This document shows, piece after piece, positions 1-64,000 of a stretch of 64,000 nt of DNA (within the stretch, counting starts at the first letter, position 1; each line of letters starts with the position of its first letter). The notes under the pieces were generated by a model that did no database searches, had not been told where the DNA came from, and worked only from the letters and a program-made list of their open reading frames with translations. A program made the position numbers and the translations under genes. The stretch covers positions 17,451-81,450 of the forward strand of contig JAAYYU010000009.1 of assembly GCA_012515235.1 (NCBI GenBank), in the 5' to 3' direction. The stretch is from Candidatus Anammoximicrobium sp. (GTDB lineage Bacteria; Planctomycetota; Planctomycetia; Pirellulales; Pirellulaceae).

Positions 1-630
1 AACGTCGCCGGGGCCGATGTCCGCCGGCACGGATTCGCCGGTGATCGAGGACTGGTCGACGGACGAGTTGCCCTGGACGATTTCCCCGTCGGCGGCGATC
101 AGTTCGCCCGGCCGGACCAGCAACACGTCGCCGCGGCGGAGGGTTTGCGGATCGACTTCGCGTTCCCCGTCGGGCGTCAACAGGGTGGCTTCCCGGGCGT
201 GCAGGTGCCGCAGTCCCTCGATCGCCGCCTGGGCGCCAAGGATGCTGCGTTCCTCCAGGAAATGGCCCAGGTTCATGATCACCGGAATGAGCGTCGCCGT
301 GACAAAGTTGCCGCTGGCCATCGCGGCCAGCGTCGCCAAGGCCACCAACTGGTCGCCGAACGAGTTCGGGTCCATCGTTAGCACGCCGCGCACGGCCGAG
401 ACAAAAATCGGCACGGCCACGATCAGCGCCGCCAAGGCGACGATCAGGTCCGCGATTTCGCTTAACTCCGGCGGGCCGAACCGCCGCTGGATCAAGCCTA
501 CGGCCAGCAATCCGCCGGCGACCATCGCGGACCCGAGTTGGACGGCGATCTTGCCCCGCTCCCACAACGTCAGGGGGACGTCCAGGGTTCGTTCCAAGTG
601 CGCCGAAGCAGGACGGGCGAAATGAGCCAC
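1..630 (-). CDS. Cation-translocating P-type ATPase, N-terminal part (runs off window)
   Basis: The open frame runs from a GTG at 630 off the left edge and gives 210 residues. It shows hydrophobic segments followed by an actuator-domain signature: a stretch reading LLVRPGELIAADGEIVQG and then the near-invariant TGES motif, as in P1B-type metal ATPases. The catalytic DKTG site would lie outside the window. No N-terminal CxxC heavy-metal domain is present. The GTG start is chosen because GGGAG lies 7 nt upstream. It is the last visible gene of a minus-strand operon behind three SPFH genes, 96 bp after the preceding stop. The family is clear; the transported ion cannot be told from this part. 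Confidence 0.85.
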   Translation of the reverse strand, partial: MAHFARPASAHLERTLDVPLTLWERGKIAVQLGSAMVAGGLLAVGLIQRRFGPPELSEIADLIVALAALIVAVPIFVSAVRGVLTMDPNSFGDQLVALATLAAMASGNFVTATLIPVIMNLGHFLEERSILGAQAAIEGLRHLHAREATLLTPDGEREVDPQTLRRGDVLLVRPGELIAADGEIVQGNSSVDQSSITGESVPADIGPGDV

Positions 631-726
631 AACCAATCTCCCACGCGGCCCGCGGCCGCCGCCAAACGCTTGTCGTTCCGGCTTTTGCCGGCTCCCGCCG
701 CCTCGAGGCGGCCCGACGAACGGTCC

Positions 727-1725
727 TCAATCATCCAGAATCACGCGGTCGTCCGGTGACACGAAATTCAGCTTGCCGACACTCGCCAACACCTCCTCTA
801 CCGTTTCCAGGTAGATCCGGTTCCGGACCAGTCCCGGGTTCTTCTGATACTCGCTGTACAATTGCTCGAAGACGGAATACTCCTCCATCGCCCGCGCGTT
901 CAGCGTGTTCCGGTAGGCGGCGGACTCTTGAACCAGCCGGTTCCGTTCGGACTCGGCCTTGGGGGTTTCGCGAAAGGCAAACCCTTCCGCCTCCCGTTTT
1001 TTGGTTTCCACGTCGATCTGGGCGCTCTGCACGTCCCGGAATTCCGCCATCACGTGACGCGGCGGATGCAGCTGCTTGAACTCCAGCGCCGAAATGGCAA
1101 TCCCGCAGTCCAGGCGATCGAGCCGCCGCTGGGCACGCTCCCGAACGCTGTCCGCCAGGCCTTCCGCCTGGCCGCCCCGCGCCGGATCCTGACGCTGCAA
1201 CCGCAGCACGTCGTTCACGGTCCAGCCCGTCATCGTCTGGGTCAAGGCGGCGAGAACGACGTCGTGCAACACGGCGGGCGGATCCGCCGTTGCCAACTGG
1301 AAAGAAACCGGGTCGCTGATCCGGTACTTGACCACGACTTGCGCCTGGACGATGTTTTGATCGCCGGTCAGGCAGTAGCCTTCCAACAGCGGATCGATGC
1401 GGTCCTGGGCCTCCGTCTGGTCGATTCCCTTCCAGACCTCCTTGATCAGCACCTCGCCCTCCTGCTTGGCGGGCACCTGGATGACGCGGTCGATCGGGTA
1501 GGGCAGCGCGAGCAGCAGTCCGGGCTCGTGGACCTGCGCCGCACGGTTGGCGCCCGTCAGCTTGCCGAACCGCAACAGCAAGCCGACCTGATCGGGATCG
1601 ATCTCCTGAATCCCGGAAAACCAGAACAGGACGAACAGCAGGAGCATGACCCAGCGGAACATCCGCAGTCCGGATTGCAGTCCTTGGAAGACCGTCGGCA
1701 GCGGTTTTTCTTTGGCAGAAGTCAT
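727..1725 (-). CDS. SPFH/Band 7 protein, HflK/HflC-like (third of three)
   Basis: A 332-aa protein with one N-terminal membrane anchor (about residues 23-42) and then an SPFH/prohibitin domain recognisable from DPDQVGLLLRFGKL and LPYPIDRVIQVP. A charged helical segment (about 230-290) would form the stomatin-type coiled coil. HflK and HflC form cage-like membrane assemblies that control the FtsH protease; this is family knowledge, and no FtsH gene is visible here. Its ATG overlaps the stop of the upstream SPFH gene (ATGA), so translational coupling is likely. It is more divergent than classical HflC, so the name is kept general. Confidence 0.82.
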   Translation of the reverse strand: MTSAKEKPLPTVFQGLQSGLRMFRWVMLLLFVLFWFSGIQEIDPDQVGLLLRFGKLTGANRAAQVHEPGLLLALPYPIDRVIQVPAKQEGEVLIKEVWKGIDQTEAQDRIDPLLEGYCLTGDQNIVQAQVVVKYRISDPVSFQLATADPPAVLHDVVLAALTQTMTGWTVNDVLRLQRQDPARGGQAEGLADSVRERAQRRLDRLDCGIAISALEFKQLHPPRHVMAEFRDVQSAQIDVETKKREAEGFAFRETPKAESERNRLVQESAAYRNTLNARAMEEYSVFEQLYSEYQKNPGLVRNRIYLETVEEVLASVGKLNFVSPDDRVILDD

Positions 1726-2801
1726 GGCTGGCGGTCTCCTGTCGCCGGCAACTCGGGCTTCACGGCGGGAGACGCCGGCGGCATTCTCAACAGGGGCGGC
1801 TCCGCTTGCTTCGCGCCCGCCGCCTCGTTGCCGGCGGCGCCGGAGGCCCCGCTCGCCGCGGGTGCCGTCCCTGCCGCTCCCGGCGGCTGGGACAACACGT
1901 CGAAGAATCCCTGATCGGTCCGCAAGATGATGGTGGACTTGCTGCCCAGGGTTTTCTTCATGGCTTGGAGCGATCGCCAGAAGCGGTAGAAGTCGGGGTC
2001 CAGGCGATGAGCGCGGGCGTAAATCTCTGCGGCTTCCTTTTCCGCCTGGCCTTGAATCTTGCCGGCCTCCTCCCGCCCCAGGCGGCGGATCTCCTCGCAC
2101 TTGACCAGCACCTCGTCGCGGATCTGCTGGGCCTCCCGTTCGCCTTCGGCGCGGAGCTTGCCCGCCTCGGCCCGCCGCTCGGCCCGCATCTGCTGCAGGA
2201 CGGTCGCGATGTTCTCCTCCGGATACGCGATCCGCTTGATTCCCACTTGCTCGATGGCGATGCCGAACTTGGACAAGGCCGCGGGGCTTACATCGGCCAA
2301 GATGGCCTCTTCGATCGCCTCGGTTTGAATCGCTCCCGGAGTGGTGGATACCAGGGCCGACAGTTCGTACCGGCCCAAGTGAAAGTTCTTGCTGGCCGCC
2401 ACCATGCCGTCCAGTTTCTGTTCGGCCGCTTCGGCGGTGCCCAGCGACTGCAGGAACAGCAGGGGGTTCTCGACGCGCCACACGGCATAGGTCAGCAGAA
2501 TTACGTTCTTCTGGTCCCGCGTCAGCGTCGCGGTGTAGGGCGTGTTGTAGACCCGCCGGCGGACGTCGATTTGGTGGACGCGTTCCACCGGCCACGGCCA
2601 CTTCCACGCCAGCCCCGGTTTGTCCAGCGACCGTACCGGGTCGCCAAACCGCGTGACCACCGCCTTGTAGCCCTCCTCGACTTGGAAGTACATGCTGTAG
2701 GCGACAATCAACCCGACCACCGCCGCGGCCAGGAGTATTTGCGGCACCAGCGCCGCCGCCGATCGCTTGCGGACACGCGGTTCTTCTTCCAACTGCGTCA
2801 T
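1722..2801 (-). CDS. SPFH/Band 7 protein, HflC-like (second of three)
   Basis: A 359-aa protein with a single TM helix near residues 20-42, followed by an SPFH domain: the start EEGYKAVVTRFGDPV and the stretch PGLAWKWPWPVERVHQID are typical of HflC and HflK. Residues about 205-260 are rich in Arg, Glu and Ala, as in the coiled coil of prohibitin-like proteins. The C-terminal 60 residues are Ala/Pro/Gly-rich and probably disordered. It overlaps the next gene by 4 bp and lies 84 bp after the larger SPFH gene, consistent with one polycistronic unit. A membrane scaffold or protease-modulator role is inferred from the family. Confidence 0.85.
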   Translation of the reverse strand: MTQLEEEPRVRKRSAAALVPQILLAAAVVGLIVAYSMYFQVEEGYKAVVTRFGDPVRSLDKPGLAWKWPWPVERVHQIDVRRRVYNTPYTATLTRDQKNVILLTYAVWRVENPLLFLQSLGTAEAAEQKLDGMVAASKNFHLGRYELSALVSTTPGAIQTEAIEEAILADVSPAALSKFGIAIEQVGIKRIAYPEENIATVLQQMRAERRAEAGKLRAEGEREAQQIRDEVLVKCEEIRRLGREEAGKIQGQAEKEAAEIYARAHRLDPDFYRFWRSLQAMKKTLGSKSTIILRTDQGFFDVLSQPPGAAGTAPAASGASGAAGNEAAGAKQAEPPLLRMPPASPAVKPELPATGDRQP

Positions 2802-2885
2802 CGGTTCACCTCAAGCCCTTTCCGGCGAAAGAGCGACCAAGAATCATCATCGTTGTTGCCTTCGTGTGCGTCGGTTTTCGAGTCG

Positions 2886-4817
2886 CTAATTCCGGCCTCG
2901 ACCGCCGGTCGCCGAGGAGCCCGCGTCGCGAGTCAAGGGGACCGGATCTTCCGTCGGAATTTGTCCGCGCTGGTCCAACAGGATGCCGCCCGATCCGGTG
3001 GCGATCGCCTTGTCGACCAGCACGAACCGTTTCTTCTCCAGAATGTCCTCAAAGGCCTCGAACCACAGCCGCAACTGAAAGGCCTCCGCGGCCACGGCAT
3101 AGGCTTCGCCCATGGCCACAAACTGTGAGGACTCGGCGGTCGCCTGGCCGATCCGCCGGGCGGCGTCCACCCGCGCGGCGGCCACGGCCGCGTCGGTCTC
3201 CTCGTGGGCCTTTTCCAAATTCACCGCCTTCTCGCCCAGGGCTTCCACGCGGACGCGGTCGGCGTCGATCCGGGCGCTGATCACATCCAGGTAGTCGGCG
3301 GCCGCCTCGACCGGCGGATGGAGTCCCATCAGCGCGACGTCGACCACGTCGATCCCCAGCCGCTGGGACTGGGCGTAGCCGCGGAGCGTCTGCTCCAGGC
3401 GTTCGGCAAACTGCGCCCGGTTGGCGGTCAGCACCTCCATCAGGGTCGTGCCGCGCGTGTGCTCCATCAAAGCCCGATACGCATACGCCTCCAAGGCGTC
3501 GTCCGGATTCTGGTTGCGATACACGTAATCGAGGAACCGCTCCCGGTCCTCGTGGATCTTGTAGTACACCATGCAGCCCAACGCGACCAACTCGGAGCCG
3601 TCGCCCAACACCAGGGCAAACTCTTCGCTGGCGTGCTTCTTGCTCCACAGATAACTTGTCTGACGCCCCGGGTTGCTGATGAACCCGATCGGCTTGGCCT
3701 CCACGCGTTTCACCGGATACCGCAGCACGCGGCCGAACGGCCAAGGCAGCTTCCAGTGCAGTCCGGGCGGCAGCGGCGCCGCCTGAAGCTGGCCACAACT
3801 CTCGCGGACGCCCAACTCGTCGATCCGCACGACCGCCAGACTGCTCAGACCCCAGAACAAGACGCCAACGGCCAGCGCGGCGGGAACAAGCGAGCGGCGG
3901 ACGAACTGAATCGCCCAGGAAGAACGGAAACTGACGCCAAAACGCCGCTCGATCGTATCGAACAGCACGGGCAGCGGGTTGCCGTGGACGAACAGGGCCT
4001 CGCGGACCAACTGCCGCAGCGGAACGATGACAACCGGGCCTTCGGCAGGCTGGCGCAACCAGACGATCAACAGCCTGATCACCTGCTCGCCGCCCGTGGC
4101 GACGATCCAAAGCAACAACAGCCGCCCGGCCCACACAGGCGCCGGCGGCCAGAGGAACCCCGCCAACAACCCCGCCGCCGCCAGCACACTCGCCCACTGG
4201 AGTTCTCGAAACACCAACGCCAGCCCCGCGCTTTCCGGCAACTCCCCGTCGGGCACGCTGGCAAAGGAACGGGCCAACACCAGCCACAGGCAGGAGGCCG
4301 CCAGGCAAACCACTGCCAGCGCGGTGGCCGCGCTGCCCAGCGGTTCCTCGGACGCCGGAAGCTGCGAAGTCCAAATCCCGCGGGCAGCCAGCAAGGCCAA
4401 CAATCCCGTCGGAATCAACGCCAGAAACAGGTAGTGCAGCTTCAAGGCATGATGCACGTTCCACGGCCCGCTCGGCTCGTCGTCCTCTTCGTCGGATTCG
4501 CTGTCCCACCGCGACAAGCCACGCCGCGACGCCGCGGCCTGCACGCCCGTTTCCGAACGCTGTTCCGCCAAGACCGCTTCCCGCCGCAGACGGCAAACGT
4601 TCAGGCACAGCCAGGCGGCCAGCGCGGCCAAGGCAGCGTCGAGGGCCAACGCCCAGAGCACCAGCAGACCGTTCCCCAGGCCGTACCCGCCCGCCACCAA
4701 CATCCCGCCCGTCGCCAGAATGGCCGACGCCAGAACCAGATTGCGATGCGGCCCGGCCAACGCCGGGTCGGTTGAAGCGCGGGATGGTTGGACGGGGCTC
4801 GTTTCACGCTTCGTCAT
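2886..4817 (-). CDS. Large SPFH protein with multi-TM N-terminus, HflK-like (first of three)
   Basis: A 643-aa protein whose first half (about residues 25-340) carries several hydrophobic helices. The second half is an SPFH domain (PPGLHWKLPWPFGRVLRYPV) followed by an Ala/Arg/Glu-rich helix. Classical HflK has one N-terminal anchor, so the extra membrane region is unusual. It begins 4 bp after the stop of the upstream membrane-protein gene and is followed by two more SPFH genes, which suggests three subunits of one hetero-oligomeric membrane assembly. No catalytic motif was seen. The SPFH assignment is firm; the job of the N-terminal membrane half is unknown. Confidence 0.82.
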   Translation of the reverse strand: MTKRETSPVQPSRASTDPALAGPHRNLVLASAILATGGMLVAGGYGLGNGLLVLWALALDAALAALAAWLCLNVCRLRREAVLAEQRSETGVQAAASRRGLSRWDSESDEEDDEPSGPWNVHHALKLHYLFLALIPTGLLALLAARGIWTSQLPASEEPLGSAATALAVVCLAASCLWLVLARSFASVPDGELPESAGLALVFRELQWASVLAAAGLLAGFLWPPAPVWAGRLLLLWIVATGGEQVIRLLIVWLRQPAEGPVVIVPLRQLVREALFVHGNPLPVLFDTIERRFGVSFRSSWAIQFVRRSLVPAALAVGVLFWGLSSLAVVRIDELGVRESCGQLQAAPLPPGLHWKLPWPFGRVLRYPVKRVEAKPIGFISNPGRQTSYLWSKKHASEEFALVLGDGSELVALGCMVYYKIHEDRERFLDYVYRNQNPDDALEAYAYRALMEHTRGTTLMEVLTANRAQFAERLEQTLRGYAQSQRLGIDVVDVALMGLHPPVEAAADYLDVISARIDADRVRVEALGEKAVNLEKAHEETDAAVAAARVDAARRIGQATAESSQFVAMGEAYAVAAEAFQLRLWFEAFEDILEKKRFVLVDKAIATGSGGILLDQRGQIPTEDPVPLTRDAGSSATGGRGRN

Positions 4818-4821
4818 CGGA

Positions 4822-5532
4822 CTACTTCTTCACGAACAACAAGGGAAAGACAATGTCGCTGGTGCAACAGGGCATCCAGACCGCGAGGAACAGGAACAGC
4901 GCCGTGGCGGCGTATTGCCCAAGACTGAACTCGCCGCCGATGGCCATGGTCATGTGGAACAGCGACGCCCACGTGCTCAACAGGACGTGTCCGGCGTGAG
5001 GATACTTGGTGCGCGGCCAGAGTAAGCCCAAGACAATCCCCGCCACGGCCAAGGGATTGACCAGCCACCACTTTTCAAGGAACCCCAGATGGATGCCGCG
5101 ATTGGGCAGGTTCAGCAGCACTTCGGCGACATAGGGGATCACGCAATCGCTCAACGTGGCGATTCCGACCGAGCCCACGTAACCGATGAACAACGTGGCG
5201 AGCAGCGAGCGCCGGCTGTGCAGGGTGAACATGGCGGTGGTCACCAGCGCGCTGAGCAGCACGTGCAACGGATGCAGGCCCCAGAACAAGCGCGTGGAAA
5301 CCCACGCCGGAACATCGGCGGCGATGAACGTCACCAGGATGGCGATCCCCGTCAAGGCGCCGAACAACGTGAACGGCACGTGCGTTTTCAACTCTTGGCT
5401 GATTCTGGAAACAGCGCCGGCGGCCTCCGCGGGCGGGCCATGAGAACGGTCCGCCTGGTCCGCCAGACCAGCCTCCGGATCGGATCTCTGCTTGTGCGTC
5501 TCCATCGGTCGATTCGCCTTTCGTCTGTCCAC
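4822..5532 (-). CDS. Multi-pass membrane protein of the SPFH operon
   Basis: A 236-aa protein with a polar N-terminus (about 50 residues) and about five hydrophobic segments. Features include a His-rich stretch (FWGLHPLHVLL) and a late segment ending in MPCCTSDIVFPLL. A start at 5505 is also possible; neither start has a strong ribosome-binding site. It is the first gene of the tight minus-strand run leading into the three SPFH genes and the P-type ATPase, with only 4 bp to the next gene. I do not recognise the family. Paired Cys and several His residues in membrane segments would fit metal handling with the ATPase, but that is inference. Confidence 0.6.
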   Translation of the reverse strand: MDRRKANRPMETHKQRSDPEAGLADQADRSHGPPAEAAGAVSRISQELKTHVPFTLFGALTGIAILVTFIAADVPAWVSTRLFWGLHPLHVLLSALVTTAMFTLHSRRSLLATLFIGYVGSVGIATLSDCVIPYVAEVLLNLPNRGIHLGFLEKWWLVNPLAVAGIVLGLLWPRTKYPHAGHVLLSTWASLFHMTMAIGGEFSLGQYAATALFLFLAVWMPCCTSDIVFPLLFVKK

Positions 5533-5548
5533 CCAGCCAGCGAGCGCG

Positions 5549-6028
5549 TCACGCGTCGACGTTGCTGAACAAAGACTGCGCGGTTTTCTCCAAGAACTTC
5601 CCCCGCGCCGACGCCATGACCCGTCCGTCTTGCACCAACTCCGCGGCCAGTTCGTGCAGCGGCCGCAAGGACGAAACGATCCAGGCCCGGACCTGGGCCG
5701 AACGATCTGTGATCACCGGATGCCGGAAGCGGACTCTCAAGTCCGCCGTCACGCTGGCGTGCCCATGCGCAAACAGGCGGTTGATCATCGCGCCGTCCAA
5801 CAGGGCACAGATGATCCCGCCGTGCAACATGGACGGGTAGCCTTCGAATATCTTCTCACAGGCAAACGTGGCGGCGACGACGCCGTCCGCCCCCAAGCGG
5901 AAGTCCAGCCCCAGACCGTGCCCGTTCGCCGGGCCGCAGACAAAACAACCGGGATGGGTCTGCCGACGCAACGCCGAAAGCAGCGCTCCGGCGCGAGCGG
6001 GTTGCGTTCCGCTGCTCAGTGATCGCAC
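5549..6028 (-). CDS. PaaI-like hotdog-fold thioesterase
   Basis: A 159-aa protein starting with GTG at 6028. The hotdog-family core is visible: a CFVCGPANGHGLGLDF entry segment, then YPSMLHGGIICALLDGAM, matching the HGG-helix of PaaI/4-hydroxybenzoyl-CoA thioesterases, and a strand pair around LRVRFRHPV. Such enzymes hydrolyse acyl-CoA thioesters in the cytoplasm. The first 13 nt overlap the end of the upstream NifX-like gene, so the two are probably translationally coupled. The substrate cannot be predicted. Confidence 0.82.
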   Translation of the reverse strand: MRSLSSGTQPARAGALLSALRRQTHPGCFVCGPANGHGLGLDFRLGADGVVAATFACEKIFEGYPSMLHGGIICALLDGAMINRLFAHGHASVTADLRVRFRHPVITDRSAQVRAWIVSSLRPLHELAAELVQDGRVMASARGKFLEKTAQSLFSNVDA

Positions 6029-6354
6029 AAGTTCTGTCCCGATGCAAGAGTGCCGTTCAAATACGCTTGGACGATGTTCTCCGGCGTATTCCCCGGCGCA
6101 CCGACCACGACCTTGATTCCGTTCTCCGCAAACAGCTGCTGGGCCCGCTGGCCCATGCCGCCCGCAATGATCACATCGGCGCCCTGCTGGTGCAGCCAGC
6201 GAGGCAACACGCCCGGCTCGTGCGCCGGTGGCGTCAGGAATGTCGTCTGCCGCGGCTGCCCAGTCGCTTCATCCACGTCGATCAGGGCGAACTCTTGACA
6301 ATGTCCAAAGTGCAGACATAACTGGCCGCCCGCCATCGGGATCGCAATTTTCAT
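6016..6354 (-). CDS. NifB/NifX-type dinitrogenase Fe-Mo cofactor biosynthesis domain protein
   Basis: A 112-aa single-domain protein of the NifX/MTH1175-like family. It starts with MKIAIPMAGGQLCLHFGHC and continues with FALIDVD, GADVIIAGGMGQRA and a GAPGN segment near the C-terminus, all typical. Relatives bind Fe-S or Fe-Mo cofactor precursors, and many stand-alone copies occur beside MinD-type ATPases in organisms without nitrogenase. Here it lies with an IscU-like scaffold and a ferredoxin-containing MinD ATPase on the same strand, supporting an Fe-S or metal-cluster role. No nif structural genes are present in the window. Confidence 0.87.
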   Translation of the reverse strand: MKIAIPMAGGQLCLHFGHCQEFALIDVDEATGQPRQTTFLTPPAHEPGVLPRWLHQQGADVIIAGGMGQRAQQLFAENGIKVVVGAPGNTPENIVQAYLNGTLASGQNLCDH

Positions 6355-6439
6355 CCGTTTTACTCCTGGGTCTACGTTTTAACGATTCGCTCTTCGTGTT
6401 CTTGAGCTGTCTCGAATTTCGTGCCGGAGATTCCCTTTC

Positions 6440-6856
6440 TCACAACGCTTCCGAAGTCTCGCCGCAACGCGGGGCTATCCGCGGGCGAGTTTCATAGTCT
6501 GCAATGGCGGCCTTCAACGTATTGGCCGCCAACAGCGCACAATGTTCCGATTCTGGCGGCAATCCGCCCAGGGCCCGCAGCACGTCTCGTTGTTCCAACC
6601 GAGCCGCCTCGACAAGCAGTCTTCCGACAGCCAGTTCCGTCGCCATGCTGCCCGCGGCCCGCGAAGGCCCGCAACCGGAAGTCACAAAACTAGCCTGGAC
6701 AATCCGCCCCTCGGCGATCTGCAGCCAGAATTCCATCGTATCGCCACAGGGCCCCGTGATGCGGGCATGACCGTCCCAACGGTCGAGCGGACCGTAGTTC
6801 CGCGGCCGTTGAAAACGTTCCAGAGCCTGAAACGACATGGGTTGCTGCATGGTCAT
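6440..6856 (-). CDS. IscU/NifU-like iron-sulfur cluster scaffold
   Basis: A 138-aa protein with the IscU N-terminal fold. All three cluster-ligand cysteines are present and correctly spaced: C37 (in GPCGD, with D39), C62 (TSGCGPSRA) and C106 (EHCALLAANTLKAAI). The family assembles 2Fe-2S or 4Fe-4S clusters and passes them to apo-proteins in the cytoplasm. It lies between the MinD-type Fe-S ATPase and the NifX-like gene on the same strand. Three ATGs lie close together at the start (6856, 6850, 6838) without a clear ribosome-binding site, so the exact start is uncertain. Confidence 0.88.
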   Translation of the reverse strand: MTMQQPMSFQALERFQRPRNYGPLDRWDGHARITGPCGDTMEFWLQIAEGRIVQASFVTSGCGPSRAAGSMATELAVGRLLVEAARLEQRDVLRALGGLPPESEHCALLAANTLKAAIADYETRPRIAPRCGETSEAL

Positions 6857-7124
6857 ACTATCTATTACGATCGATCACCAAGAGAGTTCAGGAGGGCTTC
6901 ATGAATGGGGCAGAGGGAACGGCACCCGCTATCGAGCAAGCCCGTTGGCAGCGCCCCCCAGCCCTGGTCAATCGCCCCTGGAAACGGCCCAATCTACCGC
7001 CCCAGCCGCAACGGTTTCCCGCCGAGGCCTCGTGGACCAGCCGCTCTGTCGCCCCGGCGGTGCTCTGCCCCCTCGGATCACTTGCCTCCCCGACCATCTA
7101 CTTCCGCCCCAATCACCTTCGCCG

Positions 7125-7994
7125 TCAGGCCACTCCGCGGTTCTCCAGAAGCCGGTCTGAAGACACTTTCGCCAGCAAGCCAGCCACACGCTCCTGGAAA
7201 CGCGGCACCGCAACCGCCGCCAATTCGCCCCGCGAGTAGGCCTCGGCCACCGCACGGTCATCGGGAATTTCGGCCAGAATGGCGATCCCCTGCCGCCGAC
7301 AGTATTCCCAGACCTCGCGGTCGCCTGCGTCGGCTCGATTGACGACGATACCAAACGGCAACCGCAACGCCCGCGCCATTTCCACCGCCAGTCCCAAGTC
7401 GTTCAAACCGAAGGGCGTCGGCTCGGTCACCAGCAGCAACAGATCGGCGCCGCGGACGCTTTCAATGACCGGACACGAGGTGCCCGGCGGACAATCCAGG
7501 ATGGCCAAGTCGGCATCCGTCGGCAACGCAGCCTTGACGGCCCGTATCGCCGGGGGACTCATGGCCTCGCCCACGTTCAGCATGCCGTCCACGAATCGCA
7601 CGGAACCGCTCGCCCCCAGCCGCAGCCGTCCGACGCTGTGCGGCGCTTCGCCAATCGCCTGCTCGGGACACGCCAACTGACAGCCGCCGCAGGAATGGCA
7701 CAACTCGCCAAACACCAGCACCGACTGGCCTACGCACGCGATCGCGCTGAAACGGCAAACCTCGCTGCAACGGCCGCACAGCGTACACCGCTGGTGATCG
7801 ACCACCGGCAGCAGTCGGTCGATGGAAGACTCTCGCTCAATGGTGGGCTTCAGGAACAGATGCCCGTTCGGTTCCTCGACATCGCAATCGGCATACACCA
7901 CCGTGCGACCAGCCTGAGCAGCGAGGTACGCCAGGTTGGTCGCGACGGTGGTTTTACCGGTCCCGCCTTTTCCACTTGCTACCGCAATCCGCAT
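7125..7994 (-). CDS. MinD-superfamily P-loop ATPase with two 4Fe-4S motifs
   Basis: A 289-aa protein with a deviant Walker A (KGGTGKTT, residues 9-16), as in MinD/Mrp ATPases. A ferredoxin-type insertion carries CxxCxxCxxxC twice (C70, C73, C76, C80 and C99, C102, C105, C109), followed by the ATPase switch motif DCPPGTSCPV. These proteins are thought to couple ATP hydrolysis to Fe-S cluster or electron handling. In many anaerobes they occur as tandem pairs next to NifX-like genes; only one copy is present here. The 268 bp downstream before the IscU-like gene contain no convincing gene. Confidence 0.9.
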   Translation of the reverse strand: MRIAVASGKGGTGKTTVATNLAYLAAQAGRTVVYADCDVEEPNGHLFLKPTIERESSIDRLLPVVDHQRCTLCGRCSEVCRFSAIACVGQSVLVFGELCHSCGGCQLACPEQAIGEAPHSVGRLRLGASGSVRFVDGMLNVGEAMSPPAIRAVKAALPTDADLAILDCPPGTSCPVIESVRGADLLLLVTEPTPFGLNDLGLAVEMARALRLPFGIVVNRADAGDREVWEYCRRQGIAILAEIPDDRAVAEAYSRGELAAVAVPRFQERVAGLLAKVSSDRLLENRGVA

Positions 7995-8416
7995 GATGCT
8001 CCTTCGTTGGCCACTCGCCAGCCGGCTGATCGAACCGGGGGCTGATGCCGCCCGTTCGCCTTACGTTGGAAGCATTGCGCGTGCCAAAGCGATTGCAGTT
8101 GAGGCCCCAGGCGAACCAGGACGTGGGAAACGCCCCGCGTCACGAAACAAGGTTTCGCGAAGGCCATTTAGCCGGGAAGGATCATTCTCGACTGAGCAAA
8201 GTCGTTGCTCGGTCGCCCGTTCAGCAACAGGCCGTCTTGCAATCTGCCATTCCCGCGGACGGCCATCTGTGGCATGATGCAAGAGACATTTTGTAACCAG
8301 CGGGTCCGCCCTGGAGTCTATCTACAATTCTCGATGCTTACGGCCAGCGAGCTGTCCTCGGTTTGTCGGCAGCCGCGGTCAGACGTAATTCAAACCAAGG
8401 ATGCGAGAGCCAAAAG
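7995..8416. other. Intergenic region between divergent genes
   Basis: This 422-bp gap separates the minus-strand MinD-type gene from the plus-strand C-GCAxxG-C-C gene, so it must hold promoters for both. Short open frames on both strands have no recognisable protein features. I see no clear operator, riboswitch or RNA gene. Confidence 0.5.
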
Positions 8417-8815
8417 ATGACGGACAAGCCCGACGCGGTGAGTCTCTTTCGAGGATCCGAGCGGAACAACTGCGCACAGGCAGTTTTGAAAGCTTACGCG
8501 AACCTGGCGGGCGTCGATCAAAGCTGCGTCGAGCGGTTTGCGCGGCTGGGCAGTGGACGAGCTCCCCAGGGTGAATGCGGCGCGCTGTTCGCCGCAAAAG
8601 CCCTGCTGACCGACCAGGCCGCTCGCCAGACGCTGCACGACGAGTTCACCCGCGCGGCGGGTTCGGCGGCCTGCCGGCAAATCCGCCAACTAGGGCGTCT
8701 GTCGTGTCAGCATTGCGTCGAGACCGCAGTGGACTCAGTCTTCGTTCAATTGAGTCAAGGCCAGATGCTCCGAAGACCGGCGAACTGCGAGGAAGGGGTC
8801 GTGCCGAGCGCTTGA
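8417..8815 (+). CDS. C-GCAxxG-C-C family redox protein
   Basis: A 132-aa protein with the cysteine layout of the C-GCAxxG-C-C family: NNCAQAV near residue 18, an ECGALFAAK motif in place of GCAxxG near residue 52, and a later ACRQI...SCQHC group near residues 80-97. The family is small, often fused or adjacent to oxidoreductases and presumed to act in redox or metal handling; its biochemistry is not well defined. The ATG at 8417 is preferred to an upstream in-frame ATG at 8363, because homology begins at residue 10 or so of this shorter form. It is divergent from the Fe-S gene set, which suits a shared redox theme. Confidence 0.75.
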   Translation: MTDKPDAVSLFRGSERNNCAQAVLKAYANLAGVDQSCVERFARLGSGRAPQGECGALFAAKALLTDQAARQTLHDEFTRAAGSAACRQIRQLGRLSCQHCVETAVDSVFVQLSQGQMLRRPANCEEGVVPSA

Positions 8816-8855
8816 GGCCCCCTCCCTGTGCAGCGGCCGACCGCGGGCCGCGGCG

Positions 8856-9761
8856 TCAGCGCTTCCCCACGACTTCGCCTGCGGCCCGCGTACACAGGGC
8901 GTGGTAAACCTGTTCGTCGACCGTCTCCGCGACCAGGTGTACGGAGCCGTCGGCAGAGACGAATTGCGTCCCGGCCGGATGCAGGCTGCTGAAGTTGTGG
9001 AAGTACTGGCCCGGCTGATCCTTCGCGTTCGGAGGATAGGTGGCCACTCCCAGGATCCGGGCCGGCGCATGTTCGCCGCCGGTCACCTCGCCGACCCAGG
9101 TCGACGGCGCTAGCAGCGAGCACCGCTCGCCCACTACCAGCGTCTGACTCAACCCGTCCAAGATGTCTGCGAACCGCACGCCTCGGTTCAGGAAGAACGT
9201 GCCGTTGCCCTCGCAGGAACTGGGGGGCACGCAGACGTAATGGAAGTCGACGGTGCCGAACACGCCGATATAGTTGCCCGTGGCCAACTTCACCGGCGAA
9301 AAACCTCCGCCGCTGCCCAGATACGGCCCGCCTCCCTGCAACACAAAGGTGTCGGATCCGATGTCGGATGGACAGCGGAACAGCTTGATCTTCGTCTCAC
9401 GGGCCGCCGCGTTGACCGGATCCGTGATGGGCAATTCAAAGTGGATCCCGTCGGCGTACAGAGACGTCTGTTCCAGATACGGCAGAATAGCGCTGGCCCA
9501 AGACCAACCCGGTTCGCCGAACCAGTGCGGTTGTTTCGTGGCCGGATCAAAGGCCTGCCAGCCGGCCGGAAGACGCTGGAAGGTGTCATGATACATGTGC
9601 AGTCCCAGACCGATCTGTTTCAGGTTGTTGTTGCACGAGGTGCGGCGCGCCGACTCGCGGGCCGCCTGAATCGCGGGCAACAGCAGGGCGACCAGAATCC
9701 CAATGATGGCAATGACGACCAATAATTCGACTAACGTAAAACCGGAACGGTGTTTAGGCAT
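8856..9761 (-). CDS. DUF1559 prepilin-like secreted protein
   Basis: A 301-aa protein starting with a type-IV-pilin signal: cleavage after G7 of MPKHRSG and then the hydrophobic helix beginning [12 protein letters not shown]. Next come the planctomycete DUF1559 hallmarks [20 protein letters not shown] and, near the C-terminus, a [15 protein letters not shown] region and an [11 protein letters not shown] strand. DUF1559 proteins are massively expanded in Planctomycetota and are presumed pseudopilin or cell-surface components. The ATG at 9761 has GAGAGGGG upstream. The protein is convergent with the C-GCAxxG-C-C gene. Confidence 0.92.
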
Positions 9762-9861
9762 AAGCGTAATCCCCTCTCTCCAGAGTGCTTGCGCCGAACT
9801 GACGCTGCGCAGGCGCGCAACGATACTCAGCGATGGAGCAACCAAGAACGCGTGGCGAAGT

Positions 9862-10275
9862 TCACGCGACGGCGGGAGGCGCACGAATGTGCCAGGGACG
9901 CGGGAGCGTGCCGGCCGCCGCGCGGGGCTCGCCGACCGGCGCTTCCCGTACAACTTCGACTCGATAGAGAAGCCTCAGACCGTCGTCGGCCATGTGCTTC
10001 TGGGCCAGCATCTGGCAGATCAAGCACCGCGCCTCGTCGTGCTCCGCTACGGCGTCCGCCACGACGGCAGGGATTGACTCGATTCCGACTTCCCTTGCCT
10101 GCGTGCGAGCTTCGCCGCAATCGGTCTGACAGTGCCCGCAGGCTTCGCCGCCGCAAGCCGGCGACGGACGCACGTGGGCCCAGTAGCAGCGATGCACCTG
10201 GGGCGCAGCGGTCACCATCAGCAGGTAACCGGCCAAAAGCCCGATCGCAATCGTTCGCCGCGTCTGCGCAAACAT
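9862..10275 (-). CDS. Small Cys-rich secreted or membrane-anchored protein, unknown
   Basis: A 137-aa protein with a hydrophobic N-terminal segment ([16 protein letters not shown]) that could be a signal peptide or anchor. Two Cys-rich groups follow (CGGEACGHC...C near residues 40-50, and ARCLICQML near residue 89), and the tail is Ala/Pro-rich. I do not recognise a family; the layout recalls small planctomycete proteins with paired CxxC motifs that may bind metal or haem. The ATG at 10275 has a strong GAGGTGAG 5 nt upstream; an alternative ATG at 10296 lies inside a palindrome. The gene is 100 bp upstream of the DUF1559 gene on the same strand. Confidence 0.55.
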
Positions 10276-10293
10276 CAGTCTCACCTCGCGAAA

Positions 10294-10311
10294 CATACTG
10301 CCTTTAGTATG
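10294..10311. promoter_or_regulatory. Palindrome upstream of the small Cys-rich gene, possible operator
   Basis: CATACT-gccttt-AGTATG is a perfect 6-bp inverted repeat with a 6-nt spacer, 18 bp upstream of the preferred ATG. Its size and position fit the operator of a dimeric repressor. No matching regulator gene is nearby, so this is a suggestion only. Confidence 0.3.
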
Positions 10312-10399
10312 CTTGTGAGTGGTCGCTTCTGTCAAGCTCGCACTGCCGTGGCGCAAGCTCCCAGCCTGCGTCTGACGCGATGAATCGAAAGGCAAACAG

Positions 10400-10545
10400 G
10401 GTGCTTAGCCCACTTCTTGGCTCTGAAGACGCACTGCGCCGATCGTTCCAAGGGAAGCTGGAACCGTCCGGCGACGACTCCGGGCACGGTTAGGTCTTCG
10501 TGAAGGTCCTCCCAACGGAGCGCATAACCGCTGAACGAACAGAAT
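10400..10545 (-). pseudogene. Decayed C-terminal fragment of a DUF2442 protein
   Basis: Reading the minus strand gives GYALRWEDLHEDLTVPGVVA followed by GRF and, a little later, AKKWAKH. This closely resembles the usual DUF2442 ending (GYGLHWE-LD-DLSVPGLLAG-F and a Trp-containing tail). No intact upstream part or start codon in that frame gives a believable DUF2442 N-terminus, so it looks like a remnant. DUF2442 genes often accompany DUF4160 in small mobile pairs. The rest of the 10276-10972 interval holds no gene I can support. Confidence 0.35.
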
Positions 10546-10972
10546 GGCGTCCTTGAAGTTCCGCGTTTTTCGCAGGTCCGCCCCCGCCGAGTTCGCTCGA
10601 TGGAGCGCTGACCTTGCACTACGGTGGTGTAGAATCGCCGTCGCACCGAGCAAGCTCGGCGGAGACGATGTGCAACTTCAAAGACTGGCGTCGCGGTCTG
10701 GCCCGACCGCTGACTCCGGCAGAAATGATCGCAGCGTTGCACGACTTCAAGGGGCATCTCCAATTCCACCAGCGCCGCGTTGGGTGTACACTCGGGCGCG
10801 TATGGAACGGGAATCCGCCAGGTGGATCGAAGGGCGGGCGAAACGCACTGTCCTCCTCGATGGCGGGCTTGCTCGGGGCCTTGCGGCCACATACCGCAAC
10901 ACTGGCCAGTTCGTGCTGCGGCTCGGCGCCCGATCTCAGAGGCGATCTGGTTCTTGACAATGGAGACTGGTG

Positions 10973-12070
10973 ATGGCGAAACGGAAGGACGCGCGGGACG
11001 AGTTGCGACGGAGGCGGAAGCAGCGCGAGGCGCGGCGTGCGCCGCTACGGGAGCGGGACGATAGTATCGGGGCCGAGCTGCTCGACATGTTCCGAGCGAT
11101 GGCGGACGGGCCGATGGCCGAATTTCCGGGGGCGTGTGACCCCAGCGTGGAACGTCCCGAGATGGTCAAATATCGGATGGCCACGCTCGCCGAGTTCGAG
11201 GAGCCCGGCCGTTCCAAGCTCAAGCGTCTGGAGCGGCAGTACCGGCTCGGCAAGTTGGGTTTCCTGCCGGACATAGAACATTGGGCGATGGAGGAGTTCT
11301 TCTGGCATGGAGCCCCGGGCGACGAATGGCACCCGCTCGAAGCGTTCCTGCAGGGCGAGGGCGATCTCTTTCCGCCCGCGGCATGCCGACAGCTGCGGCG
11401 CTGGAAGGAAGCGGAATTGAGGGTGCTGGAGATCGGCCAAGTCCGCGACTCGACGGTGCAGCTGCGCCCCTGGAACCTGCGCGAGGCGTCGCCGGCCGGA
11501 GATTGGTTTCGCGCCATCGACCTGAGCATGAGCGGGGTGAAGCTGTATCGGCCGCGCGCCGGATGGCTGACTCTGACCTACCTGGCCCCCTGGGCACCCG
11601 AGGAGGACTTGTTCTGCACGATGGGCTACGGAATGATCCTGGCCAAGGCGAATTTCGCCAGCTTGCTCGTGCCGCAGCTCCTGGCCGACCCGCAACTGGT
11701 CTGTTCGCGGTGGCCGTGGGAGGCCGATGCCCAATCCAAACGCGAATCCGAAACGGAATGGCGGCGGCGCGATTGGCAGGGCTGGTTCCAGCAGCGGGTC
11801 GTGTTTCCGTTCGATGCCGTGGTGCTGACGAACGAGGGGGCCTCCTTGCTCACGGTCGAAGACATCGAACGCGTCTCGGGCGAACAAGCCCGAAAGATGG
11901 GCATCTATTTCGGCGTTCGCTGGGGCGGCATAAAGCTGCGGTCCGGTGCGACCGGCATTTATCCGCTTGATATGTCGGCTCGCAACGCCGCCGCATTTGC
12001 CGAGTACCGGGCGTACCGCCACCGGGTTGGCCCGCCATCGGGCATGCGCAATCTGCAGCCGCGGCGGTGA
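10973..12070 (+). CDS. Hypothetical protein, 365 aa
   Basis: The frame opens at ATG 10973, with GGAG about 8 nt upstream. The N-terminus is very basic (KRKDARDELRRRRKQREARR), and the rest is a soluble-looking, Trp-rich protein with no signal peptide and no TM helix. Charged helices, an FEEPGRSKLKRLERQYRLGK segment and a Phe/Trp-rich middle are visible. Third-position GC and codon use resemble the neighbours, which supports a real gene. I do not recognise a family and assign no function. It faces the DUF4432 gene convergently. Confidence 0.6.
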   Translation: MAKRKDARDELRRRRKQREARRAPLRERDDSIGAELLDMFRAMADGPMAEFPGACDPSVERPEMVKYRMATLAEFEEPGRSKLKRLERQYRLGKLGFLPDIEHWAMEEFFWHGAPGDEWHPLEAFLQGEGDLFPPAACRQLRRWKEAELRVLEIGQVRDSTVQLRPWNLREASPAGDWFRAIDLSMSGVKLYRPRAGWLTLTYLAPWAPEEDLFCTMGYGMILAKANFASLLVPQLLADPQLVCSRWPWEADAQSKRESETEWRRRDWQGWFQQRVVFPFDAVVLTNEGASLLTVEDIERVSGEQARKMGIYFGVRWGGIKLRSGATGIYPLDMSARNAAAFAEYRAYRHRVGPPSGMRNLQPRR

Positions 12071-12300
12071 CCGGCCCCTGGCATCTTGACCGAATCCATC
12101 CGATGGCGTCGGCGTCGCAGCAAACGGACGGCCGAGTTGAGAGGAGCCGCAGGACCATCTGGACTCGGACTCTGGTCTTTCGCTGCCACCATGCCGGCGC
12201 CAGGACGCGTCGGTCGCGGACCGCAGCAGAATCCGCCGTTGGTCGCGGAGCCCGTCCGCCGCCGGGAAATCGCTCGCTCGGACGTGCCGGGGGTCCAGGT

Positions 12301-13467
12301 CTACGCGACGCACCACGGCGCCAGCGGCTGCGGGCACACGTCGGGTGTCACGCCCGCCTGCAAGGCCGCGATGGCCTGCTCGGCCTTTTGCACCTGGTCC
12401 GCGCTGGGATGGAACTCCAGGCCCAGCTGGAAGACGGCAGCGCCGCCCGGCGCCAGCTGGACCACGCGGCCCTGTCGCCCTTCGTACGTCCGCGGATTGG
12501 GGAAATTGGTGCCCGGCTCCAGCCCGGTGACGTAGCCGTCCGCCGCGGCGGCGGTGTTCTTCCACAGCGTGAAACACGGCAACTGGTTCGTGTTCGCGTG
12601 GACGGTGACGCCCCGCGTGCCGGCTGCGTTCCTCAACAACGCGGGCGACCAGCCTTGCGCGTCGGCCACCAGTTCCAGAAAGTACACCTGCTCGGCGAAA
12701 CCGGCTTCTTCCGCGGCGTACACGTCCCAGGTCGCGACGCCCTCCGCGGCCCGCGCGTCGCGGGGCATCATCTTCTTCAAGGGCGCCAGGAAGCGGGAAC
12801 CGGCATCCAGCAGCGGCAGGCCGAAGTTAATGTGGTACAGCAACTGGACCTCCGTCGGGCTGCCCGAAAGATTCTCGACTTCGTCCCGGATTCGCAAATG
12901 GTGTTCCCCCAGTCGCGTGCTGATGCGGCTGGTCATCCGCAGACTGCGGAACAGGAATCGGGATTCCTCGACCACGCCCGTCACGGCGAGCTCGCCCGAC
13001 TCGTCGTCCACCTCGACCTCGACCCGCTGCGCCGGCCGATTGGCGATCCGGCCGTGCAGCGGGTACCGCAGACGTCCCTGCGGGTCGAACTCCGGCGCCC
13101 CGTTGCTCTCCAGGCCGCACCGCACCAGCAGTTCGTCGAAGCCCTCCAGCCAGCCCAGGCCGCTCGGCTCCATCCAGGGAACGAACTGGGGATGGACGGG
13201 GCCGCGAACCGGCGATTGCCAGCCGATCTCCTGGCCGTCCAGCCAGGCCTTCCACAGCCCCATGCCGCGCGTGGGCAGGACGGCAAACGCCATCCGCCCA
13301 TTGTCGACACGGACCACGTCTACGCCGTCGCGCAATCCGCCCTGCAACGTCGTTTTGCGGATTTCCAAACCGGGCAATCGGCCGCCAAGATCCTGCGACG
13401 AGATCGTCAGCTTGTCAACCTGAAGGCCCGTAGCGACGTCCGTCAAGGTCCATTTCTTCACCGTCAT
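12301..13467 (-). CDS. DUF4432 family (aldose 1-epimerase-like) protein
   Basis: A 388-aa cytoplasmic-looking protein with the beta-sandwich features of DUF4432 sugar epimerase-like proteins: LPTRGMGLWKAW near residue 78, then LHGRIANRPA, a YHINFGLPLLD stretch and GLEPGTNFPNPR towards the C-terminus. Relatives belong to the galactose mutarotase superfamily and probably act on sugars. The ATG at 13467 has AGGAG 8 nt upstream, and an upstream reading-through frame is rejected for that reason. It is divergent from the PQQ-propeller gene, with a 85-bp palindromic element between them. Confidence 0.85.
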   Translation of the reverse strand: MTVKKWTLTDVATGLQVDKLTISSQDLGGRLPGLEIRKTTLQGGLRDGVDVVRVDNGRMAFAVLPTRGMGLWKAWLDGQEIGWQSPVRGPVHPQFVPWMEPSGLGWLEGFDELLVRCGLESNGAPEFDPQGRLRYPLHGRIANRPAQRVEVEVDDESGELAVTGVVEESRFLFRSLRMTSRISTRLGEHHLRIRDEVENLSGSPTEVQLLYHINFGLPLLDAGSRFLAPLKKMMPRDARAAEGVATWDVYAAEEAGFAEQVYFLELVADAQGWSPALLRNAAGTRGVTVHANTNQLPCFTLWKNTAAAADGYVTGLEPGTNFPNPRTYEGRQGRVVQLAPGGAAVFQLGLEFHPSADQVQKAEQAIAALQAGVTPDVCPQPLAPWCVA

Positions 13468-13545
13468 CAGCACTCTCCTACCTACATTGCGTTTACCATC
13501 TTCCGCAATACAATGACGCCACGCAGGCAGCGGTCGCAGGCCAGG

Positions 13546-13630
13546 TCGTTTGACCGCGACCCAACGGGCCGTGCGGCGGGCGGACGTCCAGCGTGACGCC
13601 CGCGCTCCCCGTTGGGTCGCGGTCAAACGA
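13546..13630. repeat. Palindromic element with perfect 23-bp arms
   Basis: The left arm at 13546..13568 (begins TCGTTTGACCGCGACCC) and the right arm at 13608..13630 are perfect reverse complements. An inner GCGGGCG/CGCCCGC pair extends the possible stem. It lies between two divergent genes, so it is not an ordinary terminator. It is unrelated in sequence to the 97-bp repeat family. It may be a REP/MITE-like element. Confidence 0.75.
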
Positions 13631-13692
13631 GCCCAAGACGCGCATCCTGCCGCGCCGCGAAACGCTTCACCGCTGGAACCGAGGAATCCAAC

Positions 13693-14958
13693 ATGCTGCG
13701 ATGGTATGCGTCCGCCGTGCTGTTTGCAATCGGGCTGCTCGCGGCCGATTCGGTCCCCGCGGAGAACTGGCCGTGCTGGCGGGGTCCGCGCGGCGACGGC
13801 ACCAGCCAAGAAACGCAAGTGCCGCTGCGCTGGAACGGCGTCAGCGGCGGGAACATCGTCTGGAAAACGCCGTTGCCGGGCCGAGGCCATTCGTCGCCGA
13901 TCGTCTGGGACGACCGGCTGTTTCTGGTGGCGTGCGTCGAGGCGAGTCAGGACCGCATCCTGTTCTGCGTGGACCGCCAGTCGGGCCAAATCCTCTGGCA
14001 GCGGACGGTGATCGCCGCTCCGCTGGAGAAGCAGCACAAGCTGAACAGCCATGCCTCCGGCACGCCGGCCACCGACGGCGAACTGGTCTACGTCACGTTC
14101 CTGGAACCGGACTTCGGCAGCAAGCGGGAAGTGACGCCCGGCAACCTGGTCGTGGCCGCTTACGATTTTGCGGGACAGCCGCGCTGGCTCGTCCGGCCGG
14201 GGCGGTTCTCCAGCGTCCACGGCTTCTGCAGCTCGCCCGTGCTGTTCGAGGACAAGGTGATCGTCAACGGCGACCACGACGGCGACTCCTACATCGTCGC
14301 CCTGGATCGGAAAACCGGCGCCGTCCGCTGGAAGACGCTCCGCGCGCACAAGACCCGCAGCTACTGCACGCCGATCATCCGCCAGATCGACGGCCGGACG
14401 CAGATGATCCTGTCGGGCAGCCTGTGCGTGGTCAGCCTGGACCCGCGCGACGGCTCGCAACACTGGATCATCGACGGCCCGACCGAGCAGTTCGTCGCTT
14501 CGCTGGTGGACAACGGCCGCCTGCTGTTCCTGACGGCCGGCTTTCCGGAACACCACATTCTGGCGATCAAGCCGGACGGCCGAGGCAACGTCACGGACTC
14601 GCACATCGTCTGGCGAACCACCAAGGGCTGTTCCTACGTCCCGTCGCCGATCGTCAGCGGTGACTATTTCCTGGTCGCCGCCGACAACGGCATCTGCAGC
14701 TGTTTCGTGGCCGCCACGGGCGAGCGGGTGTGGATGGAGCGGCTGAGCAGCCACTACAGCGCGTCGCTGATCGAAGCCAACGGCCTGGTGTATTTCCTGG
14801 CGGACGACGGCGAAACGAAAGTCGTCCGGCCGGGCCGCCAGTTGGAGGTCGTCGCGGTCAATCCGCTGGGCGAATACTGCTACGCCTCGCCCGCCGTGAG
14901 CCAGGGCCAGCTGTTCCTGCGCAGCGAAAAGCACCTGGTCTGCATCGGCAATCGCTGA
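13693..14958 (+). CDS. Secreted PQQ-binding-like beta-propeller protein
   Basis: A 421-aa protein with a signal peptide of about 23 residues and then the planctomycete-typical entry ENWPCWRGPRGDGTSQET. Repeated propeller blades follow, such as LFCVDRQSGQILWQR, IVALDRKTGAVRWK and FVAATGERVWMER, matching the PQQ/Kelch-like WxxxT repeats. In Planctomycetota such proteins are abundant periplasmic propellers; a bound PQQ or enzymatic activity cannot be inferred. The ATG at 13693 has GAGGAA 7 nt upstream. Confidence 0.87.
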   Translation: MLRWYASAVLFAIGLLAADSVPAENWPCWRGPRGDGTSQETQVPLRWNGVSGGNIVWKTPLPGRGHSSPIVWDDRLFLVACVEASQDRILFCVDRQSGQILWQRTVIAAPLEKQHKLNSHASGTPATDGELVYVTFLEPDFGSKREVTPGNLVVAAYDFAGQPRWLVRPGRFSSVHGFCSSPVLFEDKVIVNGDHDGDSYIVALDRKTGAVRWKTLRAHKTRSYCTPIIRQIDGRTQMILSGSLCVVSLDPRDGSQHWIIDGPTEQFVASLVDNGRLLFLTAGFPEHHILAIKPDGRGNVTDSHIVWRTTKGCSYVPSPIVSGDYFLVAADNGICSCFVAATGERVWMERLSSHYSASLIEANGLVYFLADDGETKVVRPGRQLEVVAVNPLGEYCYASPAVSQGQLFLRSEKHLVCIGNR

Positions 14959-15006
14959 AACCGGGCCGTGGACGAAGCGCCCGACGACTGGGGTCTTTGA
15001 AAGACT

Positions 15007-15103
15007 GGGGTCAGGCTTACAGAATTCAATTTGGGCCGATGGTAACTCCAACCACGTGGCACGACCTTGCTCGGCCCAAATTGAATTCTGTAAGCCTGAC
15101 CCC
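15007..15103. repeat. 97-bp palindromic repeat, copy 1 of 4
   Basis: The arms start with GGGGTCAGGCTTACAGAATT and extend for about 33 bp as perfect inverted repeats around a short unpaired centre. It lies 48 bp after the stop of the PQQ gene and 378 bp from the DGR template repeat. The arm can be stretched by 2 bp (CT/AG) outside the 97-bp unit. Confidence 0.9.
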
Positions 15104-15480
15104 AGAGCGGTACGCATGATGCGCAGATCTGCAGGGTCGAAAATCACGGCAGCGGGCACCAAGCCACCGCCCCGGCGGCCACGCAAGCCGCGACCGCGGC
15201 CAAAGCCGAGCGGCAAAACAAGGTAGACCCCGCACGCCAAATTGGGCCGACGTCTCCGCCGACCGCAGTTCTCCCAAACCCTGGAGACCCAAAAGTGCCC
15301 GCGAGGACGTTCGGCTCGCGCCTACCAGCCCTCGCGGGACGGTTTTGTGATTCGGCCAACCCGCAGCGGACTGCGGATCGACGCCGGACAGCGGTCTGGA
15401 CTCGCACCACGGCACGCCCGTCCGGTCCGTGAACCAGACGGCTCTGGCTGGACGAAGCCCCCAGGGCCTCGCGCGGAGTG

Positions 15481-15615
15481 CTGGAGAAAAAGCCGAAACC
15501 ACCCGAAAACCCATGTTTTGGTTGCGGTTGTCGGGATGGTTCCTGTTCCGGTTGTCGGAGCGCGCATTGACGCTGGGATTGTTCCAGCAGCCGCCACGCA
15601 CAACACGGCCAACGT
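15481..15615 (-). other. Template repeat (TR) of a diversity-generating retroelement
   Basis: These 135 bp, read on the minus strand, translate to an Asn-rich version of the end of the adjacent STAND/FGE protein (...RGGCWNNPSVNARSDNRN, continuing to MGFRVVSAFSP). Aligned with 15913..16047 there is no gap and there are 11 mismatches. All 11 are adenines here in the coding sense (8 A to G, 3 A to T). The AAC/AAT codons sit exactly where the expressed copy differs, as in known DGR templates. Identity stops at 15615 on one side and at 15480 on the other, where G and C differences separate the template end from the variable end. No start codon or domain makes it a gene in its own right. Confidence 0.93.
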
Positions 15616-15693
15616 TCGACCGCCACCCGAGCGGAACACGGCGTCCCGCCAAGTAGACAGTATGGCAGATTGGGAGCACATCGCCACCCAGTA

Positions 15694-15766
15694 CCCCCTG
15701 ATCTTTCCCCTCATCTTTCACACGCATCAACCAGTTCTGAATGAGATTGGGTGAAAGATCAGGGGG
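15694..15766. repeat. Inverted repeat between TR and VR
   Basis: CCCCCTGATCTTTC at 15694..15707 and its exact reverse complement at 15753..15766 form 14-bp arms around 45 nt. A second CATCTTTCAC stretch at 15712 could pair alternatively with the right arm. It is distinct from the 97-bp family. It could be a REP-like element or a structural part of the DGR cassette. Confidence 0.75.
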
Positions 15767-15808
15767 CATTCGTGCCTGGGTTCCCTCCGGCGGCCGGAAC
15801 CTGCTTTT

Positions 15809-15838
15809 CGAAAAATTTTTCGCGCGCCGCTGCGCGGC
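15809..15838 (-). terminator. Hairpin plus A/T palindrome downstream of the STAND gene
   Basis: Read on the minus strand, a GCCGC-gca-GCGGC stem (15826..15838) is followed by the palindrome CGAAAAATTTTTCG (15809..15822). This is about 65 bp after the STAND stop codon and could terminate its transcript. Many DGRs also need a hairpin or cruciform just after the variable repeat, so it may serve retrohoming instead. Between it and the stop lies a strongly purine-biased plus strand (15842..15900) with GTAAA repeated several times. Confidence 0.4.
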
Positions 15839-15901
15839 TTGCGGTAAAGGGGAGAAGGAGTAAAGGAGGAAAAGTGGTAAAAGAGTAAAACAGCCAAAAA
15901 A

Positions 15902-18900
15902 CTACGCGAGTCCTGGAGAAAAAGCCGAAACCACCCGAAAACCCATGTCCCGGTAGCGGTCGTCGGGATGGTTCCCGTCCCGGTAGTCGGAGCGCGCATA
16001 GACGCTGGGATCGCTCCAGCAGCCGCCACGCACAACACGGCCAACGTAGGATTGGCCGGGATACTTTACCTCCACGGCATCTGCGCACCATTCCCAGACG
16101 TTTCCAGCCAGATCCTCCAGTCCCAGCGCCTTCGAGCGGGAACGCGGGAACAGGCCCACCGGCGTCGTCTTCTGGAGTTTCAGTTCGTCCGTGTTGCAGA
16201 TCCCGTCTTGCCCGTCGTTTCCCCACGGGTACACGAGCGCTTGCGGGCCACGGGCCGCGGCTTCCCATTCCAACTCGCTGGGCAGCCGGCCGCCTGCCCA
16301 GTGTGCAAACGCCTCCGCCTCCCAGAACGAAATGCCGACCACCGGCTGATTGGCGCCGTTCCATTTCGTCTCCCGCCGATATTCCGGCTCGCTGACGTTC
16401 CCCTGCTCGTGCCACTGCCAGCCTTCCTCGGACCAACACTCGCGCTGCTCGTAGCCGCCATCCTGCACGAACCGGCGGAACTGGGAATTGGTCACGGGGT
16501 AGCGGGAGATGAGGAACGGCTGCATGACCTTGAACTTCTGCTTTTTGAGCGGCTTGATCGCATATCCGGCCTCGCCCCCGCCCACCGTGTACGTTCCCGC
16601 CGGCACCTGGACCCACGCTCGCGGATCGGTGTGCTCGCGCAGATCCTCGGCGATCCGCGGATCGCCCATTCGTCCCAGGGCCAGTCCCAGTTCGACGCGC
16701 GGCTCGATCGGCGACTCGCGTTCAATGGCGTCCAGGCACAACTGGCGGAATTGCTCGACGTGGCGTGCCTGCAATCCCACGCCGCGTCCGGCCAGGATCT
16801 CCAGGCAATCCGCCACGACGACGGCCAGCGGCAGCGCGTCGAGCGTCAGCGGCTCGATCAGGCTCTCCAGCAGCCGGATACCTTTGTCGGGCAGCGTGTT
16901 GCGGCTCATCAGCGACGTGAACACGAACGACAGCGCGCTGCGCCATTCCTGGCGCACGGCGCGGCGGCGGAAGAAGGCGGCCAGATCGGACTCGCGTTCC
17001 AGAATCAGCTGGGCCGCCAGGAAATCCTGGAACGTGAAGTGATGGAACCCAGCCCGCTTGCCGGGCCGCGGCAGCAGCACGCCGGAACGGGTCAGCAGAT
17101 CGTCGCAAGCCTGGACCGCGCCGCGGAAACCGGGTTCCGTGGCCGGGCTCTGGTCCCGGTATCGCTGGATCATGCGCTCGATCTCCGCCGTCGTGGCCTC
17201 GGCCTGCGGCGTCTCGCGGTCCTCGTCCAGCCCGACGCCGGTGTGCATCCCGTAGGCGACTACACTCAACCGGTTGCGGACCAGCGGAATCTCCTGCTGC
17301 TCGTCCAGATAGCGGTTGTGCAGCACGTTATCCAGGATCCGGTCGTACAACTCGTGCTTGTCCCGCGGCAGCCGCTTGCCCTGGTTGAAGATCACGCACA
17401 GGGCGGTCAGCAGCATGGGGCTGGAGACCAGCGGCGAGACCTCCGCGCGCTCGGCCAGATGAGCCCGCATCTCGGCGGCCCGTTCGGCCCCTTGTTCCGC
17501 GTCCGGCGACAGGGCGTCGAACCAGCGGCCGACCAACAGTCCCTGGAGCGGCGCGTCCAGGTCGGCGATGGTGACGCTGCGCAGTCCCAGTCGCCGGGCC
17601 TCGACCGCGTTCAGGCCGTAGGGCCGGCTGGTGACCAACACGCGGTTGCCCTGGCCGGTCCAGTGCGGCACGGCGTCGGCCAGCCCCTCCAGCAGCATCT
17701 GCCGCGGATGGTACGCGGAGTCGTCCGGGCCCACGCGGATGGGCACTTCGTCAAAGCCGTCCAGCATGATCAGCACTCGGCCGCGCTGCAGGTGGCCGCT
17801 CACACAAGCCCAGGACAGCTGTCCCGGCTGTTTTTCGTCCAGCCAGCGGTGCAGGGCGTCCTCCAATCCGCTCCGCGACAAGCCCCGCCCGCCGGGCGTG
17901 GCCGGCAAGGCGATCCAGAAGTCGCGCAGCCGGATCAGCAGCGGCAGGTGCTCGCGGAGCGGTTCGGGGAACGTCTCGCGGTACCCTTCCGGAGCGGCCG
18001 GTTCGCGGGCCGGCCACTGCCCGGCATTCACGCCGTGCGCCACCCAGCGGCAGAACGTCGATTTCCCCGCCCCCGCGCCGCCCTCCACGTACAACGACGT
18101 TTCGGCCAACTGGCCCATCAGCAATTCCGGCTTCCGCTCCGCCTCGCGGCCCGTCCGCTGCAATGCCGCCAGCGCCTCGGCCTTGCCCGTCGTCCGTCCC
18201 GGCTGCGGACCGTCGGTGCCATCCGTGATCGTCAGCGGCACGTACACCTGATACAGCTGGACCGCCCGCCCCTGCTGGTCCTGCAGCCCCAGCAATTCCA
18301 CCCCGCTGCACTCGCGGGCCAGCCAAGCCCGATACGCGTCGGGGACGGGCGCTGTTTCCGCGGTGGGTCCGGGCACCTCGCCGGCCGGTTGACGCGGGAC
18401 CAGGGCGGCGATGATTTTCCGCAAGTGCGTGTCCACTTGCTCGAAGAACGCTTCGGCCGTGCCTCGCACCTGCTCGTAGGTCGCGTACAAGCCCCGAGTC
18501 TGAACTTCCTCACGGAACTTGCGGACCTGGGCGTACTGGTCCAGATCGATTTCGTCGAGAGCGACCTTGGCGGTCTTAAAGTAAAACAGAATCCACGGTT
18601 TGCCGGTTTTTCCCCAGCGGCGCAGGGCGTCGCGGAATTCCTTCTCCGTGCCCGATCCGTAGCGGCCGGTGGGCGTGCCAAAGCGGCAGGCCAGCATCCC
18701 CAGGTACACGTCATAGTCGGCGGGCGTTTGGGCATCGACGACGTCCTGGGGCCGCGGCCCGATCTGCGGCACGACGTCGTCTTCCCATTTCCAAAGTTCC
18801 AGCCGCACGTCTTGGGCGCGTACGTCGGTGCGGTTGATGCGCTCGACCACCTCGTCCAACACGCGGCGTTCTTCCGCCACGTCGCTGGGCGAGGAAACGA

Positions 18901-18958
18901 AGACGCGGATCAGCCTCACAGCTGTTGGCAAGTTCCTGTGTTTGGCGGTGGAAGTCAC
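15902..18958 (-). CDS. DUF4062-NACHT-FGE STAND NTPase, DGR target protein
   Basis: A 1018-aa protein in three parts. Residues about 15-185 are DUF4062 (begins IRVFVSSPSDVAEERRVL), a TIR/SLOG-like domain often placed before NTPase modules in conflict systems. Residues about 285-560 are a NACHT-type NTPase with Walker A GGAGAGKST (293-301) and Walker B RVLIMLDGFDEVP (394-406). Residues about 790-1018 are an FGE-sulfatase domain (WVQVPAGTYTVGG, PVTNSQFRRFV, GRLPSELEWEAAARG, GNVWEWC, RGGCW). Residues 971-1015 are the diversified segment. STAND proteins sense a ligand through the C-terminus and activate an N-terminal effector; here the sensor surface is the part that varies. A GTG start at 18958 has GAGG 6 nt upstream. 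No signal peptide, so probably cytoplasmic. FGE enzymatic activity is unlikely. Confidence 0.9.
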   Translation of the reverse strand: MTSTAKHRNLPTAVRLIRVFVSSPSDVAEERRVLDEVVERINRTDVRAQDVRLELWKWEDDVVPQIGPRPQDVVDAQTPADYDVYLGMLACRFGTPTGRYGSGTEKEFRDALRRWGKTGKPWILFYFKTAKVALDEIDLDQYAQVRKFREEVQTRGLYATYEQVRGTAEAFFEQVDTHLRKIIAALVPRQPAGEVPGPTAETAPVPDAYRAWLARECSGVELLGLQDQQGRAVQLYQVYVPLTITDGTDGPQPGRTTGKAEALAALQRTGREAERKPELLMGQLAETSLYVEGGAGAGKSTFCRWVAHGVNAGQWPAREPAAPEGYRETFPEPLREHLPLLIRLRDFWIALPATPGGRGLSRSGLEDALHRWLDEKQPGQLSWACVSGHLQRGRVLIMLDGFDEVPIRVGPDDSAYHPRQMLLEGLADAVPHWTGQGNRVLVTSRPYGLNAVEARRLGLRSVTIADLDAPLQGLLVGRWFDALSPDAEQGAERAAEMRAHLAERAEVSPLVSSPMLLTALCVIFNQGKRLPRDKHELYDRILDNVLHNRYLDEQQEIPLVRNRLSVVAYGMHTGVGLDEDRETPQAEATTAEIERMIQRYRDQSPATEPGFRGAVQACDDLLTRSGVLLPRPGKRAGFHHFTFQDFLAAQLILERESDLAAFFRRRAVRQEWRSALSFVFTSLMSRNTLPDKGIRLLESLIEPLTLDALPLAVVVADCLEILAGRGVGLQARHVEQFRQLCLDAIERESPIEPRVELGLALGRMGDPRIAEDLREHTDPRAWVQVPAGTYTVGGGEAGYAIKPLKKQKFKVMQPFLISRYPVTNSQFRRFVQDGGYEQRECWSEEGWQWHEQGNVSEPEYRRETKWNGANQPVVGISFWEAEAFAHWAGGRLPSELEWEAAARGPQALVYPWGNDGQDGICNTDELKLQKTTPVGLFPRSRSKALGLEDLAGNVWEWCADAVEVKYPGQSYVGRVVRGGCWSDPSVYARSDYRDGNHPDDRYRDMGFRVVSAFSPGLA
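15913..16047 (-). other. Variable repeat (VR) of a diversity-generating retroelement
   Basis: The last 135 bp before the stop region of the STAND gene encode residues 971-1015. Relative to the template, ten residues change: N to S, D, Y, Y, D, D, Y, D (eight Asn), R to G and Q to R. These positions lie in the C-terminal loops of the FGE/C-type-lectin fold, where DGRs are known to place variability. The remaining 124 positions are identical to the template, so the last homing event is recent or the pair is kept homogenised. Confidence 0.93.
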
Positions 18959-18978
18959 GGCGGGCCTCGGAGTGAGAT

Positions 18979-19075
18979 GGGGTCAGGCTTACAGAATTCA
19001 ATTTTGGCCGAGCAGGCTCGCTCCACATGGCTGGCCTGACCATCGGCCAAAACTGAATTCTGTAAGCCTGACCCC
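18979..19075. repeat. 97-bp palindromic repeat, copy 2 of 4
   Basis: Same unit as at 15007 (GGGGTCAGGCTTACAGAATT start), with one mismatch between arms (AAATTG against AAACTG). It ends 20 bp upstream of the GTG of the STAND gene and 14 bp after the end of the glycosidase gene, so the STAND promoter must lie in or beyond it. Confidence 0.9.
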
Positions 19076-19089
19076 ATTTCATCCGGCCC

Positions 19090-21279
19090 TCACGGGCCCT
19101 GGCGCACGTGGATCAAGACGGCGTCGTCTCCGGGGATGGCGATTTTGGCCCCGTCGCCGGTCAATTGGCGCACGTCCACGACGGTGGCAGCCTGCTGGCC
19201 GGAATTGTCGGACGGCGCGGTTGGCGCAGGCAACCGGACGGCGGTGGCCGGTTGCGTCAAGGGATGCGGCAGCTTGTCGGGGTGCAGCACGCAGGTGACT
19301 TCGCGCGGGCTCTGATCCAGGTTGGCCAGCAGCAGATAGGCTTCCCCGGCGCGGCTGTAGACGGCGGAGGCGCAGCGGGCGTCGGACAAGCGGACCGCCT
19401 GATTGCGCCAGTCGGCGAACCGATAGGACCGGAGGTCGCCGAGAGGTTTCAACAAGGGCAGGAGTTCGAAGGTCTCCTCGCTGGCCGGCCAGGGTGTTAC
19501 GCCGCCCAGGAAGGCCTCCAGCGCAAACAGCCGGTGCAGTCGCCGCGGGGCGTTCTTGTCAATGGTGCCGTAGCTGATGACGCCGCGCGGCAGGGCGCTT
19601 ACCAGGTTCCATTCCAGGGGCAGATCCTGCATGTCCGGAGCCCGATCGGTCCATTTCCGGTAGCCCCATTCCGTCGCGACGACATAATCCGCAAAGTTCT
19701 CGGTGGCATACATCGGCGTGGTCGTGTTGTGGATGATCACCAGGCCGTCCCGGCCGACGCGATTCCGGGTCCACTCCATCAAATCCAGCAATTCGTCGAT
19801 GTCCCAGTGGCCCTTGGCCGGCGCTGCGCCGCCGGGGCCGTTCGCTGGCGTCGCCTTGGCCGGCGCGGGCTGCGCGCCGGTCTCGTGCAGGGGATTGCCG
19901 CACCAGAGGGCGACGTTCCAGTCGTAGTACACGCCGTCCAGCGGGTGGTTCTGGAGCACTCGGTCGATCGAGAACTTCAGGAATTCAAGCCAGCCGGAGC
20001 GCAGGCACATCTGCGCGCCGAACTCGGCGTTGGGGCGGTAGAAGTTGTGCCGCAATTCGCCTTTGCGGTTCTTCCGTCCCCACGCCTCGCCGTGCTCTTG
20101 AAACTCCTTGGTGCTGGGATGCAGCTCTTTGTTCGAGAAATACGTCGCCGTCCGAATGCCCGCCTGGCGGCAATCCTTCAAGACCTTGTCGTAACGCTCC
20201 ATGTCCGGGTAAGGAGGGTAGGAACCGTCGCGCCAGAACAGACCGTCGCTGTAGTAGTCGCCGTCGTTGTGACAGTGGACCGTCTGGATGCCCTTCTCCG
20301 CCCACCGCCGAATCGCGTCCGTCGACACCCAGTCGCCGCGATTGCGGTTGAACGAAGTGTGCAGCCACGGCCGGTGGGCGCGGCCGTCGAGGATCGGGAC
20401 TGCCAGGTAGAAGTCAAAGACGCTGGCCTCCGGCAACACGAATCCCTCGTCGCCGCTGGACAGCGGGGCAATCGAGAGTGCCAAGCCGGCCGGGTTCTCG
20501 CTGGCCTGCAGCGCGCACCGGCCCTGGCCCCGGCGGCCGGCCAGTTGCAGGTCCCATTGCCCAAGATCGGAGCCTACGAACCACTCCAGACCTTCGACGC
20601 CGGGATCTGCAAAGAGCATCGAACGTGGCACGTGCCGCGTCTGCAGCCCCTTGTCGGACTCCTGGCCCAAACGCAACTTGCCCCACACGTTGCTCCCGAA
20701 CGAGAACGGCGGGACGCCGTCATCCTCCGTCCGGCCGTCCCGATAGCCGTAGTGCGAAAGACTGGGAGCAAGCGTCGTGGCCAGCGGGCAGACTTCCCGC
20801 ACCCGGACGCCGGTCGGCGCCAGCAGCTGTCTGCGAATCTTGACGTAGCCCCAGCGGTACTGGAGCGTCGTCTTGACCCGCAACGCCGAGGCCCGTCCAT
20901 CCGGGTGCCGCAGCCCGCACTCGACCGTCACGATCTCATGCAGGCCTTCGCGCCGGTGCGTGACGGCCGGGGCCGAGTCCCAGCGATCCGAGAGCAGGGC
21001 TCCGCGGTCATCCTGGACGCGGGTCTCCACGGGCTGGACCAGCAAGTTGGCGGCCTTTCCGTGAGTCAGTGCGATCCGCGTGACGGCACCCCCTTTCTTC
21101 AAATCCTGCTCGACCACATAGTACGGCGTGCGCAGGGTCAAGAGGCCCGCCGTATCGTCGCGCTCGACCGTGTAGGCTTGAGGCCAAGTGCGAGGCGGTT
21201 GCGGGCCGGATTGCTCGGCAAGCGCCCCCGCCGCGGAAACCAGGATCGTGAGGAAACTGAGACTGAAGGCGTGCGTCAT
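19090..21279 (-). CDS. Secreted TIM-barrel glycoside-hydrolase-like protein
   Basis: A 729-aa protein with a signal peptide (cleavage near ALAEQ, residue 22). The first 300 residues are beta-sandwich-like. The middle reads as a TIM barrel: VHCHNDGDYYSDG, GIRTATYFSNKELHPS, LDGVYYDWNVALWCGNPL and VIIHNTTTPM, similar to GH36/DUF6259-type hydrolases. The Asp in YYDWN is a candidate catalytic residue by analogy. An Ala/Pro-rich insert follows (QPAPAKATPANGPGG). The C-terminus (LLLANLDQSPREV) looks like a beta-sandwich cap. The ATG at 21279 has AAAGGAG 7 nt upstream. The substrate is not predictable. Confidence 0.7.
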   Translation of the reverse strand: MTHAFSLSFLTILVSAAGALAEQSGPQPPRTWPQAYTVERDDTAGLLTLRTPYYVVEQDLKKGGAVTRIALTHGKAANLLVQPVETRVQDDRGALLSDRWDSAPAVTHRREGLHEIVTVECGLRHPDGRASALRVKTTLQYRWGYVKIRRQLLAPTGVRVREVCPLATTLAPSLSHYGYRDGRTEDDGVPPFSFGSNVWGKLRLGQESDKGLQTRHVPRSMLFADPGVEGLEWFVGSDLGQWDLQLAGRRGQGRCALQASENPAGLALSIAPLSSGDEGFVLPEASVFDFYLAVPILDGRAHRPWLHTSFNRNRGDWVSTDAIRRWAEKGIQTVHCHNDGDYYSDGLFWRDGSYPPYPDMERYDKVLKDCRQAGIRTATYFSNKELHPSTKEFQEHGEAWGRKNRKGELRHNFYRPNAEFGAQMCLRSGWLEFLKFSIDRVLQNHPLDGVYYDWNVALWCGNPLHETGAQPAPAKATPANGPGGAAPAKGHWDIDELLDLMEWTRNRVGRDGLVIIHNTTTPMYATENFADYVVATEWGYRKWTDRAPDMQDLPLEWNLVSALPRGVISYGTIDKNAPRRLHRLFALEAFLGGVTPWPASEETFELLPLLKPLGDLRSYRFADWRNQAVRLSDARCASAVYSRAGEAYLLLANLDQSPREVTCVLHPDKLPHPLTQPATAVRLPAPTAPSDNSGQQAATVVDVRQLTGDGAKIAIPGDDAVLIHVRQGP

Positions 21280-21736
21280 GGGAAAGCTCCTTTCATTCCA
21301 GCTTGGGACGGCCCTGTCCGACAGGATACAAACCGAAGCGGGGTTCGGCTATCCGGCTGCGCAAGGAACTCGCAGAACAAGCCCAGACGTCCCGTCCGGC
21401 CGGATTCCCGAAGTCTCGACGCGGTCCGCGCGAATCTGGACGCCGTTGCGGGCGAGTGCGAATTCCCGCCGGCTGCGGGGGAAGCTGGAGGATCCCGTTT
21501 GCCGTCCCGCGCCGGATCGCCTGGCCTGCCGGGCTCTGCCCCCCCGTCCCGTTCGAGGCCGGGGAGGTCGGCCGGCGCGCCCGTTTGGCGTGCCGCGTCT
21601 GTCATTGACAAGTTCTTGCGGACGCTTGAAAATCAGCAAGGATATCATTCCGATCCGACTCGTCGGTCCCCGCCGTGGAAGACGAGTACCAACCAATCGA
21701 TAGCACCGCAGAATCCTAAGGAACGGAGCAACGCCC
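21280..21736. other. Intergenic region between divergent genes
   Basis: This 457-bp gap separates the glycosidase-like gene from the zinc metallopeptidase gene and must contain both promoters. Open frames inside it have no recognisable protein features and no start support. I see no repeat or RNA gene. Confidence 0.5.
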
Positions 21737-22612
21737 ATGCGATGGCAAGGCCGGAGACAGAGTGACAACGTGGAGGACCGACGAGGCCTGCCAGGGCGCC
21801 GACTGGCCGTAGGCGGCGGTTTGGGCACTATGGTCCTGGTCCTGGTGGTCATGTTCTTGGGCGGCGATCCTCAGGCCCTGCTGCAGCAAATGCAGCCGCC
21901 GGCCGGCGGTCCGGCGGCCGATCAGGCGGCGGGGCCGCAGCAGGTTGATCCGGCCCAACAGCCGCTGAGAGAGTTTGTGGCGGTGGTGCTGGCGGACATC
22001 GAAGACGTCTGGAACGACTTGTTCCAGCAGCAGGTCGGCGAGAAGTATCGCGAGCCCAAGCTGGTGCTGTACACCGACCAGGTCGAATCGGCGTGCGGAT
22101 TCGGCAGCGCGGCGATGGGGCCGTTCTACTGTCCGGGGGACGAAAAGGTCTATCTGGATCTGGGCTTCTGTGAGGAGATGAAAACGAAGTATCAAGCGCC
22201 CGGCGATTTCGCAGTCGCCTACGTTCTGGCGCACGAAGTCGGTCACCACGTGCAAAAACTGGTCGGCTATATGGAACTCGTCGACAAACAACGGGGGCGA
22301 GTCAGCAAGGCCGAGCAGAATCAGTTGTCGGTGCGGCTGGAGTTACAGGCGGACTATCTGGCCGGCGTCTGGGCCCACCACGCCGAGCGGACGAAGCGAA
22401 TCCTGGAGTCGGGCGACGTCGACGAAGCCCTGGGCGCCGCCAGCGCCGTGGGCGACGACCGGCTGCAGAAGCAAGCCCAGGGATACGTCGTCCCGGATTC
22501 CTTCACGCACGGCACTTCCGCCCAGCGTTCGAAGTGGTTCCGCCTGGGGTTGCAGACGGGCAGTTTCGAGGGCGCAAAGGCTCTGTTTGAACTGCCCGAA
22601 TCACAACTGTAG
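21737..22612 (+). CDS. Neutral zinc metallopeptidase, YpfJ-like
   Basis: A 291-aa protein with a basic N-terminus (MRWQGRRQSDNVEDRRG, typical of the family), one TM helix (about residues 28-43), a Gln/Pro/Ala-rich linker and a metallopeptidase domain. The zinc-binding HEVGHH is at residues 166-171, with the conserved AMGPFYCPGDEKVYLDL before it and ELQADYLAGVWAHH after it (third ligand region). The family is a membrane-anchored putative neutral metalloprotease of unknown substrate. It stands alone, convergent with the beta-helix gene 23 bp away. Confidence 0.92.
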   Translation: MRWQGRRQSDNVEDRRGLPGRRLAVGGGLGTMVLVLVVMFLGGDPQALLQQMQPPAGGPAADQAAGPQQVDPAQQPLREFVAVVLADIEDVWNDLFQQQVGEKYREPKLVLYTDQVESACGFGSAAMGPFYCPGDEKVYLDLGFCEEMKTKYQAPGDFAVAYVLAHEVGHHVQKLVGYMELVDKQRGRVSKAEQNQLSVRLELQADYLAGVWAHHAERTKRILESGDVDEALGAASAVGDDRLQKQAQGYVVPDSFTHGTSAQRSKWFRLGLQTGSFEGAKALFELPESQL

Positions 22613-22635
22613 CCGGCACCGGCGGCGAGCGAGGC

Positions 22636-25368
22636 CTATGGATTGCCGATTTGGAGGTCGTCCAGGAAGAACGCCGTCTTGTCGCTGGCCATGCTGCACC
22701 AGCCGACCCAGGTGAAGTTCTTGAACTCGGTGCTGGCCACCGCCAGGCCGGGGAAACGGCGCGGCGGCTCGCCCGGCAGTTGGACGGTGAGGTCCCATTT
22801 GCCGTCGGTGTCGGCGCCGACCCGGGCGGTAATCTCGACGTGGAGCCACTGGTCGGTGGGCAGATCCAGCAGCGGGCGGCCGCCCACCGTCAGCTTGCCG
22901 TCCTGGATCCACAGGGAAGGTCCGACGCGATAAGGGTTCACGTCCCAACTCCGCCACTCGTGGAACAGGATCGCGCCGGGCTCCAGCCGCAGGGCGAAGC
23001 GACAGCGGGCCGAGCCGGCCGTGTAGTTCGGCTTGTAGACCAGGTGCGGATTGAATCGGGCTTGCAGGCCGGGGGCGTCCTGAATCTTGACGCTTCGCCG
23101 GCCGCCCGCGGCGGTTTCCTCCGTCACGCCGATCGCATCGCCCTTCTTTTCGACGTTCGCCTCGGCGTCCGCGGGCGGAGCGCCCACGGGCGTGAACTCG
23201 AAATCGTCTTTGATTTCCAGCGGCGGCGGAGGCGGGGGCGGCGGGGCAAACTCCACGGGCGGATACGTGAATCCCCGGGGGATGGCAACCCAGGCGGCGT
23301 CGCCGTACAGCCCCGCCTGCGAGTAGTCGAACGGCTTGAAACCGATCTTGGCGGCGGGCGAGTTGGGCTGGAGCCGGAAGTCTCCGTCGGCCGGGGCCAC
23401 GAACTGCGGATCCGCGACGATCGAACCCTTGTCCCAGCCCTTGGCCTGTCGCTGGGCCAGCGACAGGCCCTGGAAGTCCACCGGTTTGCCCGAGGCGTCG
23501 AAGTACAGATTGTTCTCGAACTTGACGTTGTCGTCGTTGATGCGGCCCGCCGCGGCCAGCGGCCCTTCGTCCCAGTACACCAGGTTGTTCGCAAACGTGA
23601 ACGACACGTGCTCCTCCACTCGCGAACGCTGGATCTGGCCGTCCATGCTGTACGCCAGGATGTTGTTGCGGACAACGTTTTCGCGGCCGTAGTGCTGGTG
23701 GTAAGTCCCCGTTTTGACGCGGTAGACGAGGTTGTTTGCCAGGACGATGCCCGAGCTGCCCTCGTCGTTGTACAGCCCCCAGCCGCCGCGGCCGTAGCGG
23801 TCGTATGAGTACACGTCGTGAATCACGTTGTTGCTGATCGTCGTGCCGTGCGCCAGGCCCAGCGTGTACACGCCGCCCATGTCGCTCAACATGCCCCAGC
23901 CCAAGTGATGGATGTGATTGAACTCGATCTTGTTTTCCAGCGACACGGTCGGCCGATAGCCCCAACTCCAGCCGACCGAAACGCCCGTGTAGAACTGGTC
24001 GCTGAGGTCGTTGTGCGTCACCCGGTTGTGGCCGCTGTGGCCGATCCACACCCCGATGGCCCCGTGGTGGATGCGGGCCGCGGCGTGGACGATGTTGTTG
24101 TCGCAGGTGATGTGGCTGGTGTGCGTGTCCGGCTTGGCGGGATCGATTTTGGTGTCCCCGATCATCACGCCGCCGCCGCCCAGGTCGTCCAGCCAGCAGC
24201 GCTGGATGCGGCAGTCGCGGCAGGCGCGGCGGAACCAGACGGCGTGCATGCCGACGTGTTTCACCTCGCAGCCTTCGATCGCCACGCCGCGGGCCCCGTC
24301 CACCTGGATCGCCGCCGGCACGGTGACTTCCGCCTGGCCGTCGGCATGGCCCGTCGGCGGCAGCACGTACTGGCCGTGCTGGAAGCTCAGGCCCTGGATC
24401 GTCAGGTGCTCGACTAACCGGCCTGCGTCGGGCTCGCCCGCAATCTGCACGAACTGGTCCAGCTTCGGGGCGATCACCTCCGCCGTGGTCATGTCCTCAT
24501 CCGCACGCGGCAGGTAGGCCAGTGTCCCGTCGCGGTCCAGGAACCACTCGCCCGGCTGGTCCAACGCGGCCCGGAAGTTCTCCAGGTGATAGCGGCAATT
24601 GGGGCCCCAGTAGGCAAATCCCCAGGGCACGCCCGCCGTGACGACCACCGCGCCGGCGGCCGGATCGAGGCCCGCCAGTCGCGAGCGGGACACCTCCCAG
24701 GAATGATACGTGACCAGCGTCACGTCGCTCAGCCGCTCCTGGGGCACGCCGCTCAGCGGCTCGATGTCTTCGGGCCGCGCGCGAAAGGCGCGGTTGGTCA
24801 GATCGGCCGGTTGTTTCGTGGCCGGATCGACGCCCCGATTCAGCTTGGCCAGTACGTAGTAGTAGAACTTGTTGGGACTCCGCGCCCGGACGGCCCGGCG
24901 GCCGTTGACCCAGAGCTGCTCGAAGTACCACTGGCCCGCGGCCACCTCCGGAACCTGAGCCGTCCACACGCCGTCGGCACCGCGCGTGAACCCCGTGATC
25001 GGGCGGCCGCCGGTGAAACGAGGCGACGCGCCCGGCGCGGCCTCGTAGCGGATCGGATGCTCGGCCGAGCCGCTGTCGTCCGGAGTCAGCGCCAGCGGCT
25101 GGTCCATCACGTATTGGCCGTCGGCCACCCGGATCTGCACCGCTTCGCCAAGCGGTCCTTGGGCCTTGAGTTTGCGGACGGCGTCGCGTGCGCCGGTCAG
25201 TGTGGCCAGCGGGCCGTCGGTCCGGTCCGCGTTGGGCTCAGCCAGCCGGCCCGACCAGGCGTCGTTGCCGTTGGGAGCCACGTGCAGCGTGGCGGCGGGC
25301 GAAGAATTCCAGGCGGCCAGGACGATTGCCATCGCCGGGCCGAACGAGTGTTTCCAGATCGAACGCAT
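22636..25368 (-). CDS. Secreted right-handed beta-helix protein (pectate-lyase-like) with LamG-like C-terminus
   Basis: A 910-aa protein with a signal peptide (cleavage near SSPAATLHV, residue 25). The entry [17 protein letters not shown] and the many short Asn/His-rich rungs ([51 protein letters not shown]) are typical of right-handed parallel beta-helix polysaccharide lyases or hydrolases. A run of eight prolines separates a C-terminal domain of about 200 residues that looks like a LamG/concanavalin sandwich ([18 protein letters not shown]). AGGAGG lies 8 nt before the ATG at 25368. The polysaccharide substrate is unknown. Confidence 0.85.
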
Positions 25369-25441
25369 CGCCGATTCCTCCTGAACTGAAAATAGGCAAG
25401 GCCGCGCCGCAAGCCCGGCTCTGCAAACGAACCGAGCCCCT

Positions 25442-26020
25442 TCAGCGCGGCGTGTCGTCGCTCAACTGGGCCAGCAGCCAGGCGCGGGCCGCGCGCCAAT
25501 CGTTTTTGACCGTGGCCGGTGAAACGCCCAGCGTATGCGCCGTCTCGTCGATATTCAAGCCGCCGAAGAAACGCAACTCGACGACCCGCGCGTGCCGTTC
25601 GTTCAGCCGGGCCAATTCCGCCAGCAGGTCGTCCAGCGCCACGATGTCCACAGGATCCCGCTCTTTCGCCAGACCGACGGTCTCCAGCAGCGGCACCTCG
25701 CGGCGTCCCGCGCCGCGTTTTTCGGCCGCCTTGGCGCGGGCATGGTCCACCAGGATCCGCCGCATCATGCCGGCGGCCACCGCACAGAAGTGGGCGCGGC
25801 CCTGCCATTGGACGCGCGACTGATCGACCATCCGCAGAAAGGCTTCATGCACCAGCGCCGTCGGCTGCAGCGTGTGATCGCGGCGCTCGCCACGCAGTTT
25901 CTGGGCGGCGATGGCCTTCAATTCGTCGTAGACCAGCGGCAACAACGCTTCCAGCGAACCGCGCTGCCCTTGGCACGCCTCCAGCAACAGCCGCGTTGTC
26001 TCGCCCTGACCGTCCGACAT
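25442..26020 (-). CDS. ECF-type RNA polymerase sigma factor, planctomycete TIGR02999-like
   Basis: A 192-aa protein. Region 2 is visible as [20 protein letters not shown]...[15 protein letters not shown], with the planctomycete-specific [19 protein letters not shown]. Region 4 contains [19 protein letters not shown] and the helix-turn-helix [21 protein letters not shown]. These match the ECF subfamily abundant in Planctomycetota, often working with serine/threonine kinases. No anti-sigma or kinase gene is adjacent. The ATG at 26020 is preferred to the much longer frame upstream, which has no sigma-factor features. Confidence 0.92.
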
Positions 26021-26265
26021 GCTTGGAAACCCGAACGCTGACCGCGGGACAAGCCCCGCTGCGACGCACTCTACGCCGCCACCAGTATACACGACGGCCG
26101 CGCGACGAGAAACCACGCTGCTGGCTGGCGCGGGACGATGTTCAAGATGGTGGACGCAGTGAGCGGGACGATGGCTGGTTCTGAACAGGGCTCCGCGCTG
26201 GCAAGCAGCGTGGTGGCCGAAATCCGGGAAGTGGTTTCGGCCGCCGTTGCTACGGATGGGCTCCT

Positions 26266-27681
26266 TCAGCGGACGAGGAACATCGGCAGCGAAGGAAGCC
26301 AGGCGGCGGCGCTGGGCGGCGGATGCTTGGTGAAAGACAGCATCAGCAGGGCCACGTTCATGTAGATCACAATGCCCAGGATGTCCACGATCCCGGCCAC
26401 AAACGGATTGCTCATCAACGCCGGATCCAGGCCGATGCGTTTGAAAAACAGCGGCAGCACCGATCCGGACAGGGTACCGCACAGGACGACCAGCAGCAGC
26501 GTACAGGCGACGACGGCGCCCGACAAGAAATCGCCGGCCAGAAGGGAAGCCGCGACGAGCCCGATCAGGCTGAGAAAGCCGCCCAACAACAAGCCCATCA
26601 CCAACTCGCGACGAACGACCCGGTACCAGTCGCGCAATTTGACGTCGCCGGTGGCCAGGCCCGTAATCACCAGGGTGGCCGACTGATTGCCCGAGTTGCC
26701 GCCTGCGGAAATCACCAGGGGAATAAACAGCACCAGCCAGGAAAACTCCTCGATGGCCTTCAAGTAACGTTCCAGCGCGAACGCCGTAGTCAGGGCGGCG
26801 GCAAACAGGATGGTCAGCCACAGGCCGCGCTTCCAGCTGAGCGTGAACACGGACGTCCGCAGGTAGCTTTCTTCCAACGGCGCCACGCCGGCGATCCGCT
26901 GCGCGTCCTCGACCGCTTCTTCCCGCATGACGTCGATCACGTCGTCGTGCGTCACGATGCCCAGCATCTGATGTTCGTCGTCCACGACCGGGATGGCCAG
27001 GAAATCGTAGCGGGCGACTTTGGCAGCCACCTCCTCCTGGTCGTCCAAGACATGGACCGCCGTCACGTCGGACTCCATCAGTTCCGACAGCCGTGTTTCC
27101 GGGCGGGTCATGGACGAGACCAACTGGCGGGCCGAAACGACGCCCCGGAGATGGTTCGCATCGTCGACCACGTACAAGTAGTACAGCGTCTCCAATTCTT
27201 CGGCCTGCCGGCTCAATTCGGAAAGCGCTTCCCGGACCGTCAAGTTCTCGCCCAGTTTGGCGAAGTCCGTGGTCATGACCGCGCCGGCCGTGCTTTCGGG
27301 ATAGGCCTGCAGCCGCAAGATGTCGCGCCGGTCGTCGGCCGGCAACAGCGGCATGATTTCCCGGACCACGGCTTCGTCCGCGTCCTGCAGCAAGTCGACG
27401 CGGTCGTCGGGGGACATCTCGGCGACCAGTTCGGCGACCTCTTGCCGATCCTGCGTCTCCAGGATTTCCACCTGCTTTTCCGACGGAAAGAAACCGAAGA
27501 TTTCCTCCCGGACTTCCGGCTGGGCGTACTGCAACACGCGCCAGATTTCATCCGCGCTCAAGCCTTCCATGAACTCGGCCGTCCGCGCCGGGTGCAGCGC
27601 CGAGCAGAATTCGCGCAGCTCCGCCTCGTTGTTCTCGGCCAACATCTCGCGGAGTTCGGGGAGATACAGTGTGTTGATCAT
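26266..27681 (-). CDS. mgtE: MgtE-type magnesium transporter
   Basis: A 471-aa protein with the full MgtE layout. The N-terminal helical superfamily domain is visible (LREMLAENNEAELREF, LQYAQPEVREEIFGF). Two CBS domains follow (TVREALSELSRQAEELETLYYLYVVDD and VLDDQEEVAAKVARYDFLAIPVVDDEHQ). The membrane domain has five helices and the conserved GGNSGNQSATLVITGLATGD. The family imports Mg2+ and is gated by Mg2+ binding to the cytoplasmic domains. It ends a minus-strand pair with the HtrA gene, whose stop is 12 bp upstream of this ATG. Length is normal for the family. Confidence 0.96.
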   Translation of the reverse strand: MINTLYLPELREMLAENNEAELREFCSALHPARTAEFMEGLSADEIWRVLQYAQPEVREEIFGFFPSEKQVEILETQDRQEVAELVAEMSPDDRVDLLQDADEAVVREIMPLLPADDRRDILRLQAYPESTAGAVMTTDFAKLGENLTVREALSELSRQAEELETLYYLYVVDDANHLRGVVSARQLVSSMTRPETRLSELMESDVTAVHVLDDQEEVAAKVARYDFLAIPVVDDEHQMLGIVTHDDVIDVMREEAVEDAQRIAGVAPLEESYLRTSVFTLSWKRGLWLTILFAAALTTAFALERYLKAIEEFSWLVLFIPLVISAGGNSGNQSATLVITGLATGDVKLRDWYRVVRRELVMGLLLGGFLSLIGLVAASLLAGDFLSGAVVACTLLLVVLCGTLSGSVLPLFFKRIGLDPALMSNPFVAGIVDILGIVIYMNVALLMLSFTKHPPPSAAAWLPSLPMFLVR

Positions 27682-27693
27682 AAGAAGGGCGAT

Positions 27694-28860
27694 TTAAGGC
27701 CGCGTCCGGAGAGAGCTTTCCTGCAGTTCCTGCAACGTCACCGTGGCCGTGACGGGGGCTCCGTCACGCATGATGCGAAGCGTCTGTTTCGAATCGATCG
27801 GCTTCTGCTCGACCACGTCCTGCAAGTCGCGCGGCCCCCGTACCCGCTCGCCCGCAAACTCCGTGATCACGTCGTTGACCTTCAGACCCGCGACATCCGC
27901 GGGGCCGCCGGGCACGACGTCGGCGACGAAAACGCCCGAACGCGGAGCCAGTTTCAGCTTCTGGGCAGCCTGCGGCGTCAGCTCTTCAATGCGAATGCCC
28001 AAGTACGCGCGGCGGACCGTGCCGCGCGTCAGCAGTTCCTGCGAAATCCACTTGGCGCGATCCGTCGGGATCGCAAAACCGATGCCCTGATAGCCGCCGC
28101 TGCTGGACGCAATCGCCGTGTTGATGCCGACGACTTCGCCGTCCAGATTCACCAGCGGGCCGCCCGAATTGCCGGGATTGATGGCCGCATCCGTCTGCAG
28201 CAGCCGCCCCCGTTGGATCTTCTCGATGCCCCGCCCTTTGCCGCTGATGATGCCCGCGCTGACCGTGGCTTCCAACTCGAATGGGCTGCCGATCGCGATC
28301 ACCCAGTCGCCGATCTTGAGCGATTCGGAATCGCCCAGGCGAGCGGCGCGCAGCTTCTGTCCCGCGTCCGGCTTGAACCGCACGATGGCCAGGTCGCTCA
28401 GCGGGTCCGTCTTTACCTCCGTCGCCTTCAGTTCCTGGCCGTCCTGCAGCCGCACGATCACCTCTTCCGCGTCCTGGACGACGTGATTGTTGGTCAGGAT
28501 CACGCCGGCCGCATCGATGATGACGCCGGAGCCCACATTGGGGATGGTCGGATGCTCCGCCGCCCCTTGCCCTTCCTGCGACTCGCCGGGCGCGTCTTGG
28601 GGAAACAGCCGGCGAAAGCGGGGATCGTTCAACAGCCGCCGCAAGTCGTCCGGATCGGGCTTCGTCTTGGCCACCAGCGTTACGACGGAAGGCATCGCCG
28701 TCTCGGCCGCTTTCCGGAAAGCCAGCGACAAGCCGCGGGCGTGCCTGACGGCCTCCGACATGTTGTCCTGCTCGGCGGCCAGCACGTCCGCCGACAGAGT
28801 CGCGCAGATCGTCCAAGAGCAGAACCAACAGAACACGCGATTCCAACGCGGATGTGCCAT
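27694..28860 (-). CDS. HtrA/DegP-type serine protease with PDZ domain
   Basis: A 388-aa protein with a signal-like N-terminus (about residues 8-29) and a trypsin-like domain whose triad is readable as H126 (LTNNHVV), D156 (SDLAIV) and S232 (NPGNSGGPL). One PDZ domain follows (about 275-385; YLGIRIEELTPQAAQ, GVFVADVVPGGPADVAG). These proteases degrade misfolded proteins in the periplasm. Only one PDZ domain is seen, as in DegS-like forms. The ATG at 28860 is preferred to a TTG 3 nt upstream. MgtE follows 12 bp later, so the pair is probably co-transcribed. Confidence 0.94.
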   Translation of the reverse strand: MAHPRWNRVFCWFCSWTICATLSADVLAAEQDNMSEAVRHARGLSLAFRKAAETAMPSVVTLVAKTKPDPDDLRRLLNDPRFRRLFPQDAPGESQEGQGAAEHPTIPNVGSGVIIDAAGVILTNNHVVQDAEEVIVRLQDGQELKATEVKTDPLSDLAIVRFKPDAGQKLRAARLGDSESLKIGDWVIAIGSPFELEATVSAGIISGKGRGIEKIQRGRLLQTDAAINPGNSGGPLVNLDGEVVGINTAIASSSGGYQGIGFAIPTDRAKWISQELLTRGTVRRAYLGIRIEELTPQAAQKLKLAPRSGVFVADVVPGGPADVAGLKVNDVITEFAGERVRGPRDLQDVVEQKPIDSKQTLRIMRDGAPVTATVTLQELQESSLRTRP

Positions 28861-29381
28861 CAACGGGCTCCCCAGAATGCGAACAGGCTTCGTGCGTGAA
28901 AGACCGAGGCCTTATTATAGGGCTTCGTCGCTCCCGGCCAAAGGCCGCCGACGGGCTTTAACCGTGACGTTACCGGGAATCCGGCAAACGCAGGCCGTTG
29001 ACCCGCCGTTTTTGCCGCGTAGTCCGGCATTCCGCGTATTTCCGCGACCGGACAAGACTCTTGACCGGACAATCTCATTCGCAAATGCCTCCCAAAGCTC
29101 CCCGTCATGAACGCAGGCCAGGCCGCGGAACACGCCAAAGCGTACGTCCGGGCGGCACGCCACTGCCGTGCAGACGCCCCAAAACCTGAAAAAAGTTGAA
29201 TCCAAGCCTCAACGCCTTGCGAACTTTTGAATGGAAGCGGAAACACGCCGCCGGAAAAACGCATGGCAGACGGTTGAAAAAAGCGGACAGGCACGTCGCA
29301 CGGGCCGTCTTTGCTTGGGTTTCTCCGACGCAACTCGAAGCCAGCTCCCCTTCTGCCGTGGGCTGATTAGAAAGCGAGATC
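28861..29381. other. Intergenic region between divergent genes
   Basis: This 521-bp gap separates the HtrA gene (minus) from the SOUL gene (plus) and contains promoters for both. It has several small open frames of mixed composition but none with a convincing start or protein pattern. I see no repeat or RNA gene. Confidence 0.5.
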
Positions 29382-30044
29382 ATGACTGCTGAGAATCTGG
29401 TCTATAAAGCGTTTGCCTTGAGCGTTACGTTCGGGATCGCTGCGGCCAGCGTGTGCGCGGGCCAAGCACAGGCGACTCCGGAGCCGAGCAACACGATCGG
29501 CCAACTGGCCGTCGATCCGAGCTTCAAGCCCGTCGCGGAGGCTCCTTTGCCAAAGAACTTCCCCCCACACACTCCGGTCGGCAAGATCGAAGTGAAAAAC
29601 TACCCGGCGTACCGGAAAGCCGAGGCGACGGGAGCGGTCGCATTCTGGACCTTGTTCGGTCACATCAAAAGCGCGGACATTCCCATGACCGCGCCGGTGG
29701 AAATGTCGTACCAAGTGGACGGGCCGCCTGCCGGACGAGAACGAGCGATGGCCTTCTTGTACGAAAACCCCGAGACCGGTTCGCCTGGACGCCAGGGAAA
29801 CGTCGAGGTCATCGACGTGCCGGCCGCTACGGTGCTGAGCGTCGGCGTGCGGGGGCCTAGGTCGGATGCGGTGCTCGCCGAGGCGGAGCGGATGCTCCGC
29901 ACCTGGTTGGAACAGAACAAAACTCGCTACGAACAGGGTGGACCGATCCGAGTTATGGGCTACAACAGCCCCTTCGTCGCTCGCGACCGGCAGTTCTTCG
30001 AAGTACAAATGCCCATCCGTGACGGGACTGGAAAGACGGAGTGA
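29382..30044 (+). CDS. SOUL family haem-binding-type protein
   Basis: A 220-aa protein with a signal peptide (cleavage near AQATPEP, residue 32) and a SOUL/HBP domain: VKNYPAYRKAEATG, then the family signature IPMTAPVEMSYQV, and near the end GPIRVMGYNSPFVARDRQFFEVQMP. SOUL proteins bind haem or related tetrapyrroles in eukaryotes; bacterial members are mostly uncharacterised, and haem binding here is inferred. No His clearly positioned as a haem ligand was identified. Convergent with the large GH42-like gene, with a copy of the 97-bp repeat between them. Confidence 0.9.
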   Translation: MTAENLVYKAFALSVTFGIAAASVCAGQAQATPEPSNTIGQLAVDPSFKPVAEAPLPKNFPPHTPVGKIEVKNYPAYRKAEATGAVAFWTLFGHIKSADIPMTAPVEMSYQVDGPPAGRERAMAFLYENPETGSPGRQGNVEVIDVPAATVLSVGVRGPRSDAVLAEAERMLRTWLEQNKTRYEQGGPIRVMGYNSPFVARDRQFFEVQMPIRDGTGKTE

Positions 30045-30066
30045 GGAGCAGGAAGGCCTGCAGGAA

Positions 30067-30163
30067 GGGGTCAGGCTTACAGAATTCAATTTCGGCCGAG
30101 CAAGCTCGTACCATCTCGCTGGCGGCACGCTCGGCCGAAATTGAATTCTGTAAGCCTGACCCC
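30067..30163. repeat. 97-bp palindromic repeat, copy 3 of 4
   Basis: Same GGGGTCAGGCTTACAGAATT unit, with near-perfect arms of about 36 bp. It lies between the stops of two convergent genes (SOUL at 30044 and the GH42-like gene at 30182). A bidirectional-terminator role is possible here but would not explain the other copies. Confidence 0.9.
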
Positions 30164-30181
30164 AGTTCGCTCGACCGCCTG

Positions 30182-33100
30182 CTATCGCGATCTTGCCTGC
30201 ACGTCAAACGGCACGCTCAGGGTGCGGCCCGTGGCGACGTGCGTGGCGCGCAGCCGCCATGTGCCCGTGGGATCGTTCAGGGCCGGGGTGAACGAAAAGG
30301 TTCCCAGGGCGTTCCGGGTGAGCAGGTTGTGCGCGTAGTGCTTCAGTACTTCGCCGGCCGGGTTGAGCACCTCGACGCGGAGGCAGTGCAGGCCGGCTGG
30401 AGTCTGGACGCCGGTCTGGATCGCGAGGTCGAATGCCGCCGCCGCGCCGAGCGCCACCTTGGATGCCGCGGGCGTGACCGTCACGCCGTTCACTTCGTAG
30501 GGGAGCAGCGCGAAGATCTTCGGATCGCCCGGCAACAGTTCGGTTGGGACACTTTGCGCGTGGCCCAGCGGCTTTCCGGCCCGAACGTCGTAAAGCCAGG
30601 CCGGCGCAGGGAATTGGACGGTGACGTTTTGCGGCTTGACGCCCGCGGCGCGCTCGTCGCGCACGATCGAGACGTAATGGATCTGGTCGTTCTCGCCGTC
30701 GGTGAAACGGACGATTTCGCAGGCGTCCACATCGCCTCCGTCGGCCGTGACGCGCACCTGCGGCCGGACGTTGACAAGATCCAGCAGGCGTGCGGCCAGT
30801 TGCCCAACGGCGTGCGTGTTGCCCCCGGCGTGCAGGCTTTCATACGGTTCGATGGCCATGTTGAGCAGCACCGCCCACCCCTTGCCGGCCTGCTGCACCA
30901 GCACGGCGGGCGCCGTTCCGGCCCTGGCCCAAGGCTGGGACCCGGCCGGCGCGACGTTCGCCGCGAAGGCCGGCATCGGCAATTCGGCTTGAAGCCCGCC
31001 GGCCTCGACGCGAATCGGCTCCTTGCCGGCTGGAATGGGCAAGCCGTTGCGCGTCACGCCGAACAGTCCGTCCAGCAGGCCCGGCTCGACGAGCCGGCAA
31101 TGGTCGTCGAGGATGCCGGGCGCGGTGTCGGCGATCACCAGGCCCCCGGCTTCGACGAACTCGCGGATGGCTTGGGCCTCGGCAGGGCTGACCGCCGTCG
31201 AGGCGGGCATGAGCAGGGCCTTGTACTTGCCAAGCTGGCCTTGCTCGATCTGCTCGTAAGAGAGCATGTCGAATTGCAGGCCCAGGTCCTCGACCAGGCG
31301 GGCGAACCCCAGCTGGGCGCGCGAGTGGGTCCGGCCGGTGAGCGTGCCGGCGTGGACGCTGGCCTGGCTGTAGTGGATGGCTACGCCGTCCTGTTCGCGG
31401 CCGACGTGCAGCAGCAGTTTGCCGATGCCGGCCATGATCTCGGCGTGGGACTCCTGCATCCAGGTGAACTGCGGGGCGGCCCGCAGGTCCGGGAACAGCA
31501 GCGCCGGGCCGGTGTTGTAGCTGGTCCAATACCAGCTGCTGTTGAAGCCGTGCAGCAGCAGGTCCCAGCCCAGCCGCTTGGCCGAGACTTCGTCGTAGTT
31601 CCCCGTGTGGTTGTACCAGGCGCCGACCACCGCGCCGGGCTGTTTCCAGCTGCGAAGATACTCGATTTGCGGCGGGCGGCAGGCGTAGACCTGCACCAGG
31701 TCGCAGGCCCGGCACAGCTGGTAGAAGTCGTACCCGTGCCAGCTGTTCAGATCGAACACGCCGTCGAACCCGACGCGGGCCTCGGGATCGGAGCGGCGGA
31801 TCGCCTCGCGGCCGACGGCGTGCGCCCGCGTGAGCACGCGGTCCATGTACATCCGATGATCGGCCCAGCGGGGCCAGTGGGCGGGCTGGTCCTTGACCTC
31901 GTCGAACGGGGCCGGCACGACGTCGGCCCAGCCGGCGAACGCGGTCCCCCAGGCGGCGTTCAGGGCGTCGAGCGACCCGTAACGTTTTTCGAGTTCGGCA
32001 CGGAACGCGGCCAGGCACGTGGGCGACGTGCAAATGTCGAGCTTCCCGTGCACCAGGTAGTTTTCATCGCCCAGCGTGTAGGCCGGCGGGCCGAACAACG
32101 CCGCTCCGGCGGCCCGATCGGCCAGGCCGGCGGTCCAATTCTCCAGGTGCTTCGGATCGGTAAGGCAGGGCCGCCGCGGCCCGGCCGTGCCCTGCTGCGA
32201 GGAGATGCGCGTGATGTAGGGGACGCTTCGCAATCCCCATCGCGCCGCGTTGCGGCACGCCGCCGCCGCGCTGCCCGCGTCGCCGCCCGTCATGCCCGTG
32301 TTGTCGATCCAGTCCACGCCGCCGGCAGCCAATTCGCGATTGATGAAGTGCCGCACCGCGTGATTGCCGCCGTCGCTCCAGGCCAGGAAATGGAAGTCGT
32401 CCACCGTGGGGTCGGGCACGCTGAAGGTGGCGACCTGCTGGTCCAACAGCCGGTCGGCCTGCCGGAGCCGGGCACGCACTTCGTGCAGCAGGGCAACGGT
32501 CTGAGGCAGCTGGAACTGGAACGTCGCGGTCGCGCCGGTGAACGTGAGGCTCCGTTCCGCGATCCGCCGGCCCCGCGAATCGGACAGTTCCAATTCGATC
32601 CGGGCGCCGGCCAGCGGAGCGTTCAACGTGACGCTGCCCGCCACGGTTCCGCCCGGCGGAACGGCCGGCTCGTTCAGTGTGAGTGACTCGATGCGCGGTG
32701 CGCCGGACGCCAGGTCGGCGTGGCCCGTGGTCCAGCCGAGCGTCTTGCCGTCCTGCTTGACCCAGACGCTCACCAGCCGCGGCCCCGCGGCCGGTCCCGG
32801 CAGCGTCAGCACGTGCCGGCTCTCCCCGGCGGGCAGGTCGAGTTGCCGCTGGGCCCGCTCGCAGAATCCGCGCGCCGGATCATGGTCCAGCACCTCGATC
32901 ACGGCGCCCGGCCAGGCACGCTCGGCATGGACCAGCACCTCGCCCGGCTGGTCGGTCCAGCGGATCTGCACGGCCGGCTCGCGGTTGGCCGTCCACAGAA
33001 CGGCCGAGGCGACGAGACTGTGGAAGTAATCGTAATAGCCGAGTACGTCGGGGTCCTCGCGGCGGAGGCCGGGCGTCAGGCACAGCCGTCCACCGGCATA

Positions 33101-34669
33101 GTGCAACGCCAGCACTCGCCCCTTGCCGCAGCGGTAGGCGGTGGCGATCGGCCGATTCTCGGCGACCATTCGATCCAGGACCGGCAGCTTGGCGGCCGGC
33201 ACGACGTCGGTCGTCCAGCCGGCCGGTTCCAACTGGTCTTTCAACTCGGCGAGCAAGCCCTGGGCGGCGCCCAGCAGGATCAGCCCTGCGCCGCCGCGGA
33301 CCTTCTGGGCCAATTCCTTGCGCACGTGCTCCGGCATCAGCTTCGGCTGGATTCCGCTGACGATCACACAGTCGTTGGCGGCGCGGAGCTTGTCGGCCAT
33401 CTCGAACAGCACGTCGGTCTCGTTCTTCCGCGGATAGCCGTAGACGTCGTAGGAGCCGTACAGGTAGAGCGAGCCGGGGTCCAGCAGGCTGTCGGGCGCC
33501 GACACGGAAACGGTTTGGTACGCCACGTCGAGCCGCTGGGCCAGTTCGACGGTCTCGCGCTGTTCCCAGCGCGGGGCGATCACCAGCACTCGGACCGGGC
33601 CGCCGGGCAACGGCTTGGCCCACGCCACGTGCGGCGTCGCCACCGTGTTGGTCATCTCGTCGAACGGCGTCGGCCGGCGGCGGGCCTGGGCCGCCTGGGC
33701 AAGCTCTTCCAGGCGCGACGGCGTCAGCCGGGTCGCGGGGACCGGACCCGCCAGCCAATCCGTTTCGGCCATCAGGGCCAGGTCGGCGGCGATCGTGGGG
33801 CCGGACTCGACCAGGTACCGGCGGAGCGGAGCCGCTGCATGTTGCGGCGTGAAGTCCCACACGCCCAGCGTAATCTTCCGGCCGCCCGGCTTGCTCCGGA
33901 ACGTGGTCCGCACGTTGTAGGGGCTCAGCCCCACGACCGCGGCGTCGAGTTCCGCAGGCACGCAGACCACGCCGCACGGACCGGCCGCGGTCTTCACCGT
34001 TTGCAACAGTTCGTCGTACAACAGCGCCCAGGGCTCCCGGTCCTTGTCCAGCACGACGCTGGCGGGCGCCTCGACGTCGCGGACGGCGGTCGCCAGCCGC
34101 CGCTTGCGAGGCTCCTCGAAGCCCTGGGGATAAGCGCTCAGACTGACCTCCAACCGCTGGGCTGCGGTGTCCGCACCGAGCGCTACCTGGACCAGCAGCT
34201 TGTCGTCGCGGCCGCGAAGCAGCAGCCGCAGGTAGACCGGTCCCTGGGGCGTGGTCCACGTGCCTTCCAGCAACGCGTCGGGTCCGAATTGGCGAACGGG
34301 ACGGAACTCGCCCGGCATGTCGTGCAGGCTCGTGCCGTCCACCTGGATGCCGATGAACGACTGGTAGTACCAGTTCGACCTGGCCGGCGACGACATGCCC
34401 AGCGCGATGAGCTTCCCTCGGGCCGCATCCCCGCGCGGCACGCATTTGCCCGGCGGCGTTCCTGCGGGGATGTCCACGGAGTAATCCAAGCCGTACGCGG
34501 CCAGGTCGTTGGCAAAGTGAAACTCCTGCTTCAACTGCCGGCTCGCGTCCGCCTTTTCCCAGCCACCGCGAACCCTCAGCAGCGCGTCGGCGGTTTCGGC
34601 CCAGGCCGTGCCGGCAAACAGAACGGCAAGCAATCCTGTGGCGATGGTCGTTTTTCGTAGTTGGGGCAT
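30182..34669 (-). CDS. Giant secreted beta-galactosidase-like (GH42-type) protein
   Basis: A 1495-aa protein with a signal peptide (cleavage near AWAETADA, residue 24). The N-terminal 300 residues are beta-rich and not recognised. A TIM-barrel region near 790-1060 has GH42-like elements (YVDLDALNAAWG-type stretch, HGYDFYQLCRACDLVQVY, LLLHGFNSSWYWTSY). It is followed by a beta-galactosidase trimerisation-type domain with LLMPASTAVSPAEAQAIREF and EAGGLVIADTAPGI, and C-terminal beta-sandwiches. A middle part (about 360-620) resembles a glutamine-amidotransferase-like fold. AGGAG lies 8 nt before the ATG. Substrate unknown; the domain calls outside the trimerisation region are tentative. Confidence 0.72.
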   Translation of the reverse strand: MPQLRKTTIATGLLAVLFAGTAWAETADALLRVRGGWEKADASRQLKQEFHFANDLAAYGLDYSVDIPAGTPPGKCVPRGDAARGKLIALGMSSPARSNWYYQSFIGIQVDGTSLHDMPGEFRPVRQFGPDALLEGTWTTPQGPVYLRLLLRGRDDKLLVQVALGADTAAQRLEVSLSAYPQGFEEPRKRRLATAVRDVEAPASVVLDKDREPWALLYDELLQTVKTAAGPCGVVCVPAELDAAVVGLSPYNVRTTFRSKPGGRKITLGVWDFTPQHAAAPLRRYLVESGPTIAADLALMAETDWLAGPVPATRLTPSRLEELAQAAQARRRPTPFDEMTNTVATPHVAWAKPLPGGPVRVLVIAPRWEQRETVELAQRLDVAYQTVSVSAPDSLLDPGSLYLYGSYDVYGYPRKNETDVLFEMADKLRAANDCVIVSGIQPKLMPEHVRKELAQKVRGGAGLILLGAAQGLLAELKDQLEPAGWTTDVVPAAKLPVLDRMVAENRPIATAYRCGKGRVLALHYAGGRLCLTPGLRREDPDVLGYYDYFHSLVASAVLWTANREPAVQIRWTDQPGEVLVHAERAWPGAVIEVLDHDPARGFCERAQRQLDLPAGESRHVLTLPGPAAGPRLVSVWVKQDGKTLGWTTGHADLASGAPRIESLTLNEPAVPPGGTVAGSVTLNAPLAGARIELELSDSRGRRIAERSLTFTGATATFQFQLPQTVALLHEVRARLRQADRLLDQQVATFSVPDPTVDDFHFLAWSDGGNHAVRHFINRELAAGGVDWIDNTGMTGGDAGSAAAACRNAARWGLRSVPYITRISSQQGTAGPRRPCLTDPKHLENWTAGLADRAAGAALFGPPAYTLGDENYLVHGKLDICTSPTCLAAFRAELEKRYGSLDALNAAWGTAFAGWADVVPAPFDEVKDQPAHWPRWADHRMYMDRVLTRAHAVGREAIRRSDPEARVGFDGVFDLNSWHGYDFYQLCRACDLVQVYACRPPQIEYLRSWKQPGAVVGAWYNHTGNYDEVSAKRLGWDLLLHGFNSSWYWTSYNTGPALLFPDLRAAPQFTWMQESHAEIMAGIGKLLLHVGREQDGVAIHYSQASVHAGTLTGRTHSRAQLGFARLVEDLGLQFDMLSYEQIEQGQLGKYKALLMPASTAVSPAEAQAIREFVEAGGLVIADTAPGILDDHCRLVEPGLLDGLFGVTRNGLPIPAGKEPIRVEAGGLQAELPMPAFAANVAPAGSQPWARAGTAPAVLVQQAGKGWAVLLNMAIEPYESLHAGGNTHAVGQLAARLLDLVNVRPQVRVTADGGDVDACEIVRFTDGENDQIHYVSIVRDERAAGVKPQNVTVQFPAPAWLYDVRAGKPLGHAQSVPTELLPGDPKIFALLPYEVNGVTVTPAASKVALGAAAAFDLAIQTGVQTPAGLHCLRVEVLNPAGEVLKHYAHNLLTRNALGTFSFTPALNDPTGTWRLRATHVATGRTLSVPFDVQARSR

Positions 34670-34896
34670 GGCGGCTCTCCTGATCGAGTGGCGTCGAACG
34701 GGGAACGCCCTGCGGACTCGCGTCCCCCGCTCAGCCGGGACTGAGAAACTCAGCGGCGCATTGTATCACAAGACGACCGTCAAAGGTGCCGCTGCGAGTT
34801 GTCCCGCCCACGCGCGGGACGACGCGGGCGACGGGGCAAGCGGGCCAACGGCTCCGGTTGCGCGGGACGACATGGCCGCACCGCGATCCAGCAGGA

Positions 34897-37278
34897 TCAC
34901 AAAGGCGGCTCGCCGGGCCCCGTTTCCACCAGGATCAGGCGGTCGATGGAGAAGGCGTTCCGCCGCGTTGATCCGTTCACGTAGGCCGGGCCTTCGAGTT
35001 TGAGCGAGAGGTAGGCGTCGTAGTGTTTCTGCTCCGGCAGGGCCGCGTTGTAGGCGGCCAGCAAACGCTGGTCGAAGACCCAGCTGTGGTGCGCATAGAA
35101 GTACATCGTCGGCGTGGCCTGCATGCGGCCGACGTAATGCCAGTGGTATTGTTCGTCGGCGGGAATCTCGCTGGGCTGCAGCACGCGCCTGACGAGGAAC
35201 TTCGGGGTTTGCAGCGTGTCCGACAGGCCGAACTCCGGCGGCCTCTCGTGGTGGGCGGGCCGGCTTTCCGTCCAGACGTGGTCTTCGATCCGCCAGGCTT
35301 GCCCCAGGGCCGCCTCGGAATCCGCCGCGCGTCCCCGCGGCACCGGTCGGCCCGCGCCGGACGCCAGGGTCAAGAGCGGCCCGCAGAGGTCCACGATCCG
35401 CCGGCCCGCGAACCGCGGCGGCAGGGGCGGCAGCTCGCGCAGGTACGCCAGGCGAGCCCGGTCCGCGGCCACGCGGGCCTCCGAACGGCCGCCGTACTTG
35501 ACGTAGGCCGCTGCATACAGACCTTCCAGGCGGTCCGCGACGGCCTGGCGCGAGAACGGCCAGTCGCCCTGATGCGCCAAGGCGTCCCAGAGGAAGAGCA
35601 TCGTCTCGTCCAGCGGCAGCCGCTCCTGCCGCACGCGGGCCATGACGGCGGGGTCGCCGCCCGCCTTCGATTCCGCTTCGCCCAGCAAGGCGTCGGTCTG
35701 GAGGAAAAACGCGCGGTCCAAGTAGGCCCGACTGTGCGGCGGCACCGTGGCCAGCATCCCGGACTCCTCGGCCTGCCGCCGTTCGAGATACTCCAGCAGC
35801 CGCCGCATGGCCGCCGCGGCGGGACCGTAATACAGCGTCAGGAACTCGTCGATCAGCGGCTCGACCGGCTGGCGCGGATCCAGCAGCAGCCGGGCGCCCA
35901 CGTAGTACTGCAGATCGGGGAAACTGTAGAAGCGGTGACTGCTGAGGGACGCTTCCACAAAAAAATGCTGCAGACCGTGCTCGTGATAGAATCTCACGGT
36001 CTCGGCCGTGCCGCGGACGTTGACATACGGCCAGACCATCTGCTGCCCCCAGGGTCCCCAATAGTCGTGTACGTCCAGTCGCGAACCGAGCTTCGACCAC
36101 GCTTCCCACTCCGCGCGCGCACCGGCGTTCAACGGATGGAGCATGCTCCGCAGCGTGTCCCGCTTGGGAGCCGTATTGAATTCCGCGCCGAGCTGCGCGA
36201 TCCGGACCATGACGTTCTCGCGCGGCCGAATGCCCCTGGGGATGTCGCGGTAGTAGGTATAGGCGCTGGTGACCAGCACGACGTCCGGGTGCTCGCGGGC
36301 AAGGTCCTCGGCGATCGCGTTGGCAAAGTCCAGCACGATGCCGGCGTAGGAACCGTGGCGGTCCGCCAACGCCAGGCAACGCTCGCAATAGCATTTTCCG
36401 GAAGAACCGTCGTCCGGCACGAGCGAATAGTAACGCGGGAACGGCGCGCCCGTCCCCGCATCCTGGATGGCCCGCCGGTCCTTGTCGATGTAGCGCCGCA
36501 GCGCTACGCCGAACCGCCGCCGCACTTCGGGATGCGACATGCAGACTTGCGTGTCCCGCCGGCCATGCTGGGTGAGCGCGAAGAACTCCGGCTGGTCGAA
36601 CAAGTCAGGCCAGTCGGCGACGTACCGGTGATGCGTGTGCGTGGTGTAAGGACTGCCGTACTTGACGCCATAGCCATACTTGGCCTCGATCTCGCGCCAG
36701 GCGTTGGAACAGGAGTTCATTCGACAGCGGACCTCGAAGGGCTGTCCCCGCGTCCAGCCGATCTCGCGGCGAGAGAAGGCCGGTTGCCCGCGGAGCGACA
36801 GGTCCGCCGGCACTGTCCAGGCATCCCGGCGCGGCACGTGCTCGGTCTGGGCGTCCAGGAACCGGACACCGCCCACCCGCTCGAGCAACTCATAAACGCC
36901 GTACAGCGTCCCGCGCGGGCGACCGCCGGTGACGATCAACTGGCCGTCCACGGCCCGCACGCCCCACTCCTCCTCGCCCCAATCGGCGGCGTCCATCCCG
37001 TGCTTGGCAGCCAGCGCCGTCGGCCCCAGGAAGATGCCGCGGCCGCCGGAATACTCGGACTCCGCAACGATCGGCAACTCCGCGCCCGTGCCGCGTTGCA
37101 GAAAGGCCGCCAGTTCCTCTGCGGCGAACCGTTCCGCCTCGCTGGGGCAAGCGCCGAGCACGATCGCGAACTCGCTGTGACGGTCCCGCGCCAAGACCAG
37201 CGGCGGCGCAGCGGCCGACGCCGAACGGTCTGCAGCAAACCAGGAGAACAGCACGAGGAAAGGTACGAGGTGCTTCAT
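34897..37278 (-). CDS. Secreted DUF4838 protein (alpha-glucuronidase-like N-terminus)
   Basis: A 793-aa protein starting at 37278 with a signal peptide (ending near AADRSASA). Residues about 20-130 resemble the GH67-type N-terminal domain (RFAAEELAAFLQRGTGAELPI, RGTLYGVYELLER). The following DUF4838 core shows YYSLVPDDGSSGKCYCERC, NVMVRIAQLGAEF, DYWGPWGQQMVWPYVN and a FYSFPDLQYYVGARLL segment. The Asp pair in VPDDG is family-conserved. The family is common in planctomycete and Bacteroidota polysaccharide loci; its activity is poorly defined. A start at 37332 is possible but would put the signal peptide too far in. It follows the next gene upstream on the same strand. Confidence 0.8.
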   Translation of the reverse strand: MKHLVPFLVLFSWFAADRSASAAAPPLVLARDRHSEFAIVLGACPSEAERFAAEELAAFLQRGTGAELPIVAESEYSGGRGIFLGPTALAAKHGMDAADWGEEEWGVRAVDGQLIVTGGRPRGTLYGVYELLERVGGVRFLDAQTEHVPRRDAWTVPADLSLRGQPAFSRREIGWTRGQPFEVRCRMNSCSNAWREIEAKYGYGVKYGSPYTTHTHHRYVADWPDLFDQPEFFALTQHGRRDTQVCMSHPEVRRRFGVALRRYIDKDRRAIQDAGTGAPFPRYYSLVPDDGSSGKCYCERCLALADRHGSYAGIVLDFANAIAEDLAREHPDVVLVTSAYTYYRDIPRGIRPRENVMVRIAQLGAEFNTAPKRDTLRSMLHPLNAGARAEWEAWSKLGSRLDVHDYWGPWGQQMVWPYVNVRGTAETVRFYHEHGLQHFFVEASLSSHRFYSFPDLQYYVGARLLLDPRQPVEPLIDEFLTLYYGPAAAAMRRLLEYLERRQAEESGMLATVPPHSRAYLDRAFFLQTDALLGEAESKAGGDPAVMARVRQERLPLDETMLFLWDALAHQGDWPFSRQAVADRLEGLYAAAYVKYGGRSEARVAADRARLAYLRELPPLPPRFAGRRIVDLCGPLLTLASGAGRPVPRGRAADSEAALGQAWRIEDHVWTESRPAHHERPPEFGLSDTLQTPKFLVRRVLQPSEIPADEQYHWHYVGRMQATPTMYFYAHHSWVFDQRLLAAYNAALPEQKHYDAYLSLKLEGPAYVNGSTRRNAFSIDRLILVETGPGEPPL

Positions 37279-37459
37279 GGCAGGTCCAGGGAACGGGGGC
37301 TTCGCGGTTGTGTCTGAACCGAAACTCGCCAAACGCCTCCGGCTACAATAATGCCTGAAGGCTCAAGAATCCACTCGCGATCATCTGCAATCCGGGACGG
37401 CGTTGCCGGCTGGCCCCAGGCCTTGATCGGGTCGTCGTGACGCCGGTTGCACGGACGGC

Positions 37460-40330
37460 TCAGCGGCCCGCTGCCGGGGGCTTTCCCGTCGGTTCGGCCG
37501 GCGAGCCTTCCGAGACCGCATAGACCCGGACGTTGTCCCACCACGAGTCGCCCATCGAGCGGACCCAGCCGCCGGTGAACTTGACGTCGCTGGTTCGGAG
37601 CGTCAAGCGGACCTTGGGCGATTCGGCCACGAAGAAGAACCCGCCCTTTTTCCAGCCTCGGGGGCAAGAGCCGTCCAGCGACCACCGCGTCTGGCCGTCG
37701 ACCAGGGCGGCATACTCGAGATAGCCGCGGGCGCCGATCCGGTTCCAGTTGGCGAACACCTCGAACGCGACGACGTACTTGCGGCCGGGCTCGACCGCGA
37801 TCTCCTGCTCGATCTCGCCCCAACTCGCCCGCACCGGCAAGCCTCCGAAATAGGCCCACCGCAGCCAGCTCTCCGCGTCCTGCTTCACCTCGCGCTTGAC
37901 GATCCGGTAGGACCGCTTCCCGGAGCACGCCTTGTCCTGGACGTATCCGCCGTCCGCGTAGCCCTCCAGATCCTTGCCGGTGACCGCCACGAACTTCCAG
38001 CCGCCGCTGGATTCCATGTCGCCGTTGACCAGCGGCGAGACGCCGCCTCGGACTTGCTCGCGGTCCGCCGCCTGTTGCGCCAGCATCTCGCCGATCCAAG
38101 ATTCCGCGTTGTGCGCCAGCACGCTGCGCATGTCGGCCAGGTGATCGTTCCAGGTCAGGATGTCGCCGCCCAGGGGTGTGGCCCAATCGTAGGTGAAGTG
38201 GTCCTTGAGGAACGCCTCCATCGCCTGGATACGTCTCTCCACCTGCGCGGCCTTGCGTTCGAGCGCCTCCGGCGTCCTCGCCGCCTCGGCCGCCAGAACC
38301 ACCAGTTCCTGGAATTCGAGCCTGATTTCCGCGAAGTGCCTGCCCGCTTCGAGGCACTTCCGGAACCGTTCGAGAATCGGCCGGCTTTCCGCCCGGCAAT
38401 CCGGCGCCCGCAACGCCGCTTCCACGTGCGCGATGGCCTCGCGAGTCCGTTCCAGCTCGGGCTTCCAGTCCCAGTGCCAATCGGCTCGGCGGCCGAAGCG
38501 ATCGAAGAGCATGTAGGCATAGGCAATCAGGGGAGCCTTCAGCTCATAGACTTTTTCCATCTGCCGGCCGGCTTGCGTTCCGTACAGCCGCCGGCAGGCC
38601 AGTTCCAGGAATCCGCCTCGGCCGTAGATCCCCGGCGTCTCGTGGTCTGTCCACGTTCCGCGTGCCTGGTACACGGGGCTGTTGCAGAACGGGTAGCACT
38701 GCGCGGCCGTTTCGGGAACCGCAAGGGCGCCCAACGAATCCGTGTTCCACATGTGCGATGCGTTCAGCAGGATCTGGGGTTCCTGGAAAATCCGGCCGCA
38801 CATGTAGTAGACGACGTCGGCGCCTTCGTTCAGTTTGCTCATGGCCGCGGGCACCGGAGCAAACAGCGGCCCCATCTCGTACAGCGAAGCAGGCGACACG
38901 GAAAACAAAAACAGGCCCGGTCCGCCGTCCCGCGTCTTCAGGGCTTGCGACATCTCCAGGATTCGTTTCCGCCGGTTGTCGCCCCGCAGAAACTGCTCGC
39001 GAAAGCCCAGGAAGACGTTCTTCTTGTGCTTCAGCAGCTTGCTGACGGTGGCCCAGTACTGCAGTTGCTGGTCCCAGACTTCGTCGGGTTCGTGCGCGGC
39101 GGTATACGAGGGCGACACGAGCGCGACCAGGCAATCCCGAGCGGCGTCGTAGCCGCTGTCGGCGTTCTTGACGCTGAACACCGCCTCGCAGACCGCGTCG
39201 TAGTCGTGAGTCAAGCCGCCGGCGGCGCCGTCCGCGGCCGCCATCTGCTCGCTGGGCCAGCGCCGCTTGCATTCGTCGCTGCGGCGGCTCCAGAGCAATT
39301 GCGTGGAAGCGTACGTTCCGTGGTCCTCGTGGTGGATGTACAGGAAGCGAGGTTCGGTCTGGCGGACATAATCGCGGATGCGATCCTGGAGTTGCCGGGT
39401 CCGTTCCTCGTTGCCGCGGCGCCGGTACGTCACGCCGTATCCGCCAACCATCAGCTTGATGCCGCGCTCGTCGGCCAACCGGTTCAACTCCTTCTCCAAG
39501 GGAAAGAGGCTGGCGTCCCAGTCGGTCTTGTCGAAGCCCGATGAGAAACAGATCATGTTGATCTTGTAGCGCAGGCAGCGGTCGAAGAGGGCGGTCACGC
39601 GCTGCAAGTAGTTGTCCTTGCCGTCGCCCCAATCGTAGCACCAGCCGCGGCCCCGGTGCGCCCGGCCTTCGGCATACGTCCAGTTCTCCGCCATCCGATA
39701 TTTGAACTCCGGCCAGTCGCGGACGTGGACGCGCGGCATGACAACGCTGCCGCCGTCGCCTCGAAACAACTGCAGCAGCGTCATCGCTCCGTACAGAGTG
39801 CCTTGAGCCGAACCGCCTACGACGGCAACGAGGTGGTTGTTGCAACGGATGACATAGGCCTGCTCGCACCGGTCCGCGTCACCCAGCAGTTCCCTGTCGG
39901 CCTCGTCCAGCAAGCCCGCGATCCTGCCCAGCGTCTGCGTCTTCCGGCCGAAAGTGGCCAGCACCAGTTGCAGGCCCCCGCCCGTGTCTCCCGGATCGAT
40001 TCCACCAGGTCCCGCCACGACCTCCGCCGGCTTGCCGCCCCCGGCCGCAAGCTCCTTGGCGATCCACCGGCTTGCCAGGACTTCTTTCCGGTCCGGCTCT
40101 TCCGACGTGACCACGACCGCCGCTCGGTCTTTCGTCACCAGCGGCAACAGCCCGCCCTGGCAGGACAGCTGTTGCGGCGTTGGGATGACCTGCAGGGCGA
40201 CGTCTCGGTCCCCGGACGGCTGTGCGGCCCTGGCGGCCGCCGGGCCGAGTGCGATCGTCGCCGCGATGGCCAGCAGCCCTGGCCGCCAAAACGTGTTTCC
40301 GACGCGTGAGTTTCTGGGCAGACTATCCAT
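37460..40330 (-). CDS. Secreted GH20-like (beta-N-acetylhexosaminidase-type) protein
   Basis: A 956-aa protein with a signal-like segment (about residues 17-36; LLAIAATIALGPAAARAA). It then has a GH20b-type N-terminal domain (LQVIPTPQQLSCQGGLLPL, GSAQGTLYGAMTLLQLF) and a TIM-barrel stretch (RVHVRDWPEFKYRMAENWTYAEG, NMICFSSGFDKTD, EPRFLYIHHEDHGTYAS). A helical segment (about 690-770) and a C-terminal CBM-like beta-sandwich (VNGDMESSGGWKFV, DSWWDNVRVYAV) follow. The start at 40330 has GCGAGGCGAAGG upstream; longer in-frame starts lead to a signal peptide too far inside. GH20 relatedness rests on the N-domain; hexosaminidase activity is not proven. Confidence 0.72.
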   Translation of the reverse strand: MDSLPRNSRVGNTFWRPGLLAIAATIALGPAAARAAQPSGDRDVALQVIPTPQQLSCQGGLLPLVTKDRAAVVVTSEEPDRKEVLASRWIAKELAAGGGKPAEVVAGPGGIDPGDTGGGLQLVLATFGRKTQTLGRIAGLLDEADRELLGDADRCEQAYVIRCNNHLVAVVGGSAQGTLYGAMTLLQLFRGDGGSVVMPRVHVRDWPEFKYRMAENWTYAEGRAHRGRGWCYDWGDGKDNYLQRVTALFDRCLRYKINMICFSSGFDKTDWDASLFPLEKELNRLADERGIKLMVGGYGVTYRRRGNEERTRQLQDRIRDYVRQTEPRFLYIHHEDHGTYASTQLLWSRRSDECKRRWPSEQMAAADGAAGGLTHDYDAVCEAVFSVKNADSGYDAARDCLVALVSPSYTAAHEPDEVWDQQLQYWATVSKLLKHKKNVFLGFREQFLRGDNRRKRILEMSQALKTRDGGPGLFLFSVSPASLYEMGPLFAPVPAAMSKLNEGADVVYYMCGRIFQEPQILLNASHMWNTDSLGALAVPETAAQCYPFCNSPVYQARGTWTDHETPGIYGRGGFLELACRRLYGTQAGRQMEKVYELKAPLIAYAYMLFDRFGRRADWHWDWKPELERTREAIAHVEAALRAPDCRAESRPILERFRKCLEAGRHFAEIRLEFQELVVLAAEAARTPEALERKAAQVERRIQAMEAFLKDHFTYDWATPLGGDILTWNDHLADMRSVLAHNAESWIGEMLAQQAADREQVRGGVSPLVNGDMESSGGWKFVAVTGKDLEGYADGGYVQDKACSGKRSYRIVKREVKQDAESWLRWAYFGGLPVRASWGEIEQEIAVEPGRKYVVAFEVFANWNRIGARGYLEYAALVDGQTRWSLDGSCPRGWKKGGFFFVAESPKVRLTLRTSDVKFTGGWVRSMGDSWWDNVRVYAVSEGSPAEPTGKPPAAGR

Positions 40331-40610
40331 CCTTCGCCTCGCTGACAGCATTCTGGAAATGACGCGACAGTCATCTCTCCGAGACGGCTTCCGCAACCCG
40401 GCGACTCGAAACAGGAACCGGAGCACCTCGCGGAATGACCTTCCGCGGCCTGCACCATGATACCGGGTCAAGAAGGACTCCACACCATGACACCCTGGCT
40501 CCGGCGGGAAAACAGCGGCCGAGCTGCGGAGAACCAGGCGGCGCGGGGGGCGGTTGTTCCCGCCGCGCTGTGCCGGAGCGGAAGGCGGGGCGAGCCGGCG
40601 CCGAGCGGTG

Positions 40611-42569
40611 CTATTCTGGACCGTGCCGCTTGCGGGCTGCCCGGCGTTTGCCCTTCTGCTTGGCGCCGGAGGCCGCGCGGCCAGCGTCGCCGCGCAGGCG
40701 GGCGTCCGCCTCCTGGCGGCGAGCTTCGCGGGCCTCGCGGGGCGGCACCGCGGGAATCAGGCAGTCGCAGCCGTTGCCGATCAGGTCCTGCCGTCCGGCT
40801 TGCCGCAACGCCTCGCGGACCTGGAAGTAGTTCTCCGGCTTGAAAAACTGCATCAGCGCCCGCTGCAGCTTGCGGTCGCGCAAATGACGGGCCACGTAGA
40901 CCGGCTGCTTGGAAAACGGATCGAGGCCCGTGTAGTACATCGCGGTCGCCACGTCGAACGGCGCCGGAATGAAATCCTGGACCTGGTCCGGCCGGTAGCC
41001 GTTGCGTTTCAGAAACACGGCCAGGTCGATCATCGCGTTCAAATCGCTGCCGGGATGGCTGGCGATGAAGTACGGCACCAGGTACTGCGGCTTGCCCGCC
41101 CGCGCCGACTCGGCGCGGAACGCGGCGGCGAACTTCTCAAAGTCGTCGTTGCCGGGTTTGCGCATCTTGTCCAGCACGTGAGGATCGGTGTGTTCCGGCG
41201 CTACCTTGAGTCGGCCGCCGACATGATGCCGGACCAGTTCCCGCAGATACTCCGGCGAGCGGCGCGCCAGGTCCATGCGGATCCCGCTGGCCACCAGGAC
41301 CTTCTTAATTCCGGGGACCTGCCGCGCCTCGTTCATCAACTGGATCAACGGGCCGTGATCGGTTCCCAGCAGCCGGCAGATGGTCGGCCAGACGCACGAC
41401 TGGCGCCGGCACACGGCCTCGACTTCCGGCCGCGTGCATTTCATCCGATACATGTTGGCCGTCGGGCCGCCCAGATCGCTGACCACGCCGGCAAAGGCTT
41501 CGTCCTCGGTCATGCGGCGCAATTCGGCCAGCACGGACTCCTGGCTCCGCGACTGAATGATCCGCCCCTGGTGCGCGGTGATCGAACAGAACGTACAGCC
41601 CCCGAAACAGCCCCGCATGATCGTCACCGAATCCTTGATCATGGCATAGGCCGGGATCGGCTCGGTGTACTTCGGGTGCGGCCGGCGAGTGTACGGCAAG
41701 CCGTAGATCCGGTCCAGCGCGGCCTGGGAAACGGGCCAGGCCGGCGGATTGACGACGACCGCCTGGCGATCGTGCCACTGGACCAGGCGGCGGGCGTTGT
41801 AGGGATTCGTCTCGTTGTGAATCAGCCGGGTGGCTTCGGCGAAAGCCCCTTTGTCGTCGCGGACTTGTTCGAAGCTGGGAAGGACCATCGCGTCGTCGGG
41901 CGGCGACTCCGACGCTCCCATCGCGTAGGCGACGCCCCGCATGTCGCGCAGATCACGCAGACTTTCCCCCGCGGCCAGGCGGCGGGCGATCTGGACAATG
42001 GCTTCCTCGCCCATGCCGTACACCAGCAGATCCGCCCGGCAATCCAGCAGGATCGAACGGCGGACCTTGTCGCTCCAGTAGTCGTAGTGCGCCAGTCGCC
42101 GCAACGAGGCCTCGACGCCTCCCGCGATCACCGGGACTCCGTGGTAGGCTTCCCGCGCCCGTTGGCAGTACGCAAGCGTCGCCCGATCGGGACGCAACCC
42201 GATGCGGCCGCCGGGCGAGTAAGCGTCGTTGTTGCGCACCTTGCGATTGGCCGTATAGTGGTTGATCATCGAGTCCATGTTGCCGGCGCTGACCGCAAAG
42301 AACAGCCGCGGCCTGCCGAACGTGCGCCAGGCCTCGCAATCGTGCCAGTCCGGCTGACTGACCATGCCGACGCGGAATCCGGCCGCCTCCAGCACTCGTC
42401 CCAGGATCGCCATCGCAAAGCTGGGGTGATCCACGTAGGCGTCGCCCGTGACGAACACAACGTCCACCTCGCTCCAGTCGCGGGCGCGCAGCTCGGGGAC
42501 CGTCATCGGCAGCGGCGGCGAAGCGCGAGGGGGGCAGGGCGCGGCGTTGGTCGGGATGGTCGGAGCCAT
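40611..42569 (-). CDS. YgiQ family radical SAM protein
   Basis: A 652-aa protein with the UPF0313/YgiQ pattern: [20 protein letters not shown] at the start, [19 protein letters not shown], and the radical SAM cluster motif CFGGCTFCS (C-x3-C-x2-C) within [19 protein letters not shown], then [15 protein letters not shown] and [19 protein letters not shown]. The C-terminus is Lys/Arg/Ala-rich. The family binds a 4Fe-4S cluster and S-adenosylmethionine; its reaction is unknown. The ATG at 42569 lies 12 bp after the end of the esterase gene, so the two are likely co-transcribed. Confidence 0.94.
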
Positions 42570-42580
42570 AAGCCGTTCCG

Positions 42581-43510
42581 TCACGGGGCGCGGTTTGTCT
42601 GGCCGGGAAGATAGCCCAGCGACGCCAGGAAGGCTTCGGTCTGGCGGAGCGTCTGGTCGTACAGCGCGCCGTCGCGCATCAGGTAGCCGTGCGCGGCTCC
42701 TTCGGTTACCACGAGTTCGCAGCGGTTGCCGGCTTTGCGCATCGCGTCGTGGAAGGCCTGCGCGCCCACAAACGGCGTGACGGTGTCGCCCGTGCCGTGA
42801 AAGACAATGGTCGGCGGCAGGCCGGGCCGCACGTGGTGCAGCGGAGACAGTTCCTGCCACCGCGCGCCGATCTTGGCGTTGCCATAGCCGGCCGGGGACG
42901 TGTCGATCACGGGGAAGTACAGCACCAGCGCATGGGGCGTGCAGGAGACCGACGTCTCCTCGCCCGCCTCGTCCAGGCCGTCGAACAGGGCCGTGGCGGC
43001 GGCCAGGTGGCCGCCCGCCGAGCCGCCGTTGGCCACGATCTTCTGCGGGTCGATGCCCAAGTCGGCCGCATGCCTCCGCACGTAGCGCAGCGCCGACCGG
43101 CTGTCCTGGACGCAGTCGAACACCGTCGGGCTCGAACCCGGCCTGGCCAGCCGGTATTCCACGCTGATCCCCAACATGCCCAGGCGGGCGAAGTGCGCGG
43201 CGAACGGATACTGGCGGCGTGGCTCCAGGCCGGTCCAGCCGCCGCCGTGAATGGTCAGGAAGCAGGCCCGGCGATCGGTCGCTCGATGCCCCTCCGGCTC
43301 GAAGACGTTCAGACGCAGTTCGCGCTGGCCGACTTGCTTGTAGACCACCACGCGGGTCGGTTCCAGTCCCGCGGCGAGTTGGCCGACGTAGTCGAGTGTC
43401 TTGGCCTTCCTTGATACGGCCTTTCCCGCCGCGGCCGTTTCCGCTGCCGCTGCCGGGAAGGCCGGAACGCCAACGATCAGCACGGCGAACAACAAGAGCC
43501 TGGTACGCAT
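42581..43510 (-). CDS. Secreted alpha/beta hydrolase (BD-FAE/esterase-like)
   Basis: A 309-aa protein with a signal peptide (cleavage near AAAETAAAG, residue 24). The oxyanion-hole motif HGGG is at residues 88-91, the nucleophile elbow GGSAGG has S164, and the other triad members are probably D242 (HGTGDTVTP) and H274 (GAAHGYL). This is the layout of hormone-sensitive-lipase and BD-FAE-type carbohydrate esterases, which remove acyl groups from polysaccharides. It precedes the YgiQ gene by 12 bp. The GGAGAGGG-type ribosome-binding site lies close to the ATG. Confidence 0.9.
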
Positions 43511-43606
43511 CTTTCCCTCTCCTAGACAAACGGACGGAAGTCGGGGCCGGAAGTCAAGCTGCGCCCCGCCTGGGCCGCACGACGACCGACGGGAACGGCC
43601 GCGATC

Positions 43607-45769
43607 TCAGGGACTGCCGCCGGCCGGAATCTTGCCGGCGCCCAGCCGCTGTTCGGCCAGCAGGGCCGCGCGCCCCACGGTGTCGGTCATCCCGGTGAAG
43701 CCCGGCCCGCCGCCGGCCACGTAGCCGTCGCTGCGGCCCGTGTCATCCCGACTGACCCAGAACGCATACAGCGATCCGTTGCGCAACGTGAAGCGGAAGC
43801 GCACGGGCTTGTTGCGCAGGGCCGACACGTCCTCCGCGCCGGACCAGGCGACCGGTTCCAGCGTGCTGTCGGCGCGAATTGGCCGGCAGTTTTCGCGGGT
43901 GAACGGCGCCAGCGGCTCGCCCGCTTCGTCCAGGATTTCCACGCGCAGTTCGCCGTCGGCGGACGCGGCGTTGACAAACACCCGGCTGCCCGAAAAGGTC
44001 ACCGGGCGGGTGGTCAGCGAAGCCGGTCCGGCGCCGGCGTCCAGCGACGCAAATCCGTCGCGGCGCAAGAAGGCCACGCCCGTCGCGCCACGGTCGTACA
44101 TGCCGTTCTGCAGCCAGTTGCTGCTGAGTTTGTTCGCATCCCCCTGGAACCCGGTGTAGTAGATCCACAACCGGTCGCCGCGCACGGTGCAGACGTTGCC
44201 CAGCGACTGGACGTAGGCCCGATCCCATACGTCCCGCCGCTCCGCGGGCAGGTGCGCCCGGCGGTCGGGCCGGTGCCAGTGGAATCCGTCGCGGCTGTAC
44301 GCGAAACTCAACTCGGTGATTTTCGGCAGCCCGCTCTTCATACACTCCTCGTTGGGCGGCCCGCGGTGAATCTCAAACATGCCCAGCAGAAGGCTCTCGT
44401 ACGCCACGGCGTCCAGATTGTACAACTGAGGCGCGATTCCAAGCTCTGGGTCCGGCGGATCGTCGCGGTCCGCCGCGGCCCACACGACCGGCCCGTCGAT
44501 CGGCCACTTGGCCCCGGCGAGAAAGTCGTCGGCCTCCCAGTAGTGGCGCGAGCGGCCGCGGAATCCCGACCGCAGACTGTAGACCCACTTCTTGCGGAAC
44601 GGATTGTAGAACATCGTGCTGCGGTCGCCCGTTTCGCCCGTCGCCGTGAGATTGGTCCAGTGGATTCCGTCCGCCGAGGTCAGGCTCCAACCCGGCATGT
44701 TGCCGCCGGGAGGACGGAGGAACAGCTTGTACCTCTGCTGCGCGTCGGCAGCCTCCCAGTCCGGCACGACGGTCCACGAGTCGGGCGTTAGGTCCGGCGG
44801 CAGCACCTGGTTGGTGCCGGGGTTCACGTCCAGCGCCGGGCGCTGCCACGCCAGCCCGTCGCGGCTGGTGGCGTAGCAGATCGTGTGAATCCAGCCGGCT
44901 TCGTACCACATCTTGAAAACCTGCTCCGCCGGATCCCACCACACGCCGCCGCTTTTGGGCACCGCGGCCGCGTTGCGAGGCGCGTTGATTTCCAGTTCCG
45001 TCTCCGGCTTCAGCACCGGGTTGCCGGTGTACTTGACGGGCAGGTGAAAGACGCGTTCCAGGCCGCTTGTCTCGACCAGAAAGTCGTCCACGAACAACTG
45101 CCGACCGACGTCGATCGGCACTACGGCCGGACGCGACTCCAGGTACGGTACGCTCATCGGCGCCGTGTCGCGCGGGTCGATCTCCTCCGGCGGCCATTCC
45201 TCGGGCAGCACGATCCCGTTGTACAAACGCTCGCCCCGGTTCTCGCTCCAAGGCACGTCGGCTGCCGTCGATCTCGCGGCGGACTCGAAGCCCACCGCCA
45301 CGGCCCATTTGCCCAACCGAAACCGCTCGCCCGCCTGGACCTGCTTCTGATAGATCCGGACCAGGTCGAACGGCTGCTGGCCGAACAACTGAAAGCGTTC
45401 GGGCTCGGCAATCCAGACGAAGCCCCGAGCCTCCAGCAGCTTGTGCTGGCTCGCCGCTCGCGGATGCACCGGTTCGGGCGTCAGCAACGTCAGCACGCCT
45501 GCTTCCGTCACCTGGAAACGGCCGTAGTCGATACTGCCGCGCAGAAACATTTTCTCCTTCAGCCAATCCGGGCACTCAGCGACCGTGTACGTCCGGTTCG
45601 TGAACAACACCGCCCCCGGCTTGAGCGTGTCGGGCTCCGCTTCGCCGCGATACTCGATCGCCGCCCCCCGGCCCTCCAGCGGCGTTAACCGCGGGTCTTG
45701 CGGTGCGGTCGTCTCGGCGGTCAACGCCACCAAAGTGGACATCCAGAGGAGCAACGCAGTCGGATTCAT
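43607..45769 (-). CDS. Secreted five-bladed beta-propeller glycosidase-like protein
   Basis: A 720-aa protein with a short signal-like segment. Its middle (about 240-560) looks like GH32/43-type five-bladed propellers: GNPVLKPETELEINAPRN, GGVWWDPAEQVFKMWYEAG, CYATSRDGLAWQRPAL and SFAYSRDGFHWHRPDRRAH, the last two being typical of planctomycete glycosyl-hydrolase-like propellers. The C-terminus (LRVEILDEAGEPLAPFTREN) is a beta-sandwich common in this group. The ATG at 45769 has AAAGGAA about 8 nt upstream; the longer frame reaching into the 97-bp repeat is rejected. Divergent from the sulfatase gene. Confidence 0.75.
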   Translation of the reverse strand: MNPTALLLWMSTLVALTAETTAPQDPRLTPLEGRGAAIEYRGEAEPDTLKPGAVLFTNRTYTVAECPDWLKEKMFLRGSIDYGRFQVTEAGVLTLLTPEPVHPRAASQHKLLEARGFVWIAEPERFQLFGQQPFDLVRIYQKQVQAGERFRLGKWAVAVGFESAARSTAADVPWSENRGERLYNGIVLPEEWPPEEIDPRDTAPMSVPYLESRPAVVPIDVGRQLFVDDFLVETSGLERVFHLPVKYTGNPVLKPETELEINAPRNAAAVPKSGGVWWDPAEQVFKMWYEAGWIHTICYATSRDGLAWQRPALDVNPGTNQVLPPDLTPDSWTVVPDWEAADAQQRYKLFLRPPGGNMPGWSLTSADGIHWTNLTATGETGDRSTMFYNPFRKKWVYSLRSGFRGRSRHYWEADDFLAGAKWPIDGPVVWAAADRDDPPDPELGIAPQLYNLDAVAYESLLLGMFEIHRGPPNEECMKSGLPKITELSFAYSRDGFHWHRPDRRAHLPAERRDVWDRAYVQSLGNVCTVRGDRLWIYYTGFQGDANKLSSNWLQNGMYDRGATGVAFLRRDGFASLDAGAGPASLTTRPVTFSGSRVFVNAASADGELRVEILDEAGEPLAPFTRENCRPIRADSTLEPVAWSGAEDVSALRNKPVRFRFTLRNGSLYAFWVSRDDTGRSDGYVAGGGPGFTGMTDTVGRAALLAEQRLGAGKIPAGGSP

Positions 45770-45913
45770 GCGCGGATTCCTTTCATCAATTACGTCAAGC
45801 CTGGAGCCTGACACAGCACCGGGCGGCCGAACCAACTCGGACTTGGCCGCGTTGTCCGAATCGACGCTCATTCTACGCTGCCCAGAGCCGTCCGTCAGCC
45901 CATAGCAACGGTC

Positions 45914-46010
45914 GGGGTCAGGCCTACAGAATTCAATTTCGGCCCAGTTTGGTGCCAGCCGCGTCGGATGACTCTGCTCGGCCGAAATTGAATTCTGTAA
46001 GCCTGACCCC
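45914..46010. repeat. 97-bp palindromic repeat, copy 4 of 4
   Basis: Same unit with one difference near the start (GGCCTACAG instead of GGCTTACAG) and some differences at the left arm's inner end. It lies in the promoter interval between two divergent genes (45769 and 46190), so it cannot be only a terminator. Confidence 0.88.
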
Positions 46011-46189
46011 AGCACCGAAAGCGTGCCTTTATCAACGACGAGAAAAAGTGCCGAAATCCCGTTTGGTGCCAGGGCAAGTCTCCCGTTGCCCGGCGCCGAA
46101 GCCGTCATTGTCAGCGGAGGTCAGGGAGCCCATAATCGTCGATCGGAAAGCCACCTCCACACAACCCGCAAACAACGGGAAGGGACAAA

Positions 46190-47674
46190 ATGAAACGCAC
46201 ACTCGTACTGCTTGCCGCCCTGCTGTCGGCGCAGAACTCGCTGTCCGCCGTTGAACCGGCGTCACCGGGAAAACCCAACGTCGTCTACATCATGTCGGAT
46301 GAACTGGGCTACTACGAGCCGGCGTTCATGGGCGGCCGGAACATCCGGACGCCCCATCTGGACCGGATGGCGGCGGAGGGCATCCGGTTCAACAACCTGC
46401 TGGCCGGCTCGTCGGTGTGCGCCCCGACGCGCTGCTGTTTCCTGACCGGCAAGCACGGCGGCCACACGTCGGTGCGGCTCAACGGCGGAGGCACGCCGCT
46501 GCGCGCGGAGGAAGCGACCATGGCCTCGATGCTCAAGCCGCTGGGCTATGCCACAGGCGGGTTCGGCAAGTGGGGCTGCGGCGGCCGCGATTCCACCGGC
46601 GTGCCGGAGAAACACGGCTTCGACGTGTTCTTCGGTTACTACGACCAGGTCCACGCGCACAGCTACTATCCGCCGTACCTGATCCGCAACAGCGAGGAGG
46701 TGCCGCTGGAGGGCAACGTCGGCGTCAGCGGCCGGACGTATTCGCATTACCTCATCCACGAGGCGGCGATGCAGTTCATCCGCGAGCACGCCCGCGAGCC
46801 GTTTTTTGCCTATCTGCCCTACACGCCGCCGCACGGGCTGTTCGATATTCCCGACAGCGATCCGGCCTGGGCGCTGTACAAGGACCAGCCGTGGCCGGAG
46901 CCCGCGCGGCGTTACGCGGCGATGGTCACGATGGTGGACCGCCAGGTTGGCGAGGTGCTCGCCCTGCTCAAGGAACTCGGCATCGACGGCAACACGCTGG
47001 TCTTCTTCAGCGGCGACAACGGCGGCGCGGACTACTTCAGTTCTCCCGAGCAACCGCGCGGAGTGCATTCGGCGAACGAGAATCCGCAGACCGGCGTCGA
47101 GTATCGCGGCAAGAAAGGCACGCTGTACGAAGGCGGCTTGCGCGTGCCGTTCATCGCCCGCTGGCCGGGCAAGATCGCGCCGGGCCGCGTGAGCGATTAC
47201 CTGGGCTACTTCCCCGACGTGATGCCCACGATTGCCGAAGTAACCGGGGCCAAGGCGCCCGCAGACCTGGACGGCATCTCCTTCCTGCCGGAGTTGATCG
47301 GATCATCGGCCGCCGGTCGAGAGCAGCAGCAGCACGAGTACCTGTACTGGGAGATCCCCGGCTGGACGGCGATCCGCCAAGGCAACTGGCGGGCTGTGAA
47401 GCCGCCGCGGACCGAGAAGTGGGAACTGTACGATCTGGCCGCCGATCCGAGTGAATCCCAGGATCTGGCCGCCGCCAACCCCGAACTGCTGGCCCAACTC
47501 ACCGCGCGTGCCGCCAAGGCGCACGAACCGGTCCAGGAAGGCACCTTCGCCCGCACCGACCGCCACGAGCGCGACCGCCGGGCAAAGTTCGGAAAACAAG
47601 ACGAGCCCGAAGCCGCGAAGCCCAAAGCCAAGGCCCAAAAAGCCGCCGCAAAGAAAGTCAAAACAAGACCATGA
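46190..47674 (+). CDS. Type I formylglycine-dependent sulfatase
   Basis: A 494-aa protein with a signal peptide (cleavage near SAVEPASPG, residue 21). The sulfatase entry KPNVVYIMSDELGYYEP provides metal-binding D37. The FGly motif C77-A-P-T-R81 is followed by GKHGGHTSVR, and FFSGDNGGADYF carries later metal ligands. C77 must be converted to formylglycine by an FGE-type enzyme; no catalytic FGE gene was seen in the window. It should hydrolyse sulfate esters of a polysaccharide in the periplasm. The tail is Lys/Ala-rich. GAAGGGA precedes the ATG, and the stop overlaps the next gene (ATGA). Confidence 0.94.
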   Translation: MKRTLVLLAALLSAQNSLSAVEPASPGKPNVVYIMSDELGYYEPAFMGGRNIRTPHLDRMAAEGIRFNNLLAGSSVCAPTRCCFLTGKHGGHTSVRLNGGGTPLRAEEATMASMLKPLGYATGGFGKWGCGGRDSTGVPEKHGFDVFFGYYDQVHAHSYYPPYLIRNSEEVPLEGNVGVSGRTYSHYLIHEAAMQFIREHAREPFFAYLPYTPPHGLFDIPDSDPAWALYKDQPWPEPARRYAAMVTMVDRQVGEVLALLKELGIDGNTLVFFSGDNGGADYFSSPEQPRGVHSANENPQTGVEYRGKKGTLYEGGLRVPFIARWPGKIAPGRVSDYLGYFPDVMPTIAEVTGAKAPADLDGISFLPELIGSSAAGREQQQHEYLYWEIPGWTAIRQGNWRAVKPPRTEKWELYDLAADPSESQDLAAANPELLAQLTARAAKAHEPVQEGTFARTDRHERDRRAKFGKQDEPEAAKPKAKAQKAAAKKVKTRP

Positions 47675-49458
47675 AACACGCACTCGCTTTTCTTACCGTC
47701 GTCCTGCTGGGGCCGCTTGGCAGACTGGACGCCGCCGACGCGCCCCAAGCCGTTCAGCCGGAAGTCGGTCCAACGCGATTGTGCATCGTCAACGGCGATT
47801 TCAGCGACCTGGCCGGCCTGACGCTTGGCCAGGACGGTTGGTACAGCGGCCTGCCCAAGGGCTGGAGCGGCTCGGGCAGCACCTATGCCGTCCACCACCG
47901 GCGGGGCGCCACGCCGCCGACCTGCAACCCGTCCACACTGGGCTTCTTCCGCCAAAAAGTGGGTGTCTTGGACAAGGCCTCCGACCTGCTGCTGACGTTT
48001 GACGTTTCCGAACCGTGGAAGCCCGATCCGGTCCTGAACGCGGCGATTCTGGACGGCGACCTGGCGGAACTGGCAAGCGGCGATTTTGCGCCCGGATTGC
48101 AGCACACGCTCGTCGCCAAACACGTGCCCGCCGGCACGCCGCTCGTCATCGCGTTCCAAGCCGCCAAAAGCGCGCCCGGACTCGACAATGTGTCCATCGC
48201 CGTCAAACCCGTGGACACCTCCGCGCCTGCGGCGGCGCAAACGCCCGTCGCATCCGGGCCGCCGATCACCGTGGCGGCTTACTACTTCGGCAACTACCAT
48301 CCCGGCGATCCGCGGAACGTGAAGAGCAAGGGCCCGAACTGGTCCGAATGGGAACTGGTCAAAGCGGCTCGGCCGCGTTTTCCAGGTCATCATCAGCCGA
48401 AGGCGCCGTTGTGGGGATACACGGACGAATCGGACCCGAAGGTCATGGCACAAAAAATCGCCGCCGCCGCCGACCACGGCATCGGCGCGTTCATCTTCGA
48501 TTGGTACTACTACAACGACGGCCCGTTTCTCGACCGGCCAATCAACTTGGGTTTTCTGAAGGCGGAGAACAACGCGCGCGTGAAGTTCGCCTTCATGTGG
48601 GCCAACCATGACTGGATCGAAATCCATCCCTACCGGCGCGGCGCCGAACGCAAGGTGCTGTATCCCGGCGCCGTGACGCCGGAGAACTTCGACAAGATCT
48701 GCGACCACGTGATCGGCGCGTACTTCCGGCACCCGTCCTATTGGTGCATCGACGGGCGGCCCTACTTTTCGTTCTATGACTTGACGACCCTGTTGGACAG
48801 CTTCGGCAGCGTGGCAGCCACGCGCGCGGGGCTGGACAAGTTCCGCGCCAAGGCCCTGGCGGCCGGTCTGCCGGGCCTGCATTTGAACGCGGTGGTCTGG
48901 GGCCGGCCCATCCTGCCCGGCGAGCGGAAACCGGCGGACGCCGCGCAGTTAGTCAAGGACCTGGGCTTCGACTCGGTCACCTCGTACGTCTGGATTCACC
49001 ACGTGCCGCTGCCGCAGTTGCAGACCGATTACAACGAAGTCCGCGACGCCTACTTGCGGTATTGGAACGAGGCGGATCGCAAGTTCGACGTGCCCTACTT
49101 CCCGAACGTGACCATGGGCTGGGATTCCAGTCCGCGGGCCCACCAGGACGACGAGTTCGGCAATTTCGGCTACCCGTTCACGAACACCATCGGCGGCAAC
49201 ACGCCGGAACGTTTGCGGGAAGCGCTGGAAATGACCAAGCGGCGGCTTCTGGCGAAGCCCGGCGGTCCGCGGATCCTGAACATCAACTGCTGGAACGAAT
49301 GGACCGAGGGCAGCTATCTGGAACCGGACACGACTCACGGTTTGAAATACCTGGAAGCAGTCCGCGACGTTTTTGGTCCGGTCCCGGCAGCCAACTTGAG
49401 GAGCCAGACGGAAAAAGAAACGGAAAAAGGGGTCAGGAAACGGGAGGGCGGTTTCTGA
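47671..49458 (+). CDS. Secreted WbsX/GH99-like domain protein
   Basis: A 595-aa protein with a signal peptide (near residue 21). An N-terminal beta-sandwich (VNGDFSDLAGLTLGQDGWYSG) covers about residues 35-200. The GH99/WbsX-like barrel follows: VAAYYFGNYHPGDPRN, GIGAFIFDWYYYNDG, FAFMWANHDWIE, SYVWIHHVPLP and LNINCWNEWTEGSYLEPD, the last being the signature of the WbsX family. It is coupled to the sulfatase by a 4-bp overlap, so both probably act on the same sulfated glycan. The last 15 or so residues (KETEKGVRKREGGF) are encoded by a palindromic element and differ in composition. Confidence 0.85.
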   Translation: MKHALAFLTVVLLGPLGRLDAADAPQAVQPEVGPTRLCIVNGDFSDLAGLTLGQDGWYSGLPKGWSGSGSTYAVHHRRGATPPTCNPSTLGFFRQKVGVLDKASDLLLTFDVSEPWKPDPVLNAAILDGDLAELASGDFAPGLQHTLVAKHVPAGTPLVIAFQAAKSAPGLDNVSIAVKPVDTSAPAAAQTPVASGPPITVAAYYFGNYHPGDPRNVKSKGPNWSEWELVKAARPRFPGHHQPKAPLWGYTDESDPKVMAQKIAAAADHGIGAFIFDWYYYNDGPFLDRPINLGFLKAENNARVKFAFMWANHDWIEIHPYRRGAERKVLYPGAVTPENFDKICDHVIGAYFRHPSYWCIDGRPYFSFYDLTTLLDSFGSVAATRAGLDKFRAKALAAGLPGLHLNAVVWGRPILPGERKPADAAQLVKDLGFDSVTSYVWIHHVPLPQLQTDYNEVRDAYLRYWNEADRKFDVPYFPNVTMGWDSSPRAHQDDEFGNFGYPFTNTIGGNTPERLREALEMTKRRLLAKPGGPRILNINCWNEWTEGSYLEPDTTHGLKYLEAVRDVFGPVPAANLRSQTEKETEKGVRKREGGF

Positions 49459-49488
49459 CTCGCTCTCGGTTCCTGACACCCCGTTTCC
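49429..49488. repeat. GGGGTCAGG-type palindromic element straddling a stop codon
   Basis: GGGGTCAGGAAACGGG at 49429..49444 is followed at 49480..49488 by CCCGTTTCC, an exact reverse complement of 49436..49444 (9-bp arms). It shares the GGGGTCAGG head with the 97-bp family but not the rest. The stop codon of the WbsX-like gene (49456..49458) lies inside. Confidence 0.6.
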
Positions 49489-49681
49489 GGCCTGCCGTTC
49501 AGCCGTCCTCGTCACCCGTTAGCTGCCGGATTCTCCCCCGCCGCCGACGGCCGTTCATCCGCCCCTTGCCCCGGCCAGAAATCCCGGAGATATTGGTTCG
49601 ACGACCTGCGGAACGCAGGATGGAGAAACCAAAGCTTCTCCGGAAAACTTGAGGCTTCTAGAACCTCCAAGGAGCAATGTC

Positions 49682-50917
49682 ATGAGGGGAGTTGCGATCT
49701 GGGTGTGGCTGGTGATCGGTCCGGTGTTTTGCGCTCGTGCCGGCGAAGCGTTGAAGGAACAGGCTCCGGAGTGGAAGGCCGGGGCGGCGGCGGCGGTGAT
49801 TACGCCGGAGATGCCGCTGTCCATGGCGGGCTACGCGGGGCGCAAGGAGCCGGCGGAGGGGACGGAGCAGGAGTTGTTTGCCAAGGCGCTGGCCGTCGAA
49901 GACCGGGACGGCAATCGGGTCGTGTTCGTGACGATGGACCTGATCGGCGTGATCGAGCGGCTCCGCACGGCGGTGGCCGAACAGGTGCAGCAGAAGTACC
50001 AGTTGCCGCCGCACGCGCTGCTGATGAACGCGTCGCATACGCACTGCGGGCCGGCGTACGGGCGGGACGAGGCCAAGACGTATTTCGATTCGCTGACGCA
50101 GACGCTGGTCGATCTTGTCGGCAAGTCGCTGGACGGTCTCGAACCGGCCACGCTCTCGTACTGCTGCGCCCGCTGCGGATTCGCCATGAATCGCCGCACG
50201 CCGACGGAGGCCGGTTATCGGAATCATCCCAATCCCGACGGACCGGTCGATCACACGGTCCCCGTGCTGCGCGTCGCGCGGGCTGACGGCACGCTCCGCG
50301 CGGTGCTGTTCGGCTACGCCTGCCACAACACGACGATGGGGTTTCGCAAATGGCTGGGCGACTACGCCGGATACGCACAGGAGTATTTCGAACAGGATCA
50401 TCCGGGCGTGACCGCGGCGTTCCTGATGGGGTGCGGCGCCGACCAGAATCCGTATCCGCGGAGCGAACTGCCGTACGCACAAAAGCACGGCCGGTCGCTG
50501 GCCACGGCGGTCGAAGCGGCGCTGGAAGTGAACCAGCGCACGCCGCTTCACCAGCGGCCTCTGCACGGTCCGCTGCGGTCGGCGCTGGAACCCGTCGTGC
50601 TGGAATCTGCCGCCGAGGGCCGTCCCGACTTTCCGTACCCGGTGCACGTCGTCCGTTTCGGCAACGACTTGGCCGTCATCGCGCTGGCCAGCGAAGTCGT
50701 CGTGGATTACTCGCTGCGGCTGAAACGCGAACTCACCAAGCCCGACGGCCCGGCCATCTGGGTTGCGGGCTACTCGAACGCCTACAACAATTACGTCGCC
50801 AGCCAACGGGTGCTGGAAGAAGGCGGCTACGAGGCCAGCAACACGCCCTGGAAGCCCAGCCTGGAGGAGCGGATCGTGGGTAAGGTTCATGAGCTGCTTG
50901 GGCGGTTGAATCCGTAG
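49682..50917 (+). CDS. Neutral/alkaline ceramidase-like secreted protein
   Basis: A 411-aa protein with a signal peptide (cleavage near CARAGEAL, residue 20). It has the N-terminal layout of neutral non-lysosomal ceramidase-like proteins: WKAGAAAAVITPEMPLSMAGY, FVTMDLIGV, the His-rich MNASHTHCGPAYG (zinc ligands in the family), LFGYACHNTT and FLMGCGADQNPYPR. The family is widespread in Planctomycetota, usually as secreted proteins of uncertain substrate. Length is shorter than full ceramidase and lacks the C-terminal Ig-like domain. AAGGAG lies 7 nt before the ATG at 49682, which overrides an earlier in-frame start. Confidence 0.85.
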   Translation: MRGVAIWVWLVIGPVFCARAGEALKEQAPEWKAGAAAAVITPEMPLSMAGYAGRKEPAEGTEQELFAKALAVEDRDGNRVVFVTMDLIGVIERLRTAVAEQVQQKYQLPPHALLMNASHTHCGPAYGRDEAKTYFDSLTQTLVDLVGKSLDGLEPATLSYCCARCGFAMNRRTPTEAGYRNHPNPDGPVDHTVPVLRVARADGTLRAVLFGYACHNTTMGFRKWLGDYAGYAQEYFEQDHPGVTAAFLMGCGADQNPYPRSELPYAQKHGRSLATAVEAALEVNQRTPLHQRPLHGPLRSALEPVVLESAAEGRPDFPYPVHVVRFGNDLAVIALASEVVVDYSLRLKRELTKPDGPAIWVAGYSNAYNNYVASQRVLEEGGYEASNTPWKPSLEERIVGKVHELLGRLNP

Positions 50918-50981
50918 GCACACGGACCGAATCGCCGGGGACCACCGGGCAAGCCGGCGACCCGACTGCTGCGCCAGCCAA

Positions 50982-50995
50982 GGGGTCCTGACCCC
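50982..50995. repeat. Short GGGGTC-CT-GACCCC palindrome
   Basis: A perfect 6-bp inverted repeat with a 2-nt spacer. It matches the two outer ends of the GGGGTCAGG element family joined together and may be a deletion remnant. It lies between two convergent gene ends. Confidence 0.45.
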
Positions 50996-51006
50996 ATTAG
51001 AATCCG

Positions 51007-54000
51007 CTAGGGCGTTGCCCTTCGGGGCGACTGCAGCGCCTCGATCGCGTCGCCGATCTTGCCCCGGAACGCGTTCCAGTCGTCGGGACCGAACAGCCTG
51101 TCGTGGTCGCGCTGGCCGAGCTTGAAGGCGGCCATCCGCTGGGCGATCAACGCTTCGGCGGCCCGCGCGGCGGGTGTGCCGGCGCGCTGCCTGGCCAGCC
51201 GCGCCGCGGTCAGCAGCCGGCGGTAATCGTCCAGGCCCTCGCGCACTTGCTCGAAGTGAATCGACGGGATCAGCTGCCCGTCCGGTGACGAATTGCACCA
51301 GGCGTAATCGTCCTCCCGGCAATCGAGCGCATAGTATGGATCGCCGGCGACCACATTCCAGTGCCAGGAGAGGCGGAACTTCATGTCGAACTGCTTGACC
51401 GCCTTGTACATGTAATCGCCGAAGGTCCAGCGGTTGCCGCCGTTGTAGAACGCCCAGTCGCTGCCCGCCTCGTGCAGCAGACGGACGGAGTCCTCGTCGT
51501 GGCCGTTCCAGTTGGCGACTTGCAGCAACTTGGACAATCGGAAATGCGGATCGTTCCGGTCGCTGCCGCTGAAGCTGCTGGCAGCCGTGAAGAACGGCGG
51601 GCCTTCCGGGAATGCCTTGCGGTAAGCCTCGGCGTTTTCGGCCGAGCGCCGCAGGTCATCGCCAATCGGCTCGTCGCCCAAATTGTAGTACACGGGAATC
51701 CAGGCCTGCTGGTCGGCGTGCTGCTGGATCGGCGTGTAGACGGCCTTGACGAATTCCGCGTAATCCTTGAAGCCGGCCGCGGTCATCGCCCCGGTGTCCT
51801 GGTAGTAAGCGTTGAAGCCGGACACTCCACGGCCATACGAAACGACGGCCAGGAAACCGAAGTCCTTGACCAGTTGCATTGGGGCGTCGGCCCTCCCGAA
51901 GTCCAACACGGGCTGGCCGTTCTGGAAACCGCGGTAGGCAATCGTGGGAATGCCGCTGCACGCGGTGCAACCGTACTGGCGCATCTTGCGGAGACTGTGC
52001 TGCGCCATGCGCTGGTTCCAGGCCGCGGCCGCCGGATCTTCGCCGTACCAGGGGATGGAAATGGAATGGCCCCACGGCCCGGCGGGAACGTCGACCGGAT
52101 CCAGCGTCCCCGCTCGGACTCGAAACTCGACGGGCACCTCGGCCGCGCCGCCCCGCTGAGGCCTGATCGCCAGTACGCCCTGGTACACGCCCGGTTCGGC
52201 GCCGGCCGGCGTTTTGACTGTCAGCCAGAACCGGCGGGTCACGTCCTGGGGCATGTCGACCGCGTTGGTGGGCATGATCAGCCGGGGACGGATCGTGTAA
52301 ACCGAACCTTCCATCGTGACCCGGCTGATACGGTACGAGACGAACCCCACGTCGATGGCACTGGCCGGGATCACGCCCGCCGGACCGCGCAAATCGCCCG
52401 CCGTCACCGCCACTCGGCCGAGGTTGCGCAAGGGGACCACGCCCACGGTCAGCGGCTCCAACTCGCCCGCAAACGCTTCGCCCCGCAGCGGCCCGCCGAT
52501 TTCCGACGCCAGCGGCGTGTCGTTGTAGTACACGTCCTGCATCCAGTCGCGCTGGAACACGACGTAGCCGCGGCGCTCGTCTTCCGACGTGGGCTGCAAT
52601 GGGTCGCCCGCCGGCCGGTGCAGGACGCGTTTGAAGTAGTTGTCGAAGTAAAAACGCCGCTTCTGTTCCACGAATCTCAGGAAGGCTTCGCCCTCGGCGG
52701 CTTTGCCGACCGGGAAGATCACCGCAGCCGAAACGCAGCAGCCCCAATTCTCGCCCTGGAACTCGACGTTCAATTGCCCGTCGGTCACGTCGACCTCGAA
52801 CGTCTTCTCCTGGAAGTACGCCTTCTGGTACTTGTCGAACGTGCTGTCCGCCGGCTGGTCCTCGACCTTCCAGAAGCGGAAGTATTTTTCTTGGAATTGG
52901 GCAAAATCCATCTTGTCCGACACCACCGGTTGGCCCTCCGCCAGGATGGCCCGCTGACGATACACCTGGTACTCGCCCCAGAACCCGGACGGGCTGTCGA
53001 TGTTCACCAGCACTCGGTAACGGCCGTTGGGCACGTCCACCGCCAGCCCGCCGCGCTCGAGGCAGATGAAGTCCTGGTACAGCGGCTCCGGCTGCAGCGC
53101 GTCGAAGCTGCGCCAGATCCGGGCGTCCTTCAGGCCGTAACCGCGGCCACGGCTGTAGATCGTGCTGGGCGTGATCGGTTGAAAGCCGTCCATCAGCGGG
53201 CTTCCACCCGGCCCGAAGTCGAAGGCGTGCAGGCCGTCAAACGCTACGCCTTGCGCGGCGGTGTCGCGTTCCAGCCGCACGTTATCCAAAAACAAGGGCG
53301 CCTTGGGCGCGTTGCCGATGCTGAACACCAGCCGCGTGATGCCGCCCAGCATCAACATGCGTCCGGGACGCGACTTCTCGCCAACGTACAGCTGCTTGAC
53401 TGGAACGATCAGCGTGCTCGAACCCGGCGGCGCGACGGTCGTGTAATTGACCCGCGTCCAATAGTCCCGCGTCGCGGTGTCCCGGACTTCGACGTACAAC
53501 TCCAGCGGATCGTCGGTTTCGACGTGCAAGTCGGCTTTGAGGAAGTCGTAGCCCGACCAGTCCTGCGGCCCGTCCATGACCACGTAGGAGCGATCGATGC
53601 GCAGGGCCTTCTTGCCGTCGGTGGCGTGCTGCTCGACCACTTTGCCGCCGCTGAAGGGATTTTTGTCTTCGAACGAGGTGACCAGCTTCACGGGCGGGCC
53701 GCTGACGACCGTCTTCTGGACCTCCAGCAACGAACCGCAGGCGTAGCATTGCTTCCAGGCGGGCATATTTCGGTACGCGCACTCCGGGCAGCGGACGGCC
53801 GCCGCCGTCAACTCACCGGGCGGCGCGATGGGCGCTTCTTCGGGGCCCAACACGGGCTCGTCCGTCAGCGGCACGTCGTTGCCGACCCGGACCAGCGACA
53901 CGTCGTCGATCCACAGATAGCCGGGAGCGAACATCCCGAACGAAGGCCCGGCCTGTTTCTTTTCCTTGACGTCCGCCACGTAGGTCAGTTTCGTCCAGCC

Positions 54001-54405
54001 GAACGTGCCGTTCTTCTTGAGTTGCACGTACTTGCCGTCGAACATGAACTCGGTCGTCGCGTTCCAGATCCCTGTGCCGATATCCAGGCCGCGGAGGTAG
54101 GCCGTGATCTGGTAGCGCCCCGGTTCCAGATCCCGCAACTGGACCGTGCGAATCTTCGCTCCGGCCCCGCCGACCAGCAAGCACGAATGCTGGCCGGTGC
54201 GTGCCACCTGGCCGACGGCGAAGCTACAATCGCCCTCGTATTTCCAGCCGCCCCACTTGGCGAACACCAGCCCGAACTGGTCCCGTTCTTGGGGCGCTTC
54301 AAACGAAGGATCTTCGACCAGATTCGGGCCCTGCTGCCCCGCCGCATCCGCCGACAGGCACAAGAACCCCAGCCAACACACGCCGCAAGCCATCCCCGTA
54401 CGCAT
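51007..54405 (-). CDS. Secreted DUF4091-type protein with embedded zinc ribbon
   Basis: A 1132-aa protein with a signal peptide (near residue 23). Residues about 28-185 form a CBM-like sandwich (NLVEDPSFEAPQERDQFG). A zinc ribbon follows at about 208-228 (CPECAYRN...CYACG), unusual in an exported protein. Next come beta-sandwich regions (about 240-640), a segment with IRPRLIMPTNAVDMPQDVTR, and a C-terminal glycosidase-like barrel (PWGHSISIPWYGEDP, YYNLGDEPIGDD, FRLSWHWNVVAGDPYYALD) ending in a DUF4091-like tail (HFEQVREGLDDYRRL). The Glu in GDEP is a candidate catalytic residue by analogy. Function unknown; probably glycan-active. Confidence 0.72.
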   Translation of the reverse strand: MRTGMACGVCWLGFLCLSADAAGQQGPNLVEDPSFEAPQERDQFGLVFAKWGGWKYEGDCSFAVGQVARTGQHSCLLVGGAGAKIRTVQLRDLEPGRYQITAYLRGLDIGTGIWNATTEFMFDGKYVQLKKNGTFGWTKLTYVADVKEKKQAGPSFGMFAPGYLWIDDVSLVRVGNDVPLTDEPVLGPEEAPIAPPGELTAAAVRCPECAYRNMPAWKQCYACGSLLEVQKTVVSGPPVKLVTSFEDKNPFSGGKVVEQHATDGKKALRIDRSYVVMDGPQDWSGYDFLKADLHVETDDPLELYVEVRDTATRDYWTRVNYTTVAPPGSSTLIVPVKQLYVGEKSRPGRMLMLGGITRLVFSIGNAPKAPLFLDNVRLERDTAAQGVAFDGLHAFDFGPGGSPLMDGFQPITPSTIYSRGRGYGLKDARIWRSFDALQPEPLYQDFICLERGGLAVDVPNGRYRVLVNIDSPSGFWGEYQVYRQRAILAEGQPVVSDKMDFAQFQEKYFRFWKVEDQPADSTFDKYQKAYFQEKTFEVDVTDGQLNVEFQGENWGCCVSAAVIFPVGKAAEGEAFLRFVEQKRRFYFDNYFKRVLHRPAGDPLQPTSEDERRGYVVFQRDWMQDVYYNDTPLASEIGGPLRGEAFAGELEPLTVGVVPLRNLGRVAVTAGDLRGPAGVIPASAIDVGFVSYRISRVTMEGSVYTIRPRLIMPTNAVDMPQDVTRRFWLTVKTPAGAEPGVYQGVLAIRPQRGGAAEVPVEFRVRAGTLDPVDVPAGPWGHSISIPWYGEDPAAAAWNQRMAQHSLRKMRQYGCTACSGIPTIAYRGFQNGQPVLDFGRADAPMQLVKDFGFLAVVSYGRGVSGFNAYYQDTGAMTAAGFKDYAEFVKAVYTPIQQHADQQAWIPVYYNLGDEPIGDDLRRSAENAEAYRKAFPEGPPFFTAASSFSGSDRNDPHFRLSKLLQVANWNGHDEDSVRLLHEAGSDWAFYNGGNRWTFGDYMYKAVKQFDMKFRLSWHWNVVAGDPYYALDCREDDYAWCNSSPDGQLIPSIHFEQVREGLDDYRRLLTAARLARQRAGTPAARAAEALIAQRMAAFKLGQRDHDRLFGPDDWNAFRGKIGDAIEALQSPRRATP

Positions 54406-54911
54406 CGTGGATCCTCCTCTTTCGGCCTGTCATCGTAGCACCGCCCGGCGACCGAAGCCAGTTGGCTCCGCACCAGCCTCGGCGGCCTTCACGCGGTTCA
54501 AGGGCCTCCGTTGGCCAGTCGTTGAGGTGACTCGGCGTTCCGCACGGTTGACACAAAGCCAGCTGCCCGCTCGCCGACGTTGGCGGAAGGCGGCCCTTCA
54601 GGGACCTCGCCGCCAGGATTCACGCGTATCGAGGTTCCCCTCCACTGCAAAGGCTCTCTCTGCCTGCCCCACTTATTGACTCCGCCTGCGGTGCAAGTTA
54701 GGATCATGGCGTTAGGGGGGAGATGGGGTCGACTTGCTGTGCGGGATTCACGGGCTTGATCCTCCGGTGCGTCAACCCTTGGTCTAGTCGTGCTTTGCGC
54801 CGTCGTTCTTTGGGCTGCGAGGTGCTTGGCGGGGCCTTGCCGCGAAACGCGGCAGCCCGTCCGATGATTTAGGCTGTTCGTAGCGAAGCGAGGTCATTTG
54901 AGGGATTCGCC
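54406..54911. other. Intergenic region upstream of the signalling operon
   Basis: This 506-bp gap lies between the divergent DUF4091-type gene and the histidine-kinase gene. It contains no credible gene. A GAGGG element 7 nt before the GTG at 54912 is the ribosome-binding site of the kinase. No clear operator was found. Confidence 0.5.
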
Positions 54912-56843
54912 GTGAACATCATCCACCACCTGCGCGCGGTCACGCCGATCAACGTGCTTGACCTGCTCGGCACGTCTCTACTCGACAACCTGCTCAACGG
55001 CTACAGCTTTGCGCTGAACGCGGGGATCACGATCGTCTACCCAACAGCTTCGAGAGTCAGTCTTGATTCCTTGGAGCGGCGGGATGCCTTAGGTGCAGAC
55101 GCAAGACGATCGTTTCATCCGCTCTGCGCGGACTGGCGAAATCCAGACGGGTGCGGCCAGGAACTTCAGTGTATCAACACCGACAAGGAAGTCGCTTTGG
55201 CATATTGCACAGGTCAGCTCTCCGATCCTAGGCTTTATCGGTGCAAGCCGCTCGGTTTGTGGGACATGTCCTTCCCTCTGCGCATTGACGGACAAATTGT
55301 CGGCGTTCTTTTTGGCGGTCAAGTCATCGTGCGCGACACCGACGTGAAGTGGCATGAAGCGCTGCAAAAGCACTCGCAGTTCGTTGATTGGGCAACGTGC
55401 CCTGACACCGACACGCAGATCGACACGGTCTTGAACGTGATTGCTTCTCAGTGCGTCCCGCAAAACGTGAAAAGCAAACTGGTAAACACGTTGCAGAAAG
55501 CGAACGCGCCAGACGGACAGAACATCTCGCTGCTGGAATTCCAGCAGCGAGTGGAAGATTTTCTCCGGTTTGGCGAGATGACCCAGGGCTTGTTGAACGA
55601 GTTGCACGAGGCCCGAAAGACTGCGGCAGAGCAGACGCTTCTGAGGGACTTCGGCGGAGAATTGGCAACGATCGAACTCACGGACCCGGACAAGTGGTCG
55701 GGCAATTGCGGAAAACTGCTGACCGCTCTGCTGGAATTTCCGGAGATCGAGAGAGTCTCGCTGTACATGCGCCACGGCGCCAGATACGTATGCACCGTCT
55801 CGGTACCGACCGATCCGAAACCGGCAGAGCGTCTTGCTGCACGGTCCGTCATTCCCGCGTTTCCGGTTAAACAACTGGTGTCGGTGGCTTCGATTCCCAG
55901 CGGGGATTTTCTCAAAGACCTGGGCCTCACGCCGGAAAAAGGCTCAGGGTTTCGATCCGAGACGGGGGCGGGGCCCGAAGTCTGTAGCACGCTGATCGTC
56001 TTTCGCGGTACGATCCCCGAATCACGGCGAGACTTCTTTGCTGCCTTGGGCGGGGTCGTCTGCGCCGCGACGGACTCCGCGTCCTTGATTTTCCGCGAGC
56101 GAGAAGCGGACCGCCTGTACCGCCATCGCGTCGCCATCATCGGCCATTCGTTTAGAAGCCCGCTGCAAGCCCTTCAGTTCGCCCTTGAGGACCTGCAAAA
56201 GGCCGCTCCGATTTCGGCCAGTTCGGTCTTGTCTTCGCAGGTCATCCAAGCGATGGGACTCATCAAAGACGCGCGCGAAGATCTTCTGAATCTGCTCGAG
56301 CCCTCCGAGCAATCGGAGGAGAGGTTCAACTTGTTGCGATCTCTGGAAACTGTGATTAGCAACATGGAGCCGATCGCCAGGAAACACCCGTGCCGAATCG
56401 TCAAGCTTGGCGATTGGCTGTCGGCCGTCCACGTCCGAGGCGACGAGTACCGCGTGCGGAAGGCATTGACCTGCATCGTCGACAACGCCATCAAGTACTC
56501 GTATGGCCTTGCTCGGCGCGACGGTCCAGCCTTTTACGAGGTCAGGATTTGGCTGGAAGTCGCCGGTCGTCACGCGAACGTCATGGTCTCGAATTACGGA
56601 ATCGGCATGCCGCCCAAGGTGCTGAACGCAATCAAGGCCTACGGGACCCGGGGCCAGATTCCAGACCCCAAAGGGGTGCGATTAGGCACGGGCCTCGGAC
56701 TGCCTTTTGCGATTGAGGTTTTCGAGCGACTTGGTGGCTGGGTGCATGTGACGAGCATACCGGCGGAGTCTGCCAGCGAGGCAGAGATCGCAGCATTCCA
56801 CCGATATGTTACGACCGTCGAAATCGGACTTCCCGTGGCCTAA
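54912..56843 (+). CDS. PocR-domain sensor histidine kinase
   Basis: A 643-aa soluble kinase starting with GTG. Residues about 15-185 are a PocR-type ligand-binding domain: FHPLCADWRNPDG, C81, C87, C99, C111 and LPLRIDGQIVGVLFGGQV-like segments. Residues about 240-400 look like a degenerate GAF-like linker. The dimerisation box reads RVAIIGHSFRSPLQAL, with H412 the likely phospho-acceptor. The ATPase part has N-box CIVDNAIKYS (N525), NYGIGMP (G1) and GTGLGLPFA (G2). No TM segment. It is followed 38 bp later by a receiver gene, which should be its partner. PocR domains bind small molecules or metals; the ligand here is unknown. Confidence 0.87.
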   Translation: MNIIHHLRAVTPINVLDLLGTSLLDNLLNGYSFALNAGITIVYPTASRVSLDSLERRDALGADARRSFHPLCADWRNPDGCGQELQCINTDKEVALAYCTGQLSDPRLYRCKPLGLWDMSFPLRIDGQIVGVLFGGQVIVRDTDVKWHEALQKHSQFVDWATCPDTDTQIDTVLNVIASQCVPQNVKSKLVNTLQKANAPDGQNISLLEFQQRVEDFLRFGEMTQGLLNELHEARKTAAEQTLLRDFGGELATIELTDPDKWSGNCGKLLTALLEFPEIERVSLYMRHGARYVCTVSVPTDPKPAERLAARSVIPAFPVKQLVSVASIPSGDFLKDLGLTPEKGSGFRSETGAGPEVCSTLIVFRGTIPESRRDFFAALGGVVCAATDSASLIFREREADRLYRHRVAIIGHSFRSPLQALQFALEDLQKAAPISASSVLSSQVIQAMGLIKDAREDLLNLLEPSEQSEERFNLLRSLETVISNMEPIARKHPCRIVKLGDWLSAVHVRGDEYRVRKALTCIVDNAIKYSYGLARRDGPAFYEVRIWLEVAGRHANVMVSNYGIGMPPKVLNAIKAYGTRGQIPDPKGVRLGTGLGLPFAIEVFERLGGWVHVTSIPAESASEAEIAAFHRYVTTVEIGLPVA

Positions 56844-56880
56844 CCGCGGAAACTCGCCGTCTAGACAGAGAGAAAAAACA

Positions 56881-57465
56881 ATGAGCGTTCTGGCAGGCAA
56901 AAGCGTCTTGATCGTCGAGGACGATATCACGTTGGCAAGGAACATCGCCAAACTGTTCCGCGACTCGACGGGGACAGAGCCAGTAGTGGCCCATTGCATC
57001 GAAAACGCAAGGGAGAAAACTGCCGCAGCGGACAAGCGTTTCGACCTTGCCGTGGTTGACGCAATGCTGCCCCAAACCAAGAAGGACTTCAAACTGGTCC
57101 AGGAGTTCGAAAAGATTCTTGCAAGGGCGCGTGCCACGATAGAAAAAATCGGGGAAACGCCCAGCGCTTCCCAACGAACGCAACTAAAGGAAGCTCGTTT
57201 CGAACGCGAGGAGGCGCTGAGGCGAATCTTCGAATTGATTGATCGAGAAGCTGGCATCAAACTGGTGGAAGAATGGCGATCCTCCGATTCGAAGAATGCC
57301 CGCGATTTGCCCGTACTGTATTTGACAGCCGTCGGCAATGAGCCAGCCCGGCAGCGAGGGGCGGATGCCGCTAGGACTCGATCGGACTGGTTGGTCAAGC
57401 CAGTGTCAAGCAAATTGATCGTGCAGAAGAGCGAAGAGCTTCTGTCTTCTAACATGCCGAGTTGA
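56881..57465 (+). CDS. Stand-alone response regulator with a helical insertion
   Basis: A 194-aa single receiver domain. Acidic residues E13-D15 (LIVEDD), the phospho-acceptor D60 (AVVDAMLP), T149 (LYLTAVG) and K173 (LVKPVS) are all present. Between the D60 strand and the T149 strand about 55 extra residues (roughly 67-122; Lys/Glu/Arg-rich, EKILARARATIEKI... and REEALRRIFELI) predict as helices or coiled coil. Ordinary receivers are about 125 aa. No output domain. It sits between the kinase and the HD-domain gene; the stop and the next start are 11 bp apart. It likely acts by protein contact. Confidence 0.87.
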   Translation: MSVLAGKSVLIVEDDITLARNIAKLFRDSTGTEPVVAHCIENAREKTAAADKRFDLAVVDAMLPQTKKDFKLVQEFEKILARARATIEKIGETPSASQRTQLKEARFEREEALRRIFELIDREAGIKLVEEWRSSDSKNARDLPVLYLTAVGNEPARQRGADAARTRSDWLVKPVSSKLIVQKSEELLSSNMPS

Positions 57466-57476
57466 AGGCTTCCACC

Positions 57477-60107
57477 ATGAGTCGCAGGAACCCTTCGCGA
57501 ACGTTCGATATCGATCCCGATTTCCAGGAGCGATACAACTCTCTGCTCCACGAGTACGCGGGAGGTGCGCCTTACCGTCCCTGTTCCCAGTTCGTTGCGG
57601 ACGTGCGGTCGCAGTTGGGATGTGCCGCCGCTGCTCTCGTGAATTGCACCCACGGCGGATCTTTCACGATCGAGGTTTGCAGTCCCGACGACGAGCGGTC
57701 GGGCGTGGAAAAGACTCTAAGGGAGGGGGAGAACATCCTGACGAAACAACGTGTCTCCGACTGTCTTCAGCTGCAATTCCTTACGGAACATGATCACGGC
57801 GATACCGTGTTCGTAGGTAATGAAAAGAGCTTCATGGAATTGGACTTGATTCCGGTCGCGCCTTTCGTCGAGTCCGACAACCAATCCGATCGCTCATTCA
57901 AGTTACTGGTGTTAATCGGTTCAGTCTACTTGGCGCCCGCAGTCAACAACAAGGCGTATCGCGATTTTCAACGCGGCATGCTGGCGAATTTGCTCAGGGG
58001 GTGGTGGGTACTGATCACGTCTGCCAAATGGCGGCTTCCAAACGTCGCCCCCACCGGGAACGACGCGGCGACGATCTCAGAGCGGTTTCCAGACTGGCTT
58101 GTCGTTGCTTCACTAGCAGAAGTGCTGCGGTTTGGAACCCAGATTGCCAAGGCATTAAGAGTCAATTCGCAGGTTTCAGCCGTGGAGACTTGGGAGCAGT
58201 TCATCACGAATCGTTGGGAACCTCGCCTGCCGGTAGGAGATGATGTGCGATCGTGGGCTCCTTCGTTGCTCTACTGGTGTCATTGGGTCAATTCCCATCG
58301 TGAAGTGGAGCGTGAGCAAGCCGCGGCAGGGGGTGATTCCTTGCCACACTTGCAGACGCGGCGCCCTTTTGTCGCGCTGAAGCAGGGCGCTGAAGCCGAT
58401 ACGACTGCGGCGGACGCACGGAACTTGCCGTCCACAATTCGTTGGGTGTCGGATCAACGAGCCCAGCAGACGACGATCGGCCGCCATTTGGGAATGCTGC
58501 GACTGATCACAGCCCAGGCGTTTCAGACCGGCGCTTCACTTGCCGCTTCTGGTCGCACACAAGACAGGCCGTCAGCCACCTTACCGCTCGGCGGCAGATC
58601 GTTGCTGTGCTACAGCATGAACCGGTGGTTGTCACCCAAGGGCGTCTTGCGTCGTGACTTGAAAAACGACGTGCTCAGCGATCTCGAGTTGTGCCGCGTC
58701 ATGCACGGCGTTGCGGTGACGAGTCACTATTTGTTGGGTGACCAGCCGTTGACGGAGGATGTGGTCCACCGCCTGATGCAGTTGATCGCCAGATACGGGC
58801 ACGGCGATTTAAGAATTCCCCGACGTTTGGATTTGCGGGCCCAGTTGCTGCACGCCGCCCGTGGCGAACCGGCTTTGCACACGCTCAAGCAGTTCTACCG
58901 CGACCACTTTTTCCACGCCTTGGAGGTGTGTTTCTTGGGCCACTTGTTGCTCGAGGCGAAGTTGGACGATCGGCAACGTCTCTGGCAGTTGGTCGCCAAG
59001 TTCCTGGACCTGCCGCAGGACAAGAATCGTATCCTGCGGCTCTGGTATGTGGCTGCTCTGCTGCACGACACGGGCTATGCGATGGATGTGCTGAACAGCA
59101 GTCGCGAGTTCCTCGGGTTTTTCAGGCACTCCAAAGCGTTGCGCCGGCTGTGCGAGCGATTCAAAGAGGCTGTCGCGAAGCTCTCCGAGGATCGAGAAGT
59201 CGTCAGGCTGGGAATTGCGCGTGAAGACCGTCTGGGCCAGGATCACGGGGTCGTCGGCGCTTTGCACGTGCAGTCACTGCTGAAGCGAATCGCGCGGGAT
59301 GACCCCAGCGTAGATCCGAGCGATTATGCCCCCGCGGTGAGAGCCATCGCCTTACACAATCTGCGGCGTCACGACCCGAAGGTGAAGTTCTCGAAAGAGC
59401 CTCTCGCCTTTCTGCTGGCCATTTGCGACCAGTTGCAGGAATGGCGGCGACCACGGTTGTCGTTTCCCACGGCACCCAACTTTCTGATGGCCCAACTGGA
59501 GGATCCAGTGCAAGCGTCGCTGGATCTGGAGGGCCCGTTCAAATCGCTCCGCACCAACTTGGAAGTCCTGAACGGCGGCAAGGAACCGAAAATCAACTTG
59601 CGGTTTCGTCGAAGCGGCAAGGGAAATCCCCTCTTGTGCATGGAAGCCGAGTACGACGCACCGATCAATCGGAACAGCGGCGTCTTCGAACTCTGGCTGG
59701 ACGCCACCTTGAATTTTCAGCGTCTGGATTTTGAAGGCCTCAATCTGGACATCGCCGTGACCTACGTGACACCGTACTGCGACGACCGCCATCGCAGTCA
59801 CCCGCCACGCCAGATGGATCGGTTGCGAAACGCCGCGTACGAAACGCACATGACGTGCCTGGAAGACTGGTTTCCCAACCAGCGTGTCAAAGAGGGATCG
59901 GACGCTTGGTTGACAAACGGGGCTGTCGCCTACCGGTACGACGATTTGGCCAGGACAGAGCACTTGAGGCTCGATCTAAGGGCGCTGACCAAGCAAGTCC
60001 TCATGACCGGCCGTATGGACACGTTCCGCAGCCGTTTGAGGGAGTGGAAGCACGCCAACGACGATCGCGACTTTCCGGGGGACTACGCGAACGTTGTCCC
60101 GGAATGA
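57477..60107 (+). CDS. Large HD-domain protein of the signalling operon
   Basis: An 876-aa protein. The first 450 residues are not recognised and look like a mixed alpha/beta sensor-type region. Residues about 470-660 carry an HD-type metal-dependent phosphohydrolase core: H477/H480 (RDHFFHALEV), H530-D531 (AALLHDTGYAMD), H590, H597 (DHGVVGALH), H627 and D651 (LAICDQLQEW). The C-terminal 215 residues are unrecognised. HD enzymes often cut nucleotide second messengers or phosphate esters. The ATG at 57477 is preferred to a TTG at 57462. It is followed 26 bp later by the 3-TM gene. Function unknown. Confidence 0.72.
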   Translation: MSRRNPSRTFDIDPDFQERYNSLLHEYAGGAPYRPCSQFVADVRSQLGCAAAALVNCTHGGSFTIEVCSPDDERSGVEKTLREGENILTKQRVSDCLQLQFLTEHDHGDTVFVGNEKSFMELDLIPVAPFVESDNQSDRSFKLLVLIGSVYLAPAVNNKAYRDFQRGMLANLLRGWWVLITSAKWRLPNVAPTGNDAATISERFPDWLVVASLAEVLRFGTQIAKALRVNSQVSAVETWEQFITNRWEPRLPVGDDVRSWAPSLLYWCHWVNSHREVEREQAAAGGDSLPHLQTRRPFVALKQGAEADTTAADARNLPSTIRWVSDQRAQQTTIGRHLGMLRLITAQAFQTGASLAASGRTQDRPSATLPLGGRSLLCYSMNRWLSPKGVLRRDLKNDVLSDLELCRVMHGVAVTSHYLLGDQPLTEDVVHRLMQLIARYGHGDLRIPRRLDLRAQLLHAARGEPALHTLKQFYRDHFFHALEVCFLGHLLLEAKLDDRQRLWQLVAKFLDLPQDKNRILRLWYVAALLHDTGYAMDVLNSSREFLGFFRHSKALRRLCERFKEAVAKLSEDREVVRLGIAREDRLGQDHGVVGALHVQSLLKRIARDDPSVDPSDYAPAVRAIALHNLRRHDPKVKFSKEPLAFLLAICDQLQEWRRPRLSFPTAPNFLMAQLEDPVQASLDLEGPFKSLRTNLEVLNGGKEPKINLRFRRSGKGNPLLCMEAEYDAPINRNSGVFELWLDATLNFQRLDFEGLNLDIAVTYVTPYCDDRHRSHPPRQMDRLRNAAYETHMTCLEDWFPNQRVKEGSDAWLTNGAVAYRYDDLARTEHLRLDLRALTKQVLMTGRMDTFRSRLREWKHANDDRDFPGDYANVVPE

Positions 60108-60133
60108 ATTGGGCTGGCAACCGGAGATCGTTT

Positions 60134-60661
60134 ATGAAGCAAGACAGCACCGGCGGCGACTCGGACACGAAAGTGGATGCCGATTCAAGAAATGCAACGG
60201 CGACGCTGTTGCACTTCAATCAGATCTACTGGGAGCGGCTGAACTATCACCGCGAGAAAGAGTATCGCATCTTTGTCTGGACCAGCGCAATTCTCTTGGG
60301 CGGTATCGCTGCCTTGGTCGTGTCGAAACAAGGAGAAATGCCGATCTATTTGCGGTACGGAGCGTTGGGGCGTGTTGGTGCGTCGTTCGCGTTGCTCGTC
60401 TGGACCGGGCTGTCCGTGGTGCTCCAGGTCCGCGAACGCAATTTTGGCAATGCCTACGTCGCGGTGATCGTCAGGATCAGCCAGTTGCTGGGCGGGTTCG
60501 ACGAAGGACGCACTGGGGACGGACAAAGCGCGTTGCCCAAGGAGTGGGAGGCCTGGACATCCGAAACGCGGACGAACATCTGTGGCATGTTGAAGCGGAA
60601 CTATATTCCGGTGACCTGCACTTTGGGAGCGTTTGCAGTCGTGTTGTTATGGGTGCAGTGA
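60134..60661 (+). CDS. Three-TM membrane protein of the signalling operon
   Basis: A 175-aa protein with an acidic/polar N-terminus (MKQDSTGGDSDTKVDADSRN), an amphipathic segment (HFNQIYWERLNYHREKEYRI), and hydrophobic helices at about 46-64, 78-98 and 158-174. The N-terminal charge pattern followed by paired TM helices recalls small membrane effectors associated with nucleotide-signalling systems, but no family is assigned. It is the last gene of the operon. ATG at 60134 without a strong ribosome-binding site. Confidence 0.65.
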   Translation: MKQDSTGGDSDTKVDADSRNATATLLHFNQIYWERLNYHREKEYRIFVWTSAILLGGIAALVVSKQGEMPIYLRYGALGRVGASFALLVWTGLSVVLQVRERNFGNAYVAVIVRISQLLGGFDEGRTGDGQSALPKEWEAWTSETRTNICGMLKRNYIPVTCTLGAFAVVLLWVQ

Positions 60662-60999
60662 TGGCAGTCTCCGCGTCGCGGCTGTTCAGCGTCATATCCG
60701 AGATCCCGTCCCGTTCTTCAGCCCTGCCGACGGGGCATGATCGGTGAAGTCGGGGTGGTGCGCAAGGCATGGAAAACATGCAGCACAGCATCGAAGGGCG
60801 GACCAGCTGCAGAGTCGCCGTTGGAGGGGACAACGGTTGGTTACGGCTCCGCCGCCACAAACGACCGTTGCGAGGGGTTTTGTGGCCAAGGTCTGTCGCC
60901 CGGGGTGGGACCATGGCGTGAGTCAGTGCGCGCCTACGTCCGGATTATGACGAGGTTGGGCCCGCGCGAGGCGGCTTGCGTCAGAGAGGGGGAGCACCG
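60662..60999. other. Intergenic region before the pectate-lyase gene
   Basis: A 338-bp gap between two plus-strand genes. Short open frames have no recognisable features. GGGGGAG 6 nt before 61000 is the ribosome-binding site of the next gene. No terminator could be identified with confidence. Confidence 0.5.
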
Positions 61000-62427
61000 A
61001 TGCCACGATGGCGAGTGTTGGGGCTGGTTTTGTTGCTGTTCGGCGGTCGGGGCGTCCGGGCGGGCGACGGGCAGCAAGCCGATGCGGTGTTGCGCGAGGA
61101 AGCGTTGCGGACCTTGAAAAAGGCGGCGGCGTATTACCGCGAGCGAGTCGCGAGTCACGGGGGCTACGTGTACTACTACAGCACCGATCTTCAGCAGCGG
61201 TGGGGCGAGGGCCAGGCGTCGCCGGACACGATCTTCGTCCAGTCGCCCGGAACGCCCACGGTCGGGACGGCTTACCTGGCGGCCTACGCGGCGACGCGCG
61301 ACGATTACTACTTGGAGGCCGCCCGAGCAGCGGCGGAGGCCCTGGTGGACGGGCAATTGGAGTCCGGCGGCTGGACGCAGGCCATCCATTTTGCGCCGTC
61401 CAAGGGGGCGCGGGTGGGCAAGTACCGTCGGGGCCGGGGCGGCGTCTGGAATGTTTCGTCACTGGACGACGGCCAGACCCAGGCGGCCCTCCTGTTCCTG
61501 GTCCGCGCCGACCAGGCGATGAACTTGGGGAACGCGCGCCTTCACGAAGCCGCGCGCTACGGACTCGACGCCCTGTTGCAAGCGCAGTTTCCCAACGGCG
61601 CCTTCCCGCAGGGATGGCGCGGGCCGGTGGAACCTCAGCCGGTCGTCAAGGCCCGCTTTCCGGACTACGACTGGAAGACCGAAGGACGCGTCAAAAACTA
61701 TTGGGATTACTACACCCTGAACGACAATCTGGCAGGAACGGTCGCCGCGGTGCTCATCGCCGCGCATCAGGTGTACCGCGAGGACCGGTACCGGGTCGCC
61801 TTGGAGCAACTCGGCGAATTCCTGATCCTGGCCCAGATGCCCGAGCCGCAGCCCGGCTGGTGCCAGCAATACAATTACGAGATGATTCCGATCTGGGCCC
61901 GGAAGTTCGAGCCGCCGGCGATCACGGGTTGGGAGTCCCAGGATGTGATGGAGGCCCTGATCCAGATCGCCCGGCACACGGGCCAGTCGAAGTATCTGGA
62001 ACCGATCCCCCGTGCCCTGAAGTACCTTGCCGAGTGCCTTTTGCCGGACGGCCAGCTCGCCCGGTACTACGAGTTCCGCACCAACCGGCCGCTGTACATG
62101 GACGCGAGGTACCAGCTCGCTTACGACGACTCCGCTGCGCCCGCCCATTACGGATGGAAACAAGCGGCACGCCTGGACGAAATCGAGACGGCCCTTCAGG
62201 CTGCCCAACGCGGCGCGGTTTCCACTCGGACCCGCCCTGTGCGGGAGTTGCGCGAAGAAGTGCGCCGGATCATCCGGGAACTCGACGCCGAAGGGCGTTG
62301 GGTCACGACCTGTGACGGCGAGCGGCTCGTCGGTCAACCGCCGTTTGAACGCGGCTTTCGTTACGTTTCCAGCGCCGTGTTCAGCCGCCAGGTGCAGACG
62401 TTGAGCGAGTATCTCGGCTCACCGTGA
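61000..62427 (+). CDS. Secreted pectate lyase, PL10-type
   Basis: A 475-aa protein with a signal peptide (about residues 1-21; cleavage near RAGDGQQ). Helical PL10 features are clear: DTIFVQSPGTPTVGTAYLAAY, GGWTQAIHF, YYTLNDNLAGTVAAVLIAAH, EPQPGWCQQYNYEMIPIWAR, EPPAITGWESQDVMEALI and EFRTNRPLYMDARYQLAYDD. PL10 enzymes cleave polygalacturonate by beta-elimination using Ca2+. In Planctomycetota this family is common as secreted pectin-degrading enzymes. The ATG at 61000 is chosen on the ribosome-binding site; an upstream in-frame start is rejected. Confidence 0.9.
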   Translation: MPRWRVLGLVLLLFGGRGVRAGDGQQADAVLREEALRTLKKAAAYYRERVASHGGYVYYYSTDLQQRWGEGQASPDTIFVQSPGTPTVGTAYLAAYAATRDDYYLEAARAAAEALVDGQLESGGWTQAIHFAPSKGARVGKYRRGRGGVWNVSSLDDGQTQAALLFLVRADQAMNLGNARLHEAARYGLDALLQAQFPNGAFPQGWRGPVEPQPVVKARFPDYDWKTEGRVKNYWDYYTLNDNLAGTVAAVLIAAHQVYREDRYRVALEQLGEFLILAQMPEPQPGWCQQYNYEMIPIWARKFEPPAITGWESQDVMEALIQIARHTGQSKYLEPIPRALKYLAECLLPDGQLARYYEFRTNRPLYMDARYQLAYDDSAAPAHYGWKQAARLDEIETALQAAQRGAVSTRTRPVRELREEVRRIIRELDAEGRWVTTCDGERLVGQPPFERGFRYVSSAVFSRQVQTLSEYLGSP

Positions 62428-62526
62428 GAGCCGCAGCCGCCGAGTCCCCGCGGCTGGCCCCTCGTCGTTCGCCGCGCAGTTTGCTCGCTGCGCGCCCCGC
62501 ATGGCTTGCCCGCTACCGAGTGCCGT

Positions 62527-64000
62527 TCAGTAATTGACCTGGAATTGGAACCGCAGGATCTGGCCGTCGTATTGGCCGTAGGACGCGACGTCCGTCTTGT
62601 TGACTGGCGTCGTGTTCGTCCGGTCGGTGATCGTGTAGATCGCGGTGAATTCCATTTGTGGGTTGAGCTGCCATTCGCAGCCCAATTCCCATTCGTCGAT
62701 TTCGCTGTAGGGCGCGTTGCGTTCCCCCTTGTACCCGCCCTCGTAGCAGACCCAACGCAGGAATGGGAACAGGTCGCCTCCCCACGGGCCTGCCACGCGG
62801 ACCATGGTCATCGCGTAGCCGCCCGTCAAGGATCGCTCGACGACACGGGTCTGGGCCTCGTCCAGCGACGGACCTCGGCCCACGTTCCATTCGGCCTGGA
62901 AGCCCACCGGCTGCGGGTACCAGACGAACGTTCCGCCGATGCGTTCGTCCAGGATCCCCGCCGGACGCGACGCGGGCGCCGCCGTTGCGCCTACCCCCAG
63001 TGGCGCGATGGGCGACGTCAGGACCGTGTACTTGCCCGTATAGGCTTGAACCCCGATTTCCACGTGCTGGTCCGTGGCCAAGGTGAAGGGCAGCGTCAGG
63101 CGCGCCACCAGGTGCAGGTTGTCGTTCTGCTCCACCAGCGATCCGCCCTGCCCGTCGTACACTCCGAGGCCGAACAGCCCGTAGTTGCCGCTGCCCTTCA
63201 GGCCCAGGTCGAGCACTTCCTTGAAGAAGTCCTGCGCGAATTCGGGCGTCCAGTAGAAGAACACGCCCAGATCGCGTTCGTTGCGGACAGCGCTGTTCAA
63301 AGCATCGTCGCGGTCCAACGGAATGCGATTCGAACTGGATTGCATGTTCTCCCAGCCGTAGGGCACTTTGGATTGCCCCAGCCGGATCCGATAGACCTTG
63401 CACGCGTCGAGGTACAAGTCGGCGTACCAGTCGCGGATCTGCGCGAAATGCGTGTCGGGGTTCGACACACTGGCCGCCAGATCTCCCTGGAGGTAGATGG
63501 ACATGTGCTCGGACACGTCCCCGGCCAGGACCAGCCGCGCCCGGCGGATCAGGAAGCCCTGGTTCGGACTGACGGAACGATCGCCCACGTGATGAGGCAG
63601 CGCCGAACCGTCGTCCTCGCCCATCGACTCGTTGATGCGGACCTGCGTGTAGCCACGCAGCGAGTACTTGTCGTACCACGGCTTCGGCGATGGATCAACG
63701 CGCATCGCGGAACAGGTGCTGTAGTTGACCAATTCCAGCTCCGGGTCGCCCAGCCTCTTCCACCGCTGGCCCAGAAAGCCGATGACGCTGTCCGGCGCCG
63801 ATCCCCCTCCCGGCTCCTGCGGCAACTGGGCCTTGAGCGCGGCGATCGTGGCTTCTGCTTCGTTCAGTCGCTGGAGCATGGCGGCGGCAGACGGCGGATT
63901 CGCGACGCCGTCCGCGGCTGTCAGAAAGTCGGCTTGCGGCGCCGTAGCCGCCTCCGCCGGATGCCGCTGCGGAGCGGCGGCGGGGGAGGGCCAGACTGGC
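62527..64000 (-). CDS. OprO/OprP-type porin, C-terminal part (runs off window)
   Basis: The frame is open to the right edge, giving at least 491 residues. The start side is Ala/Pro-rich and followed by a short coiled coil (LNEAEATIAALKAQL), as in planctomycete porins. The barrel shows YSLRGYTQVRIN, FLIRRARLVLAGDVSEHMSI, LYLDACKVYRIRLGQSKVPYG and ends in FQFQVNY, an aromatic C-terminus typical of outer-membrane beta-barrels. The family includes phosphate- and pyrophosphate-selective porins, but most planctomycete members have unknown selectivity. The true start lies outside the window. Confidence 0.85.
   Translation of the reverse strand, partial: PVWPSPAAAPQRHPAEAATAPQADFLTAADGVANPPSAAAMLQRLNEAEATIAALKAQLPQEPGGGSAPDSVIGFLGQRWKRLGDPELELVNYSTCSAMRVDPSPKPWYDKYSLRGYTQVRINESMGEDDGSALPHHVGDRSVSPNQGFLIRRARLVLAGDVSEHMSIYLQGDLAASVSNPDTHFAQIRDWYADLYLDACKVYRIRLGQSKVPYGWENMQSSSNRIPLDRDDALNSAVRNERDLGVFFYWTPEFAQDFFKEVLDLGLKGSGNYGLFGLGVYDGQGGSLVEQNDNLHLVARLTLPFTLATDQHVEIGVQAYTGKYTVLTSPIAPLGVGATAAPASRPAGILDERIGGTFVWYPQPVGFQAEWNVGRGPSLDEAQTRVVERSLTGGYAMTMVRVAGPWGGDLFPFLRWVCYEGGYKGERNAPYSEIDEWELGCEWQLNPQMEFTAIYTITDRTNTTPVNKTDVASYGQYDGQILRFQFQVNY

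What the first reader, a model, noticed from the sequence alone, without database searches (positions are those of the whole stretch)
15481..16047. Adenine-specific TR/VR pair: a diversity-generating retroelement
Two 135-bp segments on the minus strand (15481..15615 and 15913..16047) align without gaps. All 11 mismatches are adenines in the downstream copy in the coding sense (8 A to G, 3 A to T) out of about 28 adenines, and none is at G, C or T. Ten residues change, eight of them Asn codons. Chance mutation would not restrict itself to adenines. The upstream copy is the end of a gene for an FGE-fold protein, the usual DGR target class.
Basis: partly seen in the sequence, partly recalled or inferred. 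Interest (0 to 1): 0.97.

Follow-up and report, generated by a model that had tools for sequence, protein, structure and literature searches.

The report
Satellite gene-diversifying cassette, helper enzyme elsewhere
A bacterial gene for a likely defence sensor ends in a repeat that differs from a nearby template copy only at adenines, and that template carries a predicted RNA structure conserved across several bacterial phyla but has no mutating enzyme beside it, so the gene is likely rewritten by an enzyme encoded elsewhere in the genome.

Summary
It is a diversity-generating retroelement (DGR). VR is the 3' end of a DUF4062-NACHT-FGE gene, and the repeats end in an IMH/IMH* difference like that of sibling DGRs. 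First, no reverse transcriptase (RT) was found within 4 kb upstream or 6 kb downstream of the RNA element, nor on its contig by Pfam RVT_1. The same genome has a DGR RT with its own TR and VR on contig C99, and a bAvd gene on C128 beside another VR of that TR. Second, the TR is followed by a ~190-nt predicted structured RNA that reaches no Rfam 15 cut-off. A model built only from 25 cyanobacterial DGRs finds it once in the 64-kb window, E 8.5e-11; 69 of 80 RT loci from several phyla hold a match, by two models. Best reading: an RT-less satellite DGR, likely served in trans. Rival: a recently orphaned, dead DGR. Activity is not shown.

The parts
15902..18958 (-). Target gene, 1018 aa: N-terminal DUF4062, central NACHT, C-terminal FGE/C-type-lectin-like domain holding the VR
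   Evidence: Pfam FGE-sulfatase 3.7e-52 (aa 781-1010), NACHT 2.5e-8, DUF4062 2.5e-5; PADLOC candidate-defence model PDC-S60 on aa 14-184, 1.6e-37
15929..16618 (-). FGE/CLec domain (aa 781-1010)
15913..16047 (-). Variable repeat (VR)
   Evidence: 11 of 28 template adenines changed, 0 of 107 non-A sites
15908..15915 (-). IMH at the VR 3' end, CAGGACTC (G at 15912)
   Evidence: Compared with sibling TR/VR pairs
15481..15615 (-). Template repeat (TR)
   Evidence: best other match in the genome is the C99 TR at 70%
15476..15483 (-). IMH* at the TR 3' end, CAGCACTC (C at 15480)
   Evidence: C in TR versus G or A in VR also at the C99, C368, G024, G107 and G151 C291/C425 DGRs
15293..15484 (-). Conserved RNA element 3' of the TR (structure predicted)
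   Evidence: Cyanobacteria-only model R2: E 8.5e-11, the only hit in 64 kb, 2 non-standard pairs; R3, built without the window: E 2.5e-23; 76% identical to the C99 element
15298..15338 (-). Terminal hairpin of the element, with GGUAGG and CGAA in its inner loop
   Evidence: Folds of the window strand and of alignments; the corresponding 13-pair helix has changes on both sides at 11 pairs in 25 cyanobacterial sequences
15616..15912 (-). Spacer between VR and TR; no RT or Avd similarity found; holds a single-copy inverted repeat 15694-15766
   Evidence: tblastn with four RTs and three Avds; inverted repeat, one copy found in the genome
15005..15105 (.). ~100-bp palindrome of a dispersed family, one edge of the cassette
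18973..19081 (.). Second copy of the palindrome, other edge of the cassette

Best explanation
This is a diversity-generating retroelement cassette that keeps its template, its variable target gene and a conserved, predicted template-RNA structure but has no reverse transcriptase found beside it, and it is likely rewritten in trans by the DGR enzyme encoded on another contig of the same genome. Shown here: the adenine-only TR/VR differences, the IMH/IMH* junction, the RNA element found by a model that never saw it, no RT near the locus, and a paralogous DGR in the genome with RT, TR and VR, plus an Avd gene on a further contig beside another VR of that same TR. Inferred: the TR is transcribed, its 3' element is bound and used for cDNA priming by the C99 RT with Avd, adenines are miscopied, and the cDNA replaces the VR, changing surface residues of the C-terminal domain. 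Also inferred: the protein is an NLR-like sensor (DUF4062 front, NACHT switch, variable lectin-like reader) whose recognition face is renewed.
For: A-only mismatches, p 4.8e-9. IMH*/IMH: TR C and VR G or A at C405, C99, C368, G024, G107 and G151 C291/C425. Element: the 3' flank is 76% identical to C99's over ~150 nt; R2 from 25 cyanobacterial sequences alone hits the window at E 8.5e-11; covariation in those 25: 96.4% cells paired versus 85.2% shuffled, 134 double-change cells versus 37.5, 0 of 500 shuffles as high. No RT match within 4 kb upstream and 6 kb downstream; none of the 9 RVT_1 matches in the genome lies on this contig. Helper: C99 RT with TR and VR; bAvd on C128 beside a VR that matches the C99 TR. 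C99 and the window share composition (tetranucleotide r 0.988) and the palindrome family. A second case: G322 C86 has TR, VR (8 of 15 A, 0 of 64 non-A) and element with no RT found in 15.5 kb, while G322 C2 has a like cassette with an RT (matched from aa 58 to 353) and C142/C131 hold RT frames. TR/VR pairs without an intact RT are as clean at non-A sites as pairs with one: 3 of 700 versus 9 of 1753 (my finder favours clean pairs).
Against: No direct evidence of activity, transcription or RT binding. C99's TR and element differ from the window's by about a quarter to 30%, and that one RT accepts both is inferred. Between just these two elements there is little covariation: 28 pairs the same, 5 changed on one side, 2 on both, 11 not paired in one of them, and paired columns differ (24 of 92) not much less than unpaired ones (31 of 92). 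The window element alone folds only modestly better than shuffles (z -1.94, 11 of 200 as stable). G437, 99% complete, has an RT-less TR/VR/element cassette yet no DGR-type RT was found in it, and 2 of 80 non-A sites differ, so RT loss can simply leave a fossil. Two element loci in relatives sit fused to a target gene with no separate TR/VR pair found. That C128 and C99 are one locus is only plausible: both contig ends hold kin repeats, but in opposite orientation. Both VRs of the putative helper carry frame-shifting indels, so the helper's own health is uncertain.
Confidence: 0.72

Rival explanations
1. A recently orphaned DGR: the cassette once had its own RT, lost it by deletion, and is now frozen. 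The clean TR/VR pair only means that little time has passed.
For: RT decay is common among relatives: RT remnants at G151 C291 and C340, G060, G067 and G123 and G000 C46; a G437 cassette with no DGR RT found in the genome.
Against: 0 of 107 non-A sites differ, an upper 95% bound of about 2.8% divergence since the last homing, while the C99 paralogue's target is only 46% identical in protein. No RT remnant was found at the locus. A helper DGR is in the genome.
Confidence: 0.18
2. An ordinary cis DGR: an RT belongs to this locus in other cells of the population, but this assembly shows a structural variant or a misassembly.
For: A paper on Thiohalocapsa reports structural variants with an intact RT at loci that looked incomplete (PMC10907252, passages). 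The genome is a 417-contig assembly with 7.57% contamination.
Against: The locus lies inside an 81-kb contig, with no N in the window and further ORFs on both sides.
Confidence: 0.08
3. A plain tandem duplication with ordinary substitutions and no retroelement.
For: Two near copies lie 432 bp apart.
Against: All 11 changes fall on template adenines (p 4.8e-9); IMH/IMH* junction; DGR RNA element.
Confidence: 0.01

Closest known systems
Thiohalocapsa PB-PSB1 clade 5 DGRs (Dore et al. 2024, PMC10907252; passages read)
   Same: Targets with a NACHT or other STAND NTPase and a C-terminal CLec domain, several DGR loci in one genome, loci whose RT is missing, diversification in trans proposed
   Different: There the trans-served VRs (DGR 4, 5) match the TR of another locus. 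Here the cassette keeps its own distinct TR, with its own RNA element, and RT and Avd are missing. The passages seen do not describe a conserved TR RNA element.
Bordetella phage BPP-1 DGR (record fetched; mechanism from passages of PMC12875486, and PMC8867640)
   Same: A-specific TR->VR transfer, IMH/IMH*, RT 37% identical to the C99 RT, a structured sequence 3' of the TR that recruits RT-Avd
   Different: BPP-1 has avd, TR, spacer and RT in one locus, and model R3 finds no match in the 6-kb stretch holding it, so this RNA is not recognisably BPP-1's spacer
Cyanobacterial DGRs (Vallota-Eastman et al. 2020, PMC7517822; passages read)
   Same: Dispersed CLec targets; cyanobacterial DGR loci found here by RT similarity carry the RNA element
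   Different: In the passages and term counts seen, no TR RNA structure is described ('secondary structure' and 'hairpin' occur 0 times)
Treponema denticola TvpA (PDB 2y3c)
   Same: Formylglycine-generating-enzyme-type fold over the VR-bearing C-terminus
   Different: The PDB chain is a stand-alone variable protein; here the domain is the end of a DUF4062-NACHT protein

Membership tests
Diversity-generating retroelement | TR/VR pair differing only at template adenines | tested here: met
   11 of 11 mismatches at A, 0 of 107 non-A sites
Diversity-generating retroelement | IMH in VR versus IMH* in TR at the 3' junction | tested here: met
   CAGGACTC versus CAGCACTC, the same kind of difference in sibling pairs
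Diversity-generating retroelement | DGR-type RT in the genome | tested here: met
   C99 RT, 354 aa, IGNQTSQ and YVDD, 37% identical to bRT, with its own A-specific TR/VR
Diversity-generating retroelement (complete cis locus) | RT gene at the same locus | tested here: not met
   No match within 4 kb upstream and 6 kb downstream of the element; no RVT_1 match on contig C405
Diversity-generating retroelement | Accessory Avd protein | tested here: inconclusive
   None in the window by tblastn; bAvd in the genome at C128 and C46
Diversity-generating retroelement | Structured TR RNA 3' of the template | tested here: met
   R2 and R3 hits; covariation in RT-linked kin; structure is predicted, not probed
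Diversity-generating retroelement | Variable protein with a ligand-binding fold (CLec) | tested here: met
Diversity-generating retroelement | Ongoing A-restricted variation in the population | not testable with these tools
   No read sets; metagenome scans capped at 0
NLR-like (STAND) defence sensor | Effector-NTPase-sensor layout | tested here: met
   DUF4062, NACHT, FGE; PDC-S60 N-terminus
NLR-like (STAND) defence sensor | Defence activity | not testable with these tools
   Needs an experiment

The most novel reading that the evidence does not exclude
A phylum-spanning template-RNA scaffold makes DGRs modular: any locus that carries TR, scaffold and VR is a satellite element that one helper RT-Avd pair rewrites in trans, so genomes run hypermutation networks of several sensors from one enzyme, and RT-less cassettes missed by RT-based surveys are part of them.
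Probability: 0.5. Interest if true: 0.82.

Novelty: new variant of a known kind. Interest (0 to 1): 0.66.

Why it matters
A conserved RNA element that marks the template itself gives a handle on DGRs that does not depend on the RT gene, and it exposes cassettes without an RT, of which this window is a clean example. It also gives a testable answer to how a DGR enzyme knows its template outside the Bordetella phage model: a covarying RNA structure found in cyanobacterial, planctomycete, acidobacterial and other DGRs. If trans service is real, one enzyme can keep several immune-type sensors variable.

Tried and rejected
Chance duplication: rejected. RT hidden near the locus: none found. Window VR served by the C99 TR: rejected, since that TR is only 70% identical. 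Other VRs of the window TR in the genome: one search gave only TR, VR, the C99 TR and short matches; one of the short matches, C128:862-885, proved to be a VR of the C99 TR. Inverted repeat 15694-15766 as a MITE in place of the RT: single copy, so not supported. Known Rfam family: no window match at gathering score and only an rRNA in 12 other loci; the permissive scan of 15200-15700 gave one chance-level match. BPP-1 spacer as a member: no R3 match. R3 matches only 5 of 10 further DGR or kin loci of relatives and this genome given to it, so the element is not seen in every DGR of this family. C277:63435 similarity to the 3' flank: 30 bp, coding-like, dropped. Foldseek's printed top 50 does not list TvpA; VIA-align on Foldseek's candidates does. 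The first PDB search used an out-of-frame stretch and found nothing; it was repeated in frame.

Literature: listings show no paper on this RNA element; two key papers (Wu 2018, Handa 2025) are not held, so prior description there is not excluded. The term search in Roux 2021 (PMC8144416) returned 0 passages.

Full report
OBSERVATION. The two 135-bp segments align without gaps. All 11 mismatches are adenines in the downstream copy read on the minus strand (8 A>G, 3 A>T); 0 of 40 C, 38 G and 29 T differ. The hypergeometric chance is 4.8e-9. Eight of the ten changed residues are Asn in the template frame.

NO RT HERE, ONE ELSEWHERE. Four DGR RTs used as tblastn queries match nothing within 4 kb upstream and 6 kb downstream of the element at E<=0.01, and none of 9 RVT_1 matches in the genome is on contig C405. 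Three Avd queries match nothing in the window. Contig C99 carries a 354-aa RT (IGNQTSQ; 37% identical to bRT), a TR right after it, and a second gene homologous to the window's target (46% identical) whose VR differs from that TR at 14 of 23 adenines and 0 other sites over 93 bp, followed by a 2-nt insertion. Contig C128 begins with another target of this kind whose VR matches the C99 TR (86%, 1-nt deletion) and then a bAvd gene. Its end shows 77-81% matches to the repeats at the end of C99, in opposite orientation, so one helper DGR split in assembly is plausible but not shown. C99 and the window share tetranucleotide usage (r 0.988; five stretches of other genomes gave -0.416 to 0.949) and a palindrome family absent from those five, so contamination is unlikely to explain C99.

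A CONSERVED RNA AFTER THE TEMPLATE. The window's TR 3' flank is 76% identical to C99's over ~150 nt. Six such flanks, two from this genome and one each from four relatives, fold into a common structure (46 pairs, 21 with compensatory changes), giving model R1; R1 holds the window, so its window hit proves nothing. A scan of bacterial genomes with RT alignment A4 kept the best 80 loci of 566 relatives. R1 matches 50 of 80 at E<=0.1; 37 of these 50 lie on the RT strand 100-255 nt after the RT end, the other 13 elsewhere, two of them on the other strand. For an independent test I aligned 25 cyanobacterial elements without structure. RNAalifold gave the same architecture and pair counting gave 96.4% paired cells against 85.2% in shuffles and 30.6-46.3% in slid versions, 134 double-change cells against 37.5, with 0 of 500 shuffles as high on all five measures. 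Relatedness can inflate such counts, but the slid controls keep relatedness. These 25 were picked by R1, so their choice leans on it, though their alignment and fold do not. The model from these 25 alone (R2) hits the 64-kb window once, at 15292-15503(-), E 8.5e-11, with 2 non-standard pairs. R2 gave 1 hit in 21 loci fetched mainly as weaker RT matches, and that one is the known G067 element. R3, built from 51 hits without the window, gives E 2.5e-23 and matches 19 of the 30 loci that R1 missed at E<=0.01, so 69 of 80 in all, by two models at different thresholds; it matches 5 of 10 further loci in the same call. The RNA reaches no Rfam 15 gathering score. BPP-1's stretch is not matched. Weak points: the window element alone folds only modestly better than shuffles (z -1.94), and between window and C99 alone covariation is slight.

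HOW COMMON IS THE RT-LESS STATE? In the window's family R1 hits 10 of 241 genomes (16 matches). In a phylum sample R3 hits 18 of 392 genomes (23 matches). Of those 23 loci, 16 show some RT match within the fetched flanks and 7 do not. Of the 7, four have an A-specific TR/VR pair: the window, G322 C86, G437 C1 and G366 C100, the last near a contig end, so its RT may be cut off. In the other three I found no pair. In the family set, G151 C291 (two VRs) and C340 have clean TR/VR pairs but only C-terminal RT pieces. G024 C439 and G151 C28 have the element fused directly behind a target gene, as recombination between VR and TR would leave, a kind of solo scar (inference).

DOES IT WORK? Non-A sites differ at 3 of 700 in 8 pairs without an intact RT and 9 of 1753 in 19 pairs with an RT frame. 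The finder favours clean pairs, and one RT counted as intact (G322 C2) matches only from residue 58. For the window alone 0 of 107 bounds divergence since the last homing at about 2.8%. This fits either service in trans or a recent loss. G437, with no DGR-type RT detected and 2 of 80 non-A differences, looks like a fossil and shows that the rival is real. I weigh trans service at 0.72 because the window keeps TR, IMH*, element and VR all in order, and the genome holds a matching helper.

KNOWN AND NEW. DGRs, NACHT-CLec targets, RT loss at loci and trans action are all reported (PMC10907252, passages). [quoted passage not shown] New here, as far as the searches show: the cross-phylum covarying TR 3' RNA as a family with its own model, and an RT-less cassette that keeps its own template and that RNA. 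Handa 2025 and Wu 2018 could not be read.

Noticed in passing
L040:14058-14195 and L015:755-889 (C99 and C128): Both VRs of the putative helper DGR carry frame-shifting indels (2-nt insertion, 1-nt deletion) in the VR; both shift the target into the same alternative open frame.
   Followed up: partly
L094 (G060) and L096 (G067): The C-terminal part of the DGR RT lies in loci with a protein-kinase-like stretch: one continuous ORF in L096, on the opposite strand in L094. TR and RNA element are intact behind: a deletion or recombination product, or an assembly artefact.
   Followed up: partly
L115:7811-8008 and L116:7423-7619: RNA element fused directly to the end of NACHT-FGE target genes with no RT match: possible solo scars of VR x TR recombination, like solo LTRs.
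   Followed up: partly
L042 (C46): DGR locus with two VR-like copies whose RT frame joins an RT N-terminus directly to the IGNLTSQ region, as if the catalytic core were deleted; a bAvd match lies near.
   Followed up: partly
window 15005-15105, 18973-19081, 30069-30161, 45916-46008: Dispersed ~100-bp palindrome family (core GGTCAGGCTTACAGAATTCAATTT), four copies in 64 kb, also beside the C99 and C46 DGRs; two copies frame this cassette.
   Followed up: partly
L040:18703-19057: Tandem repeats at the C99 contig end, just upstream of the RT, with 77-81% similarity, inverted, at the start of C128.
   Followed up: partly
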